Source of the DNA: Embleya scabrispora DSM 41855
GTDB lineage: Bacteria > Actinomycetota > Actinomycetes > Streptomycetales > Streptomycetaceae
DNA length: 64,000 nucleotides
Reading direction: 5' to 3'
Assembly: GCF_000372745.1 (NCBI RefSeq)
Contig: NZ_KB889662.1
Span: 124,001-188,000 of the forward strand
The position numbers were made by a program, and so were the translations under genes. Positions 1 through 64,000 of the stretch are shown here, piece after piece. The notes below the pieces were generated by a model that searched no databases, was not told where the DNA came from, and saw only the letters and a list, made by a program, of their open reading frames with translations. Every line of letters starts with the position of its first letter. Position 1 is the stretch's first letter.

Positions 1-355
1 TTCCTGTGCATTCCCGAAGAATCAGACATAAATCTACAAATCATGACAAGGCACGCAGAGGATTCCCTCGAATGCCTCCGTCGACGCGGCATGTCGTGCG
101 TCGTCAACCGAGATGCGTACGGTCCGAGTACGCCGCAGGTATGGGATGTGATCCACGGGCCCGAATCGGAAACCGGCTGCGGAACACGATCGTTGGCGAG
201 GCGAGACGAGGCGGGGAGGGTTTCGCGGTCGGTCCGAACCGGGCCGGCGCGGGCCGGCCGGCGCAAGGCTCGTGCGTACGATCCGCGCGGGGCCGGCAGG
301 GTGTCCGTAGCCGCCCTCGCGGCATATCCGAGATCTTGGTGAATGGGAGTCTTCT
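1..355. other. no gene recognised at left edge
   Basis: I see no supported gene here. The open frames on both strands are arginine/proline-rich and lack family motifs or ribosome binding sites. The last ~40 bases hold the GGGAG ribosome binding site of the permease gene that starts at 356. Confidence 0.6.
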
Positions 356-1348
<993 letters not shown>

Positions 1349-1415
1349 TCGGCCGCCGGGCTCGGGTTCCTCGCGTGCGGCGCACGGCGCGTACGGCCCC
1401 GCGGCCCCGAGCCGC

Positions 1416-2321
1416 TCAGCACTCCCGCGCCGCCAGCTCCGCGCCCACCGCGCGCAGCGTGGTCAGCAGCGGCGACGGACCGTAGCCTCGACGGACCGCC
1501 GCCATCAGGTGCCGGCGCGGTGCGGGCGCCGCGATCGGGCGCAGCACCACGCCGGACGGCAGCGCCGGCTGGGCCAGCCGGGGAATGATCGTCACGCCCA
1601 GACCGGCCGCCACCAGCGCCAGTTGGGCGCCGAAGTCGGTCGACGTGTGCACCAGACGGGGCTGGAATCCGGCCTGATGACAGGCCGTCAGGAGCAGCCC
1701 GTGGCATGCCGTCCCCGGTGCGGTGATGATCCAGTCGGCGTCCGCGAGGTCGGTCGCCAGGGAGACCTCGGCCCGCTCGGCGAGCGGGTGGCCGACCGGC
1801 AGCGCGATCTCGAACGGCTCGTCCAACAGCGGGTGCAACTCGATCCGCGGATGGTCGGGCGCGGGCATGTCGGGGTGCGTCATCACGACCGCCACGTCCA
1901 ACTCCCGGGCGGGCAGCAGCGGAAGCGCCTCCTCGGTCTCGTACTGGACCACCTCGAACCGCCACCCCGGATGGCTCACCTTGAGCCGGGCCAGCGCCGG
2001 CCCGACCAGGCCCGAGATGCCGGACGGGAATCCGGAGATCCGGGCCCGGCCGATCCGCCCGTCGCGCTGCGCCGCGAGGTCGGCACGGGCCTGCTCCAGG
2101 CGGGTCGCGATCGCGTCGGCATGGCCGAGCAGCACATGCGCCGCGGCGGTCAGCCGCACCCCGCGGCCGTGCTTCTCCAGCAACGCCGCGTCCGCCTCAC
2201 GGGCGAGTACGGCGAGCTGTTGCGACACGGCGGACGGGGTCAGATGCAGCGACTGCGCGGCGGCGGCGACGGTGCCGTGCTGGTCGAGCGCGCGCAGGAT
2301 GTTCAGTCGCTTGAGCTCCAT
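1416..2321 (-). CDS. LysR-family transcriptional regulator
   Basis: 301 aa, the normal LysR length. Residues 1-60 form the winged helix-turn-helix (ELKRLNILRALDQHGTVAAA, then LTPSAVSQQLAVL). The remainder is a periplasmic-binding-protein-like effector domain (from about residue 90, with ISGFPSGISGLVGPAL). It is divergent from an EamA transporter with only ~74 bp between the two starts, the usual arrangement when a LysR protein controls the adjacent exporter. The effector is unknown. The start ATG is at 2321, at the canonical beginning of the HTH. Confidence 0.92.
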   Translation of the reverse strand: MELKRLNILRALDQHGTVAAAAQSLHLTPSAVSQQLAVLAREADAALLEKHGRGVRLTAAAHVLLGHADAIATRLEQARADLAAQRDGRIGRARISGFPSGISGLVGPALARLKVSHPGWRFEVVQYETEEALPLLPARELDVAVVMTHPDMPAPDHPRIELHPLLDEPFEIALPVGHPLAERAEVSLATDLADADWIITAPGTACHGLLLTACHQAGFQPRLVHTSTDFGAQLALVAAGLGVTIIPRLAQPALPSGVVLRPIAAPAPRRHLMAAVRRGYGPSPLLTTLRAVGAELAAREC

Positions 2322-2395
2322 GCAGGAAAACTACCGATTGAGGTCCGGAAAATGTAGATGGACCTGATGGATGGCCGAGCCACACACTTTCGCTC

Positions 2396-3331
2396 ATGAC
2401 CCGTACCGATTCCCTGTGTGCCGCGCTCGTCAGCGTGATCTGGGGAGTGAACTTCGTGGCGATCGACGCGAGCCTCGACGACTTCCCGCCCTTTCTGTTG
2501 GCCGCGCTGCGCTTCGCCCTCGTCGCGTTTCCGGCGGTGCTGTTCATCAAGCGGCCGCGGACGAGTTGGCGGCTGATCATCGGGGTCGGGCTCACCGTCA
2601 ACGTGGGCCAGTTCGCGTTCTTGTTCAGCGCGATGCACGCGGGGATGCCGGCCGGGCTGTCCTCGGTGGTGATTCAGTGCCAGGCCATGTTCACCGTGCT
2701 GTTCGCGGTCCTGATGCTGCGCGAGATCCCGGGGCGTACCCGGCTGGTCTCGCTCGCGGTGGCCGCGGTCGGGATGGGCGTGATCGCGTTCGGCCGGGGG
2801 CAGGGCGCGTCCCTGTGGCCGTTCGTACCGGTGATCGGCGCGGGTGCGTCGTGGGGCTTCGGCAACATGCTCACCCGGAAGGCGGGCATCCCGGGCGGCG
2901 CGGGTCTGGTGGTGTGGTCCGCGCTCGTCGCGCCACTGCCGCTGCTGGCGCTGTCGCTGGCCGTCGAGGGGCCCGGGCAGGACCTGGACGCACTCACCTC
3001 GGCCTCGTGGAGCGGCGTGGGCGGCCTGGCCTTCACCGTCGTGCTGTCCTCCTGGCTCGGCTACGGCCTGTGGTTCGCCCTGCTCGGCCGTCGCTCCGCC
3101 TCCGCGGTCGCGCCGTACGGCCTGCTCGTCCCGATCGTCGGCATCCTCGCCGCATGGGCCGTCCTCGGCGAACGCCCGAGCTGGATCGAGGCATGCGGCG
3201 CCGCCATCGTCCTCACCGGCATCGCCCTGTCCGGCATACAACGCCGCGCACCTCCCCCGACGCCCCCGCTGCCGTCCCTCACCTCCCCGGAGGCATCCCT
3301 CCCGATCCCGACGGCCGGCCCGCGCCCATGA
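2396..3331 (+). CDS. EamA/DMT-family transporter
   Basis: 311 aa with ten hydrophobic segments arranged as two EamA repeats. The opening LCAALVSVIWGVNFVAIDAS and the later segment with GASWGFGNMLTRKAG are typical of the RhaT/EamA group of metabolite or amino-acid exporters in the cytoplasmic membrane. The ATG at 2396 lacks a clear Shine-Dalgarno sequence, so translation may be leaderless or weakly initiated. It is probably regulated by the divergent LysR protein. The C-terminal ~30 residues are Pro-rich and variable. The substrate cannot be told from sequence. Confidence 0.9.
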   Translation: MTRTDSLCAALVSVIWGVNFVAIDASLDDFPPFLLAALRFALVAFPAVLFIKRPRTSWRLIIGVGLTVNVGQFAFLFSAMHAGMPAGLSSVVIQCQAMFTVLFAVLMLREIPGRTRLVSLAVAAVGMGVIAFGRGQGASLWPFVPVIGAGASWGFGNMLTRKAGIPGGAGLVVWSALVAPLPLLALSLAVEGPGQDLDALTSASWSGVGGLAFTVVLSSWLGYGLWFALLGRRSASAVAPYGLLVPIVGILAAWAVLGERPSWIEACGAAIVLTGIALSGIQRRAPPPTPPLPSLTSPEASLPIPTAGPRP

Positions 3332-3381
3332 CCCGTCACCGCCGGGTCGTGCTCGGGCTCCGCGCTCGTTCGCCGGGACGA

Positions 3382-4401
3382 TCAGCGGCGCCGCAGTGAC
3401 GGGTCGAGCAGTGCGGGTGGGGTGTCGTTCTTCTCGTGCGGGGCGAGGTCGGTGCCGGGGGCGACGATCGCGTCGATCGCGTCGAGGACGTCGGCGGAGA
3501 GAGTGGTGTCCGCGGCGGCGAGCTGCGAGTGCAGATGTTCCGGCGTGCGGGGGCCGATCAGTGCGCTGGTCACGCCGGGGTGCGCGGTCACGAAGCCGAG
3601 TGCGAGCCGGATCATCGTCAGGCCGGCCTCGTCGGCGACCTTGGCCAATTGCTCGACGGCGTCGAGCCTGGCCCGGTTGGCGGGGATGGTGGTGTCGAAG
3701 CGCTGCGGCATGAACGTCGAGCGGCTGGTGGTGATCTCCCGGCCCCGGCGGATCGCACCCGAGAGCCAGCCGGAGGCCAGCGGGCTCCACACCATCACTC
3801 CGAGCCCGTACTGCTCGGTCACCGGCAGGACGTGGGTTTCGATACCGCGCTGCAGGATCGAGTAGCTGGGCTGTTCGGTGACGTAGCGGCTCAGGTGGTG
3901 CTCGCGGGCGGCCCACTGGGCTTGCACGATGCGGTGGGCCGGAAAGGTCGAGGAGCCGAAGTGGCGGATCTTTCCCGCGCGCTGTAGGTCGGTCAACGCC
4001 GACAGGGTCTCCTCGTCGCTGGTGTTCGGATCCCACCGGTGAATCTGGTAGAGGTCGACGTGGTCGACGCCGAGCCGACGCAGGCTGTCCTCCAGCGCGG
4101 TGACCAGCCAGCGGCGCGAGCTGCCCCGGCGATTGCGCTCGTCACCCATGGGCATGGTCGCCTTCGTGGCCAGCACGAGGTCGTCGCGGCGACCCGCGAT
4201 GGCCTTGCCGACCATTTCCTCCGACTCGCCGCCGCTGTAGACGTCGGCGGTGTCGATCAGGTTGATCCCCCCTTCCAGGGCGGCGTCGACGATGGCGGTG
4301 ACCTCGTCCTGGGTGGTGCGCCCGATCTTTCCGAAGTTCATCGCGCCGAGCGCGAGAGTGCCGACCTGCACACCGGTGCGGCCCAAGGTGCGGTACTGCA
4401 T
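3382..4401 (-). CDS. aldo/keto reductase
   Basis: 339-aa cytosolic NADPH-dependent oxidoreductase with a TIM-barrel fold. The AKR catalytic tetrad is visible: Asp50 and Tyr55 in DTADVYSGG, Lys80 in LATKAT and His121 in LYQIHRWD. The N-terminus MQYRTLGRTGVQVGTLALG is canonical for the YajO/YghZ-like AKR group. The start is ATG with an upstream AGGAG. It is divergent from a TetR regulator across a double palindrome, so induction by a TetR ligand is likely. The substrate, probably an aldehyde or ketone, is unknown. Confidence 0.93.
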   Translation of the reverse strand: MQYRTLGRTGVQVGTLALGAMNFGKIGRTTQDEVTAIVDAALEGGINLIDTADVYSGGESEEMVGKAIAGRRDDLVLATKATMPMGDERNRRGSSRRWLVTALEDSLRRLGVDHVDLYQIHRWDPNTSDEETLSALTDLQRAGKIRHFGSSTFPAHRIVQAQWAAREHHLSRYVTEQPSYSILQRGIETHVLPVTEQYGLGVMVWSPLASGWLSGAIRRGREITTSRSTFMPQRFDTTIPANRARLDAVEQLAKVADEAGLTMIRLALGFVTAHPGVTSALIGPRTPEHLHSQLAAADTTLSADVLDAIDAIVAPGTDLAPHEKNDTPPALLDPSLRRR

Positions 4402-4483
4402 ATTCGTGTCTCCTCATCGCGGGTGGCGCGTGGTGCGTGGCATGGCTTGGTTACCGGTCCCCGCCCTGGCATCATAAACAAAG

Positions 4484-4521
4484 CGGAACCACGTTCCGGA
4501 ACAATACGGAACAGGGTTCCG
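4484..4521. promoter_or_regulatory. tandem TetR-type operator
   Basis: Two 15-bp palindromes share the arms CGGAAC and GTTCCG: CGGAAC-CAC-GTTCCG at 4484-4498 and CGGAAC-AGG-GTTCCG at 4507-4521, with centres 23 bp apart. An outer inverted repeat, AAGCGGAACC (4481-4490) with GGTTCCGCTT (4515-4524), frames the pair. It lies in the divergent region between the aldo/keto reductase and the TetR gene. I infer that two repressor dimers bind here and control both genes. Confidence 0.75.
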
Positions 4522-4554
4522 CTTTGGCAAGCGGCGGGCGGAAGGAGCGGTGTG

Positions 4555-5148
4555 GTGAACGAGGGCAACGAGGGCGCGGGGCAGGCGGTCCCGTCCAAAC
4601 GCAAGGACGCCCGGCGCAACAAGGAGACCCTGCTCGATGCGGCCGCGGCGGTCTTCGTCAGGTCGGGCGTGGACGCGCCGGTACGCGACATCGCGGCCGA
4701 GGCCGGCGTCGGGCTGGGCACGATCTACCGGCACTTCCCGACGCGAGCGGACCTCATCATCGCCGTCTACCGGCACCAGGTCGACGCCTGCGCCGATGCC
4801 GGGCCGACCCTGCAGGCGGCCGGTTCTTCCCCGCACGCCGCACTGGGGCAGTGGATCGACCTCTTCGTCGATTTCCTGGTGACCAAACACGGACTCGCCG
4901 CCGTGCTGCAGGCGGACAACGCGGGCTTCGAGGCACTGCATGCCTACTTCCTCGACCGCCTCGTACCCGTCTGCGCCGAACTGCTCGAAGCCGCGGCCGG
5001 CGCCGGCGAGATCCGACCCGACCTCGATGCGTACGAACTCATGCGCGCCGTCGGCAACCTCTGCATCGGCGCCGACAGCGACCCCCGCTACGACGCACGC
5101 CGCGTGGTGGAAGTCCTCATCGCAGGGCTGCGCCGACCCCACCACTGA
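4555..5148 (+). CDS. TetR/AcrR-family repressor
   Basis: 197 aa from GTG at 4555, chosen because GAAGGAG lies 7 bp upstream; an in-frame GTG immediately before it is equally readable. Residues ~15-60 carry the TetR HTH (ETLLDAAAAVFVRSGVDAP, then VGLGTIYRHFPTRADLI). The rest is a helical ligand and dimerisation domain. A longer open frame extends upstream but is non-coding in character and would cover the operator. It sits divergent to the aldo/keto reductase with two perfect palindromes between them, so it is probably an autorepressor and repressor of that reductase. Confidence 0.9.
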   Translation: MNEGNEGAGQAVPSKRKDARRNKETLLDAAAAVFVRSGVDAPVRDIAAEAGVGLGTIYRHFPTRADLIIAVYRHQVDACADAGPTLQAAGSSPHAALGQWIDLFVDFLVTKHGLAAVLQADNAGFEALHAYFLDRLVPVCAELLEAAAGAGEIRPDLDAYELMRAVGNLCIGADSDPRYDARRVVEVLIAGLRRPHH

Positions 5149-5212
5149 CCTCGACCCCCTCGTCCTGTGCGTATCCATCGCCGGCGGGCGGTGGAATCGG
5201 TAGCGTTGAGGG

Positions 5213-6352
5213 GTGGTTTCCGGTGGACCCGAGCGTGGTGTCGTGGGGCTGGAGCGGGCCCTGCAGGGTGTCGTGGAGAACGGGACCGGGGCGGCCGATG
5301 TCGTCGGTGCCGCGGCCGCGCGGTTGTTGAAGGTGGTGCCGGCCGACATCTGGTGCGCCGTGCTGCTGGATCCCTCGACGCTGCTCGACACCGGTGGCGT
5401 GCACGAGTCGGGGTTTCCGGAGCACGTCATGCCGAGGTTGTTCGAGATCGAGCATGTGGAACAGGACGGGGTCGACAACCTTCGGGCATTGACCCGACGT
5501 ACGGCGCCGGTGAGTTCGCTGAAGGCGTCCACCGCCGGCGCGATCGAGTCCAGCACGTACTACCGGGACATCCTGCAACCGCTGGGCATGGCCGACGAGT
5601 TGCGCATCCTGCTGCGCGAACGCGGGCGTACCTGGGGCCTGGTGGTGCTGTGCCGGTCCACCGACAGTGCGCCGTTCGGCGGCCGGGACCTGGCCACCGC
5701 ACGGGCGTTCGCGGCGCCCACCACGCGCGCGGTGCGCCGTTCACTCGTGGTCACCGGTACCGACGAGGGATCGGCGCCGGACGGGTCCGGCTTCGTCGTG
5801 CTCGACGCCGGCCGGCGCGTGGTCGAGTGCAGTCCCAGCGCCGAGCGGCTGATGGCCCGGCTCGAGGAGGGCGGTGCGGCCGGCCGGCCGAAGTCCTGCC
5901 CGTACGCCGTGCACGCGGTGGCTTCGGCGGCGCACGCCGGGCAGGCGGGCGGCACCGCCCGGTCCCAGGTCCGCACCCGCGACGGGCACTGGTTGGCGCT
6001 GCACGCCTGGCGGTTGCTCACCGCGCCGGAGCCGCTGACCATGGTCGCGATCGGCCCGGCGGAGCCCGGCATGCTGATCGCGCTGGTACTGGCGGCGTAC
6101 GGACTCAGCGACCGGCAGCGGCGGATCGCCCAACTCGTCCTGCACGGCCGGTCCAGCGACGAGGTGCTCGCCGAGTTGCACATCACCCGGAACACGCTGA
6201 ACGACCACCTGGAAAAGATCTTCGACAAGGTCGGCGTACGCAGCCGCCGCGAACTGACCGCCGCGGTGTTCTCCCGCCACTACCTGCCCCGCCTGGGCCT
6301 CGGTCCACTCGCCCTGGACGGCCGACTGACCGCCCCGCCGCCCGCCGCTTGA
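5213..6352 (+). CDS. LuxR-type transcriptional regulator with N-terminal sensor region
   Basis: 379 aa, GTG start. The C-terminus (residues ~300-360) is a LuxR/GerE helix-turn-helix: YGLSDRQRRIAQLVLHGRSS, then HITRNTLNDHLEKIFDKVGV. The N-terminal ~220 residues look like a GAF-type sensor, and residues ~185-280 are PAS-like (VVLDAGRRVVECSPSAERL). No receiver domain or Walker A motif is visible, so it is neither a NarL response regulator nor a LAL ATPase. It stands alone and its target is unknown. The exact start is uncertain because the upstream GAGGGG is close to the GTG. Confidence 0.85.
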   Translation: MVSGGPERGVVGLERALQGVVENGTGAADVVGAAAARLLKVVPADIWCAVLLDPSTLLDTGGVHESGFPEHVMPRLFEIEHVEQDGVDNLRALTRRTAPVSSLKASTAGAIESSTYYRDILQPLGMADELRILLRERGRTWGLVVLCRSTDSAPFGGRDLATARAFAAPTTRAVRRSLVVTGTDEGSAPDGSGFVVLDAGRRVVECSPSAERLMARLEEGGAAGRPKSCPYAVHAVASAAHAGQAGGTARSQVRTRDGHWLALHAWRLLTAPEPLTMVAIGPAEPGMLIALVLAAYGLSDRQRRIAQLVLHGRSSDEVLAELHITRNTLNDHLEKIFDKVGVRSRRELTAAVFSRHYLPRLGLGPLALDGRLTAPPPAA

Positions 6353-6479
6353 GCACCCCACACCTGTGGGGTATTCGCGGCCGGCGACGCGGGGTTAATG
6401 TCCGAGTCGTGGGGCGCGCCGACGGGTGACCGGCGCGCACGGGGAACCGGACACATGCCGAGGCTCGGGGGGAACCGAC

Positions 6480-7271
6480 ATGGCACGACGAGGACGGCAA
6501 TCGATGGCCGCGGCCGCGCTCTCGGTCGGATTGGTTCTCGGCGGGTGTTCGTCGGGTTCGTCCGGGACGCCCGACGCGTCCCGGACGAACGCGAGCACCG
6601 AACGCGGCGACACCGGCTCGACCGCGACCGGTGCGAGCAGCCCGACCCCGTCGGGCAGCGGCACGCCATCGGCCGAACGCACCGGCGACGCCCACACGTC
6701 GAGTTCGCCCGCGCCGGCCCGAACCACCTCCGCGCCGCGCCCGACCACCACCACCGGCGGCGGCACCTCCGGGCAGGGCGGCCCGAATCGCGGGACGTAC
6801 ACCGTCACCATCTCCGGGCAGGTCGGATCGAACACCTTCCGGCGCACCGGCACCGTGCGGGTACGCGACACCGTCGCCCGGGTGGGCACCACCAACGGCG
6901 TCAACGCGGTCGACGTCTGCCTGATCTCCGGCTCGCCCGCCGCTCGGCCCGAGGTCGGCGCGATCTGGCTGGGCAGCAACTCCGCGTGCAACCCCGGCGC
7001 GAACGCGGCGAATATGGACATGGGCTACGTGACCGTGGCCGGCTCGAAGGTGACCTTCCAACCGGACCAGCGCATGTCCGCCACTTCGGCCAACCACTTC
7101 ACCGCCAACGCGGGCCTGACCGCCTGCCCGTACGTCCCGGTCTCCGGCGAGCTGACGGTGAGCGTCGGCAGCACGGGCAGCCTGTCCGGTTCGGTCCGGA
7201 TCACCGGCTACGGCGGAGCCATGTGCGGCCAGGTCCCCTATCAGGCGACGATCACCGGCGGTTCCGCATAA
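6480..7271 (+). CDS. secreted lipoprotein, unknown function
   Basis: 263 aa from ATG at 6480, behind GGGGGGAA. The signal peptide has a basic n-region (MARRGRQ), a hydrophobic core and the lipobox LGGC with the lipidated Cys at residue 23. Residues ~24-105 are a Ser/Thr/Pro/Gly linker of low complexity. The C-terminal ~155 residues form a globular beta-rich domain with four cysteines, probably two disulphides. I do not recognise the domain. The protein is expected on the outer face of the membrane. It is monocistronic and converges with etfA. Confidence 0.8.
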   Translation: MARRGRQSMAAAALSVGLVLGGCSSGSSGTPDASRTNASTERGDTGSTATGASSPTPSGSGTPSAERTGDAHTSSSPAPARTTSAPRPTTTTGGGTSGQGGPNRGTYTVTISGQVGSNTFRRTGTVRVRDTVARVGTTNGVNAVDVCLISGSPAARPEVGAIWLGSNSACNPGANAANMDMGYVTVAGSKVTFQPDQRMSATSANHFTANAGLTACPYVPVSGELTVSVGSTGSLSGSVRITGYGGAMCGQVPYQATITGGSA

Positions 7272-7408
7272 CGAGTGCCCGCATCGCGGCCGTCACCGGG
7301 CAGGCCCAGTGGTACGGCTCCGCGACCGGTACGCAGCCCCGAGCCCGGAAAGCGGTCCCGGGCCGGTGCCGCCTCGCTCGTGCCTGCCGTCGCGCCGGCG
7401 GAACGTGC

Positions 7409-7446
7409 GACGACCCCGCGGCCGGTCGTCCCGGCGCGGGGTCGTC
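7409..7446. terminator. bidirectional terminator between lipoprotein gene and etfA
   Basis: A perfect 12-bp stem (GACGACCCCGCG paired with CGCGGGGTCGTC) with a 14-nt loop lies between two convergent genes. There is no T-run, as is common in high-GC actinobacteria. Confidence 0.6.
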
Positions 7447-7485
7447 ACGCGTGCGCGGCGGGCCTCGACGCCCGCCCGCCCACCG

Positions 7486-8445
7486 CTACTTGCGCTTGTT
7501 GATCTCCGCCTCCAGCTGCGGCATCACCTTGAACAGGTCGCCGACCACGCCGTAGTCGACCAGGTCGAAGATCGGCGCGTCCTCGTCCTTGTTGATCGCG
7601 ACGATGGTCTTCGAGGTCTGCATGCCCGCGCGGTGCTGGATCGCGCCGGAGATGCCCACCGCGATGTAGAGCTGCGGCGAGACCTGGGTGCCGGTCTGGC
7701 CGACCTGGTGGCTGTGCGGGTACCAACCGGCGTCGACCGCCGCGCGGGAGGCGCCCACGGCCGCGCCGAGCGCGTCCGCGACCGACTCGATCACGTGGAA
7801 GTTCTCCGCGCCGTTGACGCCGCGGCCACCCGAGACCACGATGTCGGCCTCGGTCAGCTCGGGGCGGTCGGACTTCTCGCGCGGGGCGCGCGAGACGACC
7901 CTGGTGCCGGTGGCCAGAGCGGTGAAGTCCACCGTCACGGCCTCCACGGCGGGGGTGGCCGGGGACTCCTCCGGAGTGGCGGCGTTGGGCTTGACCGTGA
8001 TGATCGGGGTGCCCTTGGTGACGTGCGCCTTGACCTGGTAGGTCGCGGCGAACACCGACTGCTCGGTGACGGGGCCGTCGGCGCCGGCCTCGATGTCCAC
8101 CGCGTCGGTGATCAGGCCAGACTCCAGGCGCACCGCGACGCGCGCCGCGATCTCGCGGCCCTCGGCGGAGGAGGCGACCAGGATCGCGCCCGGCTCGCTG
8201 CTCCCGGCGATTTGGGTCAGCGCGTCGACGGCCGGGGCGACGAGGTAGTCGTCGACCTCGGGGGCGTCCACGACGTAGACCTTCTGCGCGCCGTACTTGC
8301 CCAGCGTCTCGGTGGCGCCCTCGGCGCCCTTGCCCAGGAAGACCGCGGACGGCTCACCGAGGCGGCGGGCCAGGGTCAGCAGCTCCAGGGTCGGCTTGCG
8401 GACCGCGCCGTCGGCGTGGTCGACGAGAACGAGAATCTCGGCCAT
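7486..8445 (-). CDS. etfA: electron transfer flavoprotein subunit alpha
   Basis: 319 aa from ATG at 8445, behind AAGGAGAG; a longer upstream frame crosses the intergenic region and is rejected. ETF alpha holds the FAD and passes electrons from acyl-CoA and related dehydrogenases to the respiratory chain. Residues 1-150 are the ETF N-terminal domain ([20 protein letters not shown]). The C-terminal FAD-binding domain has [33 protein letters not shown] and [22 protein letters not shown]. It lies downstream of etfB (114-bp gap) in the same transcription direction. Confidence 0.97.
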
Positions 8446-8559
8446 GTGGGGTTCTCTCCTTGTCCGGTCAGCCCGGATTTCTCCGGCCGGGTTGCGATGC
8501 CCGGTCGCCCCGAGGAGCGACCGCAAACGTGTCGAAACAGTCCGGTGCTGCCGACCGAC

Positions 8560-9357
8560 TCAGATGAACTTCTTGGCGGCGAGGAACCCGGCCAGCTGCA
8601 CGCCGCCCTCGCCCTCGTCCTCGACGACCTCGCCCTTGGCGCGCGGCGGGCGCTTGGTCGCGGTGTCCACGATCGACCATGCCGCGGACAGGCCGACCTG
8701 GTCCGACTCGATGCCCAGGTCGTCCAGGTCCAGCGCTTCCACGTTCTTCTTCTTGGCCGCCATGATGCCCTTGAAGGACGGGTAGCGGGCCTCGCCGGTG
8801 CGGTCGGTGACCGACACGACGGCGGGCAGTGCGGCCTCGATCAGCTCGGTGGCCACGTCGCCCTCGCGACGGCCCTTGACGGTGCCGCCGCCCTTGACGG
8901 TGGTGCCTTCGACCGTGACCTCGTCCAGGTAGGTGACCTGCGGGACGCCCAGACGCTCGGCCAGCATGGCCGGTACGACGCCCATCGAGGCGTCGGTGGA
9001 GGCCATGCCGCAGATGACCAGATCGAAGCCGGCGCGCTCGATGGCCTTGGCCAGGATCAGCGAGGTACCCAGCGCGTCGGTGCCCGCGATGTCGTCGTCG
9101 TTGACGTGGATGGCGTTGTCGCCGCCCATCGCCAGCGCCTTGCGCAGCGCGTCCTTCGCGTCGTCCGGACCGACCGTCAGGTACGTGATCTCGGCCTCGA
9201 CGCCGGACTCCACGATCTTGAGCGCCTGCTCGATCGCGTACTCGTCCAGCTCCGACAGCAGGGAGTCGACCGACTCGCGATCGGTGGTGCCATCGTCGTT
9301 GAAGCCCCGGTCCCCGGTCGCGTCGGGTACGTACTTCACGCAGACAACGATTTTCAC
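8560..9357 (-). CDS. etfB: electron transfer flavoprotein subunit beta
   Basis: 265 aa, normal length. ETF beta binds AMP and forms the heterodimer with EtfA. The start MKIVVCVKYVPDA is typical, and CGMASTDASMGVVPAMLAER and YLDEVTVEGTTVKG are conserved elements of the family. First gene of an etfBA operon; AGGAG precedes the ATG. In this window the likely electron donors are the acyl-CoA dehydrogenase at 31916-33082 and the wider beta-oxidation system, which is an inference from function and not from linkage. Confidence 0.97.
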   Translation of the reverse strand: MKIVVCVKYVPDATGDRGFNDDGTTDRESVDSLLSELDEYAIEQALKIVESGVEAEITYLTVGPDDAKDALRKALAMGGDNAIHVNDDDIAGTDALGTSLILAKAIERAGFDLVICGMASTDASMGVVPAMLAERLGVPQVTYLDEVTVEGTTVKGGGTVKGRREGDVATELIEAALPAVVSVTDRTGEARYPSFKGIMAAKKKNVEALDLDDLGIESDQVGLSAAWSIVDTATKRPPRAKGEVVEDEGEGGVQLAGFLAAKKFI

Positions 9358-9645
9358 AACAGTTCTCCTGTGGTCGTCCGGTCACCCAGGTGCCGGTCCG
9401 AGGGTGTCATGCCCGTCGACGGGGGCGGCGACAGGCCCACGGTTCCGGCCCCGAGATCCATCAATCTCCGCGCCACGATGCCACGCCCGCGCGAGGGCGC
9501 ACGCGTGACACAGGGCACATTCAGTTCTGACGGTCCGTCAACTTCTGCTTCGAGAGTACGCGGTCCCGGTAAAGCCGCTGACCACCGACCCGGCCTCGAT
9601 CCCTCGACACCTCGCGAAGCACCTCCCGGAGCGCCCTTCGGACGG

Positions 9646-10929
9646 CTATGTTACCGGAGAGTAATAGGAGCCTAGTGCCGGCCGCTCACACTTGTCACCG
9701 GTGCGGGGACCGAACGAGAGCAAGGTCACCGGGGCGCCCAGCTCGGCGGCGACGAATTCCGGCCACTGCGCCGGCGCGGGCGCAGCCCGCAGTACCGGCC
9801 GCGCGGCGAACATGTGCCCGGTCAGCCGCTCGGCACGCGCGAGGTCGGGCACCGGGCCCACCGAAGGTTCCACGCCCTCGTACGACCCGGCCACGGCCAC
9901 GCCCGCGCGCCCGAGGACATCCGCGTGGGTGAGCGCCAAGCCGTGCACTCCCCCGCACACCGCGACCGCGTACCGATGCGCCGGCACGTCGAAGTGGCCG
10001 ACCCGGAAGGCGCCCTGCCACCGCCCGGTCCCGTTGTGCGGGTCCGGCAGCGCGGCGGTCAGCGCCGCGTCCTCGGTGGGCAGCGGCCCCGCGCCGTGCC
10101 GCGTCGTGTAGGTGCGCAGCACGCCGAGCCGGTACAGCGCCTCGCCCGCCTCGGCGGCCAGTGTCTCGGCGTTCGCGAAGGTCGTGGTCGACCACGTCGT
10201 GTACGGATGGAACCCGTGCCACTCGTCCAGCAGCACACCCTGCGCGCCCTCGAAGACCACCGGGCCGCCGCGCAGCAGCTCGCGCGCGTACGCGCGATCC
10301 ACCATCCGCACCGCCCGCCCGAAGCCCAGGAAGGCCGCCACGCACGCCGACACGTCCGGACCCAGGGGTGTCCCGAATTCGGCGCTCAGCGCGTCCCGTA
10401 CGGCCGTCAACCGGCGGCGCAGCAGCCCCGGCGAGGCGCAGTCCCCCACCCGCGGCGCGTCCTGCGGGTGGGCCAGCGCGAACGCCGCCGTCTCGCCCAC
10501 CCCCATCCCGCACGACCCGTGCCGGTGCGCCCCGCGCGCCAGCTCCCGGGCCCGGTTGGCCGCCGCGTGGTACGGCGTGGTCAACAGCGCCTCCCGGTCC
10601 GCGGTCAGCAGCGCGAGCGGCTCGGGCACGCCGAGCGCGCGCAGGTGCTCGGCCTCGGCGGCCAGCGCGAGCGGGTCCACCAGCATGAACCGGGACAGAT
10701 GGGTGCGGGTGCCCGGGGTGAAGGTGCCGGAGCCGAACTGGGCGAACGTGTGGTGCCGGCCGTCGTCGGTGACCACGTTGTGCGCGGCCTGCGCACCGCC
10801 GTTGAAGCGCACCACGGCGTGCACCGGCTGCCCCTCCTCGCGCGCTCGCGCGCACAACCGGTCCACCGTGGTGCCCTTGCCCGCGTCGCCGAACCCCAGG
10901 TCGACGACCGCGATATGACGTGGTGTCAC
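9646..10929 (-). CDS. adenylosuccinate synthetase-like protein with altered active site
   Basis: 427 aa from GTG at 10929, which overlaps the stop of the vWA gene by 4 bp (GTGA). The frame upstream belongs to the vWA gene's shadow. The PurA fold is evident: GFGDAGKGTTVD aligns with the GDEGKGK loop and keeps the catalytic Asp (residue 15). VVRFNGGAQAAHN aligns with GGHNAGHT and keeps the second His (residue 50) but loses the first His. GVLRTYTTRHGAGPLPTED and ALTHADVL match later PurA blocks. The aspartate-binding arginine loop (TGRPRRCGW in true PurA) is here TGRWQGAFRVG. It is therefore probably a ligase of the PurA superfamily with a different acceptor, not housekeeping PurA. Last gene of the four-gene operon. 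Confidence 0.85.
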   Translation of the reverse strand: MTPRHIAVVDLGFGDAGKGTTVDRLCARAREEGQPVHAVVRFNGGAQAAHNVVTDDGRHHTFAQFGSGTFTPGTRTHLSRFMLVDPLALAAEAEHLRALGVPEPLALLTADREALLTTPYHAAANRARELARGAHRHGSCGMGVGETAAFALAHPQDAPRVGDCASPGLLRRRLTAVRDALSAEFGTPLGPDVSACVAAFLGFGRAVRMVDRAYARELLRGGPVVFEGAQGVLLDEWHGFHPYTTWSTTTFANAETLAAEAGEALYRLGVLRTYTTRHGAGPLPTEDAALTAALPDPHNGTGRWQGAFRVGHFDVPAHRYAVAVCGGVHGLALTHADVLGRAGVAVAGSYEGVEPSVGPVPDLARAERLTGHMFAARPVLRAAPAPAQWPEFVAAELGAPVTLLSFGPRTGDKCERPALGSYYSPVT

Positions 10930-11930
10930 AGACGCGGGGTGCCCGCGTCGCCGGTGCCGTCCAGCCCGGGCAGCGAGCCGGAGACGGCCACCCCGCCGCC
11001 GGTGCGGGCGTAGGAGGCCAGCGCCTTGGAGACGTTGGCGACCTGCGCCGTGGCGCCCACCTCGCGCAGGTGCTCCAAGCCCTCGTCCAGGTCGATCGCG
11101 TCCTCGGCGAGGCCGATGGTCAGCGCGATCGTCTCGCAGACGCCGTCCGGGTCGTCGAGTTCGATCACGTTCTGCCGCAGCAGGCCCTTCCACTCGCCGA
11201 GCACCTCGGCGTCGCCCACGTAGGACGAACCGGCCGGGAGGATGTAGTAGACCTCGTACACGCGCTGCAATTCGGCCAGGATCCGCTCGATCGGTATGTC
11301 CTCGGCGAGGTCGTCGCCGATGAATTCCTTCACCTCGGCGCGGCGCACCTTGCGGTAGGGCATCTCGTCGCCGATCACGAACAGGTAGCCGCGCTTGCCG
11401 CGCTTGTCGTGGCAGTCGATCGAGGTGTGCCGGGCCATGAAGTACAGGGCCAGTTCGTACGATTCGCGCTTTTGCCCGCCGCCGCCGCCCTCCAGAAGGA
11501 TGTTGCCGAGCTGGTCGTCCATCCGGTTGTCCGACTCGAACTGACCGATCTGCAACGGAACCCGATCGCAGGTCGCGTCGCCGATCGCGCCGAACATGAT
11601 CTGCGGGTCCTGCACGTAGCCCTTGCGCAGCAGCAGGCCGAACAGCTCGGGCAGCTTGGTCTGCAGGGTCTGCGGAACCCGCAACATCGAACCGGTCACG
11701 TCGAAGAGCACCGAGATGGCCAGCGACGTGGGGTGCTCGTCGCTGTCCCGGCTCTCGCGCGTGCCCGCCTGCCCCGGGTCCAGGTCGTCGTGCGCCTTCC
11801 AGGCGCTGTGCGGCGTGCTCCGCTTGGTGACGTGGTCGTAGTGGAACGCACTGCGGCCGGCGGCCGCGTTGTAGCTCTGTGCCGCGTCGTAGACGTTGGT
11901 GGACCAGTTGCCACTGCCCATGGTGCTCAC
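10926..11930 (-). CDS. vWA-domain protein
   Basis: 334 aa, cytosolic (no signal peptide or membrane segment). A von Willebrand A fold starts near residue 70, with the MIDAS metal site DVTGSM at 77-82 and a later GAIGDATCD as probable second MIDAS loop. ELFGLLLRKGYVQDPQIMFG and YLFVIGDEMPYRKV belong to the same fold. The C-terminal ~60 residues are helical and end in a Gly-rich tail. Such proteins scaffold metal-dependent assemblies, as TerY does in Ter systems. It is 58 bp downstream of the J-domain/kinase gene and overlaps the PurA-like start by 4 bp, so co-expression is expected. GTG start with a weak GGGGA. Confidence 0.85.
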   Translation of the reverse strand: MSTMGSGNWSTNVYDAAQSYNAAAGRSAFHYDHVTKRSTPHSAWKAHDDLDPGQAGTRESRDSDEHPTSLAISVLFDVTGSMLRVPQTLQTKLPELFGLLLRKGYVQDPQIMFGAIGDATCDRVPLQIGQFESDNRMDDQLGNILLEGGGGGQKRESYELALYFMARHTSIDCHDKRGKRGYLFVIGDEMPYRKVRRAEVKEFIGDDLAEDIPIERILAELQRVYEVYYILPAGSSYVGDAEVLGEWKGLLRQNVIELDDPDGVCETIALTIGLAEDAIDLDEGLEHLREVGATAQVANVSKALASYARTGGGVAVSGSLPGLDGTGDAGTPRL

Positions 11931-11988
11931 TCCCCGATCAAGGCGTTGGGATCTGTACGCGGGGTCGGCCGTGCGGGCCGACCCGGCG

Positions 11989-13203
11989 CTATACGGAATC
12001 GACCGGCTTGGCGCCGGTGCGGGCGGTGCCGGCGCCGGCTGCCGGGCCCTTGGACTCGCGGCGCGTGGGCATCGCGAACGGCCGGAAGCGGCGCGGGCCG
12101 TAGAGCTTGCCGAGCAGTTCGTCCAGTTCGCCGAGCAGCTTCCACGCGTCGTGCGGGCGACGGGCGGGAGCGGGCAGCGAGCAGCCTCGGGCGAAGCGCA
12201 GCAGCGGCTTGGGCGCGTCCGCGGCGAGCAGGCCGGTCATGCACCGGGTCGCCATGTACACGTCGGCGGCGGTCTCCGGCGGCTGCTTGCCGGGGATCTC
12301 CGGCGGATACAGGTCCGCGTGCCGATCGATCATCGCGGGCACGTGCTCGACCGCCTTGGCGCGCAGGATCGCCTCCGGCCGGTCGGCGTCGCCCGGGCCG
12401 TCGAGCAGCACCGAGTAGCACCAGTCGACCAGGACCAGTCCGTGCTCGCGCGGGTGGATCAGCACGTGGTCGGGGGTGATCGCGCCGTGCACGACGCCGG
12501 CCCGGTGCGCGTATCCGATCGCGACCAGCAGGCGGCGCCACATCCAGGCCACGTCGCGCGCGTCCAGGCCGTCCGGGTACGCCTCGCGCACCTCGGTCAA
12601 CGAGCGGAAGCCACGCACCCGTTCGAGTACGTTGGCGCGCCGCTCGACGCCGCTCTTGGCGTCCCGGTGCCGGAAGGTCTCGATCAGCCGGGGCACGTAG
12701 TTCGCGTACTGGGGGTCACCCTCGCGGGCGATCCGCTCCAGCGCGGTGGCCTCGCGCTCCATCAGGTCGTTGTCGCTCACCGATCGCGGCAGCTTGAGCA
12801 ACGCCCGTGCCTCGCCGTCGTCCTCGGCCCGGTAGCCGACCTTGTACAGCGTGGCGATGTCGCCGCTCGCGCGCTCCTCGCCGACCGAGTAGACCCGGCG
12901 CTTGGTGGTGATCACCACCTGACGACCGGTCACGCCGGTGATGTCCTGCTGATAGCGGTTCCACAGCTCGCCCAGGTCGGTGAACGCGCGGGCGGCCTCG
13001 GCTCGTCGATCGGTGGGCGCGGTGTCCGGGTGGAGCAGGCGGGCGAGTTGGCGGTAGGTGCGGTTGCCGGCTCGCAGGCATGCCTCCGGTGTGCCGTCGT
13101 AGGGCCCGAAGACGCCCTGCGGATCCGGCGCGCCGCTCAGCAGGTCGAGCGCGGCCGCGAAGGTCGTGGGGGTGGTCGAGGTGGTGCCGGGCGTCCTTGT
13201 CAT
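11989..13203 (-). CDS. J-domain-like / degenerate Ser-Thr kinase fusion
   Basis: 404 aa from ATG at 13203, which overlaps the Nudix stop by 4 bp (ATGA). Residues ~15-87 resemble a J domain, with YRQLARLLHPD placing HPD at 58-60 and a following amphipathic helix. Residues ~100-370 are a eukaryotic-type kinase fold: the VAIK lysine is probably Lys137 (ARALLKLPR). The catalytic loop reads HGAITPDHVL at 239-248 in place of HRDLKPENLL, so the catalytic Asp, the Lys and the Asn are all replaced. DFG is reduced to VDW (Asp260). This looks like a pseudokinase or non-standard phosphotransferase recruited by a J-like module. No transmembrane helix is seen. Confidence 0.82.
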   Translation of the reverse strand: MTRTPGTTSTTPTTFAAALDLLSGAPDPQGVFGPYDGTPEACLRAGNRTYRQLARLLHPDTAPTDRRAEAARAFTDLGELWNRYQQDITGVTGRQVVITTKRRVYSVGEERASGDIATLYKVGYRAEDDGEARALLKLPRSVSDNDLMEREATALERIAREGDPQYANYVPRLIETFRHRDAKSGVERRANVLERVRGFRSLTEVREAYPDGLDARDVAWMWRRLLVAIGYAHRAGVVHGAITPDHVLIHPREHGLVLVDWCYSVLLDGPGDADRPEAILRAKAVEHVPAMIDRHADLYPPEIPGKQPPETAADVYMATRCMTGLLAADAPKPLLRFARGCSLPAPARRPHDAWKLLGELDELLGKLYGPRRFRPFAMPTRRESKGPAAGAGTARTGAKPVDSV

Positions 13204-14054
13204 CGGGAGTCCTCCTCCGGGGACGGGCGCAGCAGCGCCGGGTGCAGCAGACGTGCGGGGCCCGCGCGGTACAGCCGGGCGCGGCGACCGCCGCGAGCCC
13301 CGCCGCGCGCGGTGGTGGCGCCGGTGTCCTCGACGAAGCCGGGCACCGACAGCACCTTGCGATGGAAGTTGCCGGCGTGCATGGGCTGTCCCCACACCGC
13401 CTGGTAGACCTCGCGCAGTTCGGTGATGGTGAACTCCTCACCCGCGAACGCGGTGGCCAGTGGTGAGTATTCGAGCTTGGCGCGGGCGCGCTCCAGGCCG
13501 TCGGCGAGGATGCGCGCGTGGTCGAAGGCCAGCGTGTTCGGATCGACCTCGGCGACCGGCACCCACGACGCGTGTGCGGCGTCGCCGCCGGCGGTCGGGT
13601 CGGGCAGGTCCGGCGCGAAGGCCAGGTGCGCGACCGAGACCACGCGCATCCTCGGATCGCGCCCGGGCGCGCCGTAGGTGCCCAGTTGTTCGAGGTGGAC
13701 CCGGTCGAGCCGGGCACCGGCGGCGAGCCCGGTCTCCTCGGCCAGTTCGCGCTCGGCGGCCTCGCCGAGGTCCTCCTCGTGCCGGGTGCCGTCCGCCCCG
13801 TCCACCGGCCGCACGAAGCCGCCGGGCAGCGCGAGTCGGCCCGCGAAGGGCATCTCGCCGCGCCGCACGAGCAGCACGTGCAGTGCCTTGGGCGGATCCT
13901 CGCCGGTGCCGTCCGGGTCGGTGTCCGCCCGGCCGGCGCCGCCGAGTCGGCGAATCGTCAGCGCGACGATGTCGACGGTCACCGCGATCGGGTCCCAGGC
14001 TCTGGGATCGTAGGACGCGAGCCAGTCGCGTTCGGTGGTGGCGGTGTCGGCCAT
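13200..14054 (-). CDS. Nudix domain / winged-helix (NrtR-like) protein
   Basis: 284 aa from ATG at 14054 behind GGAGGG. Residues ~20-170 are a Nudix domain with an intact signature end (RELAEETGL); relative to the consensus there is a ~10-residue insertion after the leading glycines (LPGGFVRP). Residues ~185-235 (KLEYSPLATAF, EFTITELREVYQAVWG, NFHRKVL) are the winged-helix DNA-binding domain typical of NrtR, which senses ADP-ribose and related NAD metabolites. The tail is Arg/Gly-rich. An intact Nudix box leaves open that it is also a hydrolase. First gene of the operon; a palindrome upstream at 14155-14173 is a candidate autoregulatory site. Confidence 0.87.
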   Translation of the reverse strand: MADTATTERDWLASYDPRAWDPIAVTVDIVALTIRRLGGAGRADTDPDGTGEDPPKALHVLLVRRGEMPFAGRLALPGGFVRPVDGADGTRHEEDLGEAAERELAEETGLAAGARLDRVHLEQLGTYGAPGRDPRMRVVSVAHLAFAPDLPDPTAGGDAAHASWVPVAEVDPNTLAFDHARILADGLERARAKLEYSPLATAFAGEEFTITELREVYQAVWGQPMHAGNFHRKVLSVPGFVEDTGATTARGGARGGRRARLYRAGPARLLHPALLRPSPEEDSR

Positions 14055-14136
14055 GTCGCACTTCCCTCCGATGTGCCTACTGCGATGCACGTCCGACGCG
14101 GCCCCGGCGGTTCACGTTCCCGACACCGACTCGACG

Positions 14137-14175
14137 GTTGTTCTCCGAATGAGATGTTCTTAGGTTGAGAACAAC
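14137..14175. promoter_or_regulatory. candidate operator in Nudix/hydrolase divergent region
   Basis: The 9-bp arms GTTGTTCTC (14137-14145) and GAGAACAAC (14167-14175) are an exact inverted repeat. A tighter near-palindrome, TGTTCTTAGGTTGAGAACA, occupies 14155-14173. It lies between the divergent starts at 14054 and 14319, suited to control both. I infer that the NrtR-like protein binds it; the motif has not been compared with known NrtR sites. Confidence 0.6.
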
Positions 14176-14318
14176 ATACACCGCGACCCGAACACCGGCG
14201 AGGGGGTTATCCCTCGAAGAGTCGCCTCCCTCTGGTAGGCATGGGCGATCCATTCGCCGCCCGCGTGCGGGCCACCGGCGGCGGCCCCGAACACCCGAGC
14301 AGATGCGGAGAAGGTGGC

Positions 14319-15140
14319 ATGTCCGATATGACCGGTCCCGACATGAACGCCGTCGTGGGCGAGCAGGACCTACTGCTCGTCACGCTCGACGCGCTGCGCT
14401 ACGACGTGGCCGTCGAACTCGCCGCGGCCGGCCGGCTGCCCAACCTCTCCCGGGTCCTGCCCGAGGGCGGCTGGCAGCGCCGGTACACCCCGGCCAGCCT
14501 CGCCTTCGCCGCGCACACCGCGTTCCTGGCGGGCTACCTGCCCACCCCGGCGGAGCCCGGCCCGCATCCGCGCCTGTTCGCCGCCCGGCTCGGCGACACC
14601 GAGTCCACGAACGCGCACACGTGGCTGTTCGACACCCCGGACCTGCCCAGCGCGCTGACCAAGGCCGGCTACCACACCGCCTGCATCGGCGGCGTCGGCT
14701 GCTTCGACAAGCAGGGCGCGCACGACTCGGTGCTGCCCGGCATGTTCGCCGAGAGCCACTGGGACCCCGAACTCGGCGTCACCTCACCGATCTCGTTCGA
14801 AGCCCAGGTCGCCCGCGCCGAACTGGTGGTCGGCGGCCTCGACCCGGATCGCCGGCTCTTCCTGCTCGTCGACGTCGCCGCCATCGCCCAACCGAACTGG
14901 TTCCACACCCCCGGCGCCACCGCCGCCGACGGCGACAACCGCGACACCCACGCCGCCGCGCTGGAGTACGTGGACCGGCACATCGGCCGGCTGTTTCGCG
15001 CGATGAGCTGCCGCAGGCCCTGCTTCGCGATCGTCACCGGCGACCACGGCACCGCCTACGACGAGCGCGCGGAGGCCGGCCGCGAGGTGGTGTGGACCGT
15101 CCCCTACGCACACTTCACGATGAGCCCCGGCGAGTGGTGA
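14319..15140 (+). CDS. alkaline-phosphatase-fold hydrolase, STM4013/SEN3800-like
   Basis: 273 aa from ATG at 14319, with GGAGAAGG 4 bp upstream; longer starts lack a binding site. The fold is that of the sulfatase/phosphatase superfamily: LLLVTLDALRYDVAVE gives the N-terminal metal Asp, SLAFAAHTAFLAGYLPTP supplies the nucleophile region, and AIVTGDHGTAYDE gives the C-terminal metal-binding DHG. The whole resembles the STM4013 family, normally encoded with two radical-SAM proteins and an ATP-grasp protein (STM4011, 4012, 4014). None of those is adjacent here. It is instead divergent from the Nudix-kinase-vWA-PurA-like operon. Substrate unknown. Confidence 0.8.
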   Translation: MSDMTGPDMNAVVGEQDLLLVTLDALRYDVAVELAAAGRLPNLSRVLPEGGWQRRYTPASLAFAAHTAFLAGYLPTPAEPGPHPRLFAARLGDTESTNAHTWLFDTPDLPSALTKAGYHTACIGGVGCFDKQGAHDSVLPGMFAESHWDPELGVTSPISFEAQVARAELVVGGLDPDRRLFLLVDVAAIAQPNWFHTPGATAADGDNRDTHAAALEYVDRHIGRLFRAMSCRRPCFAIVTGDHGTAYDERAEAGREVVWTVPYAHFTMSPGEW

Positions 15141-15225
15141 GCGCCGGTCGGCGAAGGCGCCTTGGACCCGCTCGTGGATCAAGTTGGCGAACCGAACGCG
15201 GATCCGGTAAGTTTTCGCCGCGCAG

Positions 15226-15301
15226 GCCCCAATAGCTCAGTCGGTAGAGCGTCTCCATGGTAAGGAGAAGGTCTACGGTTCGATTCCGTATTGGGGCTCC
15301 A
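15226..15301 (+). tRNA. tRNA-Thr (anticodon GGT)
   Basis: 76 nt cloverleaf. The acceptor arm GCCCCAA (15226-15232) pairs with TTGGGGC (15291-15297), discriminator T, and CCA is encoded. The anticodon stem TCTCC/GGAGA encloses ATGGTAA, giving anticodon GGT, which reads ACC. The T arm contains GGTTCGATTCC. A strong hairpin follows immediately. Confidence 0.96.
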
Positions 15302-15308
15302 GGCAAGC

Positions 15309-15340
15309 GAGAGGCCCCCCGGTCCGCCGGGGGGCCTCTC
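15309..15340 (+). terminator. intrinsic terminator after tRNA-Thr
   Basis: A perfect 14-bp stem, GAGAGGCCCCCCGG with CCGGGGGGCCTCTC, encloses the tetraloop TCCG and is followed by GTGTTTCG. It begins 7 nt after the encoded CCA. Confidence 0.9.
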
Positions 15341-15443
15341 GTGTTTCGCCGGTCCATCCCGGGGTGGACCGGGGTGAACGGGACCGGATCTTTCGCCGAC
15401 CTTTCACCGGCGCGCGGCGCCGAACGGCGCCGACCGGCACGGC

Positions 15444-16298
15444 TCAGCCGAACCGGGCCGTCAATCGGGCGTCCAGCCCGGCGAGATGGTCCCGCCCGTA
15501 CGGCCCGTTCTCCAACCCCGCCAGCAGCGCGGGCGGCAGGTCCTGGGCGTACTCCGCCGAGCAACTCGCCGCCGCCAGCGCGATGGTGGCCACCGTGTCC
15601 ACGTCGCCGGTGTACGCCACGCACGCCTGCAACAACGCGGCCGTGCCGGTGTGTGCGGCCAGCGCGGTGATCGCCGCGCGGGTGCTGTCCATACCCGGCG
15701 AGCCGACCTTGCCGCGCCACGGCCGCGCCCACACGGCCGGGTCCGTCGAGGCCGGCAACGTCGCCGCCAGCCACGTCGGCAACTCGGCGACCGGGCCCAG
15801 GTCGTACCGGCAGTAGTGCACCGCCAGCGCCGCCGCGGTCGCCGAGGTCATCCCGCCGAGTGTGCGGTGGGTGATCCGGGCCTGCAGCGCGGCCGTGCGG
15901 CGCACGTCGGCGAGATCCGGCAGCAGGCCCAGCACACCGGCGCGCATCGCCGCGCCGCTCTTGTCGCTTTCCGGCCGCAACACCTCCAGCAGCTCCGTGC
16001 CGTCGGCGACTTCCTCCAAAACACCCCGAAATCCCCGCGCGTATCCGGCGCGCGCGTCGCGCTTGTACGCCCGCACGAAAAGGTCCGCGAGCGCCGGTAT
16101 CCCGTGATCGTCGCCGAGCAACCATTCGGCGACCGCGATACTCATCTGCGTGTCGTCGGTGTATCGGCCGGGCAGCACGTCACGATGACGAGGATGCTGC
16201 ACATAACCGGCGAGTGTGTTGCCTCGCACGACGAACGGTCGATCCGCGTATTCGAACCCGGCTCCGTACGCGTCTCCGACCGCGAGTTCCACCAACAT
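15444..16298 (-). CDS. ADP-ribosylglycohydrolase family protein
   Basis: 284 aa from ATG at 16298; the longer frame upstream has no family match and no binding site. The ARH/DraG fold is shown by LAVGDAYGAGFEYA at the N-terminus, the metal-binding TDDT at 47-50 (RYTDDTQMSIAVAEWLL) and the C-terminal TGDVDTVATIALAAAS carrying the D-x-D-T metal ligands. These enzymes remove ADP-ribose from proteins, nucleic acids or small molecules using two metal ions. It is about 1.4 kb from the NrtR-like Nudix gene, on the same strand but separated by the divergent hydrolase and the tRNA. A functional link through ADP-ribose is possible but unproven. Confidence 0.92.
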   Translation of the reverse strand: MLVELAVGDAYGAGFEYADRPFVVRGNTLAGYVQHPRHRDVLPGRYTDDTQMSIAVAEWLLGDDHGIPALADLFVRAYKRDARAGYARGFRGVLEEVADGTELLEVLRPESDKSGAAMRAGVLGLLPDLADVRRTAALQARITHRTLGGMTSATAAALAVHYCRYDLGPVAELPTWLAATLPASTDPAVWARPWRGKVGSPGMDSTRAAITALAAHTGTAALLQACVAYTGDVDTVATIALAAASCSAEYAQDLPPALLAGLENGPYGRDHLAGLDARLTARFG

Positions 16299-16843
16299 CG
16301 GGACCACACCCTCCACTGCGGCGGTCCGCCGTCCATCCGTGGCGACGGCGCCCCACCTCGCCGACTCGAGCCGGTAGAGCGTACCGTTGCCCGGGGGCGG
16401 CAACCTGATGGTCCGTCAGTCGTCGCGTGGGGAGCCCTGCGTGCGCCGGAGTGCGAGGGCGTACGCCACAATTCGGTACGGACCCGCGCGCACCACCTGT
16501 CCCTCTCCGGAGTGATGCTCCTCGCGCCGCGTCCAACTGCAAGACGTTTCCGCGCCGCGGCGGATACCGTCAACGATGATCACGCGATCGTCGGGACATA
16601 CCGGAGGTACCAACCGGCTCGTCCGAACGGGTGATAACGGGTGATGTGGCTCGTTCACACGGCCGCTGGGGATTGTGGCCGGCTCGTCCGAGCGGCGACC
16701 GCACCGACATTGCACGGTGACGGATCGCCCCCGAGGAGGAAAGGTGGGGCGGTGGATCGACCATCGTGGGCGCCGGGCACAGCGTGCGTGCAGACGTGCC
16801 GGGGGACCGGCACGTGCGCCCGGACCACCGTGGGGAGCGCAGG
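16299..16843. other. intergenic region without recognised gene
   Basis: A divergent spacer between the ADP-ribosylglycohydrolase and the GGDEF-EAL gene. It must hold both promoters. AACGGGTGAT occurs twice in tandem at 16626-16635 and 16636-16645. Open frames here have no recognisable motif. Confidence 0.6.
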
Positions 16844-19012
16844 GTGAACGGCGGTACGGACGACGCGCGGGCCGACGGGGCCGGAGCGTCGCTGAGCCGA
16901 TTCGCCCGCGACTGGGCCCGCACCATCGAGGGCACCAGCTTCGTCCCGTTGAGCGGTGCCGAGATCGAGCAATACCTGCGCGAGCAGGCCCTGCGCCTGG
17001 CGCAGGCGCTGCGCACCGAGCCGTTCGACCCGGCCGGCGCGCGCGAGGTGGGCGCGTCCCTCGTCGGCGAACACTTCACCGGCAGCGGCACGCTGGAGCG
17101 CACACTGGGCCTGGTCGGCCCGTGGTGGCCCATCCTGCGCCGCGAGGCGGTCGGCCGCGGCCGGGACCCCGACGCGTACCTGGAGCGGATCGCCGGGCTG
17201 ATGGGCGCCCTCGCGGCGGGTTACGCGGAGGCGCTGCGCCGGCGAACCCTGGACGAGCAGGAAGCCATCCACGCCGCCGTCCTGGTCGCGCGGGACAGCG
17301 CCGAGCACGCATTGCACACGAGTGAAGCGCGCTTTCGGGCGGTTTTCGACCAGGCCGCGATCGGCATCGGGATCGGCGACGTCGACGGCAACGTGATCGA
17401 CGTCAACCAGGCGATGACCACGATGTTCGCGGCCAGCGTCGAGGAGATGTGCAAGCGGCAGGTCCGCGACTTCATGCACGACGGCGACACCGACCACATG
17501 TGGAAGCTCTACGACGAGTTGATCACCGGCGAACGCGACCACTTCGCCCTGGAGAAGCAGTTCGAGAAGGCCGACGGCGAGACGCTGTGGACCCATCTGT
17601 CGTTGTCCCTGGTCCGCGACTCCAAGGGCAACCCCGAGTACCAGGTCTGCATGCTGGAGGACGTCACCGACCGGCATCGCCTGCACACCCGGCTGCGCCA
17701 CCAGGCGATGCACGACCAGCTCACCGGACTGCCCAACCGCGCGCTGTTCGTCGAGCGACTGACCGCGGCCTTCGAGCACCCGGGCCCCGGTGATCGGGTC
17801 GGCCTGTGCTACCTGGACCTGGACGGGTTCAAGGTGGTCAACGACAGCCTCGGGCACGACGTGGGCGACCAGTTGCTGGTCGCGGTCGCCCGACGGCTGA
17901 GCCGGTACGCGGGCCAGGCCGGGCACCTGATGGCGCGGATGGGCGGCGACGAGTTCGTCATCCTGGTCGAGCACTCCACCGGCACCGGGCAGGTGGTGGC
18001 GCTGGCCGACGGCGTGTTCGCCGCGCTGCGCGAACCGTTCCGGATCCGCGGCCACGACCTGACCGTCACCGCGAGCATCGGCATCGTCGAACGGCCGGTG
18101 GCCGGCACCAGCCCGGCGGACACGCTGCGCGCCGCCGACATAACGCTCTACTGGGCCAAGTCCGACGGGCGCGGGCGCTGGACGGTGTTCGACACCGACC
18201 GCAACGACCGCGAGGTGGCCCGCTACACGCTGTCCGCGGAGATGCCCGCCGCGCTGCACCACGGCGAGTTCTACGTCGACTACCAGCCGCTCGTCTCCCT
18301 GGCCGACGGCGGCGTGCTCGGCGTCGAGGCGCTGGTGCGCTGGCGCCATCCGCGCAACGGCCTGGTCGGCCCGGACCGCTTCATCGGGCTGGCCGAGGAG
18401 ACCGGGCTGATCGTGCCGCTGGGCATGCACGTGCTGGAGCAGGCCTGCCGCGAGGCGCGCCGCTGGCAGGACCTGGAACCGGACGGCGCGCCCTTCATCA
18501 GCGTCAACCTCGCCGAACGCCAGTGCCGTGAACCGGGCCTGGTACGCCAGGTGGAGCGGGTGCTGGCCGAGACGGGCCTGGATCCGGGTCGGCTGCAATT
18601 CGAGCTGACCGAGAGCCAGATCATGTCCACCGACGGTGGCCCGCTGGAGCGACTACGCGAACTGGCCGCGATGGGCATCCGGATCGCGATCGACGACTTC
18701 GGCACCGGCTACTCGAACCTGGCCTATCTGCGCCGACTTCCGGTCTGCGAGCTGAAGATCGCCGGCTCCTTCGTCGAGGGGCTGCGCCAACCCGGCGACT
18801 CCGATCCGGTGGACGGCCGGATCGTGGCCTCGCTGGTCGAACTGGCGCACGCGATCGGCCTGACGGTGACCGCCGAGGGCATCGAAACGGCGGTCCAGGC
18901 CGAGCGGTTGCGGGCGATCGGCTGTGACGCCGGGCAGGGCTGGTACTTCTCCCGGCCCGGGCCGCCGGATCGCATCGAGGGCATGTTGGCGGGGGTCAAG
19001 GAGCGCAGTTGA
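16844..19012 (+). CDS. PAS-GGDEF-EAL cyclic di-GMP turnover protein
   Basis: 722 aa from GTG at 16844 with GGGGAG 6 bp upstream. An N-terminal helical region (~1-155) is followed by PAS/PAC (~160-285, SEARFRAVFDQAAIGIGIGD), GGDEF (~290-440, active-site GGDEF near residue 367) and EAL (~455-715, with EALVRW near 493 and DDFGTGYSNLAYL). Both catalytic signatures are intact, so the protein could both make and degrade c-di-GMP. It lacks membrane segments and is cytoplasmic. The domain order matches Streptomyces RmdA/CdgA-type proteins that influence development; which orthologue this is cannot be decided from sequence alone. Confidence 0.92.
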   Translation: MNGGTDDARADGAGASLSRFARDWARTIEGTSFVPLSGAEIEQYLREQALRLAQALRTEPFDPAGAREVGASLVGEHFTGSGTLERTLGLVGPWWPILRREAVGRGRDPDAYLERIAGLMGALAAGYAEALRRRTLDEQEAIHAAVLVARDSAEHALHTSEARFRAVFDQAAIGIGIGDVDGNVIDVNQAMTTMFAASVEEMCKRQVRDFMHDGDTDHMWKLYDELITGERDHFALEKQFEKADGETLWTHLSLSLVRDSKGNPEYQVCMLEDVTDRHRLHTRLRHQAMHDQLTGLPNRALFVERLTAAFEHPGPGDRVGLCYLDLDGFKVVNDSLGHDVGDQLLVAVARRLSRYAGQAGHLMARMGGDEFVILVEHSTGTGQVVALADGVFAALREPFRIRGHDLTVTASIGIVERPVAGTSPADTLRAADITLYWAKSDGRGRWTVFDTDRNDREVARYTLSAEMPAALHHGEFYVDYQPLVSLADGGVLGVEALVRWRHPRNGLVGPDRFIGLAEETGLIVPLGMHVLEQACREARRWQDLEPDGAPFISVNLAERQCREPGLVRQVERVLAETGLDPGRLQFELTESQIMSTDGGPLERLRELAAMGIRIAIDDFGTGYSNLAYLRRLPVCELKIAGSFVEGLRQPGDSDPVDGRIVASLVELAHAIGLTVTAEGIETAVQAERLRAIGCDAGQGWYFSRPGPPDRIEGMLAGVKERS

Positions 19013-19024
19013 CCGTGGGGGCAC

Positions 19025-19070
19025 GCCGGCCCGGGCCGGCGGCCTCGACCGGCGCGGCCTCGACCGGCGG
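19025..19070. repeat. palindrome and 15-bp tandem duplication after the GGDEF-EAL gene
   Basis: GCCGGCCCGGGCCGGC (19025-19040) is a perfect 16-bp palindrome. It is followed by GGCCTCGACCGGCGC and GGCCTCGACCGGCGG as adjacent copies (19041-19070). The palindrome may form a weak terminator. The rest of the spacer to 19304 shows nothing recognisable. Confidence 0.5.
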
Positions 19071-19304
19071 CGCGGGTGGCCGGGTGGGTCGGCGGGCCGC
19101 CTTCGGGCGGGTGGCCCCGGCGGTGCGCCGACTCGGGCGAACGGCGCGGGCGGGCCGACGCGGGCGGCGCCGTCATACCCGTAGTACTTCGGAGCCACCC
19201 GGCGGATGAGCCCTGCGGCGGGATGTCGGTGGGCCGCGTCGGAACGTAGCCTCGGTGTCGAGGCGCGGCCGGATGCCGGCCCGCTCGAACGGCGGAGGTA
19301 CGGC

Positions 19305-20600
19305 GTGCCTAGGGTTGATCTTGTGCGAAAGGGGGGCGGGAGCCGGTTCGGAAGGGCGGTGCGTGCAATCACACGCACGCTCCGCGAGGACCTGTGGACG
19401 GCGGCGCCCGACCCGCTCCCGCGCAGCTGGCGCGACTGGCAGCCGGCATTCGCAATGCTGTTGGTGCTCTTCGCGGTCCTGCTCGGGGTAACCAACATCA
19501 ACCAGAACATCTGGCAATACGGCCTGGGCCACGGGGCCGGCCTGGTGCTCGGCGCCATACCGTCCGTGGCGGTCGTGGCCGCGATGTTCCGACCGTTGCC
19601 GGCCTGGTGGGCGGCGACCCTGGCGATGGTCGTCGTCGCGCTGGTGGCGAACCCGCACAGCCCGCAGCTGTACCCGTGGACCGGGGCCGGTATCGCGTTG
19701 CATGCCGCCGCGCTGTTCCTGCTGGCACTGCGGGTGCGCCCGCGCATCGCCGCCGAGGCGCTGGCGATCAGCGTGCTGGCGGGGCTGATCTGCATCGCGC
19801 TCCGCTCGCCCGTGCACAACCCGGACCTGTATCAGGCCGTGGTGGCCCTCACCATCGCCGCCGTGGTCGGCGCCTCGCTGCGCGGGCGGCGGGAGGCCCG
19901 GACCGAGTTGGTGGTCCAGGCCGAACTCACCGCCGAGGAACGGGCCCGGCGCACGCTGCTCGAGGAACGCACCCGGATCGCCCGCGAATTGCACGACGTG
20001 GTCGCCCACCACATGTCGGTAATCTCGATCCAGGCCCAGGTCGCACCGCACCTGGTGGACAACCCCTCCGAGGCGCTCCAGGAGAACCTGATCGGCATCC
20101 GGGCGAACGCGGTCGACGCGCTCGCCGAACTGCGCCGGGTGCTGGGCGTGCTGCGCTCCGAGGACGACCTGTCCGAGGCCATGCGGCACGCCCCGCAGCC
20201 CACCCTGGACCGGCTGGACGAGTTGGTCGACAACGTGCGCGGCGCGGGTCTGGAGGTCGACACCCGGATCACCGGCGAGCGGCGGGCACTGCCGCCCGGG
20301 GTCGAGCTGTCCGCGTTCCGGATCGTGCAGGAGGCGCTCAGCAACGTGTTGCGGCACGCACCGGGAGCGGCGATTCGGGTGGAACTGGGCTACCAGGCGA
20401 CCGGCCTGGCCATTCGGATCGCCAACACCGCGGCCGAGACGGCCGACGCGCCCACCCGGCCGACCCCGCCGGGCGGCGGGCACGGGGTACTCGGGATGCG
20501 CGAGCGGGTCGCCATGCTGGGTGGCGAGTTCGCCGGCGGGCCGATTCCCGGCGGCGGGTACGAGGTAGTGGCCAGGCTTCCATTGGGGAACGATTCGTGA
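19305..20600 (+). CDS. NarL/DesK-type sensor histidine kinase
   Basis: 431 aa from GTG at 19305, with GGAGG 6 bp upstream. The N-terminal ~190 residues hold about five to six transmembrane segments with little extracellular loop. The HisKA_3 dimerisation motif is RIARELHDVVAHHMSVISIQ with the phosphorylated His at residue 230. The HATPase domain includes RIVQEALSNVLRHAPGA (N box) and GHGVLGMRERVAMLGGEF (G boxes). It overlaps the response-regulator start by 4 bp (GTGA). The stimulus is unknown; the almost loop-free sensor suggests detection of membrane stress or a lipophilic compound. Confidence 0.93.
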   Translation: MPRVDLVRKGGGSRFGRAVRAITRTLREDLWTAAPDPLPRSWRDWQPAFAMLLVLFAVLLGVTNINQNIWQYGLGHGAGLVLGAIPSVAVVAAMFRPLPAWWAATLAMVVVALVANPHSPQLYPWTGAGIALHAAALFLLALRVRPRIAAEALAISVLAGLICIALRSPVHNPDLYQAVVALTIAAVVGASLRGRREARTELVVQAELTAEERARRTLLEERTRIARELHDVVAHHMSVISIQAQVAPHLVDNPSEALQENLIGIRANAVDALAELRRVLGVLRSEDDLSEAMRHAPQPTLDRLDELVDNVRGAGLEVDTRITGERRALPPGVELSAFRIVQEALSNVLRHAPGAAIRVELGYQATGLAIRIANTAAETADAPTRPTPPGGGHGVLGMRERVAMLGGEFAGGPIPGGGYEVVARLPLGNDS

Positions 20601-21265
20601 CCATCCGGGTGTTGATCGCCGACGACCAGGTGATGGTCCGGCAGGGCTTCACCGTCTTGCTGAACGCGGAGCCGGACATCGAGGTGGTCGGGCAGGCCGT
20701 GGACGGCCTCGACGCGGTCGAGCAGGTGGCCGAACTCGCGCCCGACGTGGTGCTGATGGACATCCGGATGCCGCGGCTCGGCGGCATCGAGGCCACCGGA
20801 CGGATCACCGGCCCCGCCGACGCCGTGGCCAAGGTGCTCGTGCTGACCACGTTCGACCTGGACGAATACGTGTACGAGGCGCTGCGCGCGGGCGCGTCCG
20901 GCTTCCTGCTCAAGGACGCCTCGGCCGAGGAACTCGCCCACGCGGTACGGGTGGTGGCGGCCGGCGACGCATTGCTCGCGCCGAACCTGACCAAGCGCCT
21001 GATCGGCGAGTTCTCCCGCTTGGCCGGCGCCCCGCGGGCCCCGCTCAAGGACCGCGTCGGCGACCTCACCGAACGCGAGACCGAAGTCCTGTCCCTGATC
21101 GCCCAGGGCCTGTCCAACGCGGAGATCGCCGCCCGCCTGGTGGTGGCCGAGCAGACGGTGAAGACCCACGTCGGCCGCATCCTGGTCAAACTGGGCCTGC
21201 GCGACCGGACCCAGGCCGCGGTGTACGCCTACGAAACCGGGTTGGTGCGACCGGCGGGCTACTGA
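20597..21265 (+). CDS. NarL/FixJ-family response regulator
   Basis: 222 aa, translationally coupled to its kinase by a GTGA overlap. The receiver domain (1-120) has the acidic pair Asp9/Asp10 and the phosphorylated Asp55 in VVLMDIRMPRLGG, plus the conserved Lys in FLLKDASAEEL. The LuxR-type HTH (155-215) contains LTERETEVLSLIAQGLSNAE and VKTHVGRILVKLGLRDR. No likely target gene is adjacent downstream. Confidence 0.96.
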   Translation: MTIRVLIADDQVMVRQGFTVLLNAEPDIEVVGQAVDGLDAVEQVAELAPDVVLMDIRMPRLGGIEATGRITGPADAVAKVLVLTTFDLDEYVYEALRAGASGFLLKDASAEELAHAVRVVAAGDALLAPNLTKRLIGEFSRLAGAPRAPLKDRVGDLTERETEVLSLIAQGLSNAEIAARLVVAEQTVKTHVGRILVKLGLRDRTQAAVYAYETGLVRPAGY

Positions 21266-21629
21266 GGGAGCCTTCGGCGCCGGGCCGCGGCGCTCGGGTG
21301 GGGTGGCGCGCGAATGGGCGGGGCGCGCCGCGAGTTCGGTGGGCGTGGGGGCCTGGGCCGCCCTGGTCCTCGATGCCGTGCGTCGGGCGTCGCCGCCGAC
21401 TGCGCGGCTCAGGTGGCGCGGTCGCGCACTCGGTCCGGGACGACCGTTCGGCGCTTGAATCGGGCCCTGCCGCCGGACGCGCACGGCCCGACGGATGCGC
21501 ACCGCCCGGCGGGCACGGGGTCGGCGTCGGGTGTGTGGGGCGCGATGTGCGTTGTCGGTCGGGGTGGTTAGCGTGTGCGGCGGTGGGGTTGAGCCACCGT
21601 CAATTCGACTATCCCGATGGAGGTTCGCC
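21266..21629. other. intergenic region without recognised gene
   Basis: A spacer after the two-component pair. Open frames on both strands are low-complexity Arg/Gly/Pro and show no motif. The final bases contain the GGAGG of the next gene. No hairpin stands out. Confidence 0.55.
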
Positions 21630-21956
21630 GTGTTTCGTCAGGGCGACATCCTGTTGCAGCCGATCGGTGAGCGGACCGTGCCGACCGGCGTCAAAACGTT
21701 GCCGACCAAGCCCCGGGACGCGCGCGGCCGACTGGTGTTGGCGCTCGGGGAGGCCACCGGGCACGCCCACGCGGTCGTCGGCGAGGGCACGCTCTACCTG
21801 GCCCCGGAACCGATGCTGATCGGCCACCTGCACCTGGACGAGGCCACTCGCATCGTGCACGAGGAGCACGCCACGATCGACCTCCCGAAGGGTTGGTACC
21901 GCGTGGTCCGCCAACGCGAGTACATCCCGGGCGCGGTCCGCATGGTGGCCGACTAG
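21630..21956 (+). CDS. small conserved protein, unknown function
   Basis: 108 aa from GTG at 21630, with GGAGG 6 bp upstream, which decides the start over a longer upstream frame. The sequence opens FRQGDILLQPIGER and contains VLALGEATGHAHAV and a C-terminal YRVVRQREYIPG. This is a conserved small family I recall mainly as a neighbour of DUF6745-type proteins, as is the case here 0.6 kb downstream. The glycine/histidine motif GEATGHAH is the likely functional centre. It has no signal or membrane segment. Function is unknown. Confidence 0.8.
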   Translation: MFRQGDILLQPIGERTVPTGVKTLPTKPRDARGRLVLALGEATGHAHAVVGEGTLYLAPEPMLIGHLHLDEATRIVHEEHATIDLPKGWYRVVRQREYIPGAVRMVAD

Positions 21957-22580
21957 TGCCGTTCGCCGACGACGTCCGCGCCGCCGCGACGCCCGTTGCG
22001 GCACGGCGTGGCGCGCCCGGCTACGGCCCCGCCCGAAGTGGGCGCCGGCACGCGGCGGACGCCGTCGACCCGGAGCCGGTCCCACGAACCGCCGCCCCGG
22101 GCGGGTTCGTCACCGAGCCGCTCGGGCGGACCGCCGCCGACGCGCCGGTGCGTGCGTCGTCCCGGCGTGCGGCCCCGGCGGGCAACGCGCGAACCCGCCG
22201 GATGCGGCCCGGCCGGACCGAACTCCGAACCACACGAGGCCGACGCCATCGGTAGTGGATCGCTCCCGCCGAAACCGCAGGACCGGTGAGGCACAGGACA
22301 CACGGCACGCGGCACGGCGACCGGTCGCCGCATCGGCCGGCGGAGTGCAGCGGCGCCGCGCCTACCGCGCCGGACGCGCCCACCGCTCGCCGCTCGCCGG
22401 AGCGAACCGGCGAGAACCGGCGAGAACCGGCATCGAGTCGGCGGCGCGGGTGGCCGAGTGAAGCCGGTCGGGGCGCTGCCGGTAAAAACATGGGCGTCCG
22501 CTCTCGGCGCACCCAGCGGATCCGGTGGGCGCGACCATCCCAAGCCGACCAAGACGCAACCGCAAGCCACGGGAGACACG
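21957..22580. other. long spacer without recognised gene
   Basis: 624 bp between two genes that usually travel together. I see no coding motif in any frame. CGAGAACCGG is repeated at 22411-22420 and 22421-22430. A GGGAG at 22571-22575 serves the next gene. A decayed coding segment is possible but I cannot recognise one. Confidence 0.5.
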
Positions 22581-24143
22581 ATGGCCACGCCGCCCCGCAA
22601 GTTGCCCGGGATCGCGCTGCCGCGCAAGGCAGTCGTCCCGAGCCCGCCGGCCCCGCCCGCTCCGCCGGCCAACCCGGCCGCCGCGTCCTGGGCCGCGCAC
22701 CGTAACCGCGAAGCGCAGGCGGCCCGTGCGGCCGAGTCGGCGGCGCCCCCCGCTCCCCCGCGTGCCGAGACGCCCGCCGACGCGGCGAGCCAGGACGCCC
22801 ACCAGGCGGCGCGGGCCGCCAACCGGGCAAGGCGTACCCCGCACCACGCCCCGGCCCCCGCGGCCGACCGGCCCGAGCCGGCAGGCCACGACACGTCGAC
22901 CCCCACCACCCACCGCCCCGGGCCGACTCCTCACACCCCGGCCACCAACGAGCGAGCGCGGCCGACGCCGCACCACGCCCCCGTGTTGGGTCTCGCGGAC
23001 CGGCTCGCGCTGGCCGAGGCCACCACGGACTGGGCACACGTCGCCGCCGCCACCGGGCCCGCCGATCGGCCCGCCGCCGAGGAGGCCATCCGGGCCGTGT
23101 ATCGGGCCGCGGGATTGCCCGAGCCGGAGCGCGTGGTCTGGTACGACTCGCCGCTCGCGGCGGCGGTGGCCGCGGCCGTGGCGGCGGGCAGTTGCAAGCC
23201 CGCCGATCTGGCCGCCACACGGCTGTCGGTGAAGGTTCCCGGCCGCCCGGGCCGACCCGTGCAGGAACGGCTCTGGAGTGGCCCCTGGACGACCGCCAAG
23301 GCCGAGGCCACCGCGGCGCTGGGCACGGCCGGCTGGGACCTCGCCTGGGCCGAGGGCGCCGATCGGCTGTGGGAGCCCACCCGGCAGCTCACCGAGCGGA
23401 TCCGCGAGGCCGTGCACTCGGGCGTCGGCGCGTGGGACCCCTCCGTGCGCACCCCTGCCTCCCGAAGCCGCTGGGACGTCGCCGACAAGGTCCGCGCGAC
23501 CACGCACAGCGCCCTGGGCGGCCAGCACGACGCGGCCTGGCTCGCGGTCTTCGACGGGCTCAAGGAGCGCTTCCCGGAATTCGACTTCCCGGTCCTGGCC
23601 GAACTGGGCGAGGTGGCCCGGCACGTCGGCTGGTGGTGGCCGTACGAGCGGGTCGTGCTGGTCAGCGAGCGGCCCACCACGATGCACCGCGACGACCAGT
23701 CGCGGCTGCACAACGGCGACGGCCCCGCGCTGACCTACGCCGACGGCTTCGCGCTGCACGCGTGGCGCGGCATGCCCGTCCCGGCCGACTTCGTCGGCGG
23801 CCTCGGCCCCGGCGGCAGCCGACTGACCGTGCGCGCGATCCACAACGAGGGCAACACCGAACTGCGCCGGGTGATGCTGGAGATCTACGGCTACGACCGC
23901 TACCTGCGCGAGGTCGGCGCCCAGCCGCTGGACCGGGACGAGACCGGCGTGTTGTGGGAGATCGAACTCGACGACGACGAACCGATCGTGATGGTCGAGG
24001 TGCTCAACTCCACCCCCGAACCGGACGGCACCACCCGCACCTACTGGCTGCGCGTACCGCCGGACACCGAAACCGCCCGCGAGGGCGTCGCCTGGACCTT
24101 CGGCCTGAGCCCGGAGGACTACCACCCACTGCACGAGACCTGA
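22581..24143 (+). CDS. DUF6745-like protein with Pro/Ala-rich N-terminus
   Basis: 520 aa from ATG at 22581, with GGGAG 5 bp upstream. Residues 1-135 are Ala/Pro-rich, low complexity and probably disordered. The conserved part begins near LADRLALAEATTDWAHVAAA and runs to the end, including YDSPLAAAVAAAVAA, VGWWWPYERVVLVSERPTTM, RLHNGDGPALTYADGFALHA (a repeat-like element) and a C-terminal block with WLRVPPDTETAREGVAWTF. I assign it to the DUF6745 group from memory of these blocks. No enzymatic motif is evident. The conserved small protein upstream and the RlaP-like nucleotidyltransferase downstream (convergent) may be functional partners. Confidence 0.75.
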   Translation: MATPPRKLPGIALPRKAVVPSPPAPPAPPANPAAASWAAHRNREAQAARAAESAAPPAPPRAETPADAASQDAHQAARAANRARRTPHHAPAPAADRPEPAGHDTSTPTTHRPGPTPHTPATNERARPTPHHAPVLGLADRLALAEATTDWAHVAAATGPADRPAAEEAIRAVYRAAGLPEPERVVWYDSPLAAAVAAAVAAGSCKPADLAATRLSVKVPGRPGRPVQERLWSGPWTTAKAEATAALGTAGWDLAWAEGADRLWEPTRQLTERIREAVHSGVGAWDPSVRTPASRSRWDVADKVRATTHSALGGQHDAAWLAVFDGLKERFPEFDFPVLAELGEVARHVGWWWPYERVVLVSERPTTMHRDDQSRLHNGDGPALTYADGFALHAWRGMPVPADFVGGLGPGGSRLTVRAIHNEGNTELRRVMLEIYGYDRYLREVGAQPLDRDETGVLWEIELDDDEPIVMVEVLNSTPEPDGTTRTYWLRVPPDTETAREGVAWTFGLSPEDYHPLHET

Positions 24144-24270
24144 CGCGCGCTCGCCGGGCCTGCCGCCCTGCTCACCGGCGCGGCGCCGGCGGCCGAGGCG
24201 TGCCGGGTGGTGGCGCCCTACCATCGCTGCGCCGGTACGAAATCCCGGCGGGGGCTGCGCCGTTCCGGGC

Positions 24271-24963
24271 TCAGCCCGCCAGCGCGGCCATGCGCAGGTC
24301 GACCACCAAGTCATCGACGGCCTCGCGGTCGGGGTGGCCGGGCAACACCGAGTCGATCGCGTCGAGGGCCGCCTTCTCCCGTTCGAAGCGCAGCGTGAAC
24401 GCCTCGGGGTCCTCGACGGCCAGTCGGCCCACGGCGAACAGGTCCTCGCGGTGGGCGCTCACGTCCAGGAGCAATTCGCCTGTGCGCAGCAGCTGTTGCG
24501 CCTGAAGCAGCAGCCGCAGGCAGTGCCTGCCGTGCTTGGCGGTGCGCTTGGCCGTGTCGGCGGAGAACCCCTCCTTGCCCGCCTGATGCCGGCCCGACAG
24601 CCGCTTGGCCTGCTGGACGGCGTAGCCGCCGTACGCGGCCCGCACGTACTCCGTGGACAGGAACGCATCGCGCAGTGCCCGGATTCGGCGTCCGGCCTCG
24701 GTCTCGACCCGGTACTCGGGGAGCCAGAGCAGCTCGGTGATCGTCGGGTTGCACTTGAGCGCCAGGCCGCAGTACTTGCCCAGTTCGTGCATCGTCACAT
24801 CGGGCTTCGTGGTCACCCGGGAGCCGCTCGTCACCTTGGCGCCGTCCAGCCCGAGGACCTGGCGCGAGTCGGCGATGTACACCCCGAGCAGGTCCTCGTC
24901 CGACTCCGCCGTGGCCAGCCCGTAGGCGGTCGAGCCGACCAAACCCATCAGCAATGTGCGCAT
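24271..24963 (-). CDS. RlaP-like nucleotidyltransferase
   Basis: 230 aa. A nucleotidyltransferase of the pol-beta fold: GSTAYGLATAESDEDLLGVY contains the GS motif at residues 10-11 and the metal-binding Asp22 and Asp24. The middle (ELLWLPEYRVETEAG, AYGGYAVQQAKRL, TAKHGRHCLRLLLQAQQLL) fits the RlaP family (RNA-ligase-associated putative nucleotidyltransferase). No RNA ligase is nearby, so a role in RNA end repair is only a family-based guess. The ATG at 24963 is the canonical family start. It converges with the DUF6745-like gene. Confidence 0.83.
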   Translation of the reverse strand: MRTLLMGLVGSTAYGLATAESDEDLLGVYIADSRQVLGLDGAKVTSGSRVTTKPDVTMHELGKYCGLALKCNPTITELLWLPEYRVETEAGRRIRALRDAFLSTEYVRAAYGGYAVQQAKRLSGRHQAGKEGFSADTAKRTAKHGRHCLRLLLQAQQLLRTGELLLDVSAHREDLFAVGRLAVEDPEAFTLRFEREKAALDAIDSVLPGHPDREAVDDLVVDLRMAALAG

Positions 24964-25148
24964 CTCGCCGCTCCCCGCTTCCCCGTGATCCTGCCGCCGA
25001 TCCCGCAGTATCCGACATCCCGCGCCCGATGCGAATCCTGTTTTCCGTCCGGCGGGGCCGTCGGGTCGTCGGGCTCGGGCCCGGGCGACGACCCGGACCG
25101 GCGCCGGCTGCGTCGAGTGGCTCGGGTCACTTCCGACTCACTTGATAC

Positions 25149-25165
25149 ATACCCCTGGGGGGTAT
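25149..25165. promoter_or_regulatory. CsoR-like copper operator
   Basis: ATACCCC-TGG-GGGGTAT is a perfect 7-bp inverted repeat with a 3-nt spacer. G-tract palindromes flanked by TAT/ATA are typical of CsoR/RcnR-family sites. It lies ~85 bp upstream of the His-rich protein gene. Copper induction is inferred; no csoR gene is in the window. Confidence 0.75.
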
Positions 25166-25250
25166 AACTTTCCGATGTGGCCGCCACCAAGGCCACCGAG
25201 CGGCCCGCCCGGGCCGCTCGGGCACACCGCTCGATGCTCGGGAGATCGCC

Positions 25251-26078
25251 ATGACCGTCCACGCCCACCACGCCGCCGCCCCCACCACCCCCGAGGGACT
25301 CCAGGTCTCGCGTGACGGCTACACACTGGTCCCGGTCGCCGCGCCGGCCGGTACGTTCGCGTTCCGTATCGACGGTCCCGACGGAGCCCCGGTGCGCGAA
25401 TACCTACCGCAGCACGACAAGGACCTGCACCTGATCGTGGTCCGTCGCGACCTGAGCGGCTTCCGGCACGTGCACCCGGTGCTCGGCGAGGACGGCGTCT
25501 GGACCCAGGAGCTCACCCTCGACCGGGCCGGCACGTACCGGGTCTTCACCGACTTCGCCCCGGCCGCGACCGGCATCCCGCTCACCCTCGCCGTGGACGT
25601 GCACGTGGCCGGCGACTTCCGCCCGGTGCCGCTGCCCGTGCCCGCCCCGACCGCCGAGGTGGACGGCTACACGGTGACCCTGGCCGGTGAGCCGGCTGCC
25701 GGGCAGGGGGCGCACATCACCCTCTCGGTGGCCCGGGGCGGCCGGCCCGTCACCGACCTGGAGCCCTACCTCGCCGCGTTCGGCCACCTCGTGGTGCTGC
25801 GCGAGGGCGACCTCGCCTACCTGCACGTGCACCCGGGCGGCGCGCCCGGCGACGGGGTGACCCCGGCCGGCCCCGAGATCGCCTTCCACACCGAGCTGCC
25901 CAGCGTCGGCACCTACCGGTTCTTCCTCGACTTCAAGCACGGCGGGGTGGTGCGGACCGCCGAGTTCACCGTCGAGGCCGACAAGCCCGGGGCGCCCGGC
26001 GGGCACGGGCACGGGCAGCCCGAGGCCACCGACCCGCACGCGGAGCACCACGGTCACCACGGGCACCACCACGGCTGA
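25251..26078 (+). CDS. His-rich protein, probable copper-responsive
   Basis: 275 aa from ATG at 25251 with GGGAG upstream. Two similar beta-sandwich-like halves are apparent: the first around HLIVVRRDLSGFRHVHPVLG, the second around GHLVVLREGDLAYLHVHPGG; each ends in a block such as GTYRVFTDF or GTYRFFLDF. The C-terminal ~25 residues are a metal-binding tail with more than ten histidines (HAEHHGHHGHHHG), and a short HAHHAA occurs at the N-terminus. No signal peptide or membrane segment is seen, suggesting a cytoplasmic metal buffer. The CsoR-like palindrome upstream supports copper regulation. I know of no assigned function for this family. Confidence 0.82.
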   Translation: MTVHAHHAAAPTTPEGLQVSRDGYTLVPVAAPAGTFAFRIDGPDGAPVREYLPQHDKDLHLIVVRRDLSGFRHVHPVLGEDGVWTQELTLDRAGTYRVFTDFAPAATGIPLTLAVDVHVAGDFRPVPLPVPAPTAEVDGYTVTLAGEPAAGQGAHITLSVARGGRPVTDLEPYLAAFGHLVVLREGDLAYLHVHPGGAPGDGVTPAGPEIAFHTELPSVGTYRFFLDFKHGGVVRTAEFTVEADKPGAPGGHGHGQPEATDPHAEHHGHHGHHHG

Positions 26079-26109
26079 CCCGTACGGCGACAAACGGTGA
26101 CACCGACGC

Positions 26110-26151
26110 GACACCGACGCGGCCCCGGCATCCCGGCCCCGCGTCGGTGTC
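26110..26151 (+). terminator. intrinsic terminator after the His-rich protein gene
   Basis: A 13-bp perfect stem (GACACCGACGCGG with CCGCGTCGGTGTC) with a GC-rich loop is followed by GTGTTTTCC, starting 31 bp after the stop codon. Confidence 0.85.
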
Positions 26152-26220
26152 GTGTTTTCCCGAAAAGCGGGGTACCGGAGCGATGCCCGACGCTCACCCC
26201 GCCCAGCCCGGAGGACCCAC

Positions 26221-26343
26221 ATGGCCGACGACGAAGGACCGCGACAAGCTCCCGCCCTCACCCGATCGGGCCACTTCGCTCGCGCCGAGGCCCCTTCGCG
26301 CCGTCGATCGTCGTACCGCGTCGACCCTTCCGCAGCCAAGTGA
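26221..26343 (+). CDS. possible 40-aa small protein
   Basis: An ATG at 26221 sits 5 bp after a perfect GGAGGA and opens a 40-codon frame beginning MADDEGPRQAP. The product is basic and hydrophilic, without recognisable motif. It lies in the 345-bp spacer between the terminator and the carboxyltransferase gene. The good binding site is the only support, so it may be a leader peptide or not expressed at all. The remainder of the spacer has a promoter-like AT-richer patch near 26340-26400 with repeated GTCGACA. Confidence 0.3.
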   Translation: MADDEGPRQAPALTRSGHFARAEAPSRRRSSYRVDPSAAK

Positions 26344-26423
26344 CCGGCCGTTAACATCCGGAAGTTGCCTTCGACACACGTCGACATGCGTCGACATGCT
26401 TCGTCAGGCGAGGAGGCGAGCTC

Positions 26424-28022
26424 GTGCCCGTTCTTCGTTCCCGGCTCGATCCCCGGTCGGACACCTACCGGGAAAACCGCACGACGCAGCTCGCCGCGCT
26501 CGCGGCGCTGCGCGAACAGCTCGACCTGGCCCGCGCCGGCGGCGGCGAGCGCTATGTCGAACGGCACCTGGCGCGGGGCCGGTTGACCGCGCGTCAGCGC
26601 ATCGAGCTGCTGCTCGACCAGGACGCGCCCTTCCTCGAACTGTCCTCGCTCGCCGCGTGGGGCACCGAGTTCACCGTCGGCGCGGGCCTGGTCACCGGCA
26701 TCGGCCCGGTCTGTGGCGTGGAGTGCGTGGTGATCGCCAACGACCCCACAGTGCGCGGCGGTTCACTCAATCCGTACGCGCTGCGCAAGAATCTGCGCGC
26801 ACTGGAGATCGCCCGCCGCAACCGGCTGCCGGTGATCAGCCTGGTCGAGTCCGGCGGCGCCGATCTGCCCACCCAGGCCGAGCTGTTCGTACCCGGCGGC
26901 CGCGTCTTTCACGACCTGACCGAGCTGTCCGCGCTGGGCATCCCCACCATCGCGCTGGTGTTCGGCAACTCCACGGCGGGCGGCGCGTACATCCCCGGCC
27001 TGTGCGACCACTCGGTGCTCGTGGCGGGGCAGGCCAAGGTGTTCCTGGGCGGTCCGCCGCTGGTGCGGATGGCCACCGGCGAGGAGGCCGACGACGAGGA
27101 ACTGGGCGGCGCCGCGATGCACGCGCGGGTGTCCGGTCTGGCCGACCACTACGCCGTGGACGAGTACGACTGCCTGCGGATCGGGCGGCGGATCGTGGCC
27201 GAGCTGAACTGGCGCAAGCACGGTCCCGGGCCGACCCACCCGGCGGACGAACCGCTGTACGACATCGACGAGGTGCTCGGCCTGGTCTCGGCCGACCTGC
27301 GCGTCCCCTTCGATCCGCGCGAGGTGCTGGCCCGGGTGGTGGACGGTTCGCGGTTCGGCGAGTACAAGCCCGGCTACGGGACCAGCCTGGTCACCGGGTG
27401 GGCCTCGGTGCACGGCTTCCCGGTCGGGGTCTTGGCCAACGCGCGCGGCGTGCTGTTCGGCGAGGAGTCGAGGAAGGCCGCCGAGTTCATCCAGTTGGCG
27501 AACCGCTCGGACACCCCGCTGCTGTTCCTGCAGAACACCACCGGCTACATGGTGGGCACCGCGTACGAGCAGGGCGGCATCGTCAAGGACGGTGCCAAGA
27601 TGATCAACGCGGTGACCAACTCGACCGTGCCGCACCTGACCCTGAACATCGGCGCGTCGTTCGGCGCGGGCAACTACGGCATGTCCGGCCGCGCGTTCGA
27701 CCCGCGGCTGCTGTTCGCCTGGCCGACCGCCAAGCTCGCGGTGATGGGCGCCGCACAACTGGCCGGCGTGTTGTCCATCGTCGGCCGACAGGCCGCCGCG
27801 GCGCGCGGGATCGCCTTCGACGAGGAGGTGGACGAACTGCGTCGCAGCGCGATCGAGGCGCAGATCGAGCGCGAGTCGCACGCGTTCTTCGTCACCGCGC
27901 GGCTGTACGACGACGGCGTGATCGACCCCCGCGACACCCGCACCGTGCTCGGCATCGCACTGTCCGCGGCCCACTCGGCGCCGGTCGCGGGCACCACCGG
28001 ATACGGGGTCTTTCGCATGTGA
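26424..28022 (+). CDS. acyl-CoA carboxylase carboxyltransferase (beta) subunit, AtuC/MccB-like
   Basis: 532 aa from GTG at 26424, with AGGAGG 7 bp upstream. It transfers the carboxyl group from biotin to an acyl-CoA. Two crotonase-fold carboxyltransferase halves are evident: N-terminal VECVVIANDPTVRGGS and FGNSTAGGAYIPGL (first oxyanion region), C-terminal TTGYMVGTAYEQGGIVKDGA and SFGAGNYGMSGRAFDPR. These match methylcrotonyl/geranyl-CoA carboxylase beta subunits more than propionyl-CoA ones. The adjacent AtuA-like gene favours a geranyl- or related branched enoyl-CoA. First gene of a four-gene catabolic run. Confidence 0.92.
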   Translation: MPVLRSRLDPRSDTYRENRTTQLAALAALREQLDLARAGGGERYVERHLARGRLTARQRIELLLDQDAPFLELSSLAAWGTEFTVGAGLVTGIGPVCGVECVVIANDPTVRGGSLNPYALRKNLRALEIARRNRLPVISLVESGGADLPTQAELFVPGGRVFHDLTELSALGIPTIALVFGNSTAGGAYIPGLCDHSVLVAGQAKVFLGGPPLVRMATGEEADDEELGGAAMHARVSGLADHYAVDEYDCLRIGRRIVAELNWRKHGPGPTHPADEPLYDIDEVLGLVSADLRVPFDPREVLARVVDGSRFGEYKPGYGTSLVTGWASVHGFPVGVLANARGVLFGEESRKAAEFIQLANRSDTPLLFLQNTTGYMVGTAYEQGGIVKDGAKMINAVTNSTVPHLTLNIGASFGAGNYGMSGRAFDPRLLFAWPTAKLAVMGAAQLAGVLSIVGRQAAAARGIAFDEEVDELRRSAIEAQIERESHAFFVTARLYDDGVIDPRDTRTVLGIALSAAHSAPVAGTTGYGVFRM

Positions 28023-28172
28023 CGCCGCGGAGCACCGCGGGCAACCCGTCCGCCCGGGGACCCGAGCCCAACAGCACCGCGCGCAACCCGACCGCCAAGA
28101 GGCTGGACCCGACCCGAACCGACGCGCAAGCGCCGCGCACCGACCCCAAAACCCGCACACCGAGGGGATCGT

Positions 28173-30146
28173 ATGCCGCTCATCCGCAGGCTGTTGATCG
28201 CCAACCGCGGCGAAATCGCGGTGCGGATCGCCCGCACCGCGCACGCGATGGGCATCGACACCGTGGCCGTGTACGCCGATCCGGACACCGACTCGCCCCA
28301 CGTCGCGGCGGCCGATCAGGCGGTGCGGCTGCCCGGCGACGCCGCCGCGGACACCTACCTGCGCGCCGACCTGCTGATCGAGGCGGCCCGCGCCACCGGC
28401 GCCGACGCGGTGCATCCGGGCTATGGATTCCTGTCCGAGAACGCCGATTTCGCCCGGCGCGTCGAGGCCGCCGGGCTCGTCTTCGTGGGGCCCGCGCCGG
28501 AGACCGTCGCCGCGATGGGCGACAAGCTCGCGGCGAAGGAACTGCTCGGTGCCGCCGGCGTGCCGGTGCTGCCCGGCGGGATCGTCCGCGAGGACGGCGA
28601 CGCGCACGAACTCGCCGCCCGGATCGGCTTCCCGCTCCTGGTCAAGGCCGCCTTCGGCGGAGGCGGCCGAGGCATGCGCGCGGTGCGCGAACAGGCCGCT
28701 CTGCACGAGGCGGTGGCCGCCGCCCGACGCGAGGCGGGCGCCGCGTTCGGCGACGACACCATATTCCTGGAGCGCCTGGTGGAGCGCCCCCGACACGTCG
28801 AGGTGCAGATCTTCGGGGACACCCACGGGAATGTGCTCGCACTCTTCGAGCGGGACTGCTCGATCCAGCGCCGGCACCAGAAGCTGATCGAGGAGAGCCC
28901 GTCGCCGGCCGTCGATCCGGCGCTGCGCGCCCGGTTGTGCGCGGCGGCGGTGGCCGCCGGTCGGGCGATCGGCTATGTCGGGGCGGGCACCGTGGAGTTC
29001 GTGCTCGACCGGGCCGGCGCGTTCCACCTCCTGGAGGTCAACACCCGGCTCCAGGTCGAGCACCCGGTCACCGAACTCACCACCGGCCTGGACCTGGTCC
29101 GGCTGCAACTCCTGGTTGCCCAGGGCCATTCGCTGCCCGCCGAACCGGTTGCCGCGGGCCACGCGATCGAGGCCCGGTTGTACGCGGAGGACCCGATTCG
29201 CGGCTACGCGCCCTCGGTCGGCACGCTGCACCGCTTCGACATCGCCGAGCGGGACGGCATCCGGGTGGACGCCGGGGTGAGCGACGGCAGCCGGATCGGC
29301 CCGCACTACGACGCGCTGCTAGCCAAGGTGATCGCGTACGCGCCGACCCGCGACGAGGCGTGCCGCAGGCTCGCCCACGCGCTCTCCCGGGCCCGGCTGC
29401 ACGGCGTCCGCACCAACCGCGACCTGCTCGTGGGCATCCTGCGCTCGCCCGAGTTCATCGCCGGCGACGCGGACACCGGCTTCCTGGACCGGCATTCCGC
29501 GGCCGAGCTGTGCGCCGGCGACCCGGCGGCGCCGGCGATCCACGCCGCCGCCGCGGCGCTCGCCGGGCAGGCCGAACGGCGCGCGACGACCCGTGTTCTG
29601 GGCGGCATCCCGAGCGGCTGGCGCAACGTCCGCAGCGCCGACCAGCAGGTGACCTACGCACACGACACCGACAGCCGCACGGTCGTGTCCTATCGCCTGC
29701 CCGATCATGTCGCGATCGATGGAAAGCCGCTGCCCGGCCTGGTCGTGCACGCCGCACACGCGGATCGGGTGGACCTGACCGCGGACGGTGTGCGGCGCAC
29801 CGTCTCGGTACACCGGGTCGGCGACACGATCCACCTGGACAGCCCACTGGGCGCGAGCGAACTGACCGAGCTGCCCCGTCTGCCGGAACCGGCCGCATCC
29901 GCGGCCGAACCCGCCGGTTCGCTGCTGGCCGCGATGCCCGGCACGGTGGTCCGGGTCGCGGTCGCCGAGGGCCAACGCGTCGCGGCCGGACAGCTCGTGT
30001 TGGCCGTGGAGGCGATGAAGATGGAACACGAGGTGACCGCACCGCACTGTGGCATCGTTCGCCGGCTGCCGGTGGGCCCCGGCGAATCGGTGGACGCCGG
30101 CGCGGTGTTGGCGATCGTGACCGCCGACGCGGAGGCGGCCGGATGA
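28173..30146 (+). CDS. acyl-CoA carboxylase biotin carboxylase/BCCP (alpha) subunit, AtuF-like
   Basis: 657 aa. The biotin carboxylase part (1-450) has LLIANRGEIAVRIARTAHAM, the ATP-grasp glycine loop FGGGGRGMRAV, and the catalytic region EVNTRLQVEHPVTELTTGLD. The C-terminal BCCP domain carries EAMKMEH with the biotinylated Lys near residue 615. The architecture is that of methylcrotonyl/geranyl-CoA carboxylase alpha. It is 150 bp after the beta subunit and overlaps the AtuA-like gene by 4 bp (ATGA). A biotin protein ligase must act in trans. Confidence 0.95.
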   Translation: MPLIRRLLIANRGEIAVRIARTAHAMGIDTVAVYADPDTDSPHVAAADQAVRLPGDAAADTYLRADLLIEAARATGADAVHPGYGFLSENADFARRVEAAGLVFVGPAPETVAAMGDKLAAKELLGAAGVPVLPGGIVREDGDAHELAARIGFPLLVKAAFGGGGRGMRAVREQAALHEAVAAARREAGAAFGDDTIFLERLVERPRHVEVQIFGDTHGNVLALFERDCSIQRRHQKLIEESPSPAVDPALRARLCAAAVAAGRAIGYVGAGTVEFVLDRAGAFHLLEVNTRLQVEHPVTELTTGLDLVRLQLLVAQGHSLPAEPVAAGHAIEARLYAEDPIRGYAPSVGTLHRFDIAERDGIRVDAGVSDGSRIGPHYDALLAKVIAYAPTRDEACRRLAHALSRARLHGVRTNRDLLVGILRSPEFIAGDADTGFLDRHSAAELCAGDPAAPAIHAAAAALAGQAERRATTRVLGGIPSGWRNVRSADQQVTYAHDTDSRTVVSYRLPDHVAIDGKPLPGLVVHAAHADRVDLTADGVRRTVSVHRVGDTIHLDSPLGASELTELPRLPEPAASAAEPAGSLLAAMPGTVVRVAVAEGQRVAAGQLVLAVEAMKMEHEVTAPHCGIVRRLPVGPGESVDAGAVLAIVTADAEAAG

Positions 30147-31912
30147 GCGCGACGACCAACGACTCCCCGCCGGCCGACCGTCGCCCGGTCCGGATCGCGA
30201 ACTGCTCCGGCTTCTACGGCGATCGCCGGGCCGCCGCGCGCGAGATGGTCGAGGGCGGCCCGATCGACGTGCTCACCGGCGACTATCTGGCCGAACTGAC
30301 CATGTCCATCCTGTGGAAGGCCCGGGCCAAGGACCCCGACGCCGGCTACGCGCGCACCTTCGTGACCCAGCTGGAACAGGTCATGGGCACGTGCCTGGAC
30401 CGCGGCATCCGGATCGTCTCCAACGCCGGTGGCCTCAACCCGGCGGGCCTGGCCGAGCGGCTGCGGGCGAGCGCGGAACGCCTGGGTCTGGCCCCGCGGA
30501 TCGCCTACGTGACCGGTGACGACGTGCTGGACCGGATCGACGCCGGGCCGCGCGCGGTGACCGCCAACGCCTACCTCGGCGGCTGGGGCATCGCCGAGGC
30601 GCTCGCCGAGGGCGCGGACATCGTGGTCTGCCCACGGGTGACCGACGCCTCCCTGGTGGTCGGGCCCGCCGCCTGGTGGCACGGCTGGCGACGCACCGAT
30701 TACGACCGGCTCGCCGGTGCGATCGTCGCGGGCCACGTGATCGAGTGCGGCCCCCAGGCCACCGGCGGCAACTACCCGTTCGGCGACCTTCCGCGCCTGC
30801 ACCGCCCGGGCCGCACCACCGACTTCGCACTGGACACCCGCCGCCCCGGCTTCCCGATCGCGGAGGTGGCCGCCGACGGCTCGTCGGTGATCACCAAACA
30901 CCGGGGTACCGGCGGCCTGGTGTCGATCGGTACGGTGACCGCGCAACTCCTGTACGAGATCGACGGACCCGCCTACGCCAACCCGGACGCGGTGGCCCGG
31001 TTCGACACCATCACGCTCGGCCCGGCGGGTCCCGACCGGGTACGGATCCGCGGGGTGCGCGGGCTGCCACCGCCGCCCACCCTCAAGGTCGCCGTCAACG
31101 AACTCGGCGGCTACCGCAACACCATGACGATGGTGCTGACCGGCCTGGATATCGAGGCCAAGGCCGCACACGCCGAACGCATGCTCTTCGACACGCTCGG
31201 CGGCCGGGATCGGTTCGCCGAGGTCGACGTGCGGCTGCTGCGCTACGACCGACCCGACGCGCCGACCAACGAACAGGCCACCGCGCACCTGCGGGTCACC
31301 GTCAAGGACCTCGATGCCGGCAAGGTCGGCCGGGCCTTCTCCGGCGCGGTCGTCGAACTCGCGCTGGCCGGATACCCGGGCTTTCACACCACCACCCCGC
31401 CCACCGCCGAGACCGCCTACAGCGTCTTTCGCGCGGCATGGATCCCGGCGACCGAGGTCGAGCACACCGTGGTGCTGCCCGACGGCACGTCCCGCCCGAT
31501 CGCGCCGCCCGAGCACACCGCGCCGCTGCCCGACGCGACCTCCCCGCCCGAACCACCCGATCACCCCATGGGGCCGACCCGCCGGGTTCCGCTCGGGCTG
31601 GTCTGCGGCGCCCGCTCCGGCGACAAGGGGGGCGACGCCAACCTGGGCGTGTGGGCCCGCGACGACGCCGGATTCCGTTGGCTGCGCGGGCATTTGACGG
31701 TGCATCGGCTGCGCGAACTGTTCCCGGAGGCGGCCGGGTTGCCGATCGAGCGCCACGTACTGGCGAATCTGCGCGCGGTCAACTTCGTGATCGTCGGCCT
31801 GCTCGGCGAGGGCGTCGCGGCCTCCACCCGCCCGGACCCGCAGGCGAAGGGCCTGGCCGAGTACATCCGATCGCGGCACACCGACATCCCCACGACGCTG
31901 TTGGACGAGTGA
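30143..31912 (+). CDS. acyclic terpene utilisation AtuA-like protein (DUF1446)
   Basis: 589 aa from ATG at 30143, overlapping the alpha subunit stop by 4 bp, with GGAGG upstream. RIANCSGFYGDRRAAAREMV, DVLTGDYLAELTMSIL and RIVSNAGGLNPAGLAERL define the DUF1446 N-terminal domain. The C-terminal domain (from about residue 475) contains CGARSGDKGGDANLGVWAR. AtuA is required for growth on citronellol and geraniol in Pseudomonas, but its reaction is unknown. A Pro-rich linker joins the two domains. Context with carboxylase and dehydrogenase supports acyl-CoA catabolism. Confidence 0.92.
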   Translation: MSATTNDSPPADRRPVRIANCSGFYGDRRAAAREMVEGGPIDVLTGDYLAELTMSILWKARAKDPDAGYARTFVTQLEQVMGTCLDRGIRIVSNAGGLNPAGLAERLRASAERLGLAPRIAYVTGDDVLDRIDAGPRAVTANAYLGGWGIAEALAEGADIVVCPRVTDASLVVGPAAWWHGWRRTDYDRLAGAIVAGHVIECGPQATGGNYPFGDLPRLHRPGRTTDFALDTRRPGFPIAEVAADGSSVITKHRGTGGLVSIGTVTAQLLYEIDGPAYANPDAVARFDTITLGPAGPDRVRIRGVRGLPPPPTLKVAVNELGGYRNTMTMVLTGLDIEAKAAHAERMLFDTLGGRDRFAEVDVRLLRYDRPDAPTNEQATAHLRVTVKDLDAGKVGRAFSGAVVELALAGYPGFHTTTPPTAETAYSVFRAAWIPATEVEHTVVLPDGTSRPIAPPEHTAPLPDATSPPEPPDHPMGPTRRVPLGLVCGARSGDKGGDANLGVWARDDAGFRWLRGHLTVHRLRELFPEAAGLPIERHVLANLRAVNFVIVGLLGEGVAASTRPDPQAKGLAEYIRSRHTDIPTTLLDE

Positions 31913-31915
31913 GCC

Positions 31916-33082
31916 ATGCACTTCGAGGAGAGCGACGAACACCGGGCCCTGCGCGCGGCGGTGGGCGCGATCACCGACGGATTCGGCCCCGGCTACTTCG
32001 CCGAGCACAGCCGCGAGCGCCGACCCACCACCGAGCTGTGGCAGGCCCTGGGCAGGCACGGCTACATCGGGGTCAATCTGCCCGAGGAATACGGCGGCGG
32101 AGGCGGCGGCCTGGTCGAGCTGGCGATCGTCTGCGAGGAGGTCGCCGCGCACGGTTGCCCGCTGCTGTTGCTCCTGGTCTCCGGCGCGATCGCGGGCGAG
32201 GTGCTCACCCGGTTCGGCACCGCCGAGCAGAAGAGCACCTGGCTGCCGCGCCTGGCGGCGGGCCGGGGCAAGATCGTGTTCGCGATCACCGAGCCGGAAG
32301 CCGGTTCCAACACCCACCGCCTGGCCACCACGGCGACCCGGGACGGCGACGGCTGGTTGTTGCGCGGCACCAAGCAGTTCATCTCCGGAGTCGACGAGGC
32401 CGACGCGATCCTGGTGGTCGCCAAGACCGGCACCGATCCCGACTCCGGCCGCGGCCGGCTCTCGCTGTTCCTGGTCGACGCCGCCGACCCGCGCCTGACC
32501 GCGACCCCGCTGGCGATCGAAGGCTCCGCGCCTGAACGGCAGTTCACGCTGTTCTTCGACGACGTACCGGTATCCGCCGAGCAGTTGATCGGCACCGAGG
32601 GCGACGGACTGCGCCAGGTCTTCCACGGTCTCAATCCGGAACGGGTGACCGGTGCCGCGCTGGGCGTGGGCATCGCCCGGTACGCGCTCGCCCGAGCCGC
32701 CGACTACGCCCGTACCCGCGAGGTGTGGGGTCGCCCGATCGGCACGCACCAGGCGATCGCCCACCCGCTCGCCGAAGCCGCGATCGAGGTCGAGCTGGCC
32801 GCGCTGATGACCGCCCGGGCGGCCTGGCTGCACGACGCGGGCGAGGCGATGGCCAAGGCCGCCGGCGAGGCCGCCAACATGGCCAAGTACGCCGCCGCCG
32901 AGGCCGCCATCCACGCGGTGGACGCCGCCATCCAGACCCATGGCGGCAACGGCATGAGCCGCGACTACGGTCTGGTGCCCCTGTGGGGCATGGCCAGGAC
33001 GTTGCGGATCGCACCGGTGAGCCGGGAGATGATCCTCAATCATGTGGCGCAGCACACACTCGGGTTGCCGCGTTCGTACTGA
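31916..33082 (+). CDS. acyl-CoA dehydrogenase
   Basis: 388 aa, normal ACAD length. The FAD-dependent enzyme introduces a double bond into acyl-CoA and hands electrons to ETF. Conserved blocks include EEYGGGGGGLVELAIVCEEV, FAITEPEAGSNTHRLATTAT, LNPERVTGAALGVGIARYAL and QTHGGNGMSRDYGL near the C-terminus. It begins 4 bp after the AtuA-like stop, so it is part of the same operon. The position suggests a citronellyl-CoA or methyl-branched acyl-CoA substrate (AtuD-like), which is an inference. Confidence 0.94.
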   Translation: MHFEESDEHRALRAAVGAITDGFGPGYFAEHSRERRPTTELWQALGRHGYIGVNLPEEYGGGGGGLVELAIVCEEVAAHGCPLLLLLVSGAIAGEVLTRFGTAEQKSTWLPRLAAGRGKIVFAITEPEAGSNTHRLATTATRDGDGWLLRGTKQFISGVDEADAILVVAKTGTDPDSGRGRLSLFLVDAADPRLTATPLAIEGSAPERQFTLFFDDVPVSAEQLIGTEGDGLRQVFHGLNPERVTGAALGVGIARYALARAADYARTREVWGRPIGTHQAIAHPLAEAAIEVELAALMTARAAWLHDAGEAMAKAAGEAANMAKYAAAEAAIHAVDAAIQTHGGNGMSRDYGLVPLWGMARTLRIAPVSREMILNHVAQHTLGLPRSY

Positions 33083-33302
33083 ATGCCCCTGCGCGCGTAC
33101 TCGTCGCCCCGGGGACCGCGGAGGACTCGGCGCGCTCGCGTGCGACTTGTGAATGACCCGGTTCGGGACTCGGGATCGACGCGGCAGGATGCGGCCGGGC
33201 ACAAAATAGACGGGCAGGCTGCTCCGCTCCCGGCGCGACCGTGCGGGGTGTTCGCCGGGACCGGCGCCATCGGTCGGGCTCGGCGAAGAAGGCAGTGGGA
33301 GC

Positions 33303-34568
33303 GTGGATCAAATGCTGGCGGGGCGTCCCTTCTGGGACGTGGACATCACGAGCATGTGGTTCGTCATAGGCATGGCGGTCGCCACGGCCGGCACCGCCTT
33401 CGCCACCATCTGGTTCTGGAACCGCCCCACGCTCCAGCGCACCCGCCGGATCTGCACGCTGCTGTTCACCCAACTCATGGTCACCTTCACCATCCTGGCC
33501 GCGGTCAACGCGCAGATGTACTTCTACTCGACCCTGTCCGACCTGATGCACATCGCCGACGGGCCGCCGGTGCCGGACGTGCCGGTGTCCACCGTCAAGG
33601 TCAAGCACCTCGACCCCAGGCCGGCCGTCCCGTTCTCCGACGACAACGGCAACGGGCTGCCGTTCATGGTCACCAAGCCCCCACTGACCGACCAGCCCAG
33701 GACCCGGCATCCTCGCCGGCCCGGCGCGGACCCCAAACACGGCGTGCTGGTCAACACCACCATCCAGGGCACCCGCACCGGCTACAAGCTCGACACCTTC
33801 GTCTACCTGCCCGCCGCCTACTTCACCCCGGACAACGCCCGCACCCGCTTCCCGGTCATCCAGCTCACCTCCGGCTTCCCCGGCACCCCCGACACGTGGC
33901 TGCGCCGGATGAAGGTGCACCAGATGCTTTCCGGGCTGATGGAATCGGGCCGGATGCCGCCGGCGATCGTGGTGATCGCGGCGCAGAACCCCGTCGCGGG
34001 CCGAGACAGCGAGTGTGTGGACGCTCCCGGCGGCGCACGCGCCGACACCTACCTCGGCCAGGACGTGCCGGACGCCATAGCGGCCAACTTCCGCACCGCT
34101 CCCGCGCCGGCGGGATGGGGCCTGCTGGGCTACTCCACCGGCGGCTTCTGCTCGGTGAACCTGGCCCTGCGCCACCCCGACCGCTACACCGCGGCGGCCA
34201 GCCTCTCCGGCTACTTCAAGGCGATCACCGACATGACCACCGGCGACCTGTACCGCGGCGACGACACGCTGCGCCGGGCCAACAGCCCGCTGCACACGAT
34301 CGACGACGCGCGTAGGCCGCCGGTGCGGATGTACCTGTTCGCGGCCAAGGGCGAGGGCAAGACGGCCCGGGAGGCACGCGAGTTCGCCCGCAAGCTGCGG
34401 CCGACGGACACCGTGAAGGTGCAGATAGAGCCGTCCGGCGGGCACAACTTCGGCACCTGGGCCAGGGGCCTGCCGGCCGCGTTCGAGTGGCTGGGACGCG
34501 AACTGGCGTCGGCACCGGGCGGCGAGGTGCGCGGGCCGGCCTTCGCGGGCGGGCGACCGCTGCACTGA
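33303..34568 (+). CDS. membrane-anchored alpha/beta hydrolase, esterase D/antigen-85-like
   Basis: 421 aa. Residues ~15-75 hold two hydrophobic segments (WFVIGMAVATAGTAFATIWF, then LLFTQLMVTFTILAAVNAQM). The hydrolase domain follows from ~155: FPVIQLTSGFPGTPDTWLRR, the nucleophile elbow GYSTGG with Ser278 and the catalytic His in PSGGHNFGTWARGLP. This is the actinobacterial esterase family related to mycolyltransferases, acting at the outer face. GTG start at 33303 after GGGAG. It is 220 bp from the dehydrogenase and probably has its own promoter. Confidence 0.88.
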   Translation: MDQMLAGRPFWDVDITSMWFVIGMAVATAGTAFATIWFWNRPTLQRTRRICTLLFTQLMVTFTILAAVNAQMYFYSTLSDLMHIADGPPVPDVPVSTVKVKHLDPRPAVPFSDDNGNGLPFMVTKPPLTDQPRTRHPRRPGADPKHGVLVNTTIQGTRTGYKLDTFVYLPAAYFTPDNARTRFPVIQLTSGFPGTPDTWLRRMKVHQMLSGLMESGRMPPAIVVIAAQNPVAGRDSECVDAPGGARADTYLGQDVPDAIAANFRTAPAPAGWGLLGYSTGGFCSVNLALRHPDRYTAAASLSGYFKAITDMTTGDLYRGDDTLRRANSPLHTIDDARRPPVRMYLFAAKGEGKTAREAREFARKLRPTDTVKVQIEPSGGHNFGTWARGLPAAFEWLGRELASAPGGEVRGPAFAGGRPLH

Positions 34569-34732
34569 ACACGTGCTCGGCGGCGGACGGGTGCGCCGGC
34601 TCGGGCAGGGCCGATCTCTTCAGTAGGGCCGAGTACGGTGCGAGACTTCTGCGGCGCCATCCGAACGGAAGCTCAGGGAGCCCGCGCCCGGTTCGGGAGC
34701 GGAACACCGTCGCACCGAGACGAGGATCGCCC

Positions 34733-36292
34733 ATGCATCCCGGTGTCATCGCCGCCGCGCACCCCGACCACCCCGCCGTGATCATGGCCGGCACCGGCCG
34801 GGTCGTCGGCTACGCCGAGCTGGACGCGGAATCCAACCGCTTCGCGCACCTGCTGTACGACGCCGGGCTGCGCCCCGGGGACCATCTCGCCATCGCGCTG
34901 GAGAATCATCCGCTCTACCTGGCGCTCACCTGGGCCGCACAGCGTTCCGGTCTGATCTACACGCCGGTCGGCGTACGACTGCACCCCGACGAGCTGGCCT
35001 ACGTCGTGAACAACTGCGGTGCCCGCGTGTTCGTCTCCTCCGCCGCGTTGGCCGACCTCGCGGGCGCCATCCGCGAGCGGGCGCCCCAGGTGGAGCGGTG
35101 GCTGATGCTGGACGGCGCGATCCCCGGATTCGAGCCGTACGAGATCGCGGTCCGCACCTGTCCGAGCACGCCGATCGCCACCGAGTTCGAGGGCGCGGAC
35201 ATGCTCTACTCGTCCGGCACCACCGGTCGCCCCAAGGGCGTACTGCCCAACCGTGAGGACCACCCGCTGGGCAGCGGACCGGCCCTGACGCTGTTCCACC
35301 TGATCGGCGCGCTCTACGGGATGGACACCTCGGGCAAGGGCGGCGACGTCTACCTGTGTCCCGCGCCGCTCTACCACGCGGCGCCGCTGCGCTACTGCAT
35401 GCAGTTCCTGCGCGCCGGGCACACCGTGGTCGTGCTGGAACGATTCGACCCGGAGGCCGCGTTGGCCGCCATCGAACGCCATCGGGTGACGCACAGCCAG
35501 TGGGTGCCGACGATGTTCGTCCGGATGCTCAAGCTGCCGGCCGAGGTGCGCGAGCGCTACGAACTGTCGTCGCTGCGCTACGCGTTGCACGCCGCCGCGC
35601 CGTGTCCGCCCGAGGTCAAGGAACGCATGCTGGAGTGGTGGGGACCGGTGCTGTACGAGTACTACGCCGGCACCGAGGGCAACGGCTACGTCGGCTGCAC
35701 CCCCGAGGAATGGCTCGCGCACCGGGGCACGGTGGGGCGGGCGATCCTGGGCACACCGCACATCTGCGACGGCGAGGGCCGCGAACTGCCGGTGGGCGAG
35801 GACGGCATCGTCTACTTCGCCGACGGGCCGCAGTTCTCCTATCACGGCGACCCGGACAAAACCGAGGCCGGCCGCGACCCGGCGGGCCGGGGGTGGACCA
35901 CACTCGGCGACATCGGGCACCTGGACGCGGACGGCTACCTGTATCTGACGGACCGCCAATCGCACACGATCATCAGCGGTGGGGTGAACATCTACCCGCA
36001 GGAGGTGGAGAACCTGCTCGCACTGCATCCGGCGATCGCCGACGTCGCGGTGTTCGGCGTCCCGGACGCGGAACTGGGCGAACAGGTCAAGGCGGTCGTG
36101 CAGCCGGCCGAAGGCAGCGCGGCGGGACCGGAGTTGGCTCACGAACTGATCGCCTATTGCCGGGCGCGGATCGCCCACTACAAGTGCCCGCGATCGGTGG
36201 ACTTCCGCGCCGAGTTGCCGCGGCACCCGACCGGAAAGCTGTACAAGCGGCTGCTGATCGACGAGTACCGGACGGCGCCGGGCTCGGCCTGA
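34733..36292 (+). CDS. acyl-CoA synthetase (AMP-binding)
   Basis: 519 aa from ATG at 34733, with GAGGA upstream. It activates a carboxylic acid to acyl-CoA via acyl-AMP. The P-loop-like YSSGTTGRPKG is near residues 158-168; YEYYAGTEGNGY, GWTTLGDIGHLDADGYLYLT and the C-terminal HPTGKLYKRLL (catalytic Lys) are canonical. It is fadD-like in form and could feed the carboxylase and dehydrogenase upstream. The preceding spacer (34569-34732) should contain its promoter. Confidence 0.93.
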   Translation: MHPGVIAAAHPDHPAVIMAGTGRVVGYAELDAESNRFAHLLYDAGLRPGDHLAIALENHPLYLALTWAAQRSGLIYTPVGVRLHPDELAYVVNNCGARVFVSSAALADLAGAIRERAPQVERWLMLDGAIPGFEPYEIAVRTCPSTPIATEFEGADMLYSSGTTGRPKGVLPNREDHPLGSGPALTLFHLIGALYGMDTSGKGGDVYLCPAPLYHAAPLRYCMQFLRAGHTVVVLERFDPEAALAAIERHRVTHSQWVPTMFVRMLKLPAEVRERYELSSLRYALHAAAPCPPEVKERMLEWWGPVLYEYYAGTEGNGYVGCTPEEWLAHRGTVGRAILGTPHICDGEGRELPVGEDGIVYFADGPQFSYHGDPDKTEAGRDPAGRGWTTLGDIGHLDADGYLYLTDRQSHTIISGGVNIYPQEVENLLALHPAIADVAVFGVPDAELGEQVKAVVQPAEGSAAGPELAHELIAYCRARIAHYKCPRSVDFRAELPRHPTGKLYKRLLIDEYRTAPGSA

Positions 36293-36356
36293 ACGCCGCG
36301 GGCAGCGCCGGGAATTGCCTTGACGCACGGCGTGATCGCCTTGGTACGGTCCGCGC

Positions 36357-37316
36357 GTGTTCACCCTTGCCGAACCTCCGGTCTTCACCCGCCTGCGGGA
36401 TGCCCACTCCGTATTGATCGCCGGGGCGGGTGGCGGATTCGACGTGTTCTCCGGACTGCCGCTGGGCCTCGCGCTGGCCGAACAGGGCAAGCGGGTGCAC
36501 TACGCGAACCTGTCGTTCGTGACGGTGGATCGGTTGCCGTCGCCGAGTCGGCTGTTGCCGGGACTGGCCGCGGTACGACCGGACACGCCCGGCAACGACG
36601 ACTACTTCCCGGAGCGCACGCTGGCGACCTGGCTCGGGCGCAACGGCTTCACGGACACCGTGTACGCGTTCGGGAAGACCGGGGTCGTGCCGCTGCGGGC
36701 CGCCTATCGGCGGTTGGTCAAGGACCTGGACGTGGACGCGATCGTGCTCGTGGACGGCGGCACCGACATCCTGATGCGCGGCGACGAGGCGTCGTTGGGC
36801 ACTCCGGAGGAGGACATGACCAGCCTCGCCGCGGTGGCCGGCGTGCGGGTGCCGACCCGACTGGTCGCCTCGCTCGGCTTCGGCATCGACGCCTACCACG
36901 GCATCTGCCACGCACAGGTGCTGGAGAACCTGGCGGCACTCACCCGGGAGGGGCACTACCTCGGCGCGTTGTCGATTCCGCGCGAATCGCGGGAGGGAGC
37001 GCTGTTTCTGGACGCGGTGGCGTACGCGAACGAGCGCACCCCGCTGCGGCCGAGCATCGTGCAGGGCTCGGTCGCCTCGGCCCTGCATGGTCGGTTCGGC
37101 GACGCGCACTTCACCGAACGCACGGGCAACAGCGAGCTGTTCATCAATCCTTTGATGAGCATGTACTTCACCGTCGACCTGGTCGGCCTGGCCGAGCGCT
37201 CGTTGTACCTGTCGCGGTTGGAGGGCAGCGAGAGCATCTGGGACGTCGCGCGCCGAATCGCGGACTTCCGGGACGAGTTGCCGTTCACCCGACCGCGACA
37301 GGCGATTCCGCATTGA
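36357..37316 (+). CDS. DUF1152-family protein
   Basis: 319 aa, GTG start 64 bp after the synthetase stop. SVLIAGAGGGFDVFSGLPLG and VDAIVLVDGGTDILMRGDE are the DUF1152 hallmarks: a Rossmann-like nucleotide-binding beginning and an acidic GGTD motif. FGIDAYHGICHAQVLENLAAL follows. Cytoplasmic. No biochemical role is established for the family to my knowledge. Whether it belongs to the acyl-CoA synthetase transcript is unclear. Confidence 0.85.
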   Translation: MFTLAEPPVFTRLRDAHSVLIAGAGGGFDVFSGLPLGLALAEQGKRVHYANLSFVTVDRLPSPSRLLPGLAAVRPDTPGNDDYFPERTLATWLGRNGFTDTVYAFGKTGVVPLRAAYRRLVKDLDVDAIVLVDGGTDILMRGDEASLGTPEEDMTSLAAVAGVRVPTRLVASLGFGIDAYHGICHAQVLENLAALTREGHYLGALSIPRESREGALFLDAVAYANERTPLRPSIVQGSVASALHGRFGDAHFTERTGNSELFINPLMSMYFTVDLVGLAERSLYLSRLEGSESIWDVARRIADFRDELPFTRPRQAIPH

Positions 37317-37380
37317 GGGTGGGTCGGGGGCGATGCCGGCGCAGGCGGCCGTCGGTACGGCTCGGGCGGCACGCAAGCGT

Positions 37381-37533
37381 GCTGTCGAGGTCACCCTGGT
37401 CAACCCCGCCACACTCCCGATCACGGTGGTCACGGTCGAGCCGGACGCGGACGGCCGGGTCGTGGGGCTTCGGATGGTCGCCAACCCCGACAAGCTCGGT
37501 CCCGTCGCCGGAGGTGTGCGGCACTCGCTCTGA
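37381..37533 (+). pseudogene. remnant of a SigJ/ECF41-type sigma factor (C-terminus only)
   Basis: The frame reads VEVTLVNPATLPITVVTVEP and ends DGRVVGLRMVANPDKLGPV. This matches the last ~45 residues of SigJ/ECF41 sigma factors, whose SnoaL-like extension ends in a conserved NPDKL. No sigma-2 or sigma-4 domain is encoded upstream, where the DUF1152 gene ends at 37316. The open frame can be read from ATG at 37333 but lacks a binding site. I call it a truncated relic; if translated, the product would be 66 aa. Confidence 0.55.
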
Positions 37534-37798
37534 CCGACCGTCACGCACTTCGGGAGCCCCCGTCCCGAACTCCCGGAACCGCCGTCCCGAACTCCGGAAG
37601 CCATGCGTGATGGCATCCGAAAGCCTTCCCCACAACCTCCGTCCCGCGAATTCCTCCGGGCGCGTCGACCACGAATGGGCAACGAGCGGAGAGCGCTCGA
37701 CATCTCGGCTGCCCATGTCGTTCGAACACCTGTAGGTTGTGCGCTTCCGGCGGACAGATACGCCAACGCTCCGTATCCCTGGGGGGATCCCGCACGTC

Positions 37799-38398
37799 AT
37801 GACCATGCCGTTCCAGAACGAAACACAGCTGATCATCCGCCAGAACTTCCGACCGATCGTGAACCAGTACGTGGTGCACCTGGTCGGTCCGGACGGGCAA
37901 CACGGACCGGTGATCGCGTTCGCGCAGCAAAAGCGCGGCAAGCTCAAGGAAGAGGTCATCCTCTACACGGATGACACCAAGACCACCGAACTCGCCCGGT
38001 TCAAGGCGCGCCAGATCCTCGACGTGCGGGCACAGCACGACGTGACCGGCGTCGAGGGCAGCAACCTCGGCATGTTCTCGAAGGACTTCAAGAAGTCCCT
38101 CCTGCGCTCCACCTGGAACCTCGAACGCCCGGACGCGGCCAAGGCGGTGGGCCAGGAACGCAGCCTGTTCGGCGCGATCCTGCGCCGCGTGTGGGGCTTC
38201 ATACCCGTGGTCGGTGCCTGGCTGCCGGCCCCGACCTACCACTTCGACTTCGTCGACGAGGGCGGCAACGCGGTGCTGACCGTCGAGCGGCAGATGAAGC
38301 TGCGCGACCAGTACCTGGTGAAGCTGCCCGACCCGACGATGGACCGCCGGCTGGCGATCTGCGTCGCGGTCGCGATGGACGCCATCCAGAACCGCTGA
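37799..38398 (+). CDS. phospholipid-scramblase/LURP-one-like protein
   Basis: 199 aa from ATG at 37799; a second ATG two codons later is also possible, and a G-rich stretch lies upstream. Beta-rich single domain: QLIIRQNFRPIVNQYVVHLV, AFAQQKRGKLKEEVILYTDD, YHFDFVDEGGNAVLTVERQM, MDRRLAICVAVAMDAIQNR. The pattern fits the scramblase/Tubby-like LURP-one fold found widely in actinobacteria. The C-terminal hydrophobic helix is buried in this fold rather than a true membrane anchor. The function in bacteria is unknown. Confidence 0.75.
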   Translation: MTMPFQNETQLIIRQNFRPIVNQYVVHLVGPDGQHGPVIAFAQQKRGKLKEEVILYTDDTKTTELARFKARQILDVRAQHDVTGVEGSNLGMFSKDFKKSLLRSTWNLERPDAAKAVGQERSLFGAILRRVWGFIPVVGAWLPAPTYHFDFVDEGGNAVLTVERQMKLRDQYLVKLPDPTMDRRLAICVAVAMDAIQNR

Positions 38399-38418
38399 CC
38401 GTTCAGGCAGGGTCGGAC

Positions 38419-38450
38419 GGTCGCGCACGCGCCCCGTGACGTGCGCGACC
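38419..38450. terminator. bidirectional terminator
   Basis: An 11-bp perfect stem (GGTCGCGCACG with CGTGCGCGACC) and a 10-nt loop lie between the convergent scramblase-like and APC permease genes. Confidence 0.65.
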
Positions 38451-38462
38451 GGCGACGATGTC

Positions 38463-40025
38463 TCAGTCCTCGTCCGGCACCAGCACCGGGGTGTCCCGCT
38501 TGAGGATCTCGCCCCGGAAGAACGCCGGACTGACGACCCGACGAACCTCCATCAGTACCGCGCCGAGCACCAACAGGCCGACGCCGATGATGAACACGCT
38601 GCCCACCCCGGCCACCCGGTTGCCGTCGCCGTAGTTCGGGTCGGCCACGTCCACCAGCGTCTTTATGAAGATCGCGCCCAGCATCAGCCCGCCGAGCGCC
38701 GGCATGACGCCCTTGACCATCAGGTCGTCGAAGCTGCGCGAGAGGTCCTTGCGGAAGTACCACACACAGGAGAACGCGGTCAGCGAGTAGTAGAAGCAGA
38801 TCATCAGGCCGAGTGCGTAGATCGTGTCGGTGAGCACGTTCTCCGACAGGATCGTCATGATCGTGTAGAACGCACCCGTCGCGACCCCGGCCGAGATGGT
38901 CGCGAAGCCCGGTGTCTTGAACGTGGGATGCACACGCGAGAACACCTTGGGCACCGCCTCGTACGCGCTCATCGACAGCAGCGTGCGGGCGACCGGGATG
39001 AAGGTGGTCTGGAGGCTGGCGACCGAGCTGGCGAGCACCGCGACGAACATCAGGATGCCCAGGCCCGAACCCATCACCGGGTCGGCCAGCTTCGCGAAGA
39101 TGTTGTCGTCCTCGTCGTTGTTCAGGCCCAGTCCGGTGGTTCCGACACCCGCGTACATCAGCGTGGCGACGCCGGTCATCAGGTAGGCCACCACGATGAA
39201 CAGCACCGAGATGATCGCGGCCCGACCCGGGACCTTGGGGCCGCCGGCGGTCTCCTCGTTGATGCTCAGGGCCGTGTCCCAGCCCCAGTACATGAAGATC
39301 GACAACGACAGACCCGCGGTCAGCGCGGTGAAGCCGCCGTCGATGCCGAACGGGTTGAACCAGTCCCACGAGAACGAGATCGACGTGGGCACGTCGCCGG
39401 CCGTGGCCTTGCCGATCGCCATCACGATGAACAGTGCGAGCACCGTGAGTTGCAGTGCGACGAGCACGTACTGGACCCGCTTGGTCACCGTCATGCCGCG
39501 ATAGCTGATCGCGGTGGCGATCGCGATGAAGACCAGACACGTGGGCACGTGCACCAGCTTGTTGTCGTCCAGGTCCTTGACCCAGTCGCTGTTGAACGCC
39601 TCGCCGAGCGCGAGGTAGAAGAACGACGTGCCGATGCCGGCCAGGTTGGACAACACGATGACGGTTGCCATCACCAGGCCCCAGCCGCACATCCAGCCCA
39701 CGCGCGGGCCGAACGCCTTGACCGTCCAGGTGAACGAGGTGCCCGCGTCCGGCACCGCCTTGCTGAGCTCGCGGTACGCGAAGGCGACGAGCAACATCGG
39801 GACGAAGCCGACCAGGAAGATCGCCGGGGCGTGGGTGCCGACCTTGTTGACCGTGGGCCCGAGGGCGCCGGTGAGGGTGTACACCGGCGCCACGGTGGAG
39901 ATGGCGACGACCACGCTGCCCAGCAGGCCGATGGAATTTCGGTTCAGCCCCTTGTCCTTGAGATCGGACTCCGGGAGGTAGTGCGACTCTCCTACCCGGT
40001 GGTGCCTCTCGCCCCTCTGGCGCAC
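38463..40025 (-). CDS. APC-superfamily amino-acid permease
   Basis: 520 aa from GTG at 40025. The start is uncertain because no clear ribosome binding site is visible, and a GTG at 40040 is also in frame. About 12-13 transmembrane segments; the first (NSIGLLGSVVVAISTVAPVY) and the amphipathic PDAGTSFTWTVKAFGPRVGW are characteristic of the APC fold. It imports amino acids or amines across the cytoplasmic membrane. It lies 61 bp downstream of a TetR gene in the same direction, so probably forms an operon with it. Confidence 0.92.
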   Translation of the reverse strand: MRQRGERHHRVGESHYLPESDLKDKGLNRNSIGLLGSVVVAISTVAPVYTLTGALGPTVNKVGTHAPAIFLVGFVPMLLVAFAYRELSKAVPDAGTSFTWTVKAFGPRVGWMCGWGLVMATVIVLSNLAGIGTSFFYLALGEAFNSDWVKDLDDNKLVHVPTCLVFIAIATAISYRGMTVTKRVQYVLVALQLTVLALFIVMAIGKATAGDVPTSISFSWDWFNPFGIDGGFTALTAGLSLSIFMYWGWDTALSINEETAGGPKVPGRAAIISVLFIVVAYLMTGVATLMYAGVGTTGLGLNNDEDDNIFAKLADPVMGSGLGILMFVAVLASSVASLQTTFIPVARTLLSMSAYEAVPKVFSRVHPTFKTPGFATISAGVATGAFYTIMTILSENVLTDTIYALGLMICFYYSLTAFSCVWYFRKDLSRSFDDLMVKGVMPALGGLMLGAIFIKTLVDVADPNYGDGNRVAGVGSVFIIGVGLLVLGAVLMEVRRVVSPAFFRGEILKRDTPVLVPDED

Positions 40026-40086
40026 GTGCTCATTTCTCACAAGCGAACAGACTAAGTCAGGATGAAACGACTTTTGACCAAGGGGG

Positions 40087-40779
40087 TCACGAACGATCCG
40101 GTGAGTCGCCCATGTCACTCGTTGAGGCATTTCCGAAGGGCCGCGCGGGGGGCCGAGGGGTCGCATCGGCGAGCATCCCGGACAGCAGTTCGATGACCCC
40201 GAGTCGGATCTCGGCCCGCGACGGCGGCGTCGCCCAGCCCGCACCGGCGATCGCGTCGAACATCACGCCTTCGCACCACGCGACCAGGAAACGGCCGTGC
40301 CGCTCGGGCGCGCGCGAGCCGAGGACGGCGAGCATGCCCACCGCCGCACCTCGGAACACCGCGCCCGCCTCGTCGTACACCGTGCGCAGCTCGGGCCGGC
40401 GGGTCGCCTCCAGAGCCAGTTCATAGCGGGCGATCTTCTGGTCCCGCCCGTCCCGGATCGCGGCGTCCACGATCGCCGCGACCAGGTCGGCGATGCCCAT
40501 CAGGTCGTCCGGCAACGCGGCGGGCGACTCGCCGTCGGCCAACGCCGGCGCGAACTCCCCCGCCTCCAGGACGGTCATCCGCGCGAGCGCCACCTCCAGG
40601 AGCGCGGCGCGCGTGCGCGCGTAGTACGAGGTGGATCCGGGCGGCAGACCCGCGCCCTCGTCGACGGCGCGATGGGTCAGGCCGCGCATGCCGCGCTCGA
40701 CGAGCAGACGAATCGCGGTGTCGCCGATCAGGACGAGGCGGTCGGGGCGGTCGGGGTTGGTGCGCTTCGCGGTGGTCAC
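40087..40779 (-). CDS. TetR-family regulator
   Basis: 230 aa, GTG start. The HTH (residues ~15-60) reads LVLIGDTAIRLLVERGMRGL, HRAVDEGAGLPPGSTSYYAR. The C-terminal domain contains FRGAAVGMLAVLGSRAPERH and resembles the TetR_C_17/18 type. It is followed by the amino-acid permease and is divergent from a FAD monooxygenase. The 186-bp divergent region carries five similar palindromes, its probable operator array. Confidence 0.9.
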   Translation of the reverse strand: MTTAKRTNPDRPDRLVLIGDTAIRLLVERGMRGLTHRAVDEGAGLPPGSTSYYARTRAALLEVALARMTVLEAGEFAPALADGESPAALPDDLMGIADLVAAIVDAAIRDGRDQKIARYELALEATRRPELRTVYDEAGAVFRGAAVGMLAVLGSRAPERHGRFLVAWCEGVMFDAIAGAGWATPPSRAEIRLGVIELLSGMLADATPRPPARPFGNASTSDMGDSPDRS

Positions 40780-40800
40780 GCGGGCCAGCCTGCCATGTCG

Positions 40801-40933
40801 CTACGCCTGTAGAGATCCGTTCACTACATCCGTAGAGACGAGCCCACCGCGGCCGTGGAAATCGACCACTACAGCCGTAGAGAAAACTGCCACTACAGCT
40901 GTAGAGTCCACATCACGTCCTCTACACCTGTAG
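40801..40933. promoter_or_regulatory. five-copy CTAC-N4-GTAG operator array
   Basis: Five 12-bp palindromic repeats: CTACGCCTGTAG (40801-40812), CTACATCCGTAG (40824-40835), CTACAGCCGTAG (40869-40880), CTACAGCTGTAG (40893-40904, perfect palindrome) and CTACACCTGTAG (40922-40933). Four are followed by AGA or AGT, and the last is in inverted orientation with TGA after it. They fill the divergent region between TetR and monooxygenase genes. I infer a cooperative TetR-binding region controlling both. Confidence 0.82.
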
Positions 40934-40965
40934 TGAACGTCGGAAGTACCGACACAGGGGGAACC

Positions 40966-42144
40966 ATGTCCGTCACCAAGCCCGAAGCGATCGTCGTCGG
41001 CGCCGGCCCCGGCGGGCTCACCGCCGCGACCGCCCTGCACCGCAAGGGCTGGTCGGTGGTGGTCCTGGAACGCGCCGCCACCCTGGAGCCGATCGGCGCG
41101 GCCATCGCCGTCGCGCCGAACGGGCTGCGCGCGCTCGACGCCATCGGCGCGGGCGAGCCGCTCCGCGAGTTGGCCGCGATCCAGGGCACCGCGACGCTGC
41201 GTCGGCCGGACGGGCGGGTGCTCGCGCCCACCAGCGGCGAGGCGTTCGTCGAGCGCTTCGGCGAACCGATGGTGTTGGCGCCTCGGGCCGAACTGATGCG
41301 AGTGCTGCTCGCGGGCCTGCCGGCGAACGCGCTGCGCACCGGGACGACGGTGTCGAGCGTGTTGCCCGGCGGACCGGACCACCGCGCGTCGGTGATCACC
41401 ACGACCGGCGAGACCCTGACCGCGGACCTCGTGGTCGGCGCCGACGGAATCCGCTCGCCGATCCGACACGCGCTCTTCCCCGAGCACCCCGGCCCGCGCT
41501 ACGCCGGATTCACCACGTGGCGCGCGATCGTGCCGAAGACCGAGATGGTGCCGGGCGAGACGTGGGGCCGCGGCCTGGTCTTCGGCGCGATGCCGCTGGC
41601 CGACGGCCGGGTGTACTGGTACGCGACCGCGAACCGCCCGGCCGGTGTCACGCACGGCGACGAGCGGGCCGAACTGCTGCGCCTGTACCGGGACTTCCAC
41701 GCACCGATCGGCCGGCTGATCGAGGCCGCGACACCGGAGCAGATCCTGCACCTGGATGTGCACGAGATGGCCGATCCGCTGCCCGCGCACCACCGGGGAC
41801 GGGTCGTGCTGATCGGCGACGCGGCGCACGCGATGACCCCCAACCTGGGCCAGGGCGGCAATCAGGCGCTGGAGGACGCGATCGAACTCGCCGACGTGCT
41901 CACGGGCGTGGCCGCCGACAAAGTGGCCCAGGCGCTGCCCGCGTACACCGCGCGGCGGCTGGCGCACACCTCGGCGGTCGTGCGGAAGTCGCGCCGGCTG
42001 GGGGCGATGGCGCAATGGGAGGGGCGGTACGCCGTGGCGGCCCGGGACGGGTTCCTGCGGGCAGCCGGGCGGTTGGCGCCGGACGCGGCCCTGCGGCCGT
42101 TGGACTCGATTCTGCGGTGGCGTCCGCCGGTGGATTCGGCGTGA
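40966..42144 (+). CDS. FAD-dependent aromatic monooxygenase
   Basis: 392 aa from ATG at 40966 behind AGGGGGAA. Group A flavoprotein hydroxylase: the N-terminal dinucleotide-binding fingerprint AIVVGAGPGGLTAATALHRK, the middle DG motif VVGADGIRSPIRH, and the FAD ribityl-binding GDAAHAMTPNLGQGGNQALE. Such enzymes hydroxylate aromatic compounds using NAD(P)H and oxygen. It is divergent from TetR across the operator array and followed after 89 bp by an alpha/beta hydrolase that may act on its product. Confidence 0.93.
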   Translation: MSVTKPEAIVVGAGPGGLTAATALHRKGWSVVVLERAATLEPIGAAIAVAPNGLRALDAIGAGEPLRELAAIQGTATLRRPDGRVLAPTSGEAFVERFGEPMVLAPRAELMRVLLAGLPANALRTGTTVSSVLPGGPDHRASVITTTGETLTADLVVGADGIRSPIRHALFPEHPGPRYAGFTTWRAIVPKTEMVPGETWGRGLVFGAMPLADGRVYWYATANRPAGVTHGDERAELLRLYRDFHAPIGRLIEAATPEQILHLDVHEMADPLPAHHRGRVVLIGDAAHAMTPNLGQGGNQALEDAIELADVLTGVAADKVAQALPAYTARRLAHTSAVVRKSRRLGAMAQWEGRYAVAARDGFLRAAGRLAPDAALRPLDSILRWRPPVDSA

Positions 42145-42233
42145 GCCTTCGATGCGCCGCGCGGGTTCCGCCCGCACGGGATGCGTCGTACATTCCGTAC
42201 CGGCCGGTATGTGGGTGACGGAGGGAAAACGCG

Positions 42234-43154
42234 GTGTCGATCGATCCGCAGCTCGTGGAGTTGCTGAGTTTCACGCCGGAGAATCTGTTCGTGGGCGACG
42301 TGGCCACCGCGCGGGCGACCGTCGATGCCGGGATCGGGCTCCTTCCGGTGATGACCGAGTTGGCCCGGGTGCACGATCGCACCATCCCGGGCGCCGTCGA
42401 CGCGCTGCCCGCCCGGGTGTACCGGCCCTCGGAAGGGCCAGATCTGCCGGTGACCGTGTTCTTCCACGGCGGCGGGTTCGTGATCGGCGGGCTGGACAGT
42501 CACGATGCCCTGGCCCGGCGGATCGCCCGACACGCCGAGTGTGTGGTGATCTCGGTGGACTATCGACTCGCCCCGGAACACCCGTTCCCGGCCGCGGTCG
42601 AGGACGCGCTCGCCGCGTACCGGTGGGTGCTCGACAACGCCGCCGAGCTCGGTGCCGACCCGAGCCGGATCGCGCTGGCCGGCGACAGCGCGGGCGCCAC
42701 GCTGTCCGCGACCACGTGCCTGCTGGCCCGGGAACACGGGCTCCCACAACCGGCGTTGCAGATGTTGTGGTATCCGGCGACCGGCGTCGAGGGCACCGCG
42801 TCGCGGATCGAGAACGCGAACGCGCCGCTGCTCACCGCCGCCTCGATCGCGTGGTTCATGGAGCACTACCTCGGCGGACGCGGGCTCGACGAACTGGGCC
42901 CGTACGCCTCGATCGGCACCATCGCGGACCTGTCCGGCCTGGCGCCGGCGCACGTGGTCCTGGCCGGTCACGATCCGCTGCGCGACGAGGGCGCGGACTT
43001 CGCCGAACGGCTGCGCGCGGCGGGCGGCACGGTCGAGTGCGAGCTGTTCGACGACATGGTGCACGGCTTCATGAGCTTCGTGGACCTGGTGCCGCGCTGC
43101 GCGGAATGCGCCTCGGGTTCCTTCGCCGCGCTGCACAAGGCGCTGCACCCGTAG
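42234..43154 (+). CDS. HSL-family alpha/beta hydrolase
   Basis: 306 aa, GTG start. The hormone-sensitive-lipase oxyanion motif FHGGGFVIGG is near residue 78, the nucleophile Ser152 lies in GDSAGA, and the catalytic Asp and His are probably in AGHDPLRDEGADFAERL and MVHGFMSF. Cytoplasmic esterase for short acyl esters. It probably shares the monooxygenase transcript. It converges with the haem transporter ATPase gene. Confidence 0.93.
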   Translation: MSIDPQLVELLSFTPENLFVGDVATARATVDAGIGLLPVMTELARVHDRTIPGAVDALPARVYRPSEGPDLPVTVFFHGGGFVIGGLDSHDALARRIARHAECVVISVDYRLAPEHPFPAAVEDALAAYRWVLDNAAELGADPSRIALAGDSAGATLSATTCLLAREHGLPQPALQMLWYPATGVEGTASRIENANAPLLTAASIAWFMEHYLGGRGLDELGPYASIGTIADLSGLAPAHVVLAGHDPLRDEGADFAERLRAAGGTVECELFDDMVHGFMSFVDLVPRCAECASGSFAALHKALHP

Positions 43155-43173
43155 GGGTGGCCGGCGCGCGGCG

Positions 43174-43998
43174 TCAGCGCGACGGCAGGATCAGCAGCTC
43201 GTCGGTGCCGGGACGGCGCAGCACGTCCACGGGATGGCCGTACAACTCGGACAACACCGGCGCGGTGCACACCTGTTCCGGCGGGCCGCAGGCGACCAGT
43301 CGGCCGTGGGCGAGCAGGGCGATCCGGTCCGCGTAGGCGGCGGCCAGGTTGAGGTCGTGCAGCACGATCACCACCGCGTCGCCTTGGCGGGCCCGGTCCC
43401 GGGCCAGCCGCAGCACGTCCTCGGTGTGCTTGAGGTCCAGGGCGGCGGTGGGCTCGTCGAGGAAGAGTACGGGCGCGCCCTGCGCGAGCACCCGGGCGAG
43501 TGAGACCCGGGCCCGCTCGCCGCCGGACAGCGACGGGTAGACCCGGTCGGCCAGGTGCGCCACGTCCGTCTCGGCCAAGGCGCGGGCCACGATCGTGTCC
43601 TCGGACTCCTCGCTCGGCAATCCCGCGTGCGGCGCGCGGCCCATCCGCACCACCTCGTCCACGGTGAACGGGAAGGACAGCGTGACGCTCTGCGGCAACA
43701 CCGCGCGGCGAAGCGCCAGTTCGCGCTGCGAGTAGTCGGAGGAGGGCCGATCGGCGATCCGCACGGTGCCGTGATGCGGCGTCAGGTCGCCGGTGAGCAG
43801 GCCGAGCAGGGTGGACTTGCCCGCGCCGTTGGGGCCGAGCACCGCGACGATCTCGCCGTGGCGCACGGTCAACGAGACACCGTCGACCAGGTTGCGGCCG
43901 GCGATGGCGTAGGTGACGTGCTCGGCCTCGACGCCGATCGTGCCCACTTCGGGCACTGTCGCGGGCGCCGCCGTGCGGTTTCGGGCGAGCAGCCTCAT
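43174..43998 (-). CDS. hmuV: haem ABC transporter ATP-binding protein
   Basis: 274 aa from ATG at 43998, overlapping the permease stop by one base. Walker A is GPNGAGKSTLLGLLTGD, the ABC signature LSGGERARVSLARVL and Walker B VLFLDEPTAALD. The Q loop (AVLPQSVTLSF) and the overall form match HmuV. Third gene of hmuTUV; it powers haem import. A frame continuing far upstream through the permease is a shadow. Confidence 0.95.
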   Translation of the reverse strand: MRLLARNRTAAPATVPEVGTIGVEAEHVTYAIAGRNLVDGVSLTVRHGEIVAVLGPNGAGKSTLLGLLTGDLTPHHGTVRIADRPSSDYSQRELALRRAVLPQSVTLSFPFTVDEVVRMGRAPHAGLPSEESEDTIVARALAETDVAHLADRVYPSLSGGERARVSLARVLAQGAPVLFLDEPTAALDLKHTEDVLRLARDRARQGDAVVIVLHDLNLAAAYADRIALLAHGRLVACGPPEQVCTAPVLSELYGHPVDVLRRPGTDELLILPSR

Positions 43999-45170
43999 CA
44001 GGCCCAACCTCCCTGCCGGGAACGGGTCCTGCGCAGCAACCACAGGAAGAACGGGGCACCGATCAGCGCGGTGAGCACGCCGAGCGGGACCTCCTTGGGC
44101 ATCGCGACGGTGCGCGCCGCGAGATCGGCGCCGACGGTGACCAGCGCGCCGAGCACGGCGCTCGCGGGCAGCAGCAGCCGGTGTCGCGGGCCGGCGATCA
44201 GTCGGATGATGTGCGGGACGACCAGACCGACGAAGGTGATCACGCCGGCCGCGGCGACGGCCGCGCCGACCAGGGTGGCGCTGAGCACGACCACCACGAT
44301 ACGTACCCGTTCGGTGTCCACGCCCAGGTGTCGGGCGCCGCGTTCGCCGAGCGCCATGATGTCCAGCGCGCGGGCGTACCGGGGCAGGACCAGCAGGCCG
44401 ATGAGCGCGAACGGTGCGAGCGCGCCGATGATCTTCCAGCTCGCCCCACCGACGCTGCCCAGGTTCCAGAAGGTGATGCTGCGCAGTTCGGCGTCGTCGG
44501 CGACGAAGGTGAACAGCCCGATCGCGGCGCCGGCCAGCGCGTTGATCGCGATGCCGGTCAGGACCAGGGTGACCACTTCGGTGCGGCCGTCGGAGCGGGA
44601 GAGCAGGTAGACGAAGAGCGTGGTGATCAGGCCGCCGGCGAAGGCGAACGCGGTCACCGTCCAGGAGCCGAAGGTGGACACGCCCAGCACGATCGCGCCG
44701 ACCGCGCCGAGCGCCGCGCCGGAGGACACCCCGATCACGCCGGGCTCGGCGAGCGGGTTGCCGAACACGCCCTGCATCGCGGCCCCGGCGCAGCCCAGGC
44801 ACGCGCCGACCATGATGCCGAGCACGATGCGCGGGAAGCGGATGTTCCACAACACGGCCTCGTTGGCGTCCGACACATGGCCGACGTCCAGGCCGAGATG
44901 GCGCAGCACGGAGGAGAGCACCTGATCGGAGGGGATGTCGAAGGCACCCATACCGGCCGAGACGATGCTCGTGGCCAGGAGCAGCAGCACCAGGGTCGGC
45001 ATCAGCCAACGGCCGTGTCGACGCGGCGCCGCTGCCACCGGGATCGTCGTCGCCGGGGCTGTCGCCACGGGCGTAGTCGCCACCGGGGTCGTCGTCTTGC
45101 CGAGTTCGACCACCGGAGGTGGTGAACCCGGTTCGTCGGTCGGTTCTTGACGCTCCGTCACCGTTGCCAC
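43998..45170 (-). CDS. hmuU: haem ABC transporter permease (FecCD family)
   Basis: 390 aa, GTG start. After a ~55-residue Thr/Pro/Ala-rich cytoplasmic extension, about nine transmembrane segments of the BtuC/FecCD fold follow: LGIMVGACLGCAGAAMQGVF, GNPLAEPGVIGVSSGAALGA and FVGLVVPHIIRLIAGPRHR are canonical. It forms the transmembrane channel with HmuV. A 102-bp gap separates it from the upstream lipoprotein gene. Confidence 0.95.
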   Translation of the reverse strand: MATVTERQEPTDEPGSPPPVVELGKTTTPVATTPVATAPATTIPVAAAPRRHGRWLMPTLVLLLLATSIVSAGMGAFDIPSDQVLSSVLRHLGLDVGHVSDANEAVLWNIRFPRIVLGIMVGACLGCAGAAMQGVFGNPLAEPGVIGVSSGAALGAVGAIVLGVSTFGSWTVTAFAFAGGLITTLFVYLLSRSDGRTEVVTLVLTGIAINALAGAAIGLFTFVADDAELRSITFWNLGSVGGASWKIIGALAPFALIGLLVLPRYARALDIMALGERGARHLGVDTERVRIVVVVLSATLVGAAVAAAGVITFVGLVVPHIIRLIAGPRHRLLLPASAVLGALVTVGADLAARTVAMPKEVPLGVLTALIGAPFFLWLLRRTRSRQGGWA

Positions 45171-45272
45171 GGTCTCCCCCGCGCCTTCCCGTCGTTCGTC
45201 CTCGCTCGCCGAACGGGCCGCGACAGCCCGTCCGGCGTTCGAAGCCGGCGGGTCGCGGCGGCCCGGCCGACC

Positions 45273-46229
45273 CTAGCCATGCAACAGATCGACGAGCTTG
45301 TTCAGCGCGACGCCCGCGGTCGGACCGCCGCCACCCAGCTCCAGGTCGTCCATCGCGACGACCTTGCGGTTTTGACCGGCAGGCGTCTGAGCGACACCCG
45401 GCAGCTTGAGCACACCGTCGACGCCGCCGACCGACTCCAGGCCCTTTTGGAAGACGAGGATGACGTCGGGCTTGGCCGAGACCATCGCCTCGGGGGTCAG
45501 CGCGGCGGACATCTCGACGCCCAGTTCGGTGCCGGTGTCGATGCCGCCGGCGGCGGTGATCATGCTGTCCGGGCCCAGGCCCTTGCCGCCGATCTGGTAC
45601 AGGTTGGCCTGCCCGCGGATGTAGAGGAACGCCACGCGCGGCTTGGTGGCGGCCTGCGCGCCCTTGGCCTTGGCGCCGGCGATCTCGCCGGCGGTCCGGT
45701 CGGCGAGCGTCTTGCCCTTGTCCGGCACGCCCAGCGCGGTGGCGATGGTGGTGATCCGGGTGATCGCGTCCTCGGGCTTGCTGCTGTCCGGGATCAGCAC
45801 GATCGGTACGCCGGCCGCCTTGAGCTGGTCGATCGCGGTGCGCGGGCCGACCGAGGCGCTGCCGATGGCGACCGTGGGCCGCTGGGCGAGGATGCCCTCG
45901 GGATTGAGGCCGCGCGAGTTGCCGAAGGTCGGCTTGCCCTTGCTCTCCGGCAGGACCGCGCCCGAGGTGTCCACGCCGACGACGTTCGAGGCCAGGCCCA
46001 GTGCGTACACGGTCTGTGCGATGTCGCCGCCGAGCGGGACGATCCGGCTCGCGTCCTTGACCGTGACCTTGCCCATCGTGGTGTCCACGGTGGCGGGCAG
46101 CGCCGAACCGGCCGGGGCCTTGTCGGCCTTGCCGTCGGACTTCTTGTCGTCGTCGCCGCACGCCGTGGCGAACGCGGTGACGGCGAGGACGGCCGCGGCC
46201 ACCTTCAAGCTTGTTCGACGCAGACGCAT
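45273..46229 (-). CDS. hmuT: haem-binding lipoprotein (ABC substrate-binding protein)
   Basis: 318 aa. The signal peptide ends with Cys24 (TAFATAC), with a slightly atypical lipobox lacking Leu at -3. The mature protein is a class III binding protein: RIVPLGGDIAQTVYALGLAS, VVGVDTSGAVLPES, LNPEGILAQRPTVAIGSA and a long central helix are HmuT features. It captures haem outside the membrane. It is the first gene of the operon and has two iron boxes upstream, so it should be iron-repressed. Confidence 0.93.
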   Translation of the reverse strand: MRLRRTSLKVAAAVLAVTAFATACGDDDKKSDGKADKAPAGSALPATVDTTMGKVTVKDASRIVPLGGDIAQTVYALGLASNVVGVDTSGAVLPESKGKPTFGNSRGLNPEGILAQRPTVAIGSASVGPRTAIDQLKAAGVPIVLIPDSSKPEDAITRITTIATALGVPDKGKTLADRTAGEIAGAKAKGAQAATKPRVAFLYIRGQANLYQIGGKGLGPDSMITAAGGIDTGTELGVEMSAALTPEAMVSAKPDVILVFQKGLESVGGVDGVLKLPGVAQTPAGQNRKVVAMDDLELGGGGPTAGVALNKLVDLLHG

Positions 46230-46277
46230 CCGGCGGCCTTTCGAGCTGTGGAGTGAGCGGACGAGGAGGTTCCGCTC

Positions 46278-46336
46278 TTAGGCAAGCCTTGCCTTGTCCC
46301 ACTCCGCAACCTAGAGGTGAGGCTTGCCTAACTTCA
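46278..46336. promoter_or_regulatory. two iron boxes (DmdR/IdeR-type)
   Basis: TTAGGCAAGCCTTGCCTTG (46278-46296) and TGAGGCTTGCCTAACTTCA (46318-46336) both resemble the 19-bp IdeR/DmdR1 consensus TWAGGTTAGSCTWACCTWA. They lie 49-107 bp upstream of hmuT and 40 bp apart. Iron-dependent repression of hmuTUV is expected from family knowledge. Confidence 0.88.
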
Positions 46337-46452
46337 AGCCCGCGCCGGGTGGACCACGTCACACGTGGACGGCGGCCCGCTCCCCCGACGAATGCGGGCA
46401 CAGCACCACCGCGCCGGGGCCTTGGGCCCGTTCCCCGTGTCGGTCGATCCGG

Positions 46453-47403
46453 TCAGCGCTCGCGCCAGGCCCGGCTGTGCCGGCGAATCTCGGCCGCGGA
46501 GAAGTTCTCGTGGTCCTCGCCCCAGGCGGTGACGCCGTCGAAGGTCCATTCGGTGAGGCCGTTGACGGTGAACAGATTCGGGTTCAGGAAGAAGCCGAGT
46601 CGGTTGTGCATACGCCCCTCGGCGTGCAGTTCGCGGCCGAGTTCGTCGATCCCCTCCAGCACGATCCGGGTGGCCCAGCCGGTGGCGTCGTCGCGTTCGA
46701 CCACCTCGCGGCGCCCCTTGGCCAGCTTGGCCCAGATGCCGTCGCGGAGCAGGTAGCCGTGGATGGACACGCAGCCCGAGCCGAAGTCCATGGTGATGCT
46801 GTGGAAGGCGTCCCGCTCGGAGGCGGTCGCGTAGCTGTATCCGCCCCGCTTGGCCGGCGACTGCATCAGGCCCTGACCGAACTGCGAGCGCGGCCCCCAC
46901 GAGCGGTCCCGGAAGCCGTACGAGTCGACCGTGATCTCCTCGCCGCGCAGCACGACCGTGCCGGTGTACCGCCCGGGCTGGTCCACGTGCTTGTCGCCGA
47001 GGTGGTGCGGCGGCAGCACCCCGGTGAAGGTCAGGTCGACGTGGATCTCGTCGCCGCCGTCCGGGTCGTCGTAGCCGACCTCGTACACCGCCTGCGGCTG
47101 CACGCAGCGCACCCGGAAGCCGTTCGGCAGCCGCAGGTCGGTCAGGTCCTGGTCGGGAATCGGCAGATGCCAGAAGTTCTTGGCGTAGACCGCCTCGTGC
47201 GGGTGCTGCCCGCTGTCGTCCCAGAAGTACGCGCCACCCGCCGCGACCTTCTGGTTCGCCCGGAAGAACGGATACAGCTGCCCGGACAGCCGCCTTTGCG
47301 GGACCGTGAAGGTGAACCAGGAGGTCTCCGACCAGTACGGGTCGTCGCTGGTCGGCGGGTGGAACCGGTCGTCGGGGTGGTGCTCGACATGCTCAGTGGT
47401 CAT
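46453..47403 (-). CDS. conserved hypothetical, carotenoid-hydratase/AttH-like beta fold
   Basis: 316 aa from ATG at 47403; the frame also has a TTG two codons earlier and no clear Shine-Dalgarno sequence, so it may be leaderless. Beta-rich and Trp/Tyr/Gly-rich: YWSETSWFTFTVPQRRLSGQ, YAKNFWHLPIPDQDL, SYGFRDRSWGPRSQFGQG, SITMDFGSGCVSIHGYLL. This resembles the DUF7064/7065 group and the double-lipocalin fold of hydroxyneurosporene synthase/AttH. No active-site motif can be assigned. It is transcribed towards hmuT, with the iron boxes in between. Confidence 0.65.
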   Translation of the reverse strand: MTTEHVEHHPDDRFHPPTSDDPYWSETSWFTFTVPQRRLSGQLYPFFRANQKVAAGGAYFWDDSGQHPHEAVYAKNFWHLPIPDQDLTDLRLPNGFRVRCVQPQAVYEVGYDDPDGGDEIHVDLTFTGVLPPHHLGDKHVDQPGRYTGTVVLRGEEITVDSYGFRDRSWGPRSQFGQGLMQSPAKRGGYSYATASERDAFHSITMDFGSGCVSIHGYLLRDGIWAKLAKGRREVVERDDATGWATRIVLEGIDELGRELHAEGRMHNRLGFFLNPNLFTVNGLTEWTFDGVTAWGEDHENFSAAEIRRHSRAWRER

Positions 47404-47434
47404 GGCCAACGGGTACTACGGGTACTTGGCCGAG

Positions 47435-50014
47435 TCAATGATTATTGCGGTCCGTCCCGGCCGGCGGTCGTTCCGCGAGGCTGACATCCACAGTGAGCGG
47501 GCCGTCCGCGGGCACCAGGTCGACGCGGGAGATGTGTCCGGCCGCACGCAGGTCCGTCTCGATCAGGGCCACCCGGACCAGTTCGGCCGGGTCGCCGGTG
47601 ATCGTGACGCCCGCCACCGCGGCGCGCATCGACACCTGCGCGGCCGACTTGGCCTTGCGCACGCCGGCGATCAACTCGGACGCGAGAGCCGGCAGCGCCC
47701 GGTCGGCCTCCGGCGCCTGCGGCGCGGGCCATTGCGCCCGGTGCACCGAGCCCTCCTGCCACCACGACCACACCTCCTCGGTGGCGAACGGCAACACCGG
47801 CGCCAGCAGTCGCAGCAGTACGGACAGCGCACTCGCGAGCGCGGCCCGGGCCGACTCGGCGCCCGCCGCGGCGCCGGCCTCGCCGTAGGCGCGGGCCTTG
47901 ACCAGTTCGACGTAGTCGTCGCAGAAGTACCAGAAGAACCGCTCGGTCCGATCCAGCGCCCGCGCGTAGTCGTAGTCCTCGAACGCCTCGGTCGCCGCGC
48001 GGGCCACCTCCGCCACCTCGGCGAGCAGGGCCAGGTCGAGCGGTTCGCGCACCGCGTCGGGTGCCTCGGCCGCGCCGGTCGAGAGCACGAACCGGCCGAC
48101 GTTGAGCAGCTTGATCGCCAACCGGCGGCCGACCTTCATCTGACCGACGTCGAACGCGGTGTCCACGCCCGGCCGGCCGCTCGCCGCCCAGTAGCGCACC
48201 GCGTCCGAGCCGTGCTGCGCGAGCAGGTCGACCGGAGTGACCACGTTGCCCTTGGACTTGGACATCTTCTTGCGGTCCGGGTCCAGGATCCAGCCGGAGA
48301 TCGCCGCGTGCGCGAACGGCAGGCTGTGGTTCTCCGCGTCCGCACGCACCACGGCGGAGAACAACCAGGTGCGGATGATCTCGTGTGCCTGTGGGCGCAG
48401 GTCCATCGGGAAGACCCGGGCGAAAAGGTCGTCGTCGCGACACCAGCCACCCGCGATCTGCGGCGTGAGTGAGGAGGTCGCCCATGTGTCCATCACGTCC
48501 GCGTCGCCGACGAACCCGCCGGGTTCGCCGCGCTGTTCCGCCCGGTAGCCGGGCGGCACGTCGGTGTACGGATCGATCGGCAGATCCGCCTCGGCCGGGC
48601 GCAACAGTGCGTCGTGGCGCGGGAGTCCGGCCTCGTCCAACGGATACCACAGCGGCACCGGGACCCCGAAGAAGCGCTGCCGGCTGATCAGCCAGTCGCC
48701 GTTGAGGCCCTCGACCCAATTGTCGTAGCGGACCTTCATGTGCGCGGGATGCCAGGCCAACTCGGCGCCCCGGTCCAGCAGTCGGGTCCGAAGCTCCACA
48801 TCGCGCCCGCCGTTGCGCAGGTACCACTGCCGGGTGGTGACGATCTCGAGCGGCTTGTCGCCCTTCTCGTAGAACTTGACCGGGTGCGTGATCGGCTTCG
48901 GCTCACCGACCAGTTCGCCGCTCTCGCGCAACATCGCCACGATCCGCTCACGTGCGGTGAACACGGTCGCGCCGGCCAGGCGGGCGTACGCCTCGACCGC
49001 CTCCGGGGTGTCGAGCCCGGCCGGCGGATCGCTCAGGATGCGGCCGTCCCGCCCGAGCACGGCCCGGGTGTCCAGGCGCAGTTCACGCCACCAGGTGACG
49101 TCGGTGGTGTCGCCGAAGGTGCACACCATGGCGATCCCGGAGCCCTTCTCCGGGTCGGCCAGCGCATGCGCGTACACCGGCACCGGCACGCGGAACAGCG
49201 GTGTGCGCACGCTGTTCCCGAACAGGTGCGTGTAGCGCGTGTCGTCGGGATGCGCGACCAGCGCGACGCACGCGGGCAGCAACTCCGGCCGGGTGGTCGC
49301 GATTTCCAGCGCGTCGCCGGTGGGCCCGCGAAAAACGAGTCGGTGGAAGGCACCGGGACGCTCCCGGTCCTCCAACTCGGCCTGCGCGACCGCGGTACGG
49401 AAGGTGACGTCCCACAGCGTGGGCGCCTCGGCCGGGTATGCCTCGCCGCGCTCCAGGTTGCGCAGGAAGGCCCGCTGGGAGGCGGTACGCGAGACCGCGT
49501 CGATGGTCTGGTAGGTCATCGTCCAGTCGACGGACAGCCCGAGCAGTCGCCACAGTTCCTCGAACGCCTTCTCGTCCTCGCGGGTCAGTCGCTCGCACAG
49601 TTCGATGAAGTTGCGTCGGGAGACGGGGATCTGCTGTTTGCCCGGCTGCGGCGGCGGCACGAAGTCGGCTTCGTAGGGCAGCGCGGGGTCGCAGCGCACG
49701 CCGAAGTGGTTCTGCACCCGTCGCTCGGTGGGCAGACCGTTGTCGTCCCAGCCCATCGGATAGAAGACCTCGCGTCCGCACATCCGCCGGTAGCGGGCGA
49801 TCGCGTCGGTGTGGGTGTACGAGAACACGTGTCCCACGTGCAGTGATCCGCTGACCGTGGGCGGCGGGGTGTCGATGGAGTAGATCTCTTCGCGGGTCCG
49901 GCTCCGGTCGAAGCGGTATACGCCCGTCTCTTCCCAGACGCGCGACCATTTCGCTTCCAGCCCGTCGAGGGTGGGCTTGTCGGGCATGCGGGGGGAATCG
50001 GAGGGGGCGACCAT
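47435..50014 (-). CDS. valS: valyl-tRNA synthetase
   Basis: 859 aa, class I synthetase that charges tRNA-Val. The HIGH motif is HVGH at residues 59-62 (VSGSLHVGHVFSYTHTDAIA), and KMSKSKGNVV is near 583. The editing (CP1) domain lies between, with FRVPVPVYAHALADPEKGSG; the anticodon-binding domain follows. The C-terminus is shortened compared with E. coli ValS. ATG at 50014 after a G-run, although a Met at residue 10 is also possible. Monocistronic. Confidence 0.97.
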   Translation of the reverse strand: MVAPSDSPRMPDKPTLDGLEAKWSRVWEETGVYRFDRSRTREEIYSIDTPPPTVSGSLHVGHVFSYTHTDAIARYRRMCGREVFYPMGWDDNGLPTERRVQNHFGVRCDPALPYEADFVPPPQPGKQQIPVSRRNFIELCERLTREDEKAFEELWRLLGLSVDWTMTYQTIDAVSRTASQRAFLRNLERGEAYPAEAPTLWDVTFRTAVAQAELEDRERPGAFHRLVFRGPTGDALEIATTRPELLPACVALVAHPDDTRYTHLFGNSVRTPLFRVPVPVYAHALADPEKGSGIAMVCTFGDTTDVTWWRELRLDTRAVLGRDGRILSDPPAGLDTPEAVEAYARLAGATVFTARERIVAMLRESGELVGEPKPITHPVKFYEKGDKPLEIVTTRQWYLRNGGRDVELRTRLLDRGAELAWHPAHMKVRYDNWVEGLNGDWLISRQRFFGVPVPLWYPLDEAGLPRHDALLRPAEADLPIDPYTDVPPGYRAEQRGEPGGFVGDADVMDTWATSSLTPQIAGGWCRDDDLFARVFPMDLRPQAHEIIRTWLFSAVVRADAENHSLPFAHAAISGWILDPDRKKMSKSKGNVVTPVDLLAQHGSDAVRYWAASGRPGVDTAFDVGQMKVGRRLAIKLLNVGRFVLSTGAAEAPDAVREPLDLALLAEVAEVARAATEAFEDYDYARALDRTERFFWYFCDDYVELVKARAYGEAGAAAGAESARAALASALSVLLRLLAPVLPFATEEVWSWWQEGSVHRAQWPAPQAPEADRALPALASELIAGVRKAKSAAQVSMRAAVAGVTITGDPAELVRVALIETDLRAAGHISRVDLVPADGPLTVDVSLAERPPAGTDRNNH

Positions 50015-50174
50015 GCCCCCGGAGCGTACCGGGCGTGGGGGCTCGACTCGACCCGATTCCCGTGCGGCGGCGTGGCGGATCGGTGCGCGGGTGGGTCGGG
50101 GGCGGTGGAGCGGGTCGGCGGGCCGCCCTTCGGGGGGTGGGGCGGCCCGCGGACCTCGGTCGGGGGTGGGCGGG

Positions 50175-50381
50175 TCAGGCGTTCGCGTGCAGGGTGTCGA
50201 CGAACGCGGTCCAGGGGGCGGCGGCGAGGGTCAGCAGTCCTACGGCCGGGTCCTTGCTGTCCCGGACGTCGACGGTGCCGTCCGGGTGCGGACGAATCTC
50301 GGTGCAGTCGCCGTTCTGCATGCTGTACGAGCTTTTGACCCAACGGGCCGAGTTGTTCGCGGACATGGTGTTCTGGGGCAT
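50175..50381 (-). CDS. DUF397 protein
   Basis: 68 aa from ATG at 50381 behind AGGAAG. ARWVKSSYSMQNGDCTEI followed by VDVRDSKDPAV and WTAFVDTLHA are diagnostic of DUF397. These small proteins pair with XRE-DUF5753 regulators in streptomycetes (WhiJ/BldB-like systems), probably as antagonists. Its start is 10 bp downstream of the XRE gene's stop, so the two are co-transcribed. Confidence 0.93.
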   Translation of the reverse strand: MPQNTMSANNSARWVKSSYSMQNGDCTEIRPHPDGTVDVRDSKDPAVGLLTLAAAPWTAFVDTLHANA

Positions 50382-50391
50382 GGCGTTCTTC

Positions 50392-51297
50392 CTACTCAAT
50401 CGGCGAGTCGCTCCGGTCGCGAGTGACTCGGTCTGCGAGTTGCTGGGCACTGGCCGCGATGAAGGCTTCGGACTCGACGGGACTCAGAGCGATGCCCCGT
50501 AAGTCGGCGAAGACCTTGCCGTAGTGAGCGGTGTCCTGGGCTCTTTCCAGGTACGCGTGGCTGGTGATGTTTTCCAGCGAGACCACTTCCATCCCCGAGG
50601 GGGGAGGGAATCCGTAGATCGAGAACGGCGTGGGGCCGCCCGGATAGGCGCCTGCCGAAAAGGGTAGTACTTGCACGGTCACGTTCGACAGTTGCGCAAT
50701 TTCGATCAAGTGCACGAGTTGCTCGCGCAGGACCCGTGGGCCGCCTATTTCCTGGCGCAGCGCGGCCTCGCCGATCACCATCAACACCTCCAGCGGCGCC
50801 GGTTCGCCGCGGGTGAGCACGCGCTGTCGATCCAGCCGAACCCGGACCCGGGTGCGGCACTGTTCGTCGACCGGTCCCACCGTGCCGCCGCGGATCACCG
50901 CCGTGGCGTACTCCTCGGTCTGGAACAGCCCGGGGATGATGCTCGGCTGGAATCCCAGGCAGGACGCCACCTCGGCCTCCAGGCCGATCAAATCCAGGAA
51001 GTCCTGCGGCAGTCGGTCGGCGAGGTCGCGCCACCAGCGCTGACGACGACCCTCACGGGCAAGGGCCAGCCAGCCCTCGCGCGCGGCCGGGTCCCGCACT
51101 TCGTACAGGTCGAGCAGCGCCTTCAGGTCGAGCGCGCGGATCCCGCTGCGGCCGGACTCGATCCGGCTCACCTTCGCGGGATGGCAGGAGAGGGCGTCGG
51201 CGGCGTCCTCCAGCAGCAGTGACGTGTCCTCGCGCAGCCGACGCAGGTTGGCGCCCAGAACGCGCCTGCGAACCGTCGGATATTGCTCGGCGCCCAT
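50392..51297 (-). CDS. XRE-family regulator with DUF5753 domain
   Basis: 301 aa. The N-terminal XRE HTH (residues ~8-65) reads RRVLGANLRRLREDTSLLLE, then ALSCHPAKVSRIESGRSGI. The DUF5753 domain occupies residues ~90-290 (VASCLGFQPSIIPGLFQTEE, IAQLSNVTVQVLPFSAGAYP). Such regulators act on developmental and antibiotic genes together with a DUF397 partner. ATG start. The upstream 300 bp contain an unusually AT-rich repeated tract. Confidence 0.95.
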   Translation of the reverse strand: MGAEQYPTVRRRVLGANLRRLREDTSLLLEDAADALSCHPAKVSRIESGRSGIRALDLKALLDLYEVRDPAAREGWLALAREGRRQRWWRDLADRLPQDFLDLIGLEAEVASCLGFQPSIIPGLFQTEEYATAVIRGGTVGPVDEQCRTRVRVRLDRQRVLTRGEPAPLEVLMVIGEAALRQEIGGPRVLREQLVHLIEIAQLSNVTVQVLPFSAGAYPGGPTPFSIYGFPPPSGMEVVSLENITSHAYLERAQDTAHYGKVFADLRGIALSPVESEAFIAASAQQLADRVTRDRSDSPIE

Positions 51298-51343
51298 GTT
51301 TCCTCCCGATCCCGCACCGCTCGTGCCTCGGTTGCCCAGGTCG

Positions 51344-51395
51344 TTCGAACTTCTTTTGGTCTTTTCGAACTTCTTTCGAACTTCTTTCGAATTTT
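51344..51395. repeat. AT-rich TTCGAACTTCTTT repeat tract
   Basis: TTCGAACTTCTTT occurs at 51344-51356, 51364-51376 and 51375-51387, followed by TTCGAATTTTCG. The tract is far more AT-rich than its surroundings and lies 47-98 bp upstream of the XRE start, in the divergent region (51298-51600) shared with the gene at 51601. It probably carries promoters and regulator sites; the repeated TTCGAA cores are themselves palindromic. Confidence 0.7.
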
Positions 51396-51600
51396 CGCTC
51401 TTTCGGGGCTTTCGGGGGTTCAGCTCCGCGAGTCGCCGTCATGGTACTCATGTCCGACACGCTGCAAGTCGAGTGAGTTGTTTGACTTGCACTTATTGCT
51501 CCCACCGGGGACGCTACTTACAGCGACTCCTCGACCACCCGTCGGGCCGTTCGCGAGTGACCGGTCGCGCCTTTTCCCGACCATTGGGAGGCGAGGGAAC

Positions 51601-52128
51601 GTGCTGCAGGAGCAAGACGCCGGCGTGAATCAGGCAGGGATCGCGTGGATCAGTGCCGCCACCCGCGATCCACGCGACACGCGGTACACCTGGCTGACCA
51701 ACCCCGGCGCCCGCCGCGCGGCGGACACCGGCCGGTTGTTCGACGCCGTCGTGATGCGGGCCGAACTGGGCGCCGCCGTACTCGACCTGCTCATCGCCGC
51801 CGCCGAACCCACCGGCGCGGTGATCGCCGAGGAGCACGCGGGCAAGTGGGCCTACCTGGTCGGCCCCGGCAGCGCCGAGGTGTGGCTCGCCGCGGTCGGC
51901 CCGTCCGACGGCACGCGCTACCACTACGTCGGCCACGGCGGCTGCCTCACCGTCCCCGGCCCGCGCCCCTACCCCGGCTCATCGATGACCTGGATCATCC
52001 CCCCGGGCCTGAACACCAACCTGACCTGCGTCACCACCTTGGCCGCCCGCTACCTCCACGCGGAATCGACCCACCGCGGGCTCCCGACCCACCCCTCCAT
52101 CCGCTCCCGCCCCGAGCCCGGTCCCTGA
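51601..52128 (+). CDS. conserved protein resembling a primase-polymerase N-terminal fold
   Basis: 175 aa from GTG at 51601 after GGGAGG/GAGGG; a GTG eight codons later is also plausible. WISAATRDPRDTRYTWLTNP, GRLFDAVVMRAELGAAVLDL, VIAEEHAGKWAYLVGPGSAE and CVTTLAARYLHAEST form a conserved actinobacterial family commonly found near XRE/DUF397 genes. The fold looks like the N-terminal part of bifunctional DNA primase/polymerase proteins, but catalytic acidic residues are not evident. Function unknown. It is divergent from the XRE regulator. Confidence 0.7.
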   Translation: MLQEQDAGVNQAGIAWISAATRDPRDTRYTWLTNPGARRAADTGRLFDAVVMRAELGAAVLDLLIAAAEPTGAVIAEEHAGKWAYLVGPGSAEVWLAAVGPSDGTRYHYVGHGGCLTVPGPRPYPGSSMTWIIPPGLNTNLTCVTTLAARYLHAESTHRGLPTHPSIRSRPEPGP

Positions 52129-52214
52129 CGCCCGACGGGTCGAGGACACGCTCGGACGCACCGGCGACGCACGCACGGGTGAACGTTCGTGGCACGTCGC
52201 CGCTGCGGCGTGGC

Positions 52215-52565
52215 TCATCCGGATCCGAACCACGTGTGGGTTGGGCGGACGAAGCGTCGGTCCGTGGCGGGCAGGGCGGTTCGGGGGCCGGCGGCGGTCA
52301 GGATGGTGTCGAGGCAGCGGGTGGCGTCGGCGGCGTAGATGTTGCTGAACCAGGCCATGTTGGCCGCCGGCTCCAGCAGGGCCACGTCCAGTGAGGCGGC
52401 CACCGTGTCGGCGAATCGCGGTCCGCCGTAGTAGGCCGTGGATCCGCACAGGTCGGGACGCGGACCGGCGAGCACGGCGACCGACATCCCGCGCGCGACG
52501 GCGGCCCGGGCCAACAGGTCGGCGGTCGGGGTGGCTTGTCCGGACAGGGCCAGGGTCTCGATCAC
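52215..52565 (-). pseudogene. internally deleted ATP-grasp protein gene
   Basis: An intact 116-codon frame (GTG at 52565). The first ~70 residues (IETLALSGQATPTADLLARA, YYGGPRFADTVAASLDVALL) match the pre-ATP-grasp region of a streptomycete ATP-grasp family of roughly 270-300 aa. The last ~45 (ANMAWFSNIYAADATRCLDT, then VLDTIL-like and LPATDRRF) match the C-terminal end of the same family. The ATP-grasp core between them is missing, fused in frame at LLEPAANMAW. Hence I regard it as a deletion derivative; whether it makes a stable product is unknown. Confidence 0.55.
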
Positions 52566-52647
52566 GGTGGCACGCTAGGGCGTGTAGCGCAGCGGGGCGA
52601 CCGGGTTTCGGATAGGAATTGGGCAAGGGCTCGGTCAGGGGGACGGT

Positions 52648-53757
52648 GTGTGGGACGCGATCGTGGATGTGGCCAATGTGTGTCACTCCGAAGAGCTGTA
52701 TCCGATCGGCGAGAAGGGCCCGTTTCTGGCTCGCCTGGACGCCGTCGTGCACGGCTGGCGGGCCCGGCACGGCGCCGACGTACGGATCGAACTCGTCGCG
52801 GACAAGGCGTTGTTGCACGCCCTGGACACGACCGACAAACGCGAGTTGCAGCGACGGGCGGCCCGCCGCGAGGTGACCCTGCGTCCGGTCGCGGACACGC
52901 TCGTCCTCGAACGCGCCGAGGCCGACCTGTTGCACGTGCTCAGCGGGGACCACTTCCTCGACTTCCGCCGTCGGCACCCGTGGATCGAGGCGCACCCCGA
53001 GCGTTTCCACCACTGGTACCAGGACGCGCACGGCGTGCACTTCGTGCCGCGCGGCATCGGCCCCGAGCACCACCAGCGGGTCTCCCGGGCCGAGGAGATC
53101 AAGGAGTTCCGGGACAAGCACCTCGACCCGGCCCGACACCCGGAGATCATGAACACCCGGTGGCGGTGCGTCGATTCGCTGTGTCTGTACGCGCGCATGT
53201 GGACGGGCCGGCTGCCGGTCTGGCCCCGCGTGGACGCGGGCGCGCGGGCGGTCTGCCCGGGGTGCGCGAGTCCGCTCCGGGCGCTGGGGCCGCGGCGGCC
53301 GACCCGGCAGGTCGGCCTGGCCGACCACGCCACCGGCGAGTCGATCGAGCGCCTGCCGCTCGAACTGGGCAGCAACCTCGTGCTCGGCCGGGGCCGGATC
53401 GTCAACGGCTACAACCTGGGCAGCCGGCAGGACCGGTTCGGCGAGGCGGTGCGGTACGTCAGCCGCCAGCACGTGCTGCTGCGCTTCGCGGCCGGCCGGG
53501 CCGGAGGGCACGTGCTCGCGGTCGACCTGGGTTCCTCCAACGGCACCGAGATCGAGCGCTGGAACGGCTCCGCGTACGAACCCGGGCGCGCGCTCGAGGT
53601 GGACGTGGAGGAGATCCTCACCCCGTGCGATCGCCTCGTACTCGGCGGCGGCGTGCGCGTGGAGGTCTCCGGGCGGCACTTCAACGCGGACGACCTCCCA
53701 CGGATCACCGACGACAGCGGCGGGGAGGCGACGCGGGTACGGGGGGTGGAGGGGTGA
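52648..53757 (+). CDS. NYN/PIN-like nuclease fused to FHA domain
   Basis: 369 aa, GTG start. Residues 1-110 look like a NYN/Zc3h12a-like RNase domain: MWDAIVDVANVC places Asp7 and Asn10 in the D-x-x-N motif, with further acidic residues in ELVADKALLHALD and RAEADLLHVLSGDHFLDF. Residues ~110-200 are a linker with HHWYQDAHGVHFVPRG, followed by a zinc-ribbon-like CPGC. Residues ~230-350 are an FHA phosphothreonine-binding domain: NLVLGRGRIVNGYNLG, YVSRQHVLLRF and LGSSNGTEIE. This suggests an RNase directed by Ser/Thr phosphorylation. It stands alone; the M50 gene lies 141 bp downstream. Confidence 0.82.
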   Translation: MWDAIVDVANVCHSEELYPIGEKGPFLARLDAVVHGWRARHGADVRIELVADKALLHALDTTDKRELQRRAARREVTLRPVADTLVLERAEADLLHVLSGDHFLDFRRRHPWIEAHPERFHHWYQDAHGVHFVPRGIGPEHHQRVSRAEEIKEFRDKHLDPARHPEIMNTRWRCVDSLCLYARMWTGRLPVWPRVDAGARAVCPGCASPLRALGPRRPTRQVGLADHATGESIERLPLELGSNLVLGRGRIVNGYNLGSRQDRFGEAVRYVSRQHVLLRFAAGRAGGHVLAVDLGSSNGTEIERWNGSAYEPGRALEVDVEEILTPCDRLVLGGGVRVEVSGRHFNADDLPRITDDSGGEATRVRGVEG

Positions 53758-53898
53758 GTGGTGGGGGTGTGGGCGGGTGGGGTGAATCGAGTCGGCGACA
53801 GTCGCGTCACGGGAAGGTCGGGGGTGGGTGGGCGAGGCGGGGTGGGCGGTAGCGTTCGAGGCGGGGGTAGGGGTCGGACGTAGGACGAGAGGGGCGGC

Positions 53899-54618
53899 GT
53901 GAGCAGCGTCGACACGGTGTCGTTGCAGGATCTGTGGGACCGGGTGGTCGGGACCCAACCGGATCCACCGAGTTGGCTCGCGCTCGTGACCGGGGCGGTC
54001 GCGGTCGTGGTGGTGCTGTATCGCCCGACCTGGCGGCCGTTGCGGTCGGTGGTGACGATCGCACACGAGGGCGGCCACGCGATGGTCGCGCTGCTCAGCG
54101 GGCGCCGATTGTCCGGTATCAGGTTGCACTCGGATACCTCGGGCGTGACCGTGTCCGTGGGCAAACCGACCGGCCTGGGGATGGTGCTCACCGCGATGGC
54201 CGGCTACATCACGCCGTCCATCCTGGGTGCGGGCGGCGCGGCGCTGCTCGCGGGCGCGCACATCACCATGGTGTTGTGGGTGGCGCTGGTGTTGCTCGCG
54301 CTGATGTTCATCGCGATACGCAACCTGTTCGGCGCGCTGGTACTGCTGGTGACCGGCGGGGTGATCTTCGCGATCTCGTGGCTGGCCAGTGCGCGGATCC
54401 AGGCGGCGTTCGCCTACCTGTTGGTGTGGTTCCTGCTCGTGTCCGGGGTACGGCCGGTCTTCGAACTCCAGCAGATGCGCGGTCGCGGTCGGGCGCCGTG
54501 GTCGGACGCGGATCAGCTCGCCGACCTGACCCGGATCCCCGGAGCGGTGTGGGTCGCCTTCTTCGGGCTGGTCTCGGCCGCGGCCCTGGGCATCGGCGCG
54601 GGCTCGCTGCTCACCTGA
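53899..54618 (+). CDS. M50-family membrane metallopeptidase
   Basis: 239 aa, GTG start behind GAGAGGGG. The zinc motif HEGGH is at residues 56-60, preceded by a transmembrane segment. Five to six further hydrophobic segments follow (MVLTAMAGYITPSILGAGGA, MVLWVALVLLALMFIAI). It matches the compact Peptidase_M50B type without a PDZ domain. A C-terminal Asp-containing metal ligand is not obvious. Substrates are unknown; site-2-type intramembrane cleavage is possible. Confidence 0.87.
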   Translation: MSSVDTVSLQDLWDRVVGTQPDPPSWLALVTGAVAVVVVLYRPTWRPLRSVVTIAHEGGHAMVALLSGRRLSGIRLHSDTSGVTVSVGKPTGLGMVLTAMAGYITPSILGAGGAALLAGAHITMVLWVALVLLALMFIAIRNLFGALVLLVTGGVIFAISWLASARIQAAFAYLLVWFLLVSGVRPVFELQQMRGRGRAPWSDADQLADLTRIPGAVWVAFFGLVSAAALGIGAGSLLT

Positions 54619-54629
54619 CCCGATCGGCC

Positions 54630-54671
54630 GACGCCGGCCGGCTCCACCTCGCGGTGGGGTCGGCCGGCGTC
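54630..54671. terminator. bidirectional terminator
   Basis: GACGCCGGCCG (54630-54640) pairs with CGGCCGGCGTC (54661-54671), and an inner CCACC/GGTGG extends the hairpin. It lies between the convergent M50 and SRPBCC genes. Confidence 0.7.
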
Positions 54672-54695
54672 GTCCCGGGTGCGGCAGGCGTCTGC

Positions 54696-55130
54696 CTAGA
54701 GCACGTCGGGCAGCTTCGCGAGCACGCCGTCGTAGATCCGCTTGAGCCCGGCCGGCGCGAAGGTCTTCTCGAAGAAGCCCCCGATGCCACCGGCTCCGTT
54801 CCACACCGTGACGATCTCGACCCGGCTGCCCGCACCGGCCGCCGACACGGTCCACGTGGTGACCATCGACGAGTTGGCGTCGGTCTCCACCAGCGTCAGG
54901 GCGGCCGGCTCGGTGACCGTCACCAGGCAGTCGCGCGAGCGCTTGCTCGTGGCCTGCAGTCGCCAGTGCGCCACCGTGCCGGCGCCCTTGCCGCCCTCGC
55001 GCAGGTCGTACTCCGAGAAGTGCTCGGTGAGCAGCTTGGGCCGCACGTCCGCGTAATCCGCGACGGCCGCGAAAACCGCCTCCGGTTCCGCCGCCACAGT
55101 CGTGTGTGCGGTTGCCCTGACCTGCGCCAT
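54696..55130 (-). CDS. SRPBCC-family lipid/hydrophobe-binding protein
   Basis: 144 aa from ATG at 55130, with AAGGAG 7 bp upstream; the longer frame is discarded. The START/Bet v1-like fold is indicated by ATAHTTVAAEPEAVFAAVAD at the N-terminus, alternating beta strands (GTVAHWRLQATSKRSRDCLV) and the C-terminal helix FFEKTFAPAGLKRIYDGVLA. It probably binds a hydrophobic ligand or polyketide-like intermediate. No catalytic residue can be assigned. Confidence 0.85.
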   Translation of the reverse strand: MAQVRATAHTTVAAEPEAVFAAVADYADVRPKLLTEHFSEYDLREGGKGAGTVAHWRLQATSKRSRDCLVTVTEPAALTLVETDANSSMVTTWTVSAAGAGSRVEIVTVWNGAGGIGGFFEKTFAPAGLKRIYDGVLAKLPDVL

Positions 55131-55233
55131 GACCACTCCTTGCCCTCGGTTGCTGTCGGCCGGGTCAAGCAAACCACTTGGCCGCCCGGGCACCGAATCG
55201 CACTCCGGTTTACCGGCCGGTCGGCACCGGGTC

Positions 55234-57165
55234 TCAGGCGATCTCCACACCGAACGAGCCGGCCAGTCCGGCCAGGTCGAACTCGTAGCCCTGGCCCTCC
55301 GTACGGAACTTCCAGCCGGCGCCGTGCCGGTAGAACGTGCCGAGCAGCAACACCCGTTCGACCGTGGCGGCGTCGAGCACCGAGCGGACGAACGAGGTGG
55401 TCTGGAAGGGCGCCACGTCGATCTCGATCGGTCCGACCGCCGCGAATGTGCTCGTCCCGTCGACCGAGGCCGCGATCACGACGCGACGTACATCACGTGG
55501 CAGCGCATCCAGTTCGAGCGTGACGGTCTGCTCGGCGGGGCCGGACGCGTCCAGGGCGACCACGTCCAGCGGTGCGACCGGCTGGTTCCAGAACACGAAA
55601 TCCGAATCGCCGCGTACTCGTTCGTGCTCGTCCAGCAGGAACGCCACGATGTCGATGTCCTCGTCGGGGCGGTCCCAGGCCCATGAGGCGTTCAGCGTCC
55701 ACCGGCCGGGATTCGCGCCGCCGGGCAACCGGATCGTGCCGCCGCGCGGGAGGTTGCCCGCGCCCGCGCCTTCGCTCGCGGCGGTGGCGGTATCCGCGCC
55801 GGTCCGGTCGAGTGCGGGCGCCGGCGACTCGGCCAGCGACGCATGCCACTGCGCCTCGGTCAGGCATACCGCGCCGAACGCCTGCGCCCGGGCGATCCGG
55901 GGATCGGCCGCCGCGCCGGGCAGCACGACCACGGTGTCCACGGTCGAGGTCAGATTGATCCGCAGCCGGGCGCCCGATTCGAGTACGAGTTGGCGCACCC
56001 GGCCACCCTCGCCGTGCTCGTCCCGGCCCTGGAGGACCAACACCTGACGCACCGTCGGGCGGATGGGCGGGCGGACCGACTCGACGGCCGGCGCGGGTGC
56101 GCTCGGCGGGACCACGGCCTGGAACGGCGCGGCCTCGGCGACCGGCGCGACCTCGGCGACCGCACCGCCCCGGGAGGTCGGCTCGGACTCGGTACGCGGT
56201 GCCGGAAGCCGCACCGCCGCCCCGTCGACCGCCGTACCCGGTAGCACCCGCGCCAACAGCCGCACGTACGTTGCCTCGTCGATCACCGGCGTGCCCAGCC
56301 GAGCGGCCGCACGGTTCTTGCCGCTGCCGCTGCCCGGGTCGTTGGTCACCAGGACCGAGGTCTTGCCGCTGACCGAAGTCGCCACGTACAGACCGGCCTC
56401 GGTCGCCTGCCGCTCCATCTGCTCGCGCGCGTTGCCGGCGTCGCCGGTGAAGGCCACCCGCATGCCCTGGACCAGGCCGACCGCGAGGTCGAGCCGACCC
56501 GGATTCGTCCACGGGCAAGGCGCCTTCGCCACGGCGGCCCGCTCCGGGAGCCGCTTGCGCGCGGCGGCCGCGCGACGCAGCCCGGAGCCGCTGTCGGGCA
56601 CGGTCAGCGGCAGCGGCAGGCCGGCCCCGGCCGCCTCGTGCAGGCCGTACCGGAAGATCTCACCGAGCACCCGCGCGTCGTCCACCGCGTCGTGCGCGCG
56701 CAGTTGCCGAACCCGATAGTGCGCCGCGAGGGTGGCCAACTTGTAGTCACCGATCGGCAGTTCCAGGTGTCGTGCCAAAGCCATCGTGCACAGCCGCCGC
56801 CGCATCGGCCACGGCGTGTCCAGGCGGCGGTACTCCGAGGCCAGCATCCCCCAGTCGAACGGCGCGTTGTGCGCGACCAGCACCCGCCCGTCGAGGTACT
56901 CGGCCAGGTCGTCCGCGATCCGGTCGAACGTCGGTGCGCCCGCGAGCCGTTCCGGGGTCAGTCCGTGGATGTGCACGGGTCCGGGATCGCGCCGCGGATC
57001 CACCAGCGTCGACCACCGATCGGTGACCGTACCGGCCCGATCGAGCAACTCCACGGCGACCGAAACGATCCGATCCGAACTCCGGAGCCCGGTGGTCTCA
57101 ACGTCCACCACCGCGTAGTCGCTCGGGTAGTCGGCGGGCCAGTGGGCAAGCGGTGTGACTGTCAC
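55234..57165 (-). CDS. DEDDh exonuclease-BRCT-TerD fusion protein
   Basis: 643 aa, GTG start. Residues 15-180 are a DnaQ-like 3'-5' exonuclease with all motifs: Asp21/Glu23 in VVDVETTGL, Asp104 in HNAPFDW, and His158/Asp163 in HDAVDDA. Residues ~230-310 are a BRCT domain (GMRVAFTGDAGNAREQMERQ) of the NAD-ligase type. A second BRCT-like segment lies near ~385-445. Residues ~470-643 form a TerD domain, with DIDIVAFLLDEHERVRGDSD carrying Ca2+-binding acidic residues. TerD-linked nucleases are part of the Ter stress-response theme. No other ter gene is adjacent. Monocistronic. Confidence 0.93.
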   Translation of the reverse strand: MTVTPLAHWPADYPSDYAVVDVETTGLRSSDRIVSVAVELLDRAGTVTDRWSTLVDPRRDPGPVHIHGLTPERLAGAPTFDRIADDLAEYLDGRVLVAHNAPFDWGMLASEYRRLDTPWPMRRRLCTMALARHLELPIGDYKLATLAAHYRVRQLRAHDAVDDARVLGEIFRYGLHEAAGAGLPLPLTVPDSGSGLRRAAAARKRLPERAAVAKAPCPWTNPGRLDLAVGLVQGMRVAFTGDAGNAREQMERQATEAGLYVATSVSGKTSVLVTNDPGSGSGKNRAAARLGTPVIDEATYVRLLARVLPGTAVDGAAVRLPAPRTESEPTSRGGAVAEVAPVAEAAPFQAVVPPSAPAPAVESVRPPIRPTVRQVLVLQGRDEHGEGGRVRQLVLESGARLRINLTSTVDTVVVLPGAAADPRIARAQAFGAVCLTEAQWHASLAESPAPALDRTGADTATAASEGAGAGNLPRGGTIRLPGGANPGRWTLNASWAWDRPDEDIDIVAFLLDEHERVRGDSDFVFWNQPVAPLDVVALDASGPAEQTVTLELDALPRDVRRVVIAASVDGTSTFAAVGPIEIDVAPFQTTSFVRSVLDAATVERVLLLGTFYRHGAGWKFRTEGQGYEFDLAGLAGSFGVEIA

Positions 57166-57286
57166 TCACGGACCGTACAACGCATCGTCGGGACGCAGTG
57201 GGCAAGGCCCGCAATTCGAGGATGCATCCGTTTTGCGAACCATGCTCATGGATCCGACATATGTCGCCGGGACCACCGCGGCCCCG

Positions 57287-58399
57287 CTATGCGTTCGGCT
57301 GGTACTTCTCCAGTTCCGGAATGACCTCTTTGCCGAGGATCTCGATCGTCCGCAGGATGTCCCGGTGCTCCAGGAAGCCCCACTGGACGTAGCAGATCAG
57401 CTCGTCCACGCCCAGGTCCGCGTAGCGCTTCATCTTGCGTACGCAGGTTTCCACGTCGCCGATCACGATCATGTCCGCCGCGTCGAAGGTCTCCACCGGG
57501 ACGGTGCCCTCGAACATCGGTTTCAGCAGCGGGAAGGTCTTGTCCTGCTCCGCCGGGGAAAGGTGCGGCAGTTCCCATTCGAGGGTGAACATCGCGAGGT
57601 TCTTGTACCACCACGCGACCGAGTCCCAGACCCGCCGGTCGACCTGCTTGCGCCCGGTCGTGTGCACCAGGGTGTATGCCGCGACCTTGTTCGTGGTCAC
57701 GTCGGTGAGCGGCGTCGGGGTCGCCGCCGCCGCGCGGTAGGCGGCGACCTGGGCGGCCATCGTCTCCAGCGGCTGCATGATCGAGAAGGACAACATGCCC
57801 AGCCCGTTGCGGCCGGCGACCTCCGCCGAACCCTGTGACGTGGCGGCCATCCAGCACGGCGGATGCGGGTCCTGGAACGGCTTGGGAGTGACCATCCGGC
57901 GCGGGAAGGAGAAGCGCTCCGACTCGTACTCGAAGTACTCCTCGCGCCACATGCCGGTGACGATCTCGATCGCCTCGCGCCAGTCGTCCCGCGAGCGGGC
58001 GATGTCCACGCCGAACGCGGTCTGCTCCATCGGGGTGGATCGACCGGTCCCCCACTCGACCCGGCCGCCGGAGAGGATGTCCACCGTCGCGACCTTCTCC
58101 GCGATCCGTTGCGGCGGGGTGAACCCGAACGGGGTCAGCGTCACGCCGAAGCCCATCCGGATCCGCTCGGTGATCCCGGCCAGGTGGCCGAGGAAGACCT
58201 CGGAGGCCGGCATGTGCGAGCGGCCCTCGCGGAAGTGGTGCTCCACCGCCCAGACGGTGTTGAAGCCCATCCGGTCGGCCAGCCGGATCTGCTCGACCGC
58301 CTCGCGATACGCACGCTGTTCCTCGCGCCGCTGGCCGTGGGGGTGTTCGCCGTGCCACGGGCGCGGCACGTCCACTTCGTAGAGCACGTCGAGCTTCAT
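57287..58399 (-). CDS. LLM-class flavin-dependent oxidoreductase
   Basis: 370 aa from ATG at 58399, with AAAGGAG upstream. Luciferase-like TIM barrel using F420 or FMN: MGFNTVWAVEHHFREG, GHLAGITERIRMGFGVTLTP, EKVATVDILSGGRVEWGTGR and WREEYFEYESERFSFP are typical. It is divergent from an IclR-family regulator across a symmetrical AT-rich element, which implies inducible catabolism. The substrate is unknown. Confidence 0.93.
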   Translation of the reverse strand: MKLDVLYEVDVPRPWHGEHPHGQRREEQRAYREAVEQIRLADRMGFNTVWAVEHHFREGRSHMPASEVFLGHLAGITERIRMGFGVTLTPFGFTPPQRIAEKVATVDILSGGRVEWGTGRSTPMEQTAFGVDIARSRDDWREAIEIVTGMWREEYFEYESERFSFPRRMVTPKPFQDPHPPCWMAATSQGSAEVAGRNGLGMLSFSIMQPLETMAAQVAAYRAAAATPTPLTDVTTNKVAAYTLVHTTGRKQVDRRVWDSVAWWYKNLAMFTLEWELPHLSPAEQDKTFPLLKPMFEGTVPVETFDAADMIVIGDVETCVRKMKRYADLGVDELICYVQWGFLEHRDILRTIEILGKEVIPELEKYQPNA

Positions 58400-58419
58400 C
58401 GGGCACTCCTTTTCGGTAT

Positions 58420-58439
58420 ATTGAAAAATGTTTTCCAAT
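58420..58439. promoter_or_regulatory. candidate IclR operator
   Basis: ATTGAAAAATGTTTTCCAAT is a 20-bp imperfect palindrome (TTGAAAA against TTTTCCAA, one base inserted) in the divergent region between the LLM oxidoreductase and IclR genes. AT-rich palindromes of this kind are usual for IclR proteins. It is 20 bp upstream of the oxidoreductase start codon. Confidence 0.6.
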
Positions 58440-58515
58440 CCCGTATTTCTGGTCCCGAGTGTGACCCGCCGAGGTACCGGCCACAAGGTGCCCGCCGGGT
58501 CGGAGAGTCGCCGTC

Positions 58516-59409
58516 ATGGTTCGTCCCGCCCTCGCCGCCGGTCGTGCGGTCGAGATCCTGAACTTCTTCGCCGCACACCCGGGCTGCGCGTACACGCTCT
58601 CCGAGCTGCACGCCGCGCTCGGCATCAACCTCGCGTCCGCGCTGTCGGTGCTCCGGGCATTGGAGGACGCCGGCTACCTGGTGCGGCATCCGCGCCGCAA
58701 GACCTACGAGCTGGGGCCGGCCCTGGTCGCGCTCGGCGACGCGGCGCTGCGCGGCAATCCGGCGGTGGACTTGGCCCGGGCACAACTGCGCGAGCTGGCG
58801 AATGAGTTCGAGACCGAGCTGATCGCCAGCGTCGCGGTGGGCGACGAGATCGTCATCCTGGCCGTGGAGGGCCGGCCGCAGTTGGCCTCCGCCGACGTCC
58901 GGGTGGGTCAGCGGTTGCGCATGGTGCCGCCGCTCGGCCAGGTCTTCCACGCGTGGTCCACACCGGCGGAGGTCGACGCCTGGATGGACCGGCTGGACGA
59001 GCGGGTGCGCGGCACGGCCCGGATCCTGCTGCCGCCGACGCTGGCGGCCGTCCGCGAACGCGGGTACTCGATCACCTTGGACAGTCCGACCCGGACCCGA
59101 ATCGGCGACACGCTGGAGCGGATGGCCGAACGCCCGCGCGAGGCGGCGCTGTTGCGCGACCGGTTGGCCGAGTTGGCCGCCGCGCTCGGGGAGGAGGAGT
59201 ACGAGCTGATCGCGGTCGATCCGGACACCGTCTACGACATTTCGACCCTGGTCGCCCCGGTCTTCGACGCCGCCGGCCGGGTCGCGGTCGCACTCACCCT
59301 GAACGGCCTGGAGCGCGTGACCGGGCGCCGGGTGACGACACACGGCGAGCGGTTGGCCTCGGTCGCCCGCCTGGTGACCCGACGCTCGGGCGGCCGGGCG
59401 CCGGAGTAG
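58516..59409 (+). CDS. IclR-family regulator
   Basis: 297 aa from ATG at 58516, with GGAGAG upstream. The winged helix (residues ~5-65) includes RAVEILNFFAAHPGCAYTLS, ALGINLASALSVLRALEDAG and YLVRHPRRKTYELGPALVAL. The effector domain runs to ~290 with LRELANEFETELIASVAVGD and VRVGQRLRMVPPLGQVFHAW. It probably controls the divergent oxidoreductase. Its stop codon lies within a 16-bp tandem repeat. Confidence 0.94.
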   Translation: MVRPALAAGRAVEILNFFAAHPGCAYTLSELHAALGINLASALSVLRALEDAGYLVRHPRRKTYELGPALVALGDAALRGNPAVDLARAQLRELANEFETELIASVAVGDEIVILAVEGRPQLASADVRVGQRLRMVPPLGQVFHAWSTPAEVDAWMDRLDERVRGTARILLPPTLAAVRERGYSITLDSPTRTRIGDTLERMAERPREAALLRDRLAELAAALGEEEYELIAVDPDTVYDISTLVAPVFDAAGRVAVALTLNGLERVTGRRVTTHGERLASVARLVTRRSGGRAPE

Positions 59410-59450
59410 GTCGGGGACGGAGCAGGTCGGGGACGGAGCAGGTCGGGGAC
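59403..59450 (+). repeat. three tandem 16-bp repeats over the IclR stop codon
   Basis: GGAGTAGGTCGGGGAC (59403-59418) is followed by two identical copies of GGAGCAGGTCGGGGAC (59419-59434, 59435-59450). The IclR stop TAG (59407-59409) lies in the first copy; the later copies have CAG instead. Confidence 0.9.
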
Positions 59451-59572
59451 AAAACGGCCGGGGCCGACGCCGCGGCATGGGTGCGGGAGTGTTTCGTGAG
59501 CGTGTCGGAGCGCTCACCGCGTGAGCACTCGCTCATCGTCGGGCAATCCGCACGTAACACGGGGCGGGTTCC

Positions 59573-59610
59573 TTAACCCGCGCGTAACACCGAGGTATAC
59601 GACAGGAAAC
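59573..59610. promoter_or_regulatory. GlnR-like box upstream of ammonium transporter
   Basis: Elements TTAAC (59573), GTAAC (59584), GTATA (59595) and GAAAC (59606) recur at exact 11-bp intervals, the architecture of the actinobacterial GlnR box (gTnAC-n6-GaAAC repeated). It lies 66 bp upstream of the amt start. A further GTAAC occurs at 59554. Match is partial; nitrogen control is inferred. Confidence 0.6.
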
Positions 59611-59675
59611 CCGGGCTGCCCACCCTGACCTAGCCAGTGCCGCACCAGACCCCATCAGGCCCACGAGGGAGCCGC

Positions 59676-60995
59676 ATGACCGTCGCGACCGACGCCCTGA
59701 ACGCCGGAGACACCGCGTGGCTGCTCGTGGCCACCGCGCTCGTGCTGCTGATGACCCCCGCCCTGGCGATCTTCTACGGCGGCATGGTTCGGGCCAAGAG
59801 CGTGCTCAACATGCTGATGATGAGCTTCGTGGCGATCGCGGTGGTGACCGTGGTCTGGATCGCCTTCGGCTACAGCCTGGCCTTCGGCGGCGACGTGGGC
59901 AGCGGGCTGCTCGGCGATCTCGGCGATGTGTTCATGGCCGGTACCAAGCCCACCGATCTGCACGGCACGGTGCCCGAGCTGCTGTTCATGGCGTTCCAGT
60001 TGACCTTCGCGATCCTGACCGTGGCGCTGATCTCCGGAGCGATCGCCGACCGCACCCGGTTCAAGGCGTGGGTGCTCTTCTGCGCGGTGTGGGTCGTCTG
60101 CGTGTACGCGCCGCTGGCGCACTGGGTGTGGGGGCCGGACGGCTGGATCGCGCACCGGCTCGGCGCGCTCGACTTCGCGGGCGGTCTGGTGGTCGAGATC
60201 AACTGCGGCGCGGCGGGCATGGCGGTGGCCCTGGTGCTCGGTCCGCGAATCGGCTTCAAGCGCGACCCGATGCGGCCGCACAACCTGCCGCTCGTGGTGC
60301 TCGGCGCGGGCCTGCTGTGGTTCGGCTGGTTCGGCTTCAACGGCGGCTCGGCACTGGGCGCGAACGGCCTGGCCGCCCAGGCGCTGGTGAATACGCAGGC
60401 GGCCGGGTGTACCGCGCTGATCGGCTGGCTGGCGGTGGAAAAGCGCCGGGACGGGCACGCCACCACGCTCGGCGCGGCCTCCGGTGCGGTCGCGGGCCTG
60501 GTCGCGATCACCCCGGCCTGCGGCGTGGTGGATCTGCCCGGCGCGCTGGTGATCGGCTTGGTCGCGGGTGTCCTGTGCAGCTTCGCGGTCGGCTGGAAGC
60601 ACCGCTTCGGCTACGACGACTCGCTCGACGTGGTCGGCGTGCACTACGTCGGCGGGGTGGTCGGCACGCTGCTGATCGGCCTGTTCGCGGCGAAGGACGT
60701 CACCGGCGGTCCGGAAGGTCTGCTGCGCGGCGGCGGCGCCGCGCTGCTCGGCAAGCAGGTCGTGGCGATCGTGGTGGTGTCCGCGTTCTCCTTCGGCGTC
60801 ACGTACACGATCGCGAAGCTGATCGACCGCGCCATCGGCTTCCGCGCCCACGCCGACCACGAGCAACTGGGTCTGGACCTTGCGGTACACGCGGAAACGG
60901 CCTACGACCTCACCGCCTTCGCCGGCACCAAGCGCACACCCGGCCCCGCTCCCCGCCCCGCCCCGAGGCCGGCGGACGACCTGGACCTGGGCTGA
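59676..60995 (+). CDS. amt: ammonium transporter (Amt family)
   Basis: 439 aa from ATG at 59676, with GAGGGAG upstream. About 11 transmembrane segments. ALAIFYGGMVRAKSVLNMLM, LAHWVWGPDGWIAHRLGALD, DFAGGLVVEINCGAAGMAVA, FGFNGGSALGANGLAAQAL and GVHYVGGVVGTLLIGLFA are Amt/MEP signatures; the last retains the pore histidine. It moves ammonium across the cytoplasmic membrane. The family gene is usually followed by glnK and glnD in streptomycetes, but here a minus-strand repeat-protein gene follows. The C-terminus is a Pro-rich tail. Confidence 0.95.
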   Translation: MTVATDALNAGDTAWLLVATALVLLMTPALAIFYGGMVRAKSVLNMLMMSFVAIAVVTVVWIAFGYSLAFGGDVGSGLLGDLGDVFMAGTKPTDLHGTVPELLFMAFQLTFAILTVALISGAIADRTRFKAWVLFCAVWVVCVYAPLAHWVWGPDGWIAHRLGALDFAGGLVVEINCGAAGMAVALVLGPRIGFKRDPMRPHNLPLVVLGAGLLWFGWFGFNGGSALGANGLAAQALVNTQAAGCTALIGWLAVEKRRDGHATTLGAASGAVAGLVAITPACGVVDLPGALVIGLVAGVLCSFAVGWKHRFGYDDSLDVVGVHYVGGVVGTLLIGLFAAKDVTGGPEGLLRGGGAALLGKQVVAIVVVSAFSFGVTYTIAKLIDRAIGFRAHADHEQLGLDLAVHAETAYDLTAFAGTKRTPGPAPRPAPRPADDLDLG

Positions 60996-61011
60996 CCATC
61001 CGCCGAGCGCT

Positions 61012-61392
61012 TCAGCGGGTGTCGCGGGTCAGGATTGTGGCGGTGGCCAGGACGGCGATCGCCGCGGCCGCCGGTAGGGCTGACCGGCGGGCGAGCTTTC
61101 GGGCGTTGTGGTGGTCGAAGACGCTGCCGCTGGACTGGATCGAGAACGCCGACCACACCGACTGGGCCGAGAACGCCGATGCCACGCCCAGGTAGGAGCC
61201 GATCGACGCGGCGGAGAGCGCCGAGCCGATCGACCCGAAGGACAGCGCGGAGCCGACCGAACCGATCGACAGTACCGAGCCCACCGATCCGATCGAGAGC
61301 ACCGAACCCTCGGAGCCGATCGACAACACCGAGTTGTGCGAACGCCAGGACAGGATCGAACCGTGCGCGTCGACAGCCGTCTTCTTGGTCAT
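61012..61392 (-). CDS. nonapeptide-repeat, tail-anchored small protein
   Basis: 126 aa. Residues ~25-95 consist of about seven 9-residue repeats of the form GSxGSxLSx (for example GSVGSVLSI, GSVGSALSF, GSIGSALSA), decaying towards the end. The periodicity is compatible with a small beta-helix or solenoid. A basic stretch (HHNARKLARRS) is followed by a single C-terminal hydrophobic segment (ALPAAAAIAVLATATIL), so the protein is probably tail-anchored with the repeat in the cytoplasm. I recall similar short Ser-Gly repeat proteins in streptomycetes, with no known function. It lies immediately downstream of the helicase gene, on the same strand (40-bp gap). Confidence 0.75.
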   Translation of the reverse strand: MTKKTAVDAHGSILSWRSHNSVLSIGSEGSVLSIGSVGSVLSIGSVGSALSFGSIGSALSAASIGSYLGVASAFSAQSVWSAFSIQSSGSVFDHHNARKLARRSALPAAAAIAVLATATILTRDTR

Positions 61393-61432
61393 GGGCCCAG
61401 TCTGCCCGACCCGCCCCGCCGCGGGCGCGGGC

Positions 61433-63946
61433 TCACATCCGGTCGACCGCGACCACCCGCAGCACCGCGCGTCCGGTCTCGTCCGACTCGGTCAGGTCCA
61501 CCTCCGCGGTGATCCCCCAGTCGTGGTCCTGCGCCGGGTCGTCGAACACCTGGCGCACCCGCCACGCGGAGTCCTCCTTGGTGATCTGCATGAGCTTGGG
61601 GCCGCGCGCGTCGGGGCCGGTGCCGATCGAGTCGTGCTCGTCCCAGTAGTCCTCCAGCGCGTCCTGCCAGCGCTCCGCGTCCCAGTTGCCGTCGCCCTCC
61701 TGCTCGGACAACTCGCCGAGCTGGAAGTAGCGCCGCAGCGCCGCGAGTTCGACCCGCCGGAAGAGCGCGTTGCGCACCAGCACCCGAAACGCCCGCTCGT
61801 TCGCGGTGACCGGCGTGGTGCGGCCCTCGATGTCGTCGAGCTCCTCCTGCGTCGCGTCCGGGTTGGCCAGCTTCTCCCACTCGTCGAGCAGGCTGGAGTC
61901 GACCTGGCGGACCAACTCGCCCAGCCACGCGATCAGATCGTGCAGGTCCTCGTTCTTCGCGTCGTCCGGCACGGTCTGGTTGAGCGCCTTGTACGCGCTC
62001 GCCAGATAGCGCAGCACGATGCCCTCGGTGCGCGCGAGTTCGTACCAGCCGACGTAGTCGCCGAAGGCCATCGCCCGCTCGTACATGTCCCGCACGATCG
62101 ACTTGGGCGACAGCGGGTGGTCACCGACCCACGGGTGGCTGCGCATGTAGATCGCGTAGGCGTGTTCGAGCAACTCCTCCAGCGGGCGCGGGTATTGGAT
62201 GTCGGCGAGCCGTTCCATCCGCTCCTCGTACTCGATCCCGTCGGCCTTCATCTGCCCGACCGCCTCGCCCTTGGCCTTGTTCAGCTGCGCGGCGAGGATC
62301 TGGCGCGGATCGTCGAGCGTGGCCTCGACCACCGAGAGCACGTCCAACGCGTAGGTCGGCGCCTCCGGGTCGAGCAGGTCGAACGCGGCCAGCGCGAACG
62401 TGGACAGCGGCTGGTTGAGCGCGAAGTCGGCTTGGAGGTCCACGGTGAGTCGGACGATGCGGCCCTCCTCGTCCGACTCGGCGAGCTTCTCCACCACGCC
62501 GCCGTCCAGGAGCGAGCGGTAGATCGCGATCGCCTGCCGGATGTGCCGCAGCTGCTGGGCGCGCGGCTCGTCGTTGTCGGTGAGCAGGTGCCGCATCGCC
62601 TCGAACGCGTTGCCGGGCCGGTTGATCACCGCGAGCAGCATCGCGTGGGTGACCCGGAAGCGGGACGCCAGCGGCTCCGGCTCGGCCTCCTGGAGCCGGG
62701 TGTAGGTCTCGTCGTTCCAGCCGACGAAGCCCTCCGGTGCCTTCTTGCGGACCACCTTGCGGCGCTTCTTCGGGTCGTCGCCGGCCTTGGCCAGCGCCTT
62801 GATGTTCTCGATCTCGTACTCGGGGGCCTGCGCGACCACGTTGCCCACGGTGTCGAAGCCGGCCCGCCCGGCCCGCCCGGCGATCTGGTGGAACTCGCGC
62901 GCCCGCAGCCGGCGCACCCGCTGGCCGTCGTACTTGGACAGCGCGGTGAACAACACCGTGCGGATGGGCACATTGACCCCGACGCCGAGCGTGTCGGTAC
63001 CGCAGATCACCTTGAGCAGACCGGCCTGGGCCAGCCGCTCCACCAGCCGGCGGTACTTGGGCAGCATGCCCGCGTGGTGCACGCCGATCCCGTGCCGCAC
63101 CCAGCGCGAGAGCTGCCGGCCGAACTTGGTGGTGAACCGGAACCCGCCGATCACCGACGCGATCTGATCCTTCTCCTCGCGCGTGCACATGTTGATGCTC
63201 ATCAGCGACTGGGCCCGCTCGACCGCCGACGCCTGGGTGAAGTGCACGATGTAGATCGGCGCCTCACGCGTGGTCAGCAGCTCCTCGATGGTCTCGTGCA
63301 GCGGGGTGACCCGGTAGGAGAAGTACAGCGGCACCGGACGCGTGGCCGACTTGACGATCGCGGTGGACCGGCCGGTGCGCCGCTTCAGGTCGCTCTGGAA
63401 GCGGTCCATGTCCCCGAGCGTCGCGGACATCAGCAGGAACTGCGCCTTCGGCAGCTCGATCAGCGGGATCTGCCAGGCCCAGCCCCGGTCCGGGTCGCCG
63501 TAGTAGTGGAACTCGTCCATCACCACGAAGCCGACGTCCGCGTCCGCGCCGTCACGCAGCGCGATGTTGGCCAGCACCTCCGCGGTACAGCAGATGATCG
63601 GCGCGGTCGCGTTGACCGAGGCGTCGCCGGTCATCATGCCGACGTTCTCGGTGCCGAACTGGGCGACGAGGTCGAAGAACTTCTCCGAGACCAGCGCCTT
63701 GATCGGCGCGGTGTAGAAGCTGCGCTCCTTGCGCGCCATCGCGGCGAAGTGCCCGCCGGCGGCGACCAGGCTCTTCCCCGAGCCGGTCGGCGTATTCAGG
63801 ATGACGTTGTTGCCCGAGACCAGCTCGATCAGCGCCTCTTCCTGCGCGGGGTACAGGGTGAGGCCGCGCTCCTCCGCGTACGACGCGAAGGCTTCGTACA
63901 GGGCGTCGGGGTCGGCCTCGGCGGGGAGCAGATCGATGAGAGTCAC
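61433..63946 (-). CDS. Ski2-like DEAD-box RNA helicase with DUF3516
   Basis: 837 aa, complete at both ends; GTG start at 63946, close to the right edge of the window. RecA1 has the Q-like QEEALIELVSG, Walker A TPTGSGKS (52-59), DEFH (motif II) and LLMSATLGD (motif III). RecA2 has HHAGMLPKYRRLVERLAQAG, KVICGTDTLGVGVNVPIRTV and QIAGRAGRAGFDTVG (motif VI). From about residue 450 the sequence is DUF3516, the actinobacterial C-terminal extension. It is a presumed RNA helicase in RNA decay or ribosome-related quality control. Confidence 0.94.
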   Translation of the reverse strand: MTLIDLLPAEADPDALYEAFASYAEERGLTLYPAQEEALIELVSGNNVILNTPTGSGKSLVAAGGHFAAMARKERSFYTAPIKALVSEKFFDLVAQFGTENVGMMTGDASVNATAPIICCTAEVLANIALRDGADADVGFVVMDEFHYYGDPDRGWAWQIPLIELPKAQFLLMSATLGDMDRFQSDLKRRTGRSTAIVKSATRPVPLYFSYRVTPLHETIEELLTTREAPIYIVHFTQASAVERAQSLMSINMCTREEKDQIASVIGGFRFTTKFGRQLSRWVRHGIGVHHAGMLPKYRRLVERLAQAGLLKVICGTDTLGVGVNVPIRTVLFTALSKYDGQRVRRLRAREFHQIAGRAGRAGFDTVGNVVAQAPEYEIENIKALAKAGDDPKKRRKVVRKKAPEGFVGWNDETYTRLQEAEPEPLASRFRVTHAMLLAVINRPGNAFEAMRHLLTDNDEPRAQQLRHIRQAIAIYRSLLDGGVVEKLAESDEEGRIVRLTVDLQADFALNQPLSTFALAAFDLLDPEAPTYALDVLSVVEATLDDPRQILAAQLNKAKGEAVGQMKADGIEYEERMERLADIQYPRPLEELLEHAYAIYMRSHPWVGDHPLSPKSIVRDMYERAMAFGDYVGWYELARTEGIVLRYLASAYKALNQTVPDDAKNEDLHDLIAWLGELVRQVDSSLLDEWEKLANPDATQEELDDIEGRTTPVTANERAFRVLVRNALFRRVELAALRRYFQLGELSEQEGDGNWDAERWQDALEDYWDEHDSIGTGPDARGPKLMQITKEDSAWRVRQVFDDPAQDHDWGITAEVDLTESDETGRAVLRVVAVDRM

Positions 63947-64000
63947 CCGTCTATCCTGCCTGCTCGCGAGCGCCCGCCCGGACGCAACCCGGATTCCGCC

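Follow-up and report, generated by a model that had tools for sequence, protein, structure and literature searches.

A group of four genes in Embleya scabrispora DSM 41855 raises the question of what a PurA relative does in the company of a Nudix regulator, a degenerate kinase and a vWA protein, and whether the four belong together at all. Here we report a computational analysis of this locus, which lies in a stretch of 64,000 nucleotides that was analysed as a whole (the window). All four genes are on the minus strand and encode a Nudix/NrtR regulator (13200-14054), a J-domain (HPD) pseudokinase (11989-13203), a vWA protein (10926-11930) and a PurA-like protein, PurAL (9646-10929). A sequence-only reading had described them as tightly packed, and they were found where it placed them; both of its 4-bp start/stop overlaps are real (regulator/pseudokinase, ATGA at 13203-13200; vWA/PurAL, GTGA at 10929-10926). 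Its 58-bp middle gap holds if the vWA gene starts with the GTG at 11930. Homologues have a common MGSG start that fits the ATG at 11921, so this start is likely, and it would widen the gap to 67 bp. A sigma-70 promoter scan of the locus found no promoter, and the single terminator-like site is not more than is seen in shuffled sequence. The ARG (ADP-ribosylglycohydrolase) gene next door (15444-16403) was considered as a further member and matched in just 1/80 loci (L035; tblastn with the window gene, some loci sitting on contigs that end early); it is therefore outside the cassette.

The adjacency of the four genes is far beyond chance. In an even sample of the class, the vWA gene occurred in 32 of 335 genomes and PurAL in the same 32, always adjoining, with the pseudokinase in 31 of them; in a sample of the phylum, both were found in the same 2 of 396 genomes, where the next PurA match stood at 2.2e-56. 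All four genes are present in 68 of the 80 named actinobacterial loci. Comparison of gene content thus makes a well-shown case for one co-inherited cassette, as the sequence-only reading had claimed of a self-contained unit, and the neighbourhood check that it had proposed found homologues conserved in adjacency and not scattered. The regulator and the pseudokinase are each dispensable, because the pseudokinase is absent, with no cut by a contig end, from 6/80 loci and both are missing from locus L093. Both were also absent within the ~1.5-kb flanks covered in 10 genomes of one genus in the same order (G038, G039, G041-G043, G046, G048-G051). Besides the four genes, no ORF cluster obtained by simple ORF calling recurred in more than 14 of the 80 loci. 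A literature search found no description of the cassette, parts of which could yet be covered by work on Ter systems and the NrtR family.

PurAL is homologous to PurA (Pfam Adenylsucc_synt, 196.6 bits; cut-off 27) and corresponds to phrog_1211 (E 3e-73), but misses the cut-offs of the PurA NCBIfam equivalog (151.7 vs 402 bits) and of the PurZ model NF038379 (32.1 vs 300 bits). Its residues were compared in an alignment of 77 rows (the window and 76 of 78 loci) in the numbering of E. coli 1ade, with catalytic and ligand roles that we take to be those of PurA. D13, K16, H41, Q224 and the guanine-site D333 are the same as in PurA in 77/77 rows, and K331 is His. Five changes are each found in every row (N38 to Q, T129 to C, V273 to H, T300 to W, T301 to Q), R303 is deleted in 77/77 and R143 is lost. 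The IMP-phosphate ligands (N38, T129, R143) and the aspartate ligands (T300, T301, R303, R305) are thereby replaced or deleted throughout, whereas the same genome keeps a distinct, canonical PurA. By its sequence, PurAL forms its own branch within the PurA family, one without IMP-phosphate or aspartate ligands. Normal adenylosuccinate synthesis, which the earlier reading had set down as a refuting outcome, is unlikely, as far as sequence alone can tell, because these ligands are gone in 77/77 rows. PurAL appears to be an enzyme with an active site remade to take another substrate, and its chemistry is inferred; if this is right, the family, often annotated as purine synthesis, probably does something else.

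The domain calls for the two middle proteins were weak in sequence searches and were settled by structure models, which match integrin beta I domains and protein kinases, respectively. The vWA protein had no Pfam match and no sequence match to any solved structure; its model resembles integrin beta I domains (VIA Z 16.0, rmsd 3.6 over 195 residues, to 6om2_D), and the vWA matches were integrins and pilus adhesins among the Foldseek rows listed and integrins among the VIA rows listed. Its DVTGSM sequence forms a DxTxS MIDAS motif in which D77, T79 and S81 are invariant in 38 rows (the residue tables hold 78 rows for vWA and 76 for Nudix, window included), and the protein corresponds to phrog_2971 (E 4.7e-79). 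The pseudokinase falls under the Pfam cut-offs for DnaJ (18.6 vs 27.8 bits) and Pkinase (14.5 vs 31.7 bits), and Kdo kinase is the only kinase family above its cut-off (23.0 vs 21.3 bits); its model matches protein kinases (Foldseek E 2.6e-10). The catalytic HRD Asp is gone in all 64 rows (Ala in 63, Ser in one) and the loop Asn is His in all 64, which comprise the window and 63 of 73 loci with a match, those short or with internal stops being excluded. The HPD motif is conserved (H 53/54, P 56/57, D 56/57, in rows with a letter) and lies at 58-60 between modelled helices 39-57 and 64-89. The Acetobacter and Agrobacterium versions have lost the beta3 Lys and DFG Asp as well, which makes ATP use an unlikely shared function. 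An apparently conserved C-terminal kinase tail in the consensus line was an artefact of few rows (0/64 on recount). PADLOC returned weak partial kinase matches only, and the Mokosh defence system was rejected, since only positions 10-280 of the 1112 in MkoA match (E 2.1e-12), which is not full-length.

The regulator, like members of the NrtR family, combines a Nudix domain (Pfam NUDIX, 60.5 bits; cut-off 21.1) with a winged helix (NrtR_WHD, 47.6 bits; cut-off 27), and misses the NCBIfam NF050029 (NrtR) equivalog cut-off (98.5 vs 400 bits). Its best PDB match is 3gz5 (E 1.4e-21), which we take to be a Shewanella NrtR. The Nudix motif, REL-x-EE-TG, is largely intact (R102, E106 and T108 invariant, E103 and E107 at least 90%, in 13 rows). 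Upstream lie two putative operators on the minus strand: operator 1 (14153-14175), the 23-bp palindrome GTTGTTCTCAACCTAAGAACATC (28.5 bits), and, 16 bp on and overlapping it, operator 2 (14137-14159), the palindrome GAACATCTCATTCGGAGAACAAC (26.3 bits, 3 mismatches). Operator 1 is this genome's only match with 2 mismatches, and none has fewer. The palindrome precedes the regulator gene in 76/77 loci (L060 is the one miss), with two or more sites in 71/77; autoregulation is therefore likely on this pattern. A held-out test (L060, the window, L033 and L035 set aside) found it in 37/37 loci, its training sites having been picked by the full model, so that it is not wholly independent. When the upstream stretch was excluded, 2 of 1500 control stretches exceeded 15 bits (maximum 33.2); among stretches possibly overlapping the operator, 15/760 random ones exceeded 8 bits and, in a second control, 23/740 exceeded 15 bits. 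In a search of 10 genomes, the site with fewest mismatches was upstream of the operon in eight. In the remaining two the operon site was tied: in G066 with others at 3 mismatches, in G020 with a site next to a gene that, by eye, resembles a tRNA-dihydrouridine synthase. No common pathway emerged, by eye, from seven stretches surrounding other weak operator-like sites.

These features set the locus beside known Nudix-controlled systems. In PMC6800001, the mycobacterial NrtR palindrome is given as GTTTTCGA-N7-TCGAAAAC, which the 23-bp palindrome resembles; the M. smegmatis NrtR is described there as having a degenerate Nudix motif, in contrast to the regulator here. The sites here are in tandem at 16 bp and stand upstream of this operon, not of nadABC. 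In the ARG-centred systems of Nudix transcription factors (PMC9503650), such a factor and a vWA protein share one neighbourhood, as here, but ADP-ribosylglycohydrolase is not conserved with our cassette, whose core is PurAL.

We tentatively read the operon, at somewhat less than an even chance, as a self-regulated, horizontally shared, NAD/ADP-ribose-responsive phage-host conflict module with a GTP-dependent ligase of new specificity at its centre. The NrtR-like protein would bind the putative tandem palindrome and repress the operon, and an ADP-ribose-type nucleotide, freed when infection or stress consumes NAD, would release it from the DNA. PurAL would use GTP to phosphorylate a nucleotide-like substrate at an oxo or carbonyl group, and would join to it a nucleophile other than aspartate. 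The vWA protein (via its metal site) and the pseudokinase may together hold or deliver the substrate in a non-catalytic complex, the J-domain partner binding the client and recruiting DnaK. Phages, with the same core, would target the host chemistry on which the bacterial cassette acts. The NrtR-like regulator (both Pfam domains over cut-off), the degenerate kinase with its J module (catalytic Asp absent, HPD hairpin modelled), the MIDAS vWA protein and the PurA relative with a remodelled pocket, all named in the sequence-only reading, were borne out together with the unit they form, and its NAD/ADP-ribose link is indirect: it would run through the NrtR relative with its palindrome, plasmid Nudix genes, NAMPT and an NMN-adenylyltransferase-like gene. 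A bolder proposal is doubtful, in which PurAL, next to PurA and PurZ, forms a third functional branch of their family. As a GTP-dependent ligase it would make or break an NAD/ADP-ribose-linked conjugate with the vWA-J-pseudokinase complex; it would have diversified in large phages, sometimes with an NAD-rebuilding pathway, before actinobacteria adopted it, controlled by an ADP-ribose-type switch, in a phage-host conflict over NAD. If the conflict-module reading is right, bacteria, plasmids and phages share an overlooked module, with a new reaction close to NAD metabolism, an arena of much of the conflict between phages and their hosts.

Isolated phages and plasmids also carry the vWA-PurAL pair, a side of its distribution that lay beyond the sequence-only reading. 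Among 47 viral-contig loci, some of whose IMG/VR contigs may not be phages, 44 carry the pair, 31 of these with the pseudokinase. A Nudix gene adjoins the cassette in 5/6 plasmid stretches read. NAMPT lies in or near the pair in 5/47 viral loci, which represent three lineages, because L167 and L188 share the same sequence over NAMPT and L172 is 94% like them; one of the five also has the NMN-adenylyltransferase-like gene. In the 30 viral loci with both ORFs (bacterial set, 55 four-protein loci and the window), Q38, H41, Q224, H273 and Q301 are found in 30/30 and C at 129 in 25/30. In a tree that has two rows of PurA as outgroup and draws its bacterial rows solely from close relatives, bacterial PurAL tentatively nests among phage sequences. 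Several observations count against the conflict module: an NrtR match is lacking in 43/47 viral loci, the phage NAMPT and NMN adenylyltransferase have no match in the 80 bacterial loci, the PurAL of a Vibrio phage retains PurA-like N38, T42 and T129 and has N at 333, and the phage neighbours are mostly ordinary among the first 25 families listed in each of two scans. The last result covers 195 ORFs, comprising 194 of 201 listed (plus strand, at least 120 aa; seven viral loci omitted) and the hand-chosen NAMPT ORF of L185, which biases the NAMPT count in the scan. In the Rhizobium and Vibrio phages read, no kinase match lay near vWA-PurAL, and the actinobacterial operator model reached at best 8.1 bits in seven plasmid/phage stretches, four of which have other palindromes in that place. 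A Ter link is hinted at: PRTases and HAD enzymes are named in PMC7824862 as signal-making parts of Ter systems, and PRTase_3 and HAD genes lie near vWA-PurAL in the single Rhizobium phage neighbourhood scanned.

Other readings share parts of this evidence. The tie of one enzyme to two seemingly non-catalytic partners would suit a protein-modification machine, in which the vWA protein and the pseudokinase bring a client, possibly ADP-ribosylated, that PurAL modifies or repairs with GTP, and a vWA chaperone for ADP-ribosylated clients has been proposed in Nudix-regulated systems (PMC9503650); PurAL nevertheless retains the catalytic residues of a small-molecule enzyme, and we consider this unlikely. 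Re-amination or mending of damaged (oxo-purine) NAD, ADP-ribose or deoxynucleotides is a distinctly unlikely alternative: PurA chemistry targets a 6-oxo purine, the catalytic Asp and Gln are retained, and Nudix partners and, in phage versions, NAMPT and the NMN-adenylyltransferase-like gene are at hand, but the four-gene set has no lyase-type partner and, as the aspartate ligands are gone, the amine donor would be a different one.

The seemingly non-catalytic partners, and the retention of D333 (77/77) with His at 331, could also mean that PurAL is a GTP-binding switch or sensor, which is improbable given that D13, H41 and Q224, kept in 77/77 rows, go beyond the needs of binding. PurZ, the phage 2-aminoadenylosuccinate synthetase, is a PurA paralogue of new specificity, and PurAL occurs in many large-phage contigs; that PurAL, in the manner of PurZ, makes a modified deoxynucleotide for phage DNA is nonetheless very improbable, since the PurZ model gives 32.1 of 300 bits, the partners differ and bacterial genomes contain the same cassette together with a regulator of its own. 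That PurAL is just an additional adenylosuccinate synthetase of the ordinary kind, with neighbours unrelated to it, is scarcely credible: the PurA homology is clear (Pfam 196.6 bits), but the IMP-phosphate and aspartate ligands are altered in 77/77, the equivalog score is 151.7 of 402, and PurAL is linked to vWA in 32/32 genomes.

The conflict-module reading is open to laboratory test because a Bxz1-type phage carries the cassette. In genes 267-270 of mycobacteriophage Gizmo the order kinase-vWA-PurAL is identical to that in the window, but no Nudix gene adjoins it and an extra 88-aa ORF separates vWA and PurAL. The annotation of these phage genes goes no further than kinase, hypothetical and 2-aminooxy adenylosuccinate synthetase.

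The cassette occupies four consecutive genes on the minus strand of the window, namely a Nudix/NrtR regulator (13200-14054), a J-domain pseudokinase (11989-13203), a vWA protein (10926-11930) and PurAL (9646-10929), a relative of adenylosuccinate synthetase (PurA). Both outer junctions overlap by 4 bp. The sequence-only reading took these genes to be one unit, and the neighbourhood comparison bore this out. A class sample of 335 genomes was searched with three separate profiles (vWA; PurAL, E ≤ 1e-75; kinase, E ≤ 1e-20), which recovered vWA in 32 genomes, PurAL in the identical 32, and the kinase in 31 of those (exception, G687; the vWA and kinase matches of G555 were only partial). The vWA and PurAL genes were on one contig with less than 300 bp between them in 32/32 genomes, and the kinase shared their contig in 30/31 (on a different contig in G480). 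In a phylum-wide sample of 396 genomes, vWA was found in two, both of which also had a PurAL-strength match; the next-best PurA match dropped to 2.2e-56, so no continuum between PurAL and PurA was seen. The vWA gene occurred in 23 of 61 relatives (source genome counted), and PurAL adjoined it in 28 of 30 fetched loci, the remaining two being short contig ends.

A scan of the whole collection yielded at least 525 relatives; among the best 80, profiles detected all four genes in 68 loci. The kinase was missing in six, five were truncated by contig ends (the regulator being absent from three of these and PurAL from the other two), and one locus (L093) held only vWA and PurAL. Ten genomes from one genus of the same order encode vWA and mostly PurAL, with neither kinase nor regulator within flanks of approximately 1.5 kb. 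Because the kinase, the regulator or both are missing from some loci that keep vWA and PurAL, these two form the firmest pair of the cassette. Gene order and strand were scored by script as identical in 65/68 four-gene loci; the exceptions (L057, L066 and L070) stem from stop-to-stop frames, and the matches there show the usual order. Inter-protein distances across 55 loci and the window were correlated (Mantel r 0.69-0.82, 0/999 permutations), a result that shared host ancestry can likewise yield. Beyond the four genes, no ORF cluster in the outer flanks exceeded 14/80 loci. A 526-aa ORF separates regulator and kinase in Actinoplanes italicus (L085, 4668-6245).

The vWA proteins of Embleya hyalina (L035) and Streptomyces sp. 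SID3343 (L033) each share 91% identity with that of the window. Divergent from the operon lies an STM4013/SEN3800-family hydrolase gene (14241-15140, plus strand; 323.3 bits vs. cut-off 250), matched at the operon in 2/80 loci, which are these two closest relatives. It is followed by a tRNA-Thr (ggt) gene (15226-15301, plus strand) and, 1.4 kb upstream of the operon, an ADP-ribosylglycohydrolase-family gene (15444-16403, minus strand; Pfam 76.6 bits), which was matched in E. hyalina alone among the 80 loci; the SID3343 contig stops before that position.

The homology of PurAL to PurA is clear (Pfam 196.6 bits; match to 1ade_A, the E. coli PurA chain, E 1.9e-29), yet PurAL scores under the cut-offs for PurA (151.7 vs. 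402) and PurZ (32.1 vs. 300), and the genome encodes a separate canonical PurA elsewhere (613.4 bits). In E. coli numbering, all 77 aligned PurAL rows retain D13, K16, H41, Q224 and D333, and all 77 carry the replacements N38->Q, T42->N, T129->C, S240->W, N242->T, V273->H, T300->W, T301->Q and K331->H and the deletion of R303; R143 is lost and position R305 is F, W or L. We take N38, T129 and R143 to be the IMP phosphate ligands of PurA, and T300-R305 and V273 to belong to its aspartate site. Strong selection for a new substrate would be expected to produce a pocket that is both altered and invariant. V273->H, T301->Q and the R303 deletion were present in 14/14 diverse PurAL sequences, including those of phages and plasmids, and N38->Q and T129->C in 13/14, the Vibrio phage retaining the PurA letters. 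The viral PurAL ORFs have H273, Q301, Q38, H41 and Q224 in 30/30, C129 in 25, W300 in 22, D333 in 28 and D13 in 29 (plus one gap). Public records of mycobacteriophage Gizmo (L145, 10286-11614) and related phages name the protein 2-aminooxy adenylosuccinate synthetase or PurA-like adenylosuccinate synthetase, which is probably misleading because the aspartate ligands are missing. In a tree with thin outgroup and sampling, bacterial PurAL is nested within the more diverse phage and plasmid versions, which suggests a phage origin.

The kinase model (pLDDT 87.6) has a protein-kinase fold preceded by J-type helices. The HRD Asp is replaced by Ala in 63/64 rows and by Ser in one, and the loop Asn by His in 64/64; the β3 Lys is retained in 64/64 and the DFG Asp in 63/64. 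The Acetobacter and Agrobacterium plasmid kinases have also lost β3 Lys and DFG Asp, those of Rhodococcus and Tsukamurella the DFG Asp, and the Gizmo kinase has β3 Lys, DFG Asp and loop Asn and lacks the HRD Asp. Phosphotransfer is therefore unlikely as a common role. The vWA protein has no Pfam match; its model (pLDDT 82.5) shows the fold of an integrin-type I domain, at Z 16.0 and rmsd 3.6 over 195 residues, and the DVTGSM motif is invariant.

In the regulator, both the NUDIX and the NrtR_WHD domain score above cut-off. Its Nudix motif REL-x-EE-TG is mostly intact, unlike that of M. smegmatis NrtR (PMC6800001); in the window protein, the stretch ahead of the motif exceeds classical spacing. 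A 23-bp palindrome (GTTnTTCTC-N5-GAGAAnnAC) precedes the regulator in 76/77 regions, and in the exception (L060) the gene start is misplaced, as the match begins only at residue 175. The palindrome was found in 37/37 held-out regions, and 2/1500 control stretches exceeded 15 bits. At least two sites occur in 71/77 regions, spaced by exactly 16 bp in 93/94 cases; the two putative operators of the window lie at 14137-14175. In the 11.4-Mb genome a single site, the one before the operon, fits the search pattern with two mismatches, and the fewest-mismatch site lies before the operon in 8/10 genomes. The mycobacterial NrtR palindrome is likewise 23 bp, starting with GTT and ending with AAC (PMC6800001). 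An autoregulated switch is therefore likely. Plasmid versions bear different palindromes before the first gene (e.g. Tsukamurella, Rhodococcus).

At the level of sequence, these comparisons establish the gene unit, the new PurAL pocket, the pseudokinase and the operator-like palindrome. The operon may be induced by an ADP-ribose-type nucleotide, and PurAL would then perform a GTP-driven ligation of a nucleotide-like substrate, possibly delivered by the vWA protein and J-pseudokinase, to a nucleophile other than aspartate. Among the published systems consulted, the closest are those of PMC9503650 (section 3.8), which resemble the cassette in having both a vWA protein and a regulator of the Nudix type; as presented in that section they centre on ADP-ribosylglycohydrolase, whereas this gene is not conserved in the cassette (1/80 loci). 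The gene set was nowhere described in the literature searched, and any earlier mention would lower its novelty. The parts all come from known superfamilies, and what is new is the gene set and the PurAL branch.

The three core proteins matched phage families (phrog_3043, E 2.8e-50; phrog_2971, 4.7e-79; phrog_1211, 3e-73), and vWA relatives occurred in 208 of 50,697 phage records (chiefly Mycobacterium, 189, and among the others Rhizobium, 10, and Vibrio, 6) and 21 of 72,556 plasmids. Gizmo carries kinase, vWA, an 88-aa ORF and PurAL in a run; the ORF (10023-10289) belongs to phrog_3263, a family of no assigned function. One Rhizobium and one Vibrio phage examined have vWA-PurAL and no kinase match. 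NUDIX, PRTase_3, HAD and HIRAN genes lie close to the pair in the Rhizobium phage (L146, 3929-11275), a neighbourhood that recalls Ter-linked metabolite genes. In the six plasmid neighbourhoods examined, the order was kinase-vWA-PurAL-NUDIX in Tsukamurella and Rhodococcus, and an NrtR-like gene faces the kinase in Agrobacterium, Acetobacter (detected by tblastn only, over two frames) and Rhodovulum; the Rhodovulum stretch had no PurAL match and the Variovorax stretch no Nudix match.

All 47 viral-contig loci have PurAL (44) or the kinase (34), with both in 31 and an NrtR-like gene in four. One (L171) reads NrtR, vWA, NMN adenylyltransferase/Nudix-like protein (E 5.9e-9, under its equivalog cut-off), NAMPT (577.5 bits vs. 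cut-off 405), PurAL and kinase. NAMPT follows NrtR and precedes vWA in L167 (4-bp overlap with NrtR), L172 and L188, and lies approximately 4 kb upstream of vWA in L185. It thus occurs in 5/47 viral loci, representing three lineages, and in 0/80 bacterial loci. Because large phages encode NAMPT not infrequently, this count is weak by itself, and the location of NAMPT within the run argues more strongly for an NAD link; against that link, most viral neighbour genes look ordinary. Three phage contigs (L196, L197 and L200) carry a divergent vWA-PurAL pair, and an ORF of L197 (1394-2233), with relatives in the other two, resembles a PARG-type protein by eye.
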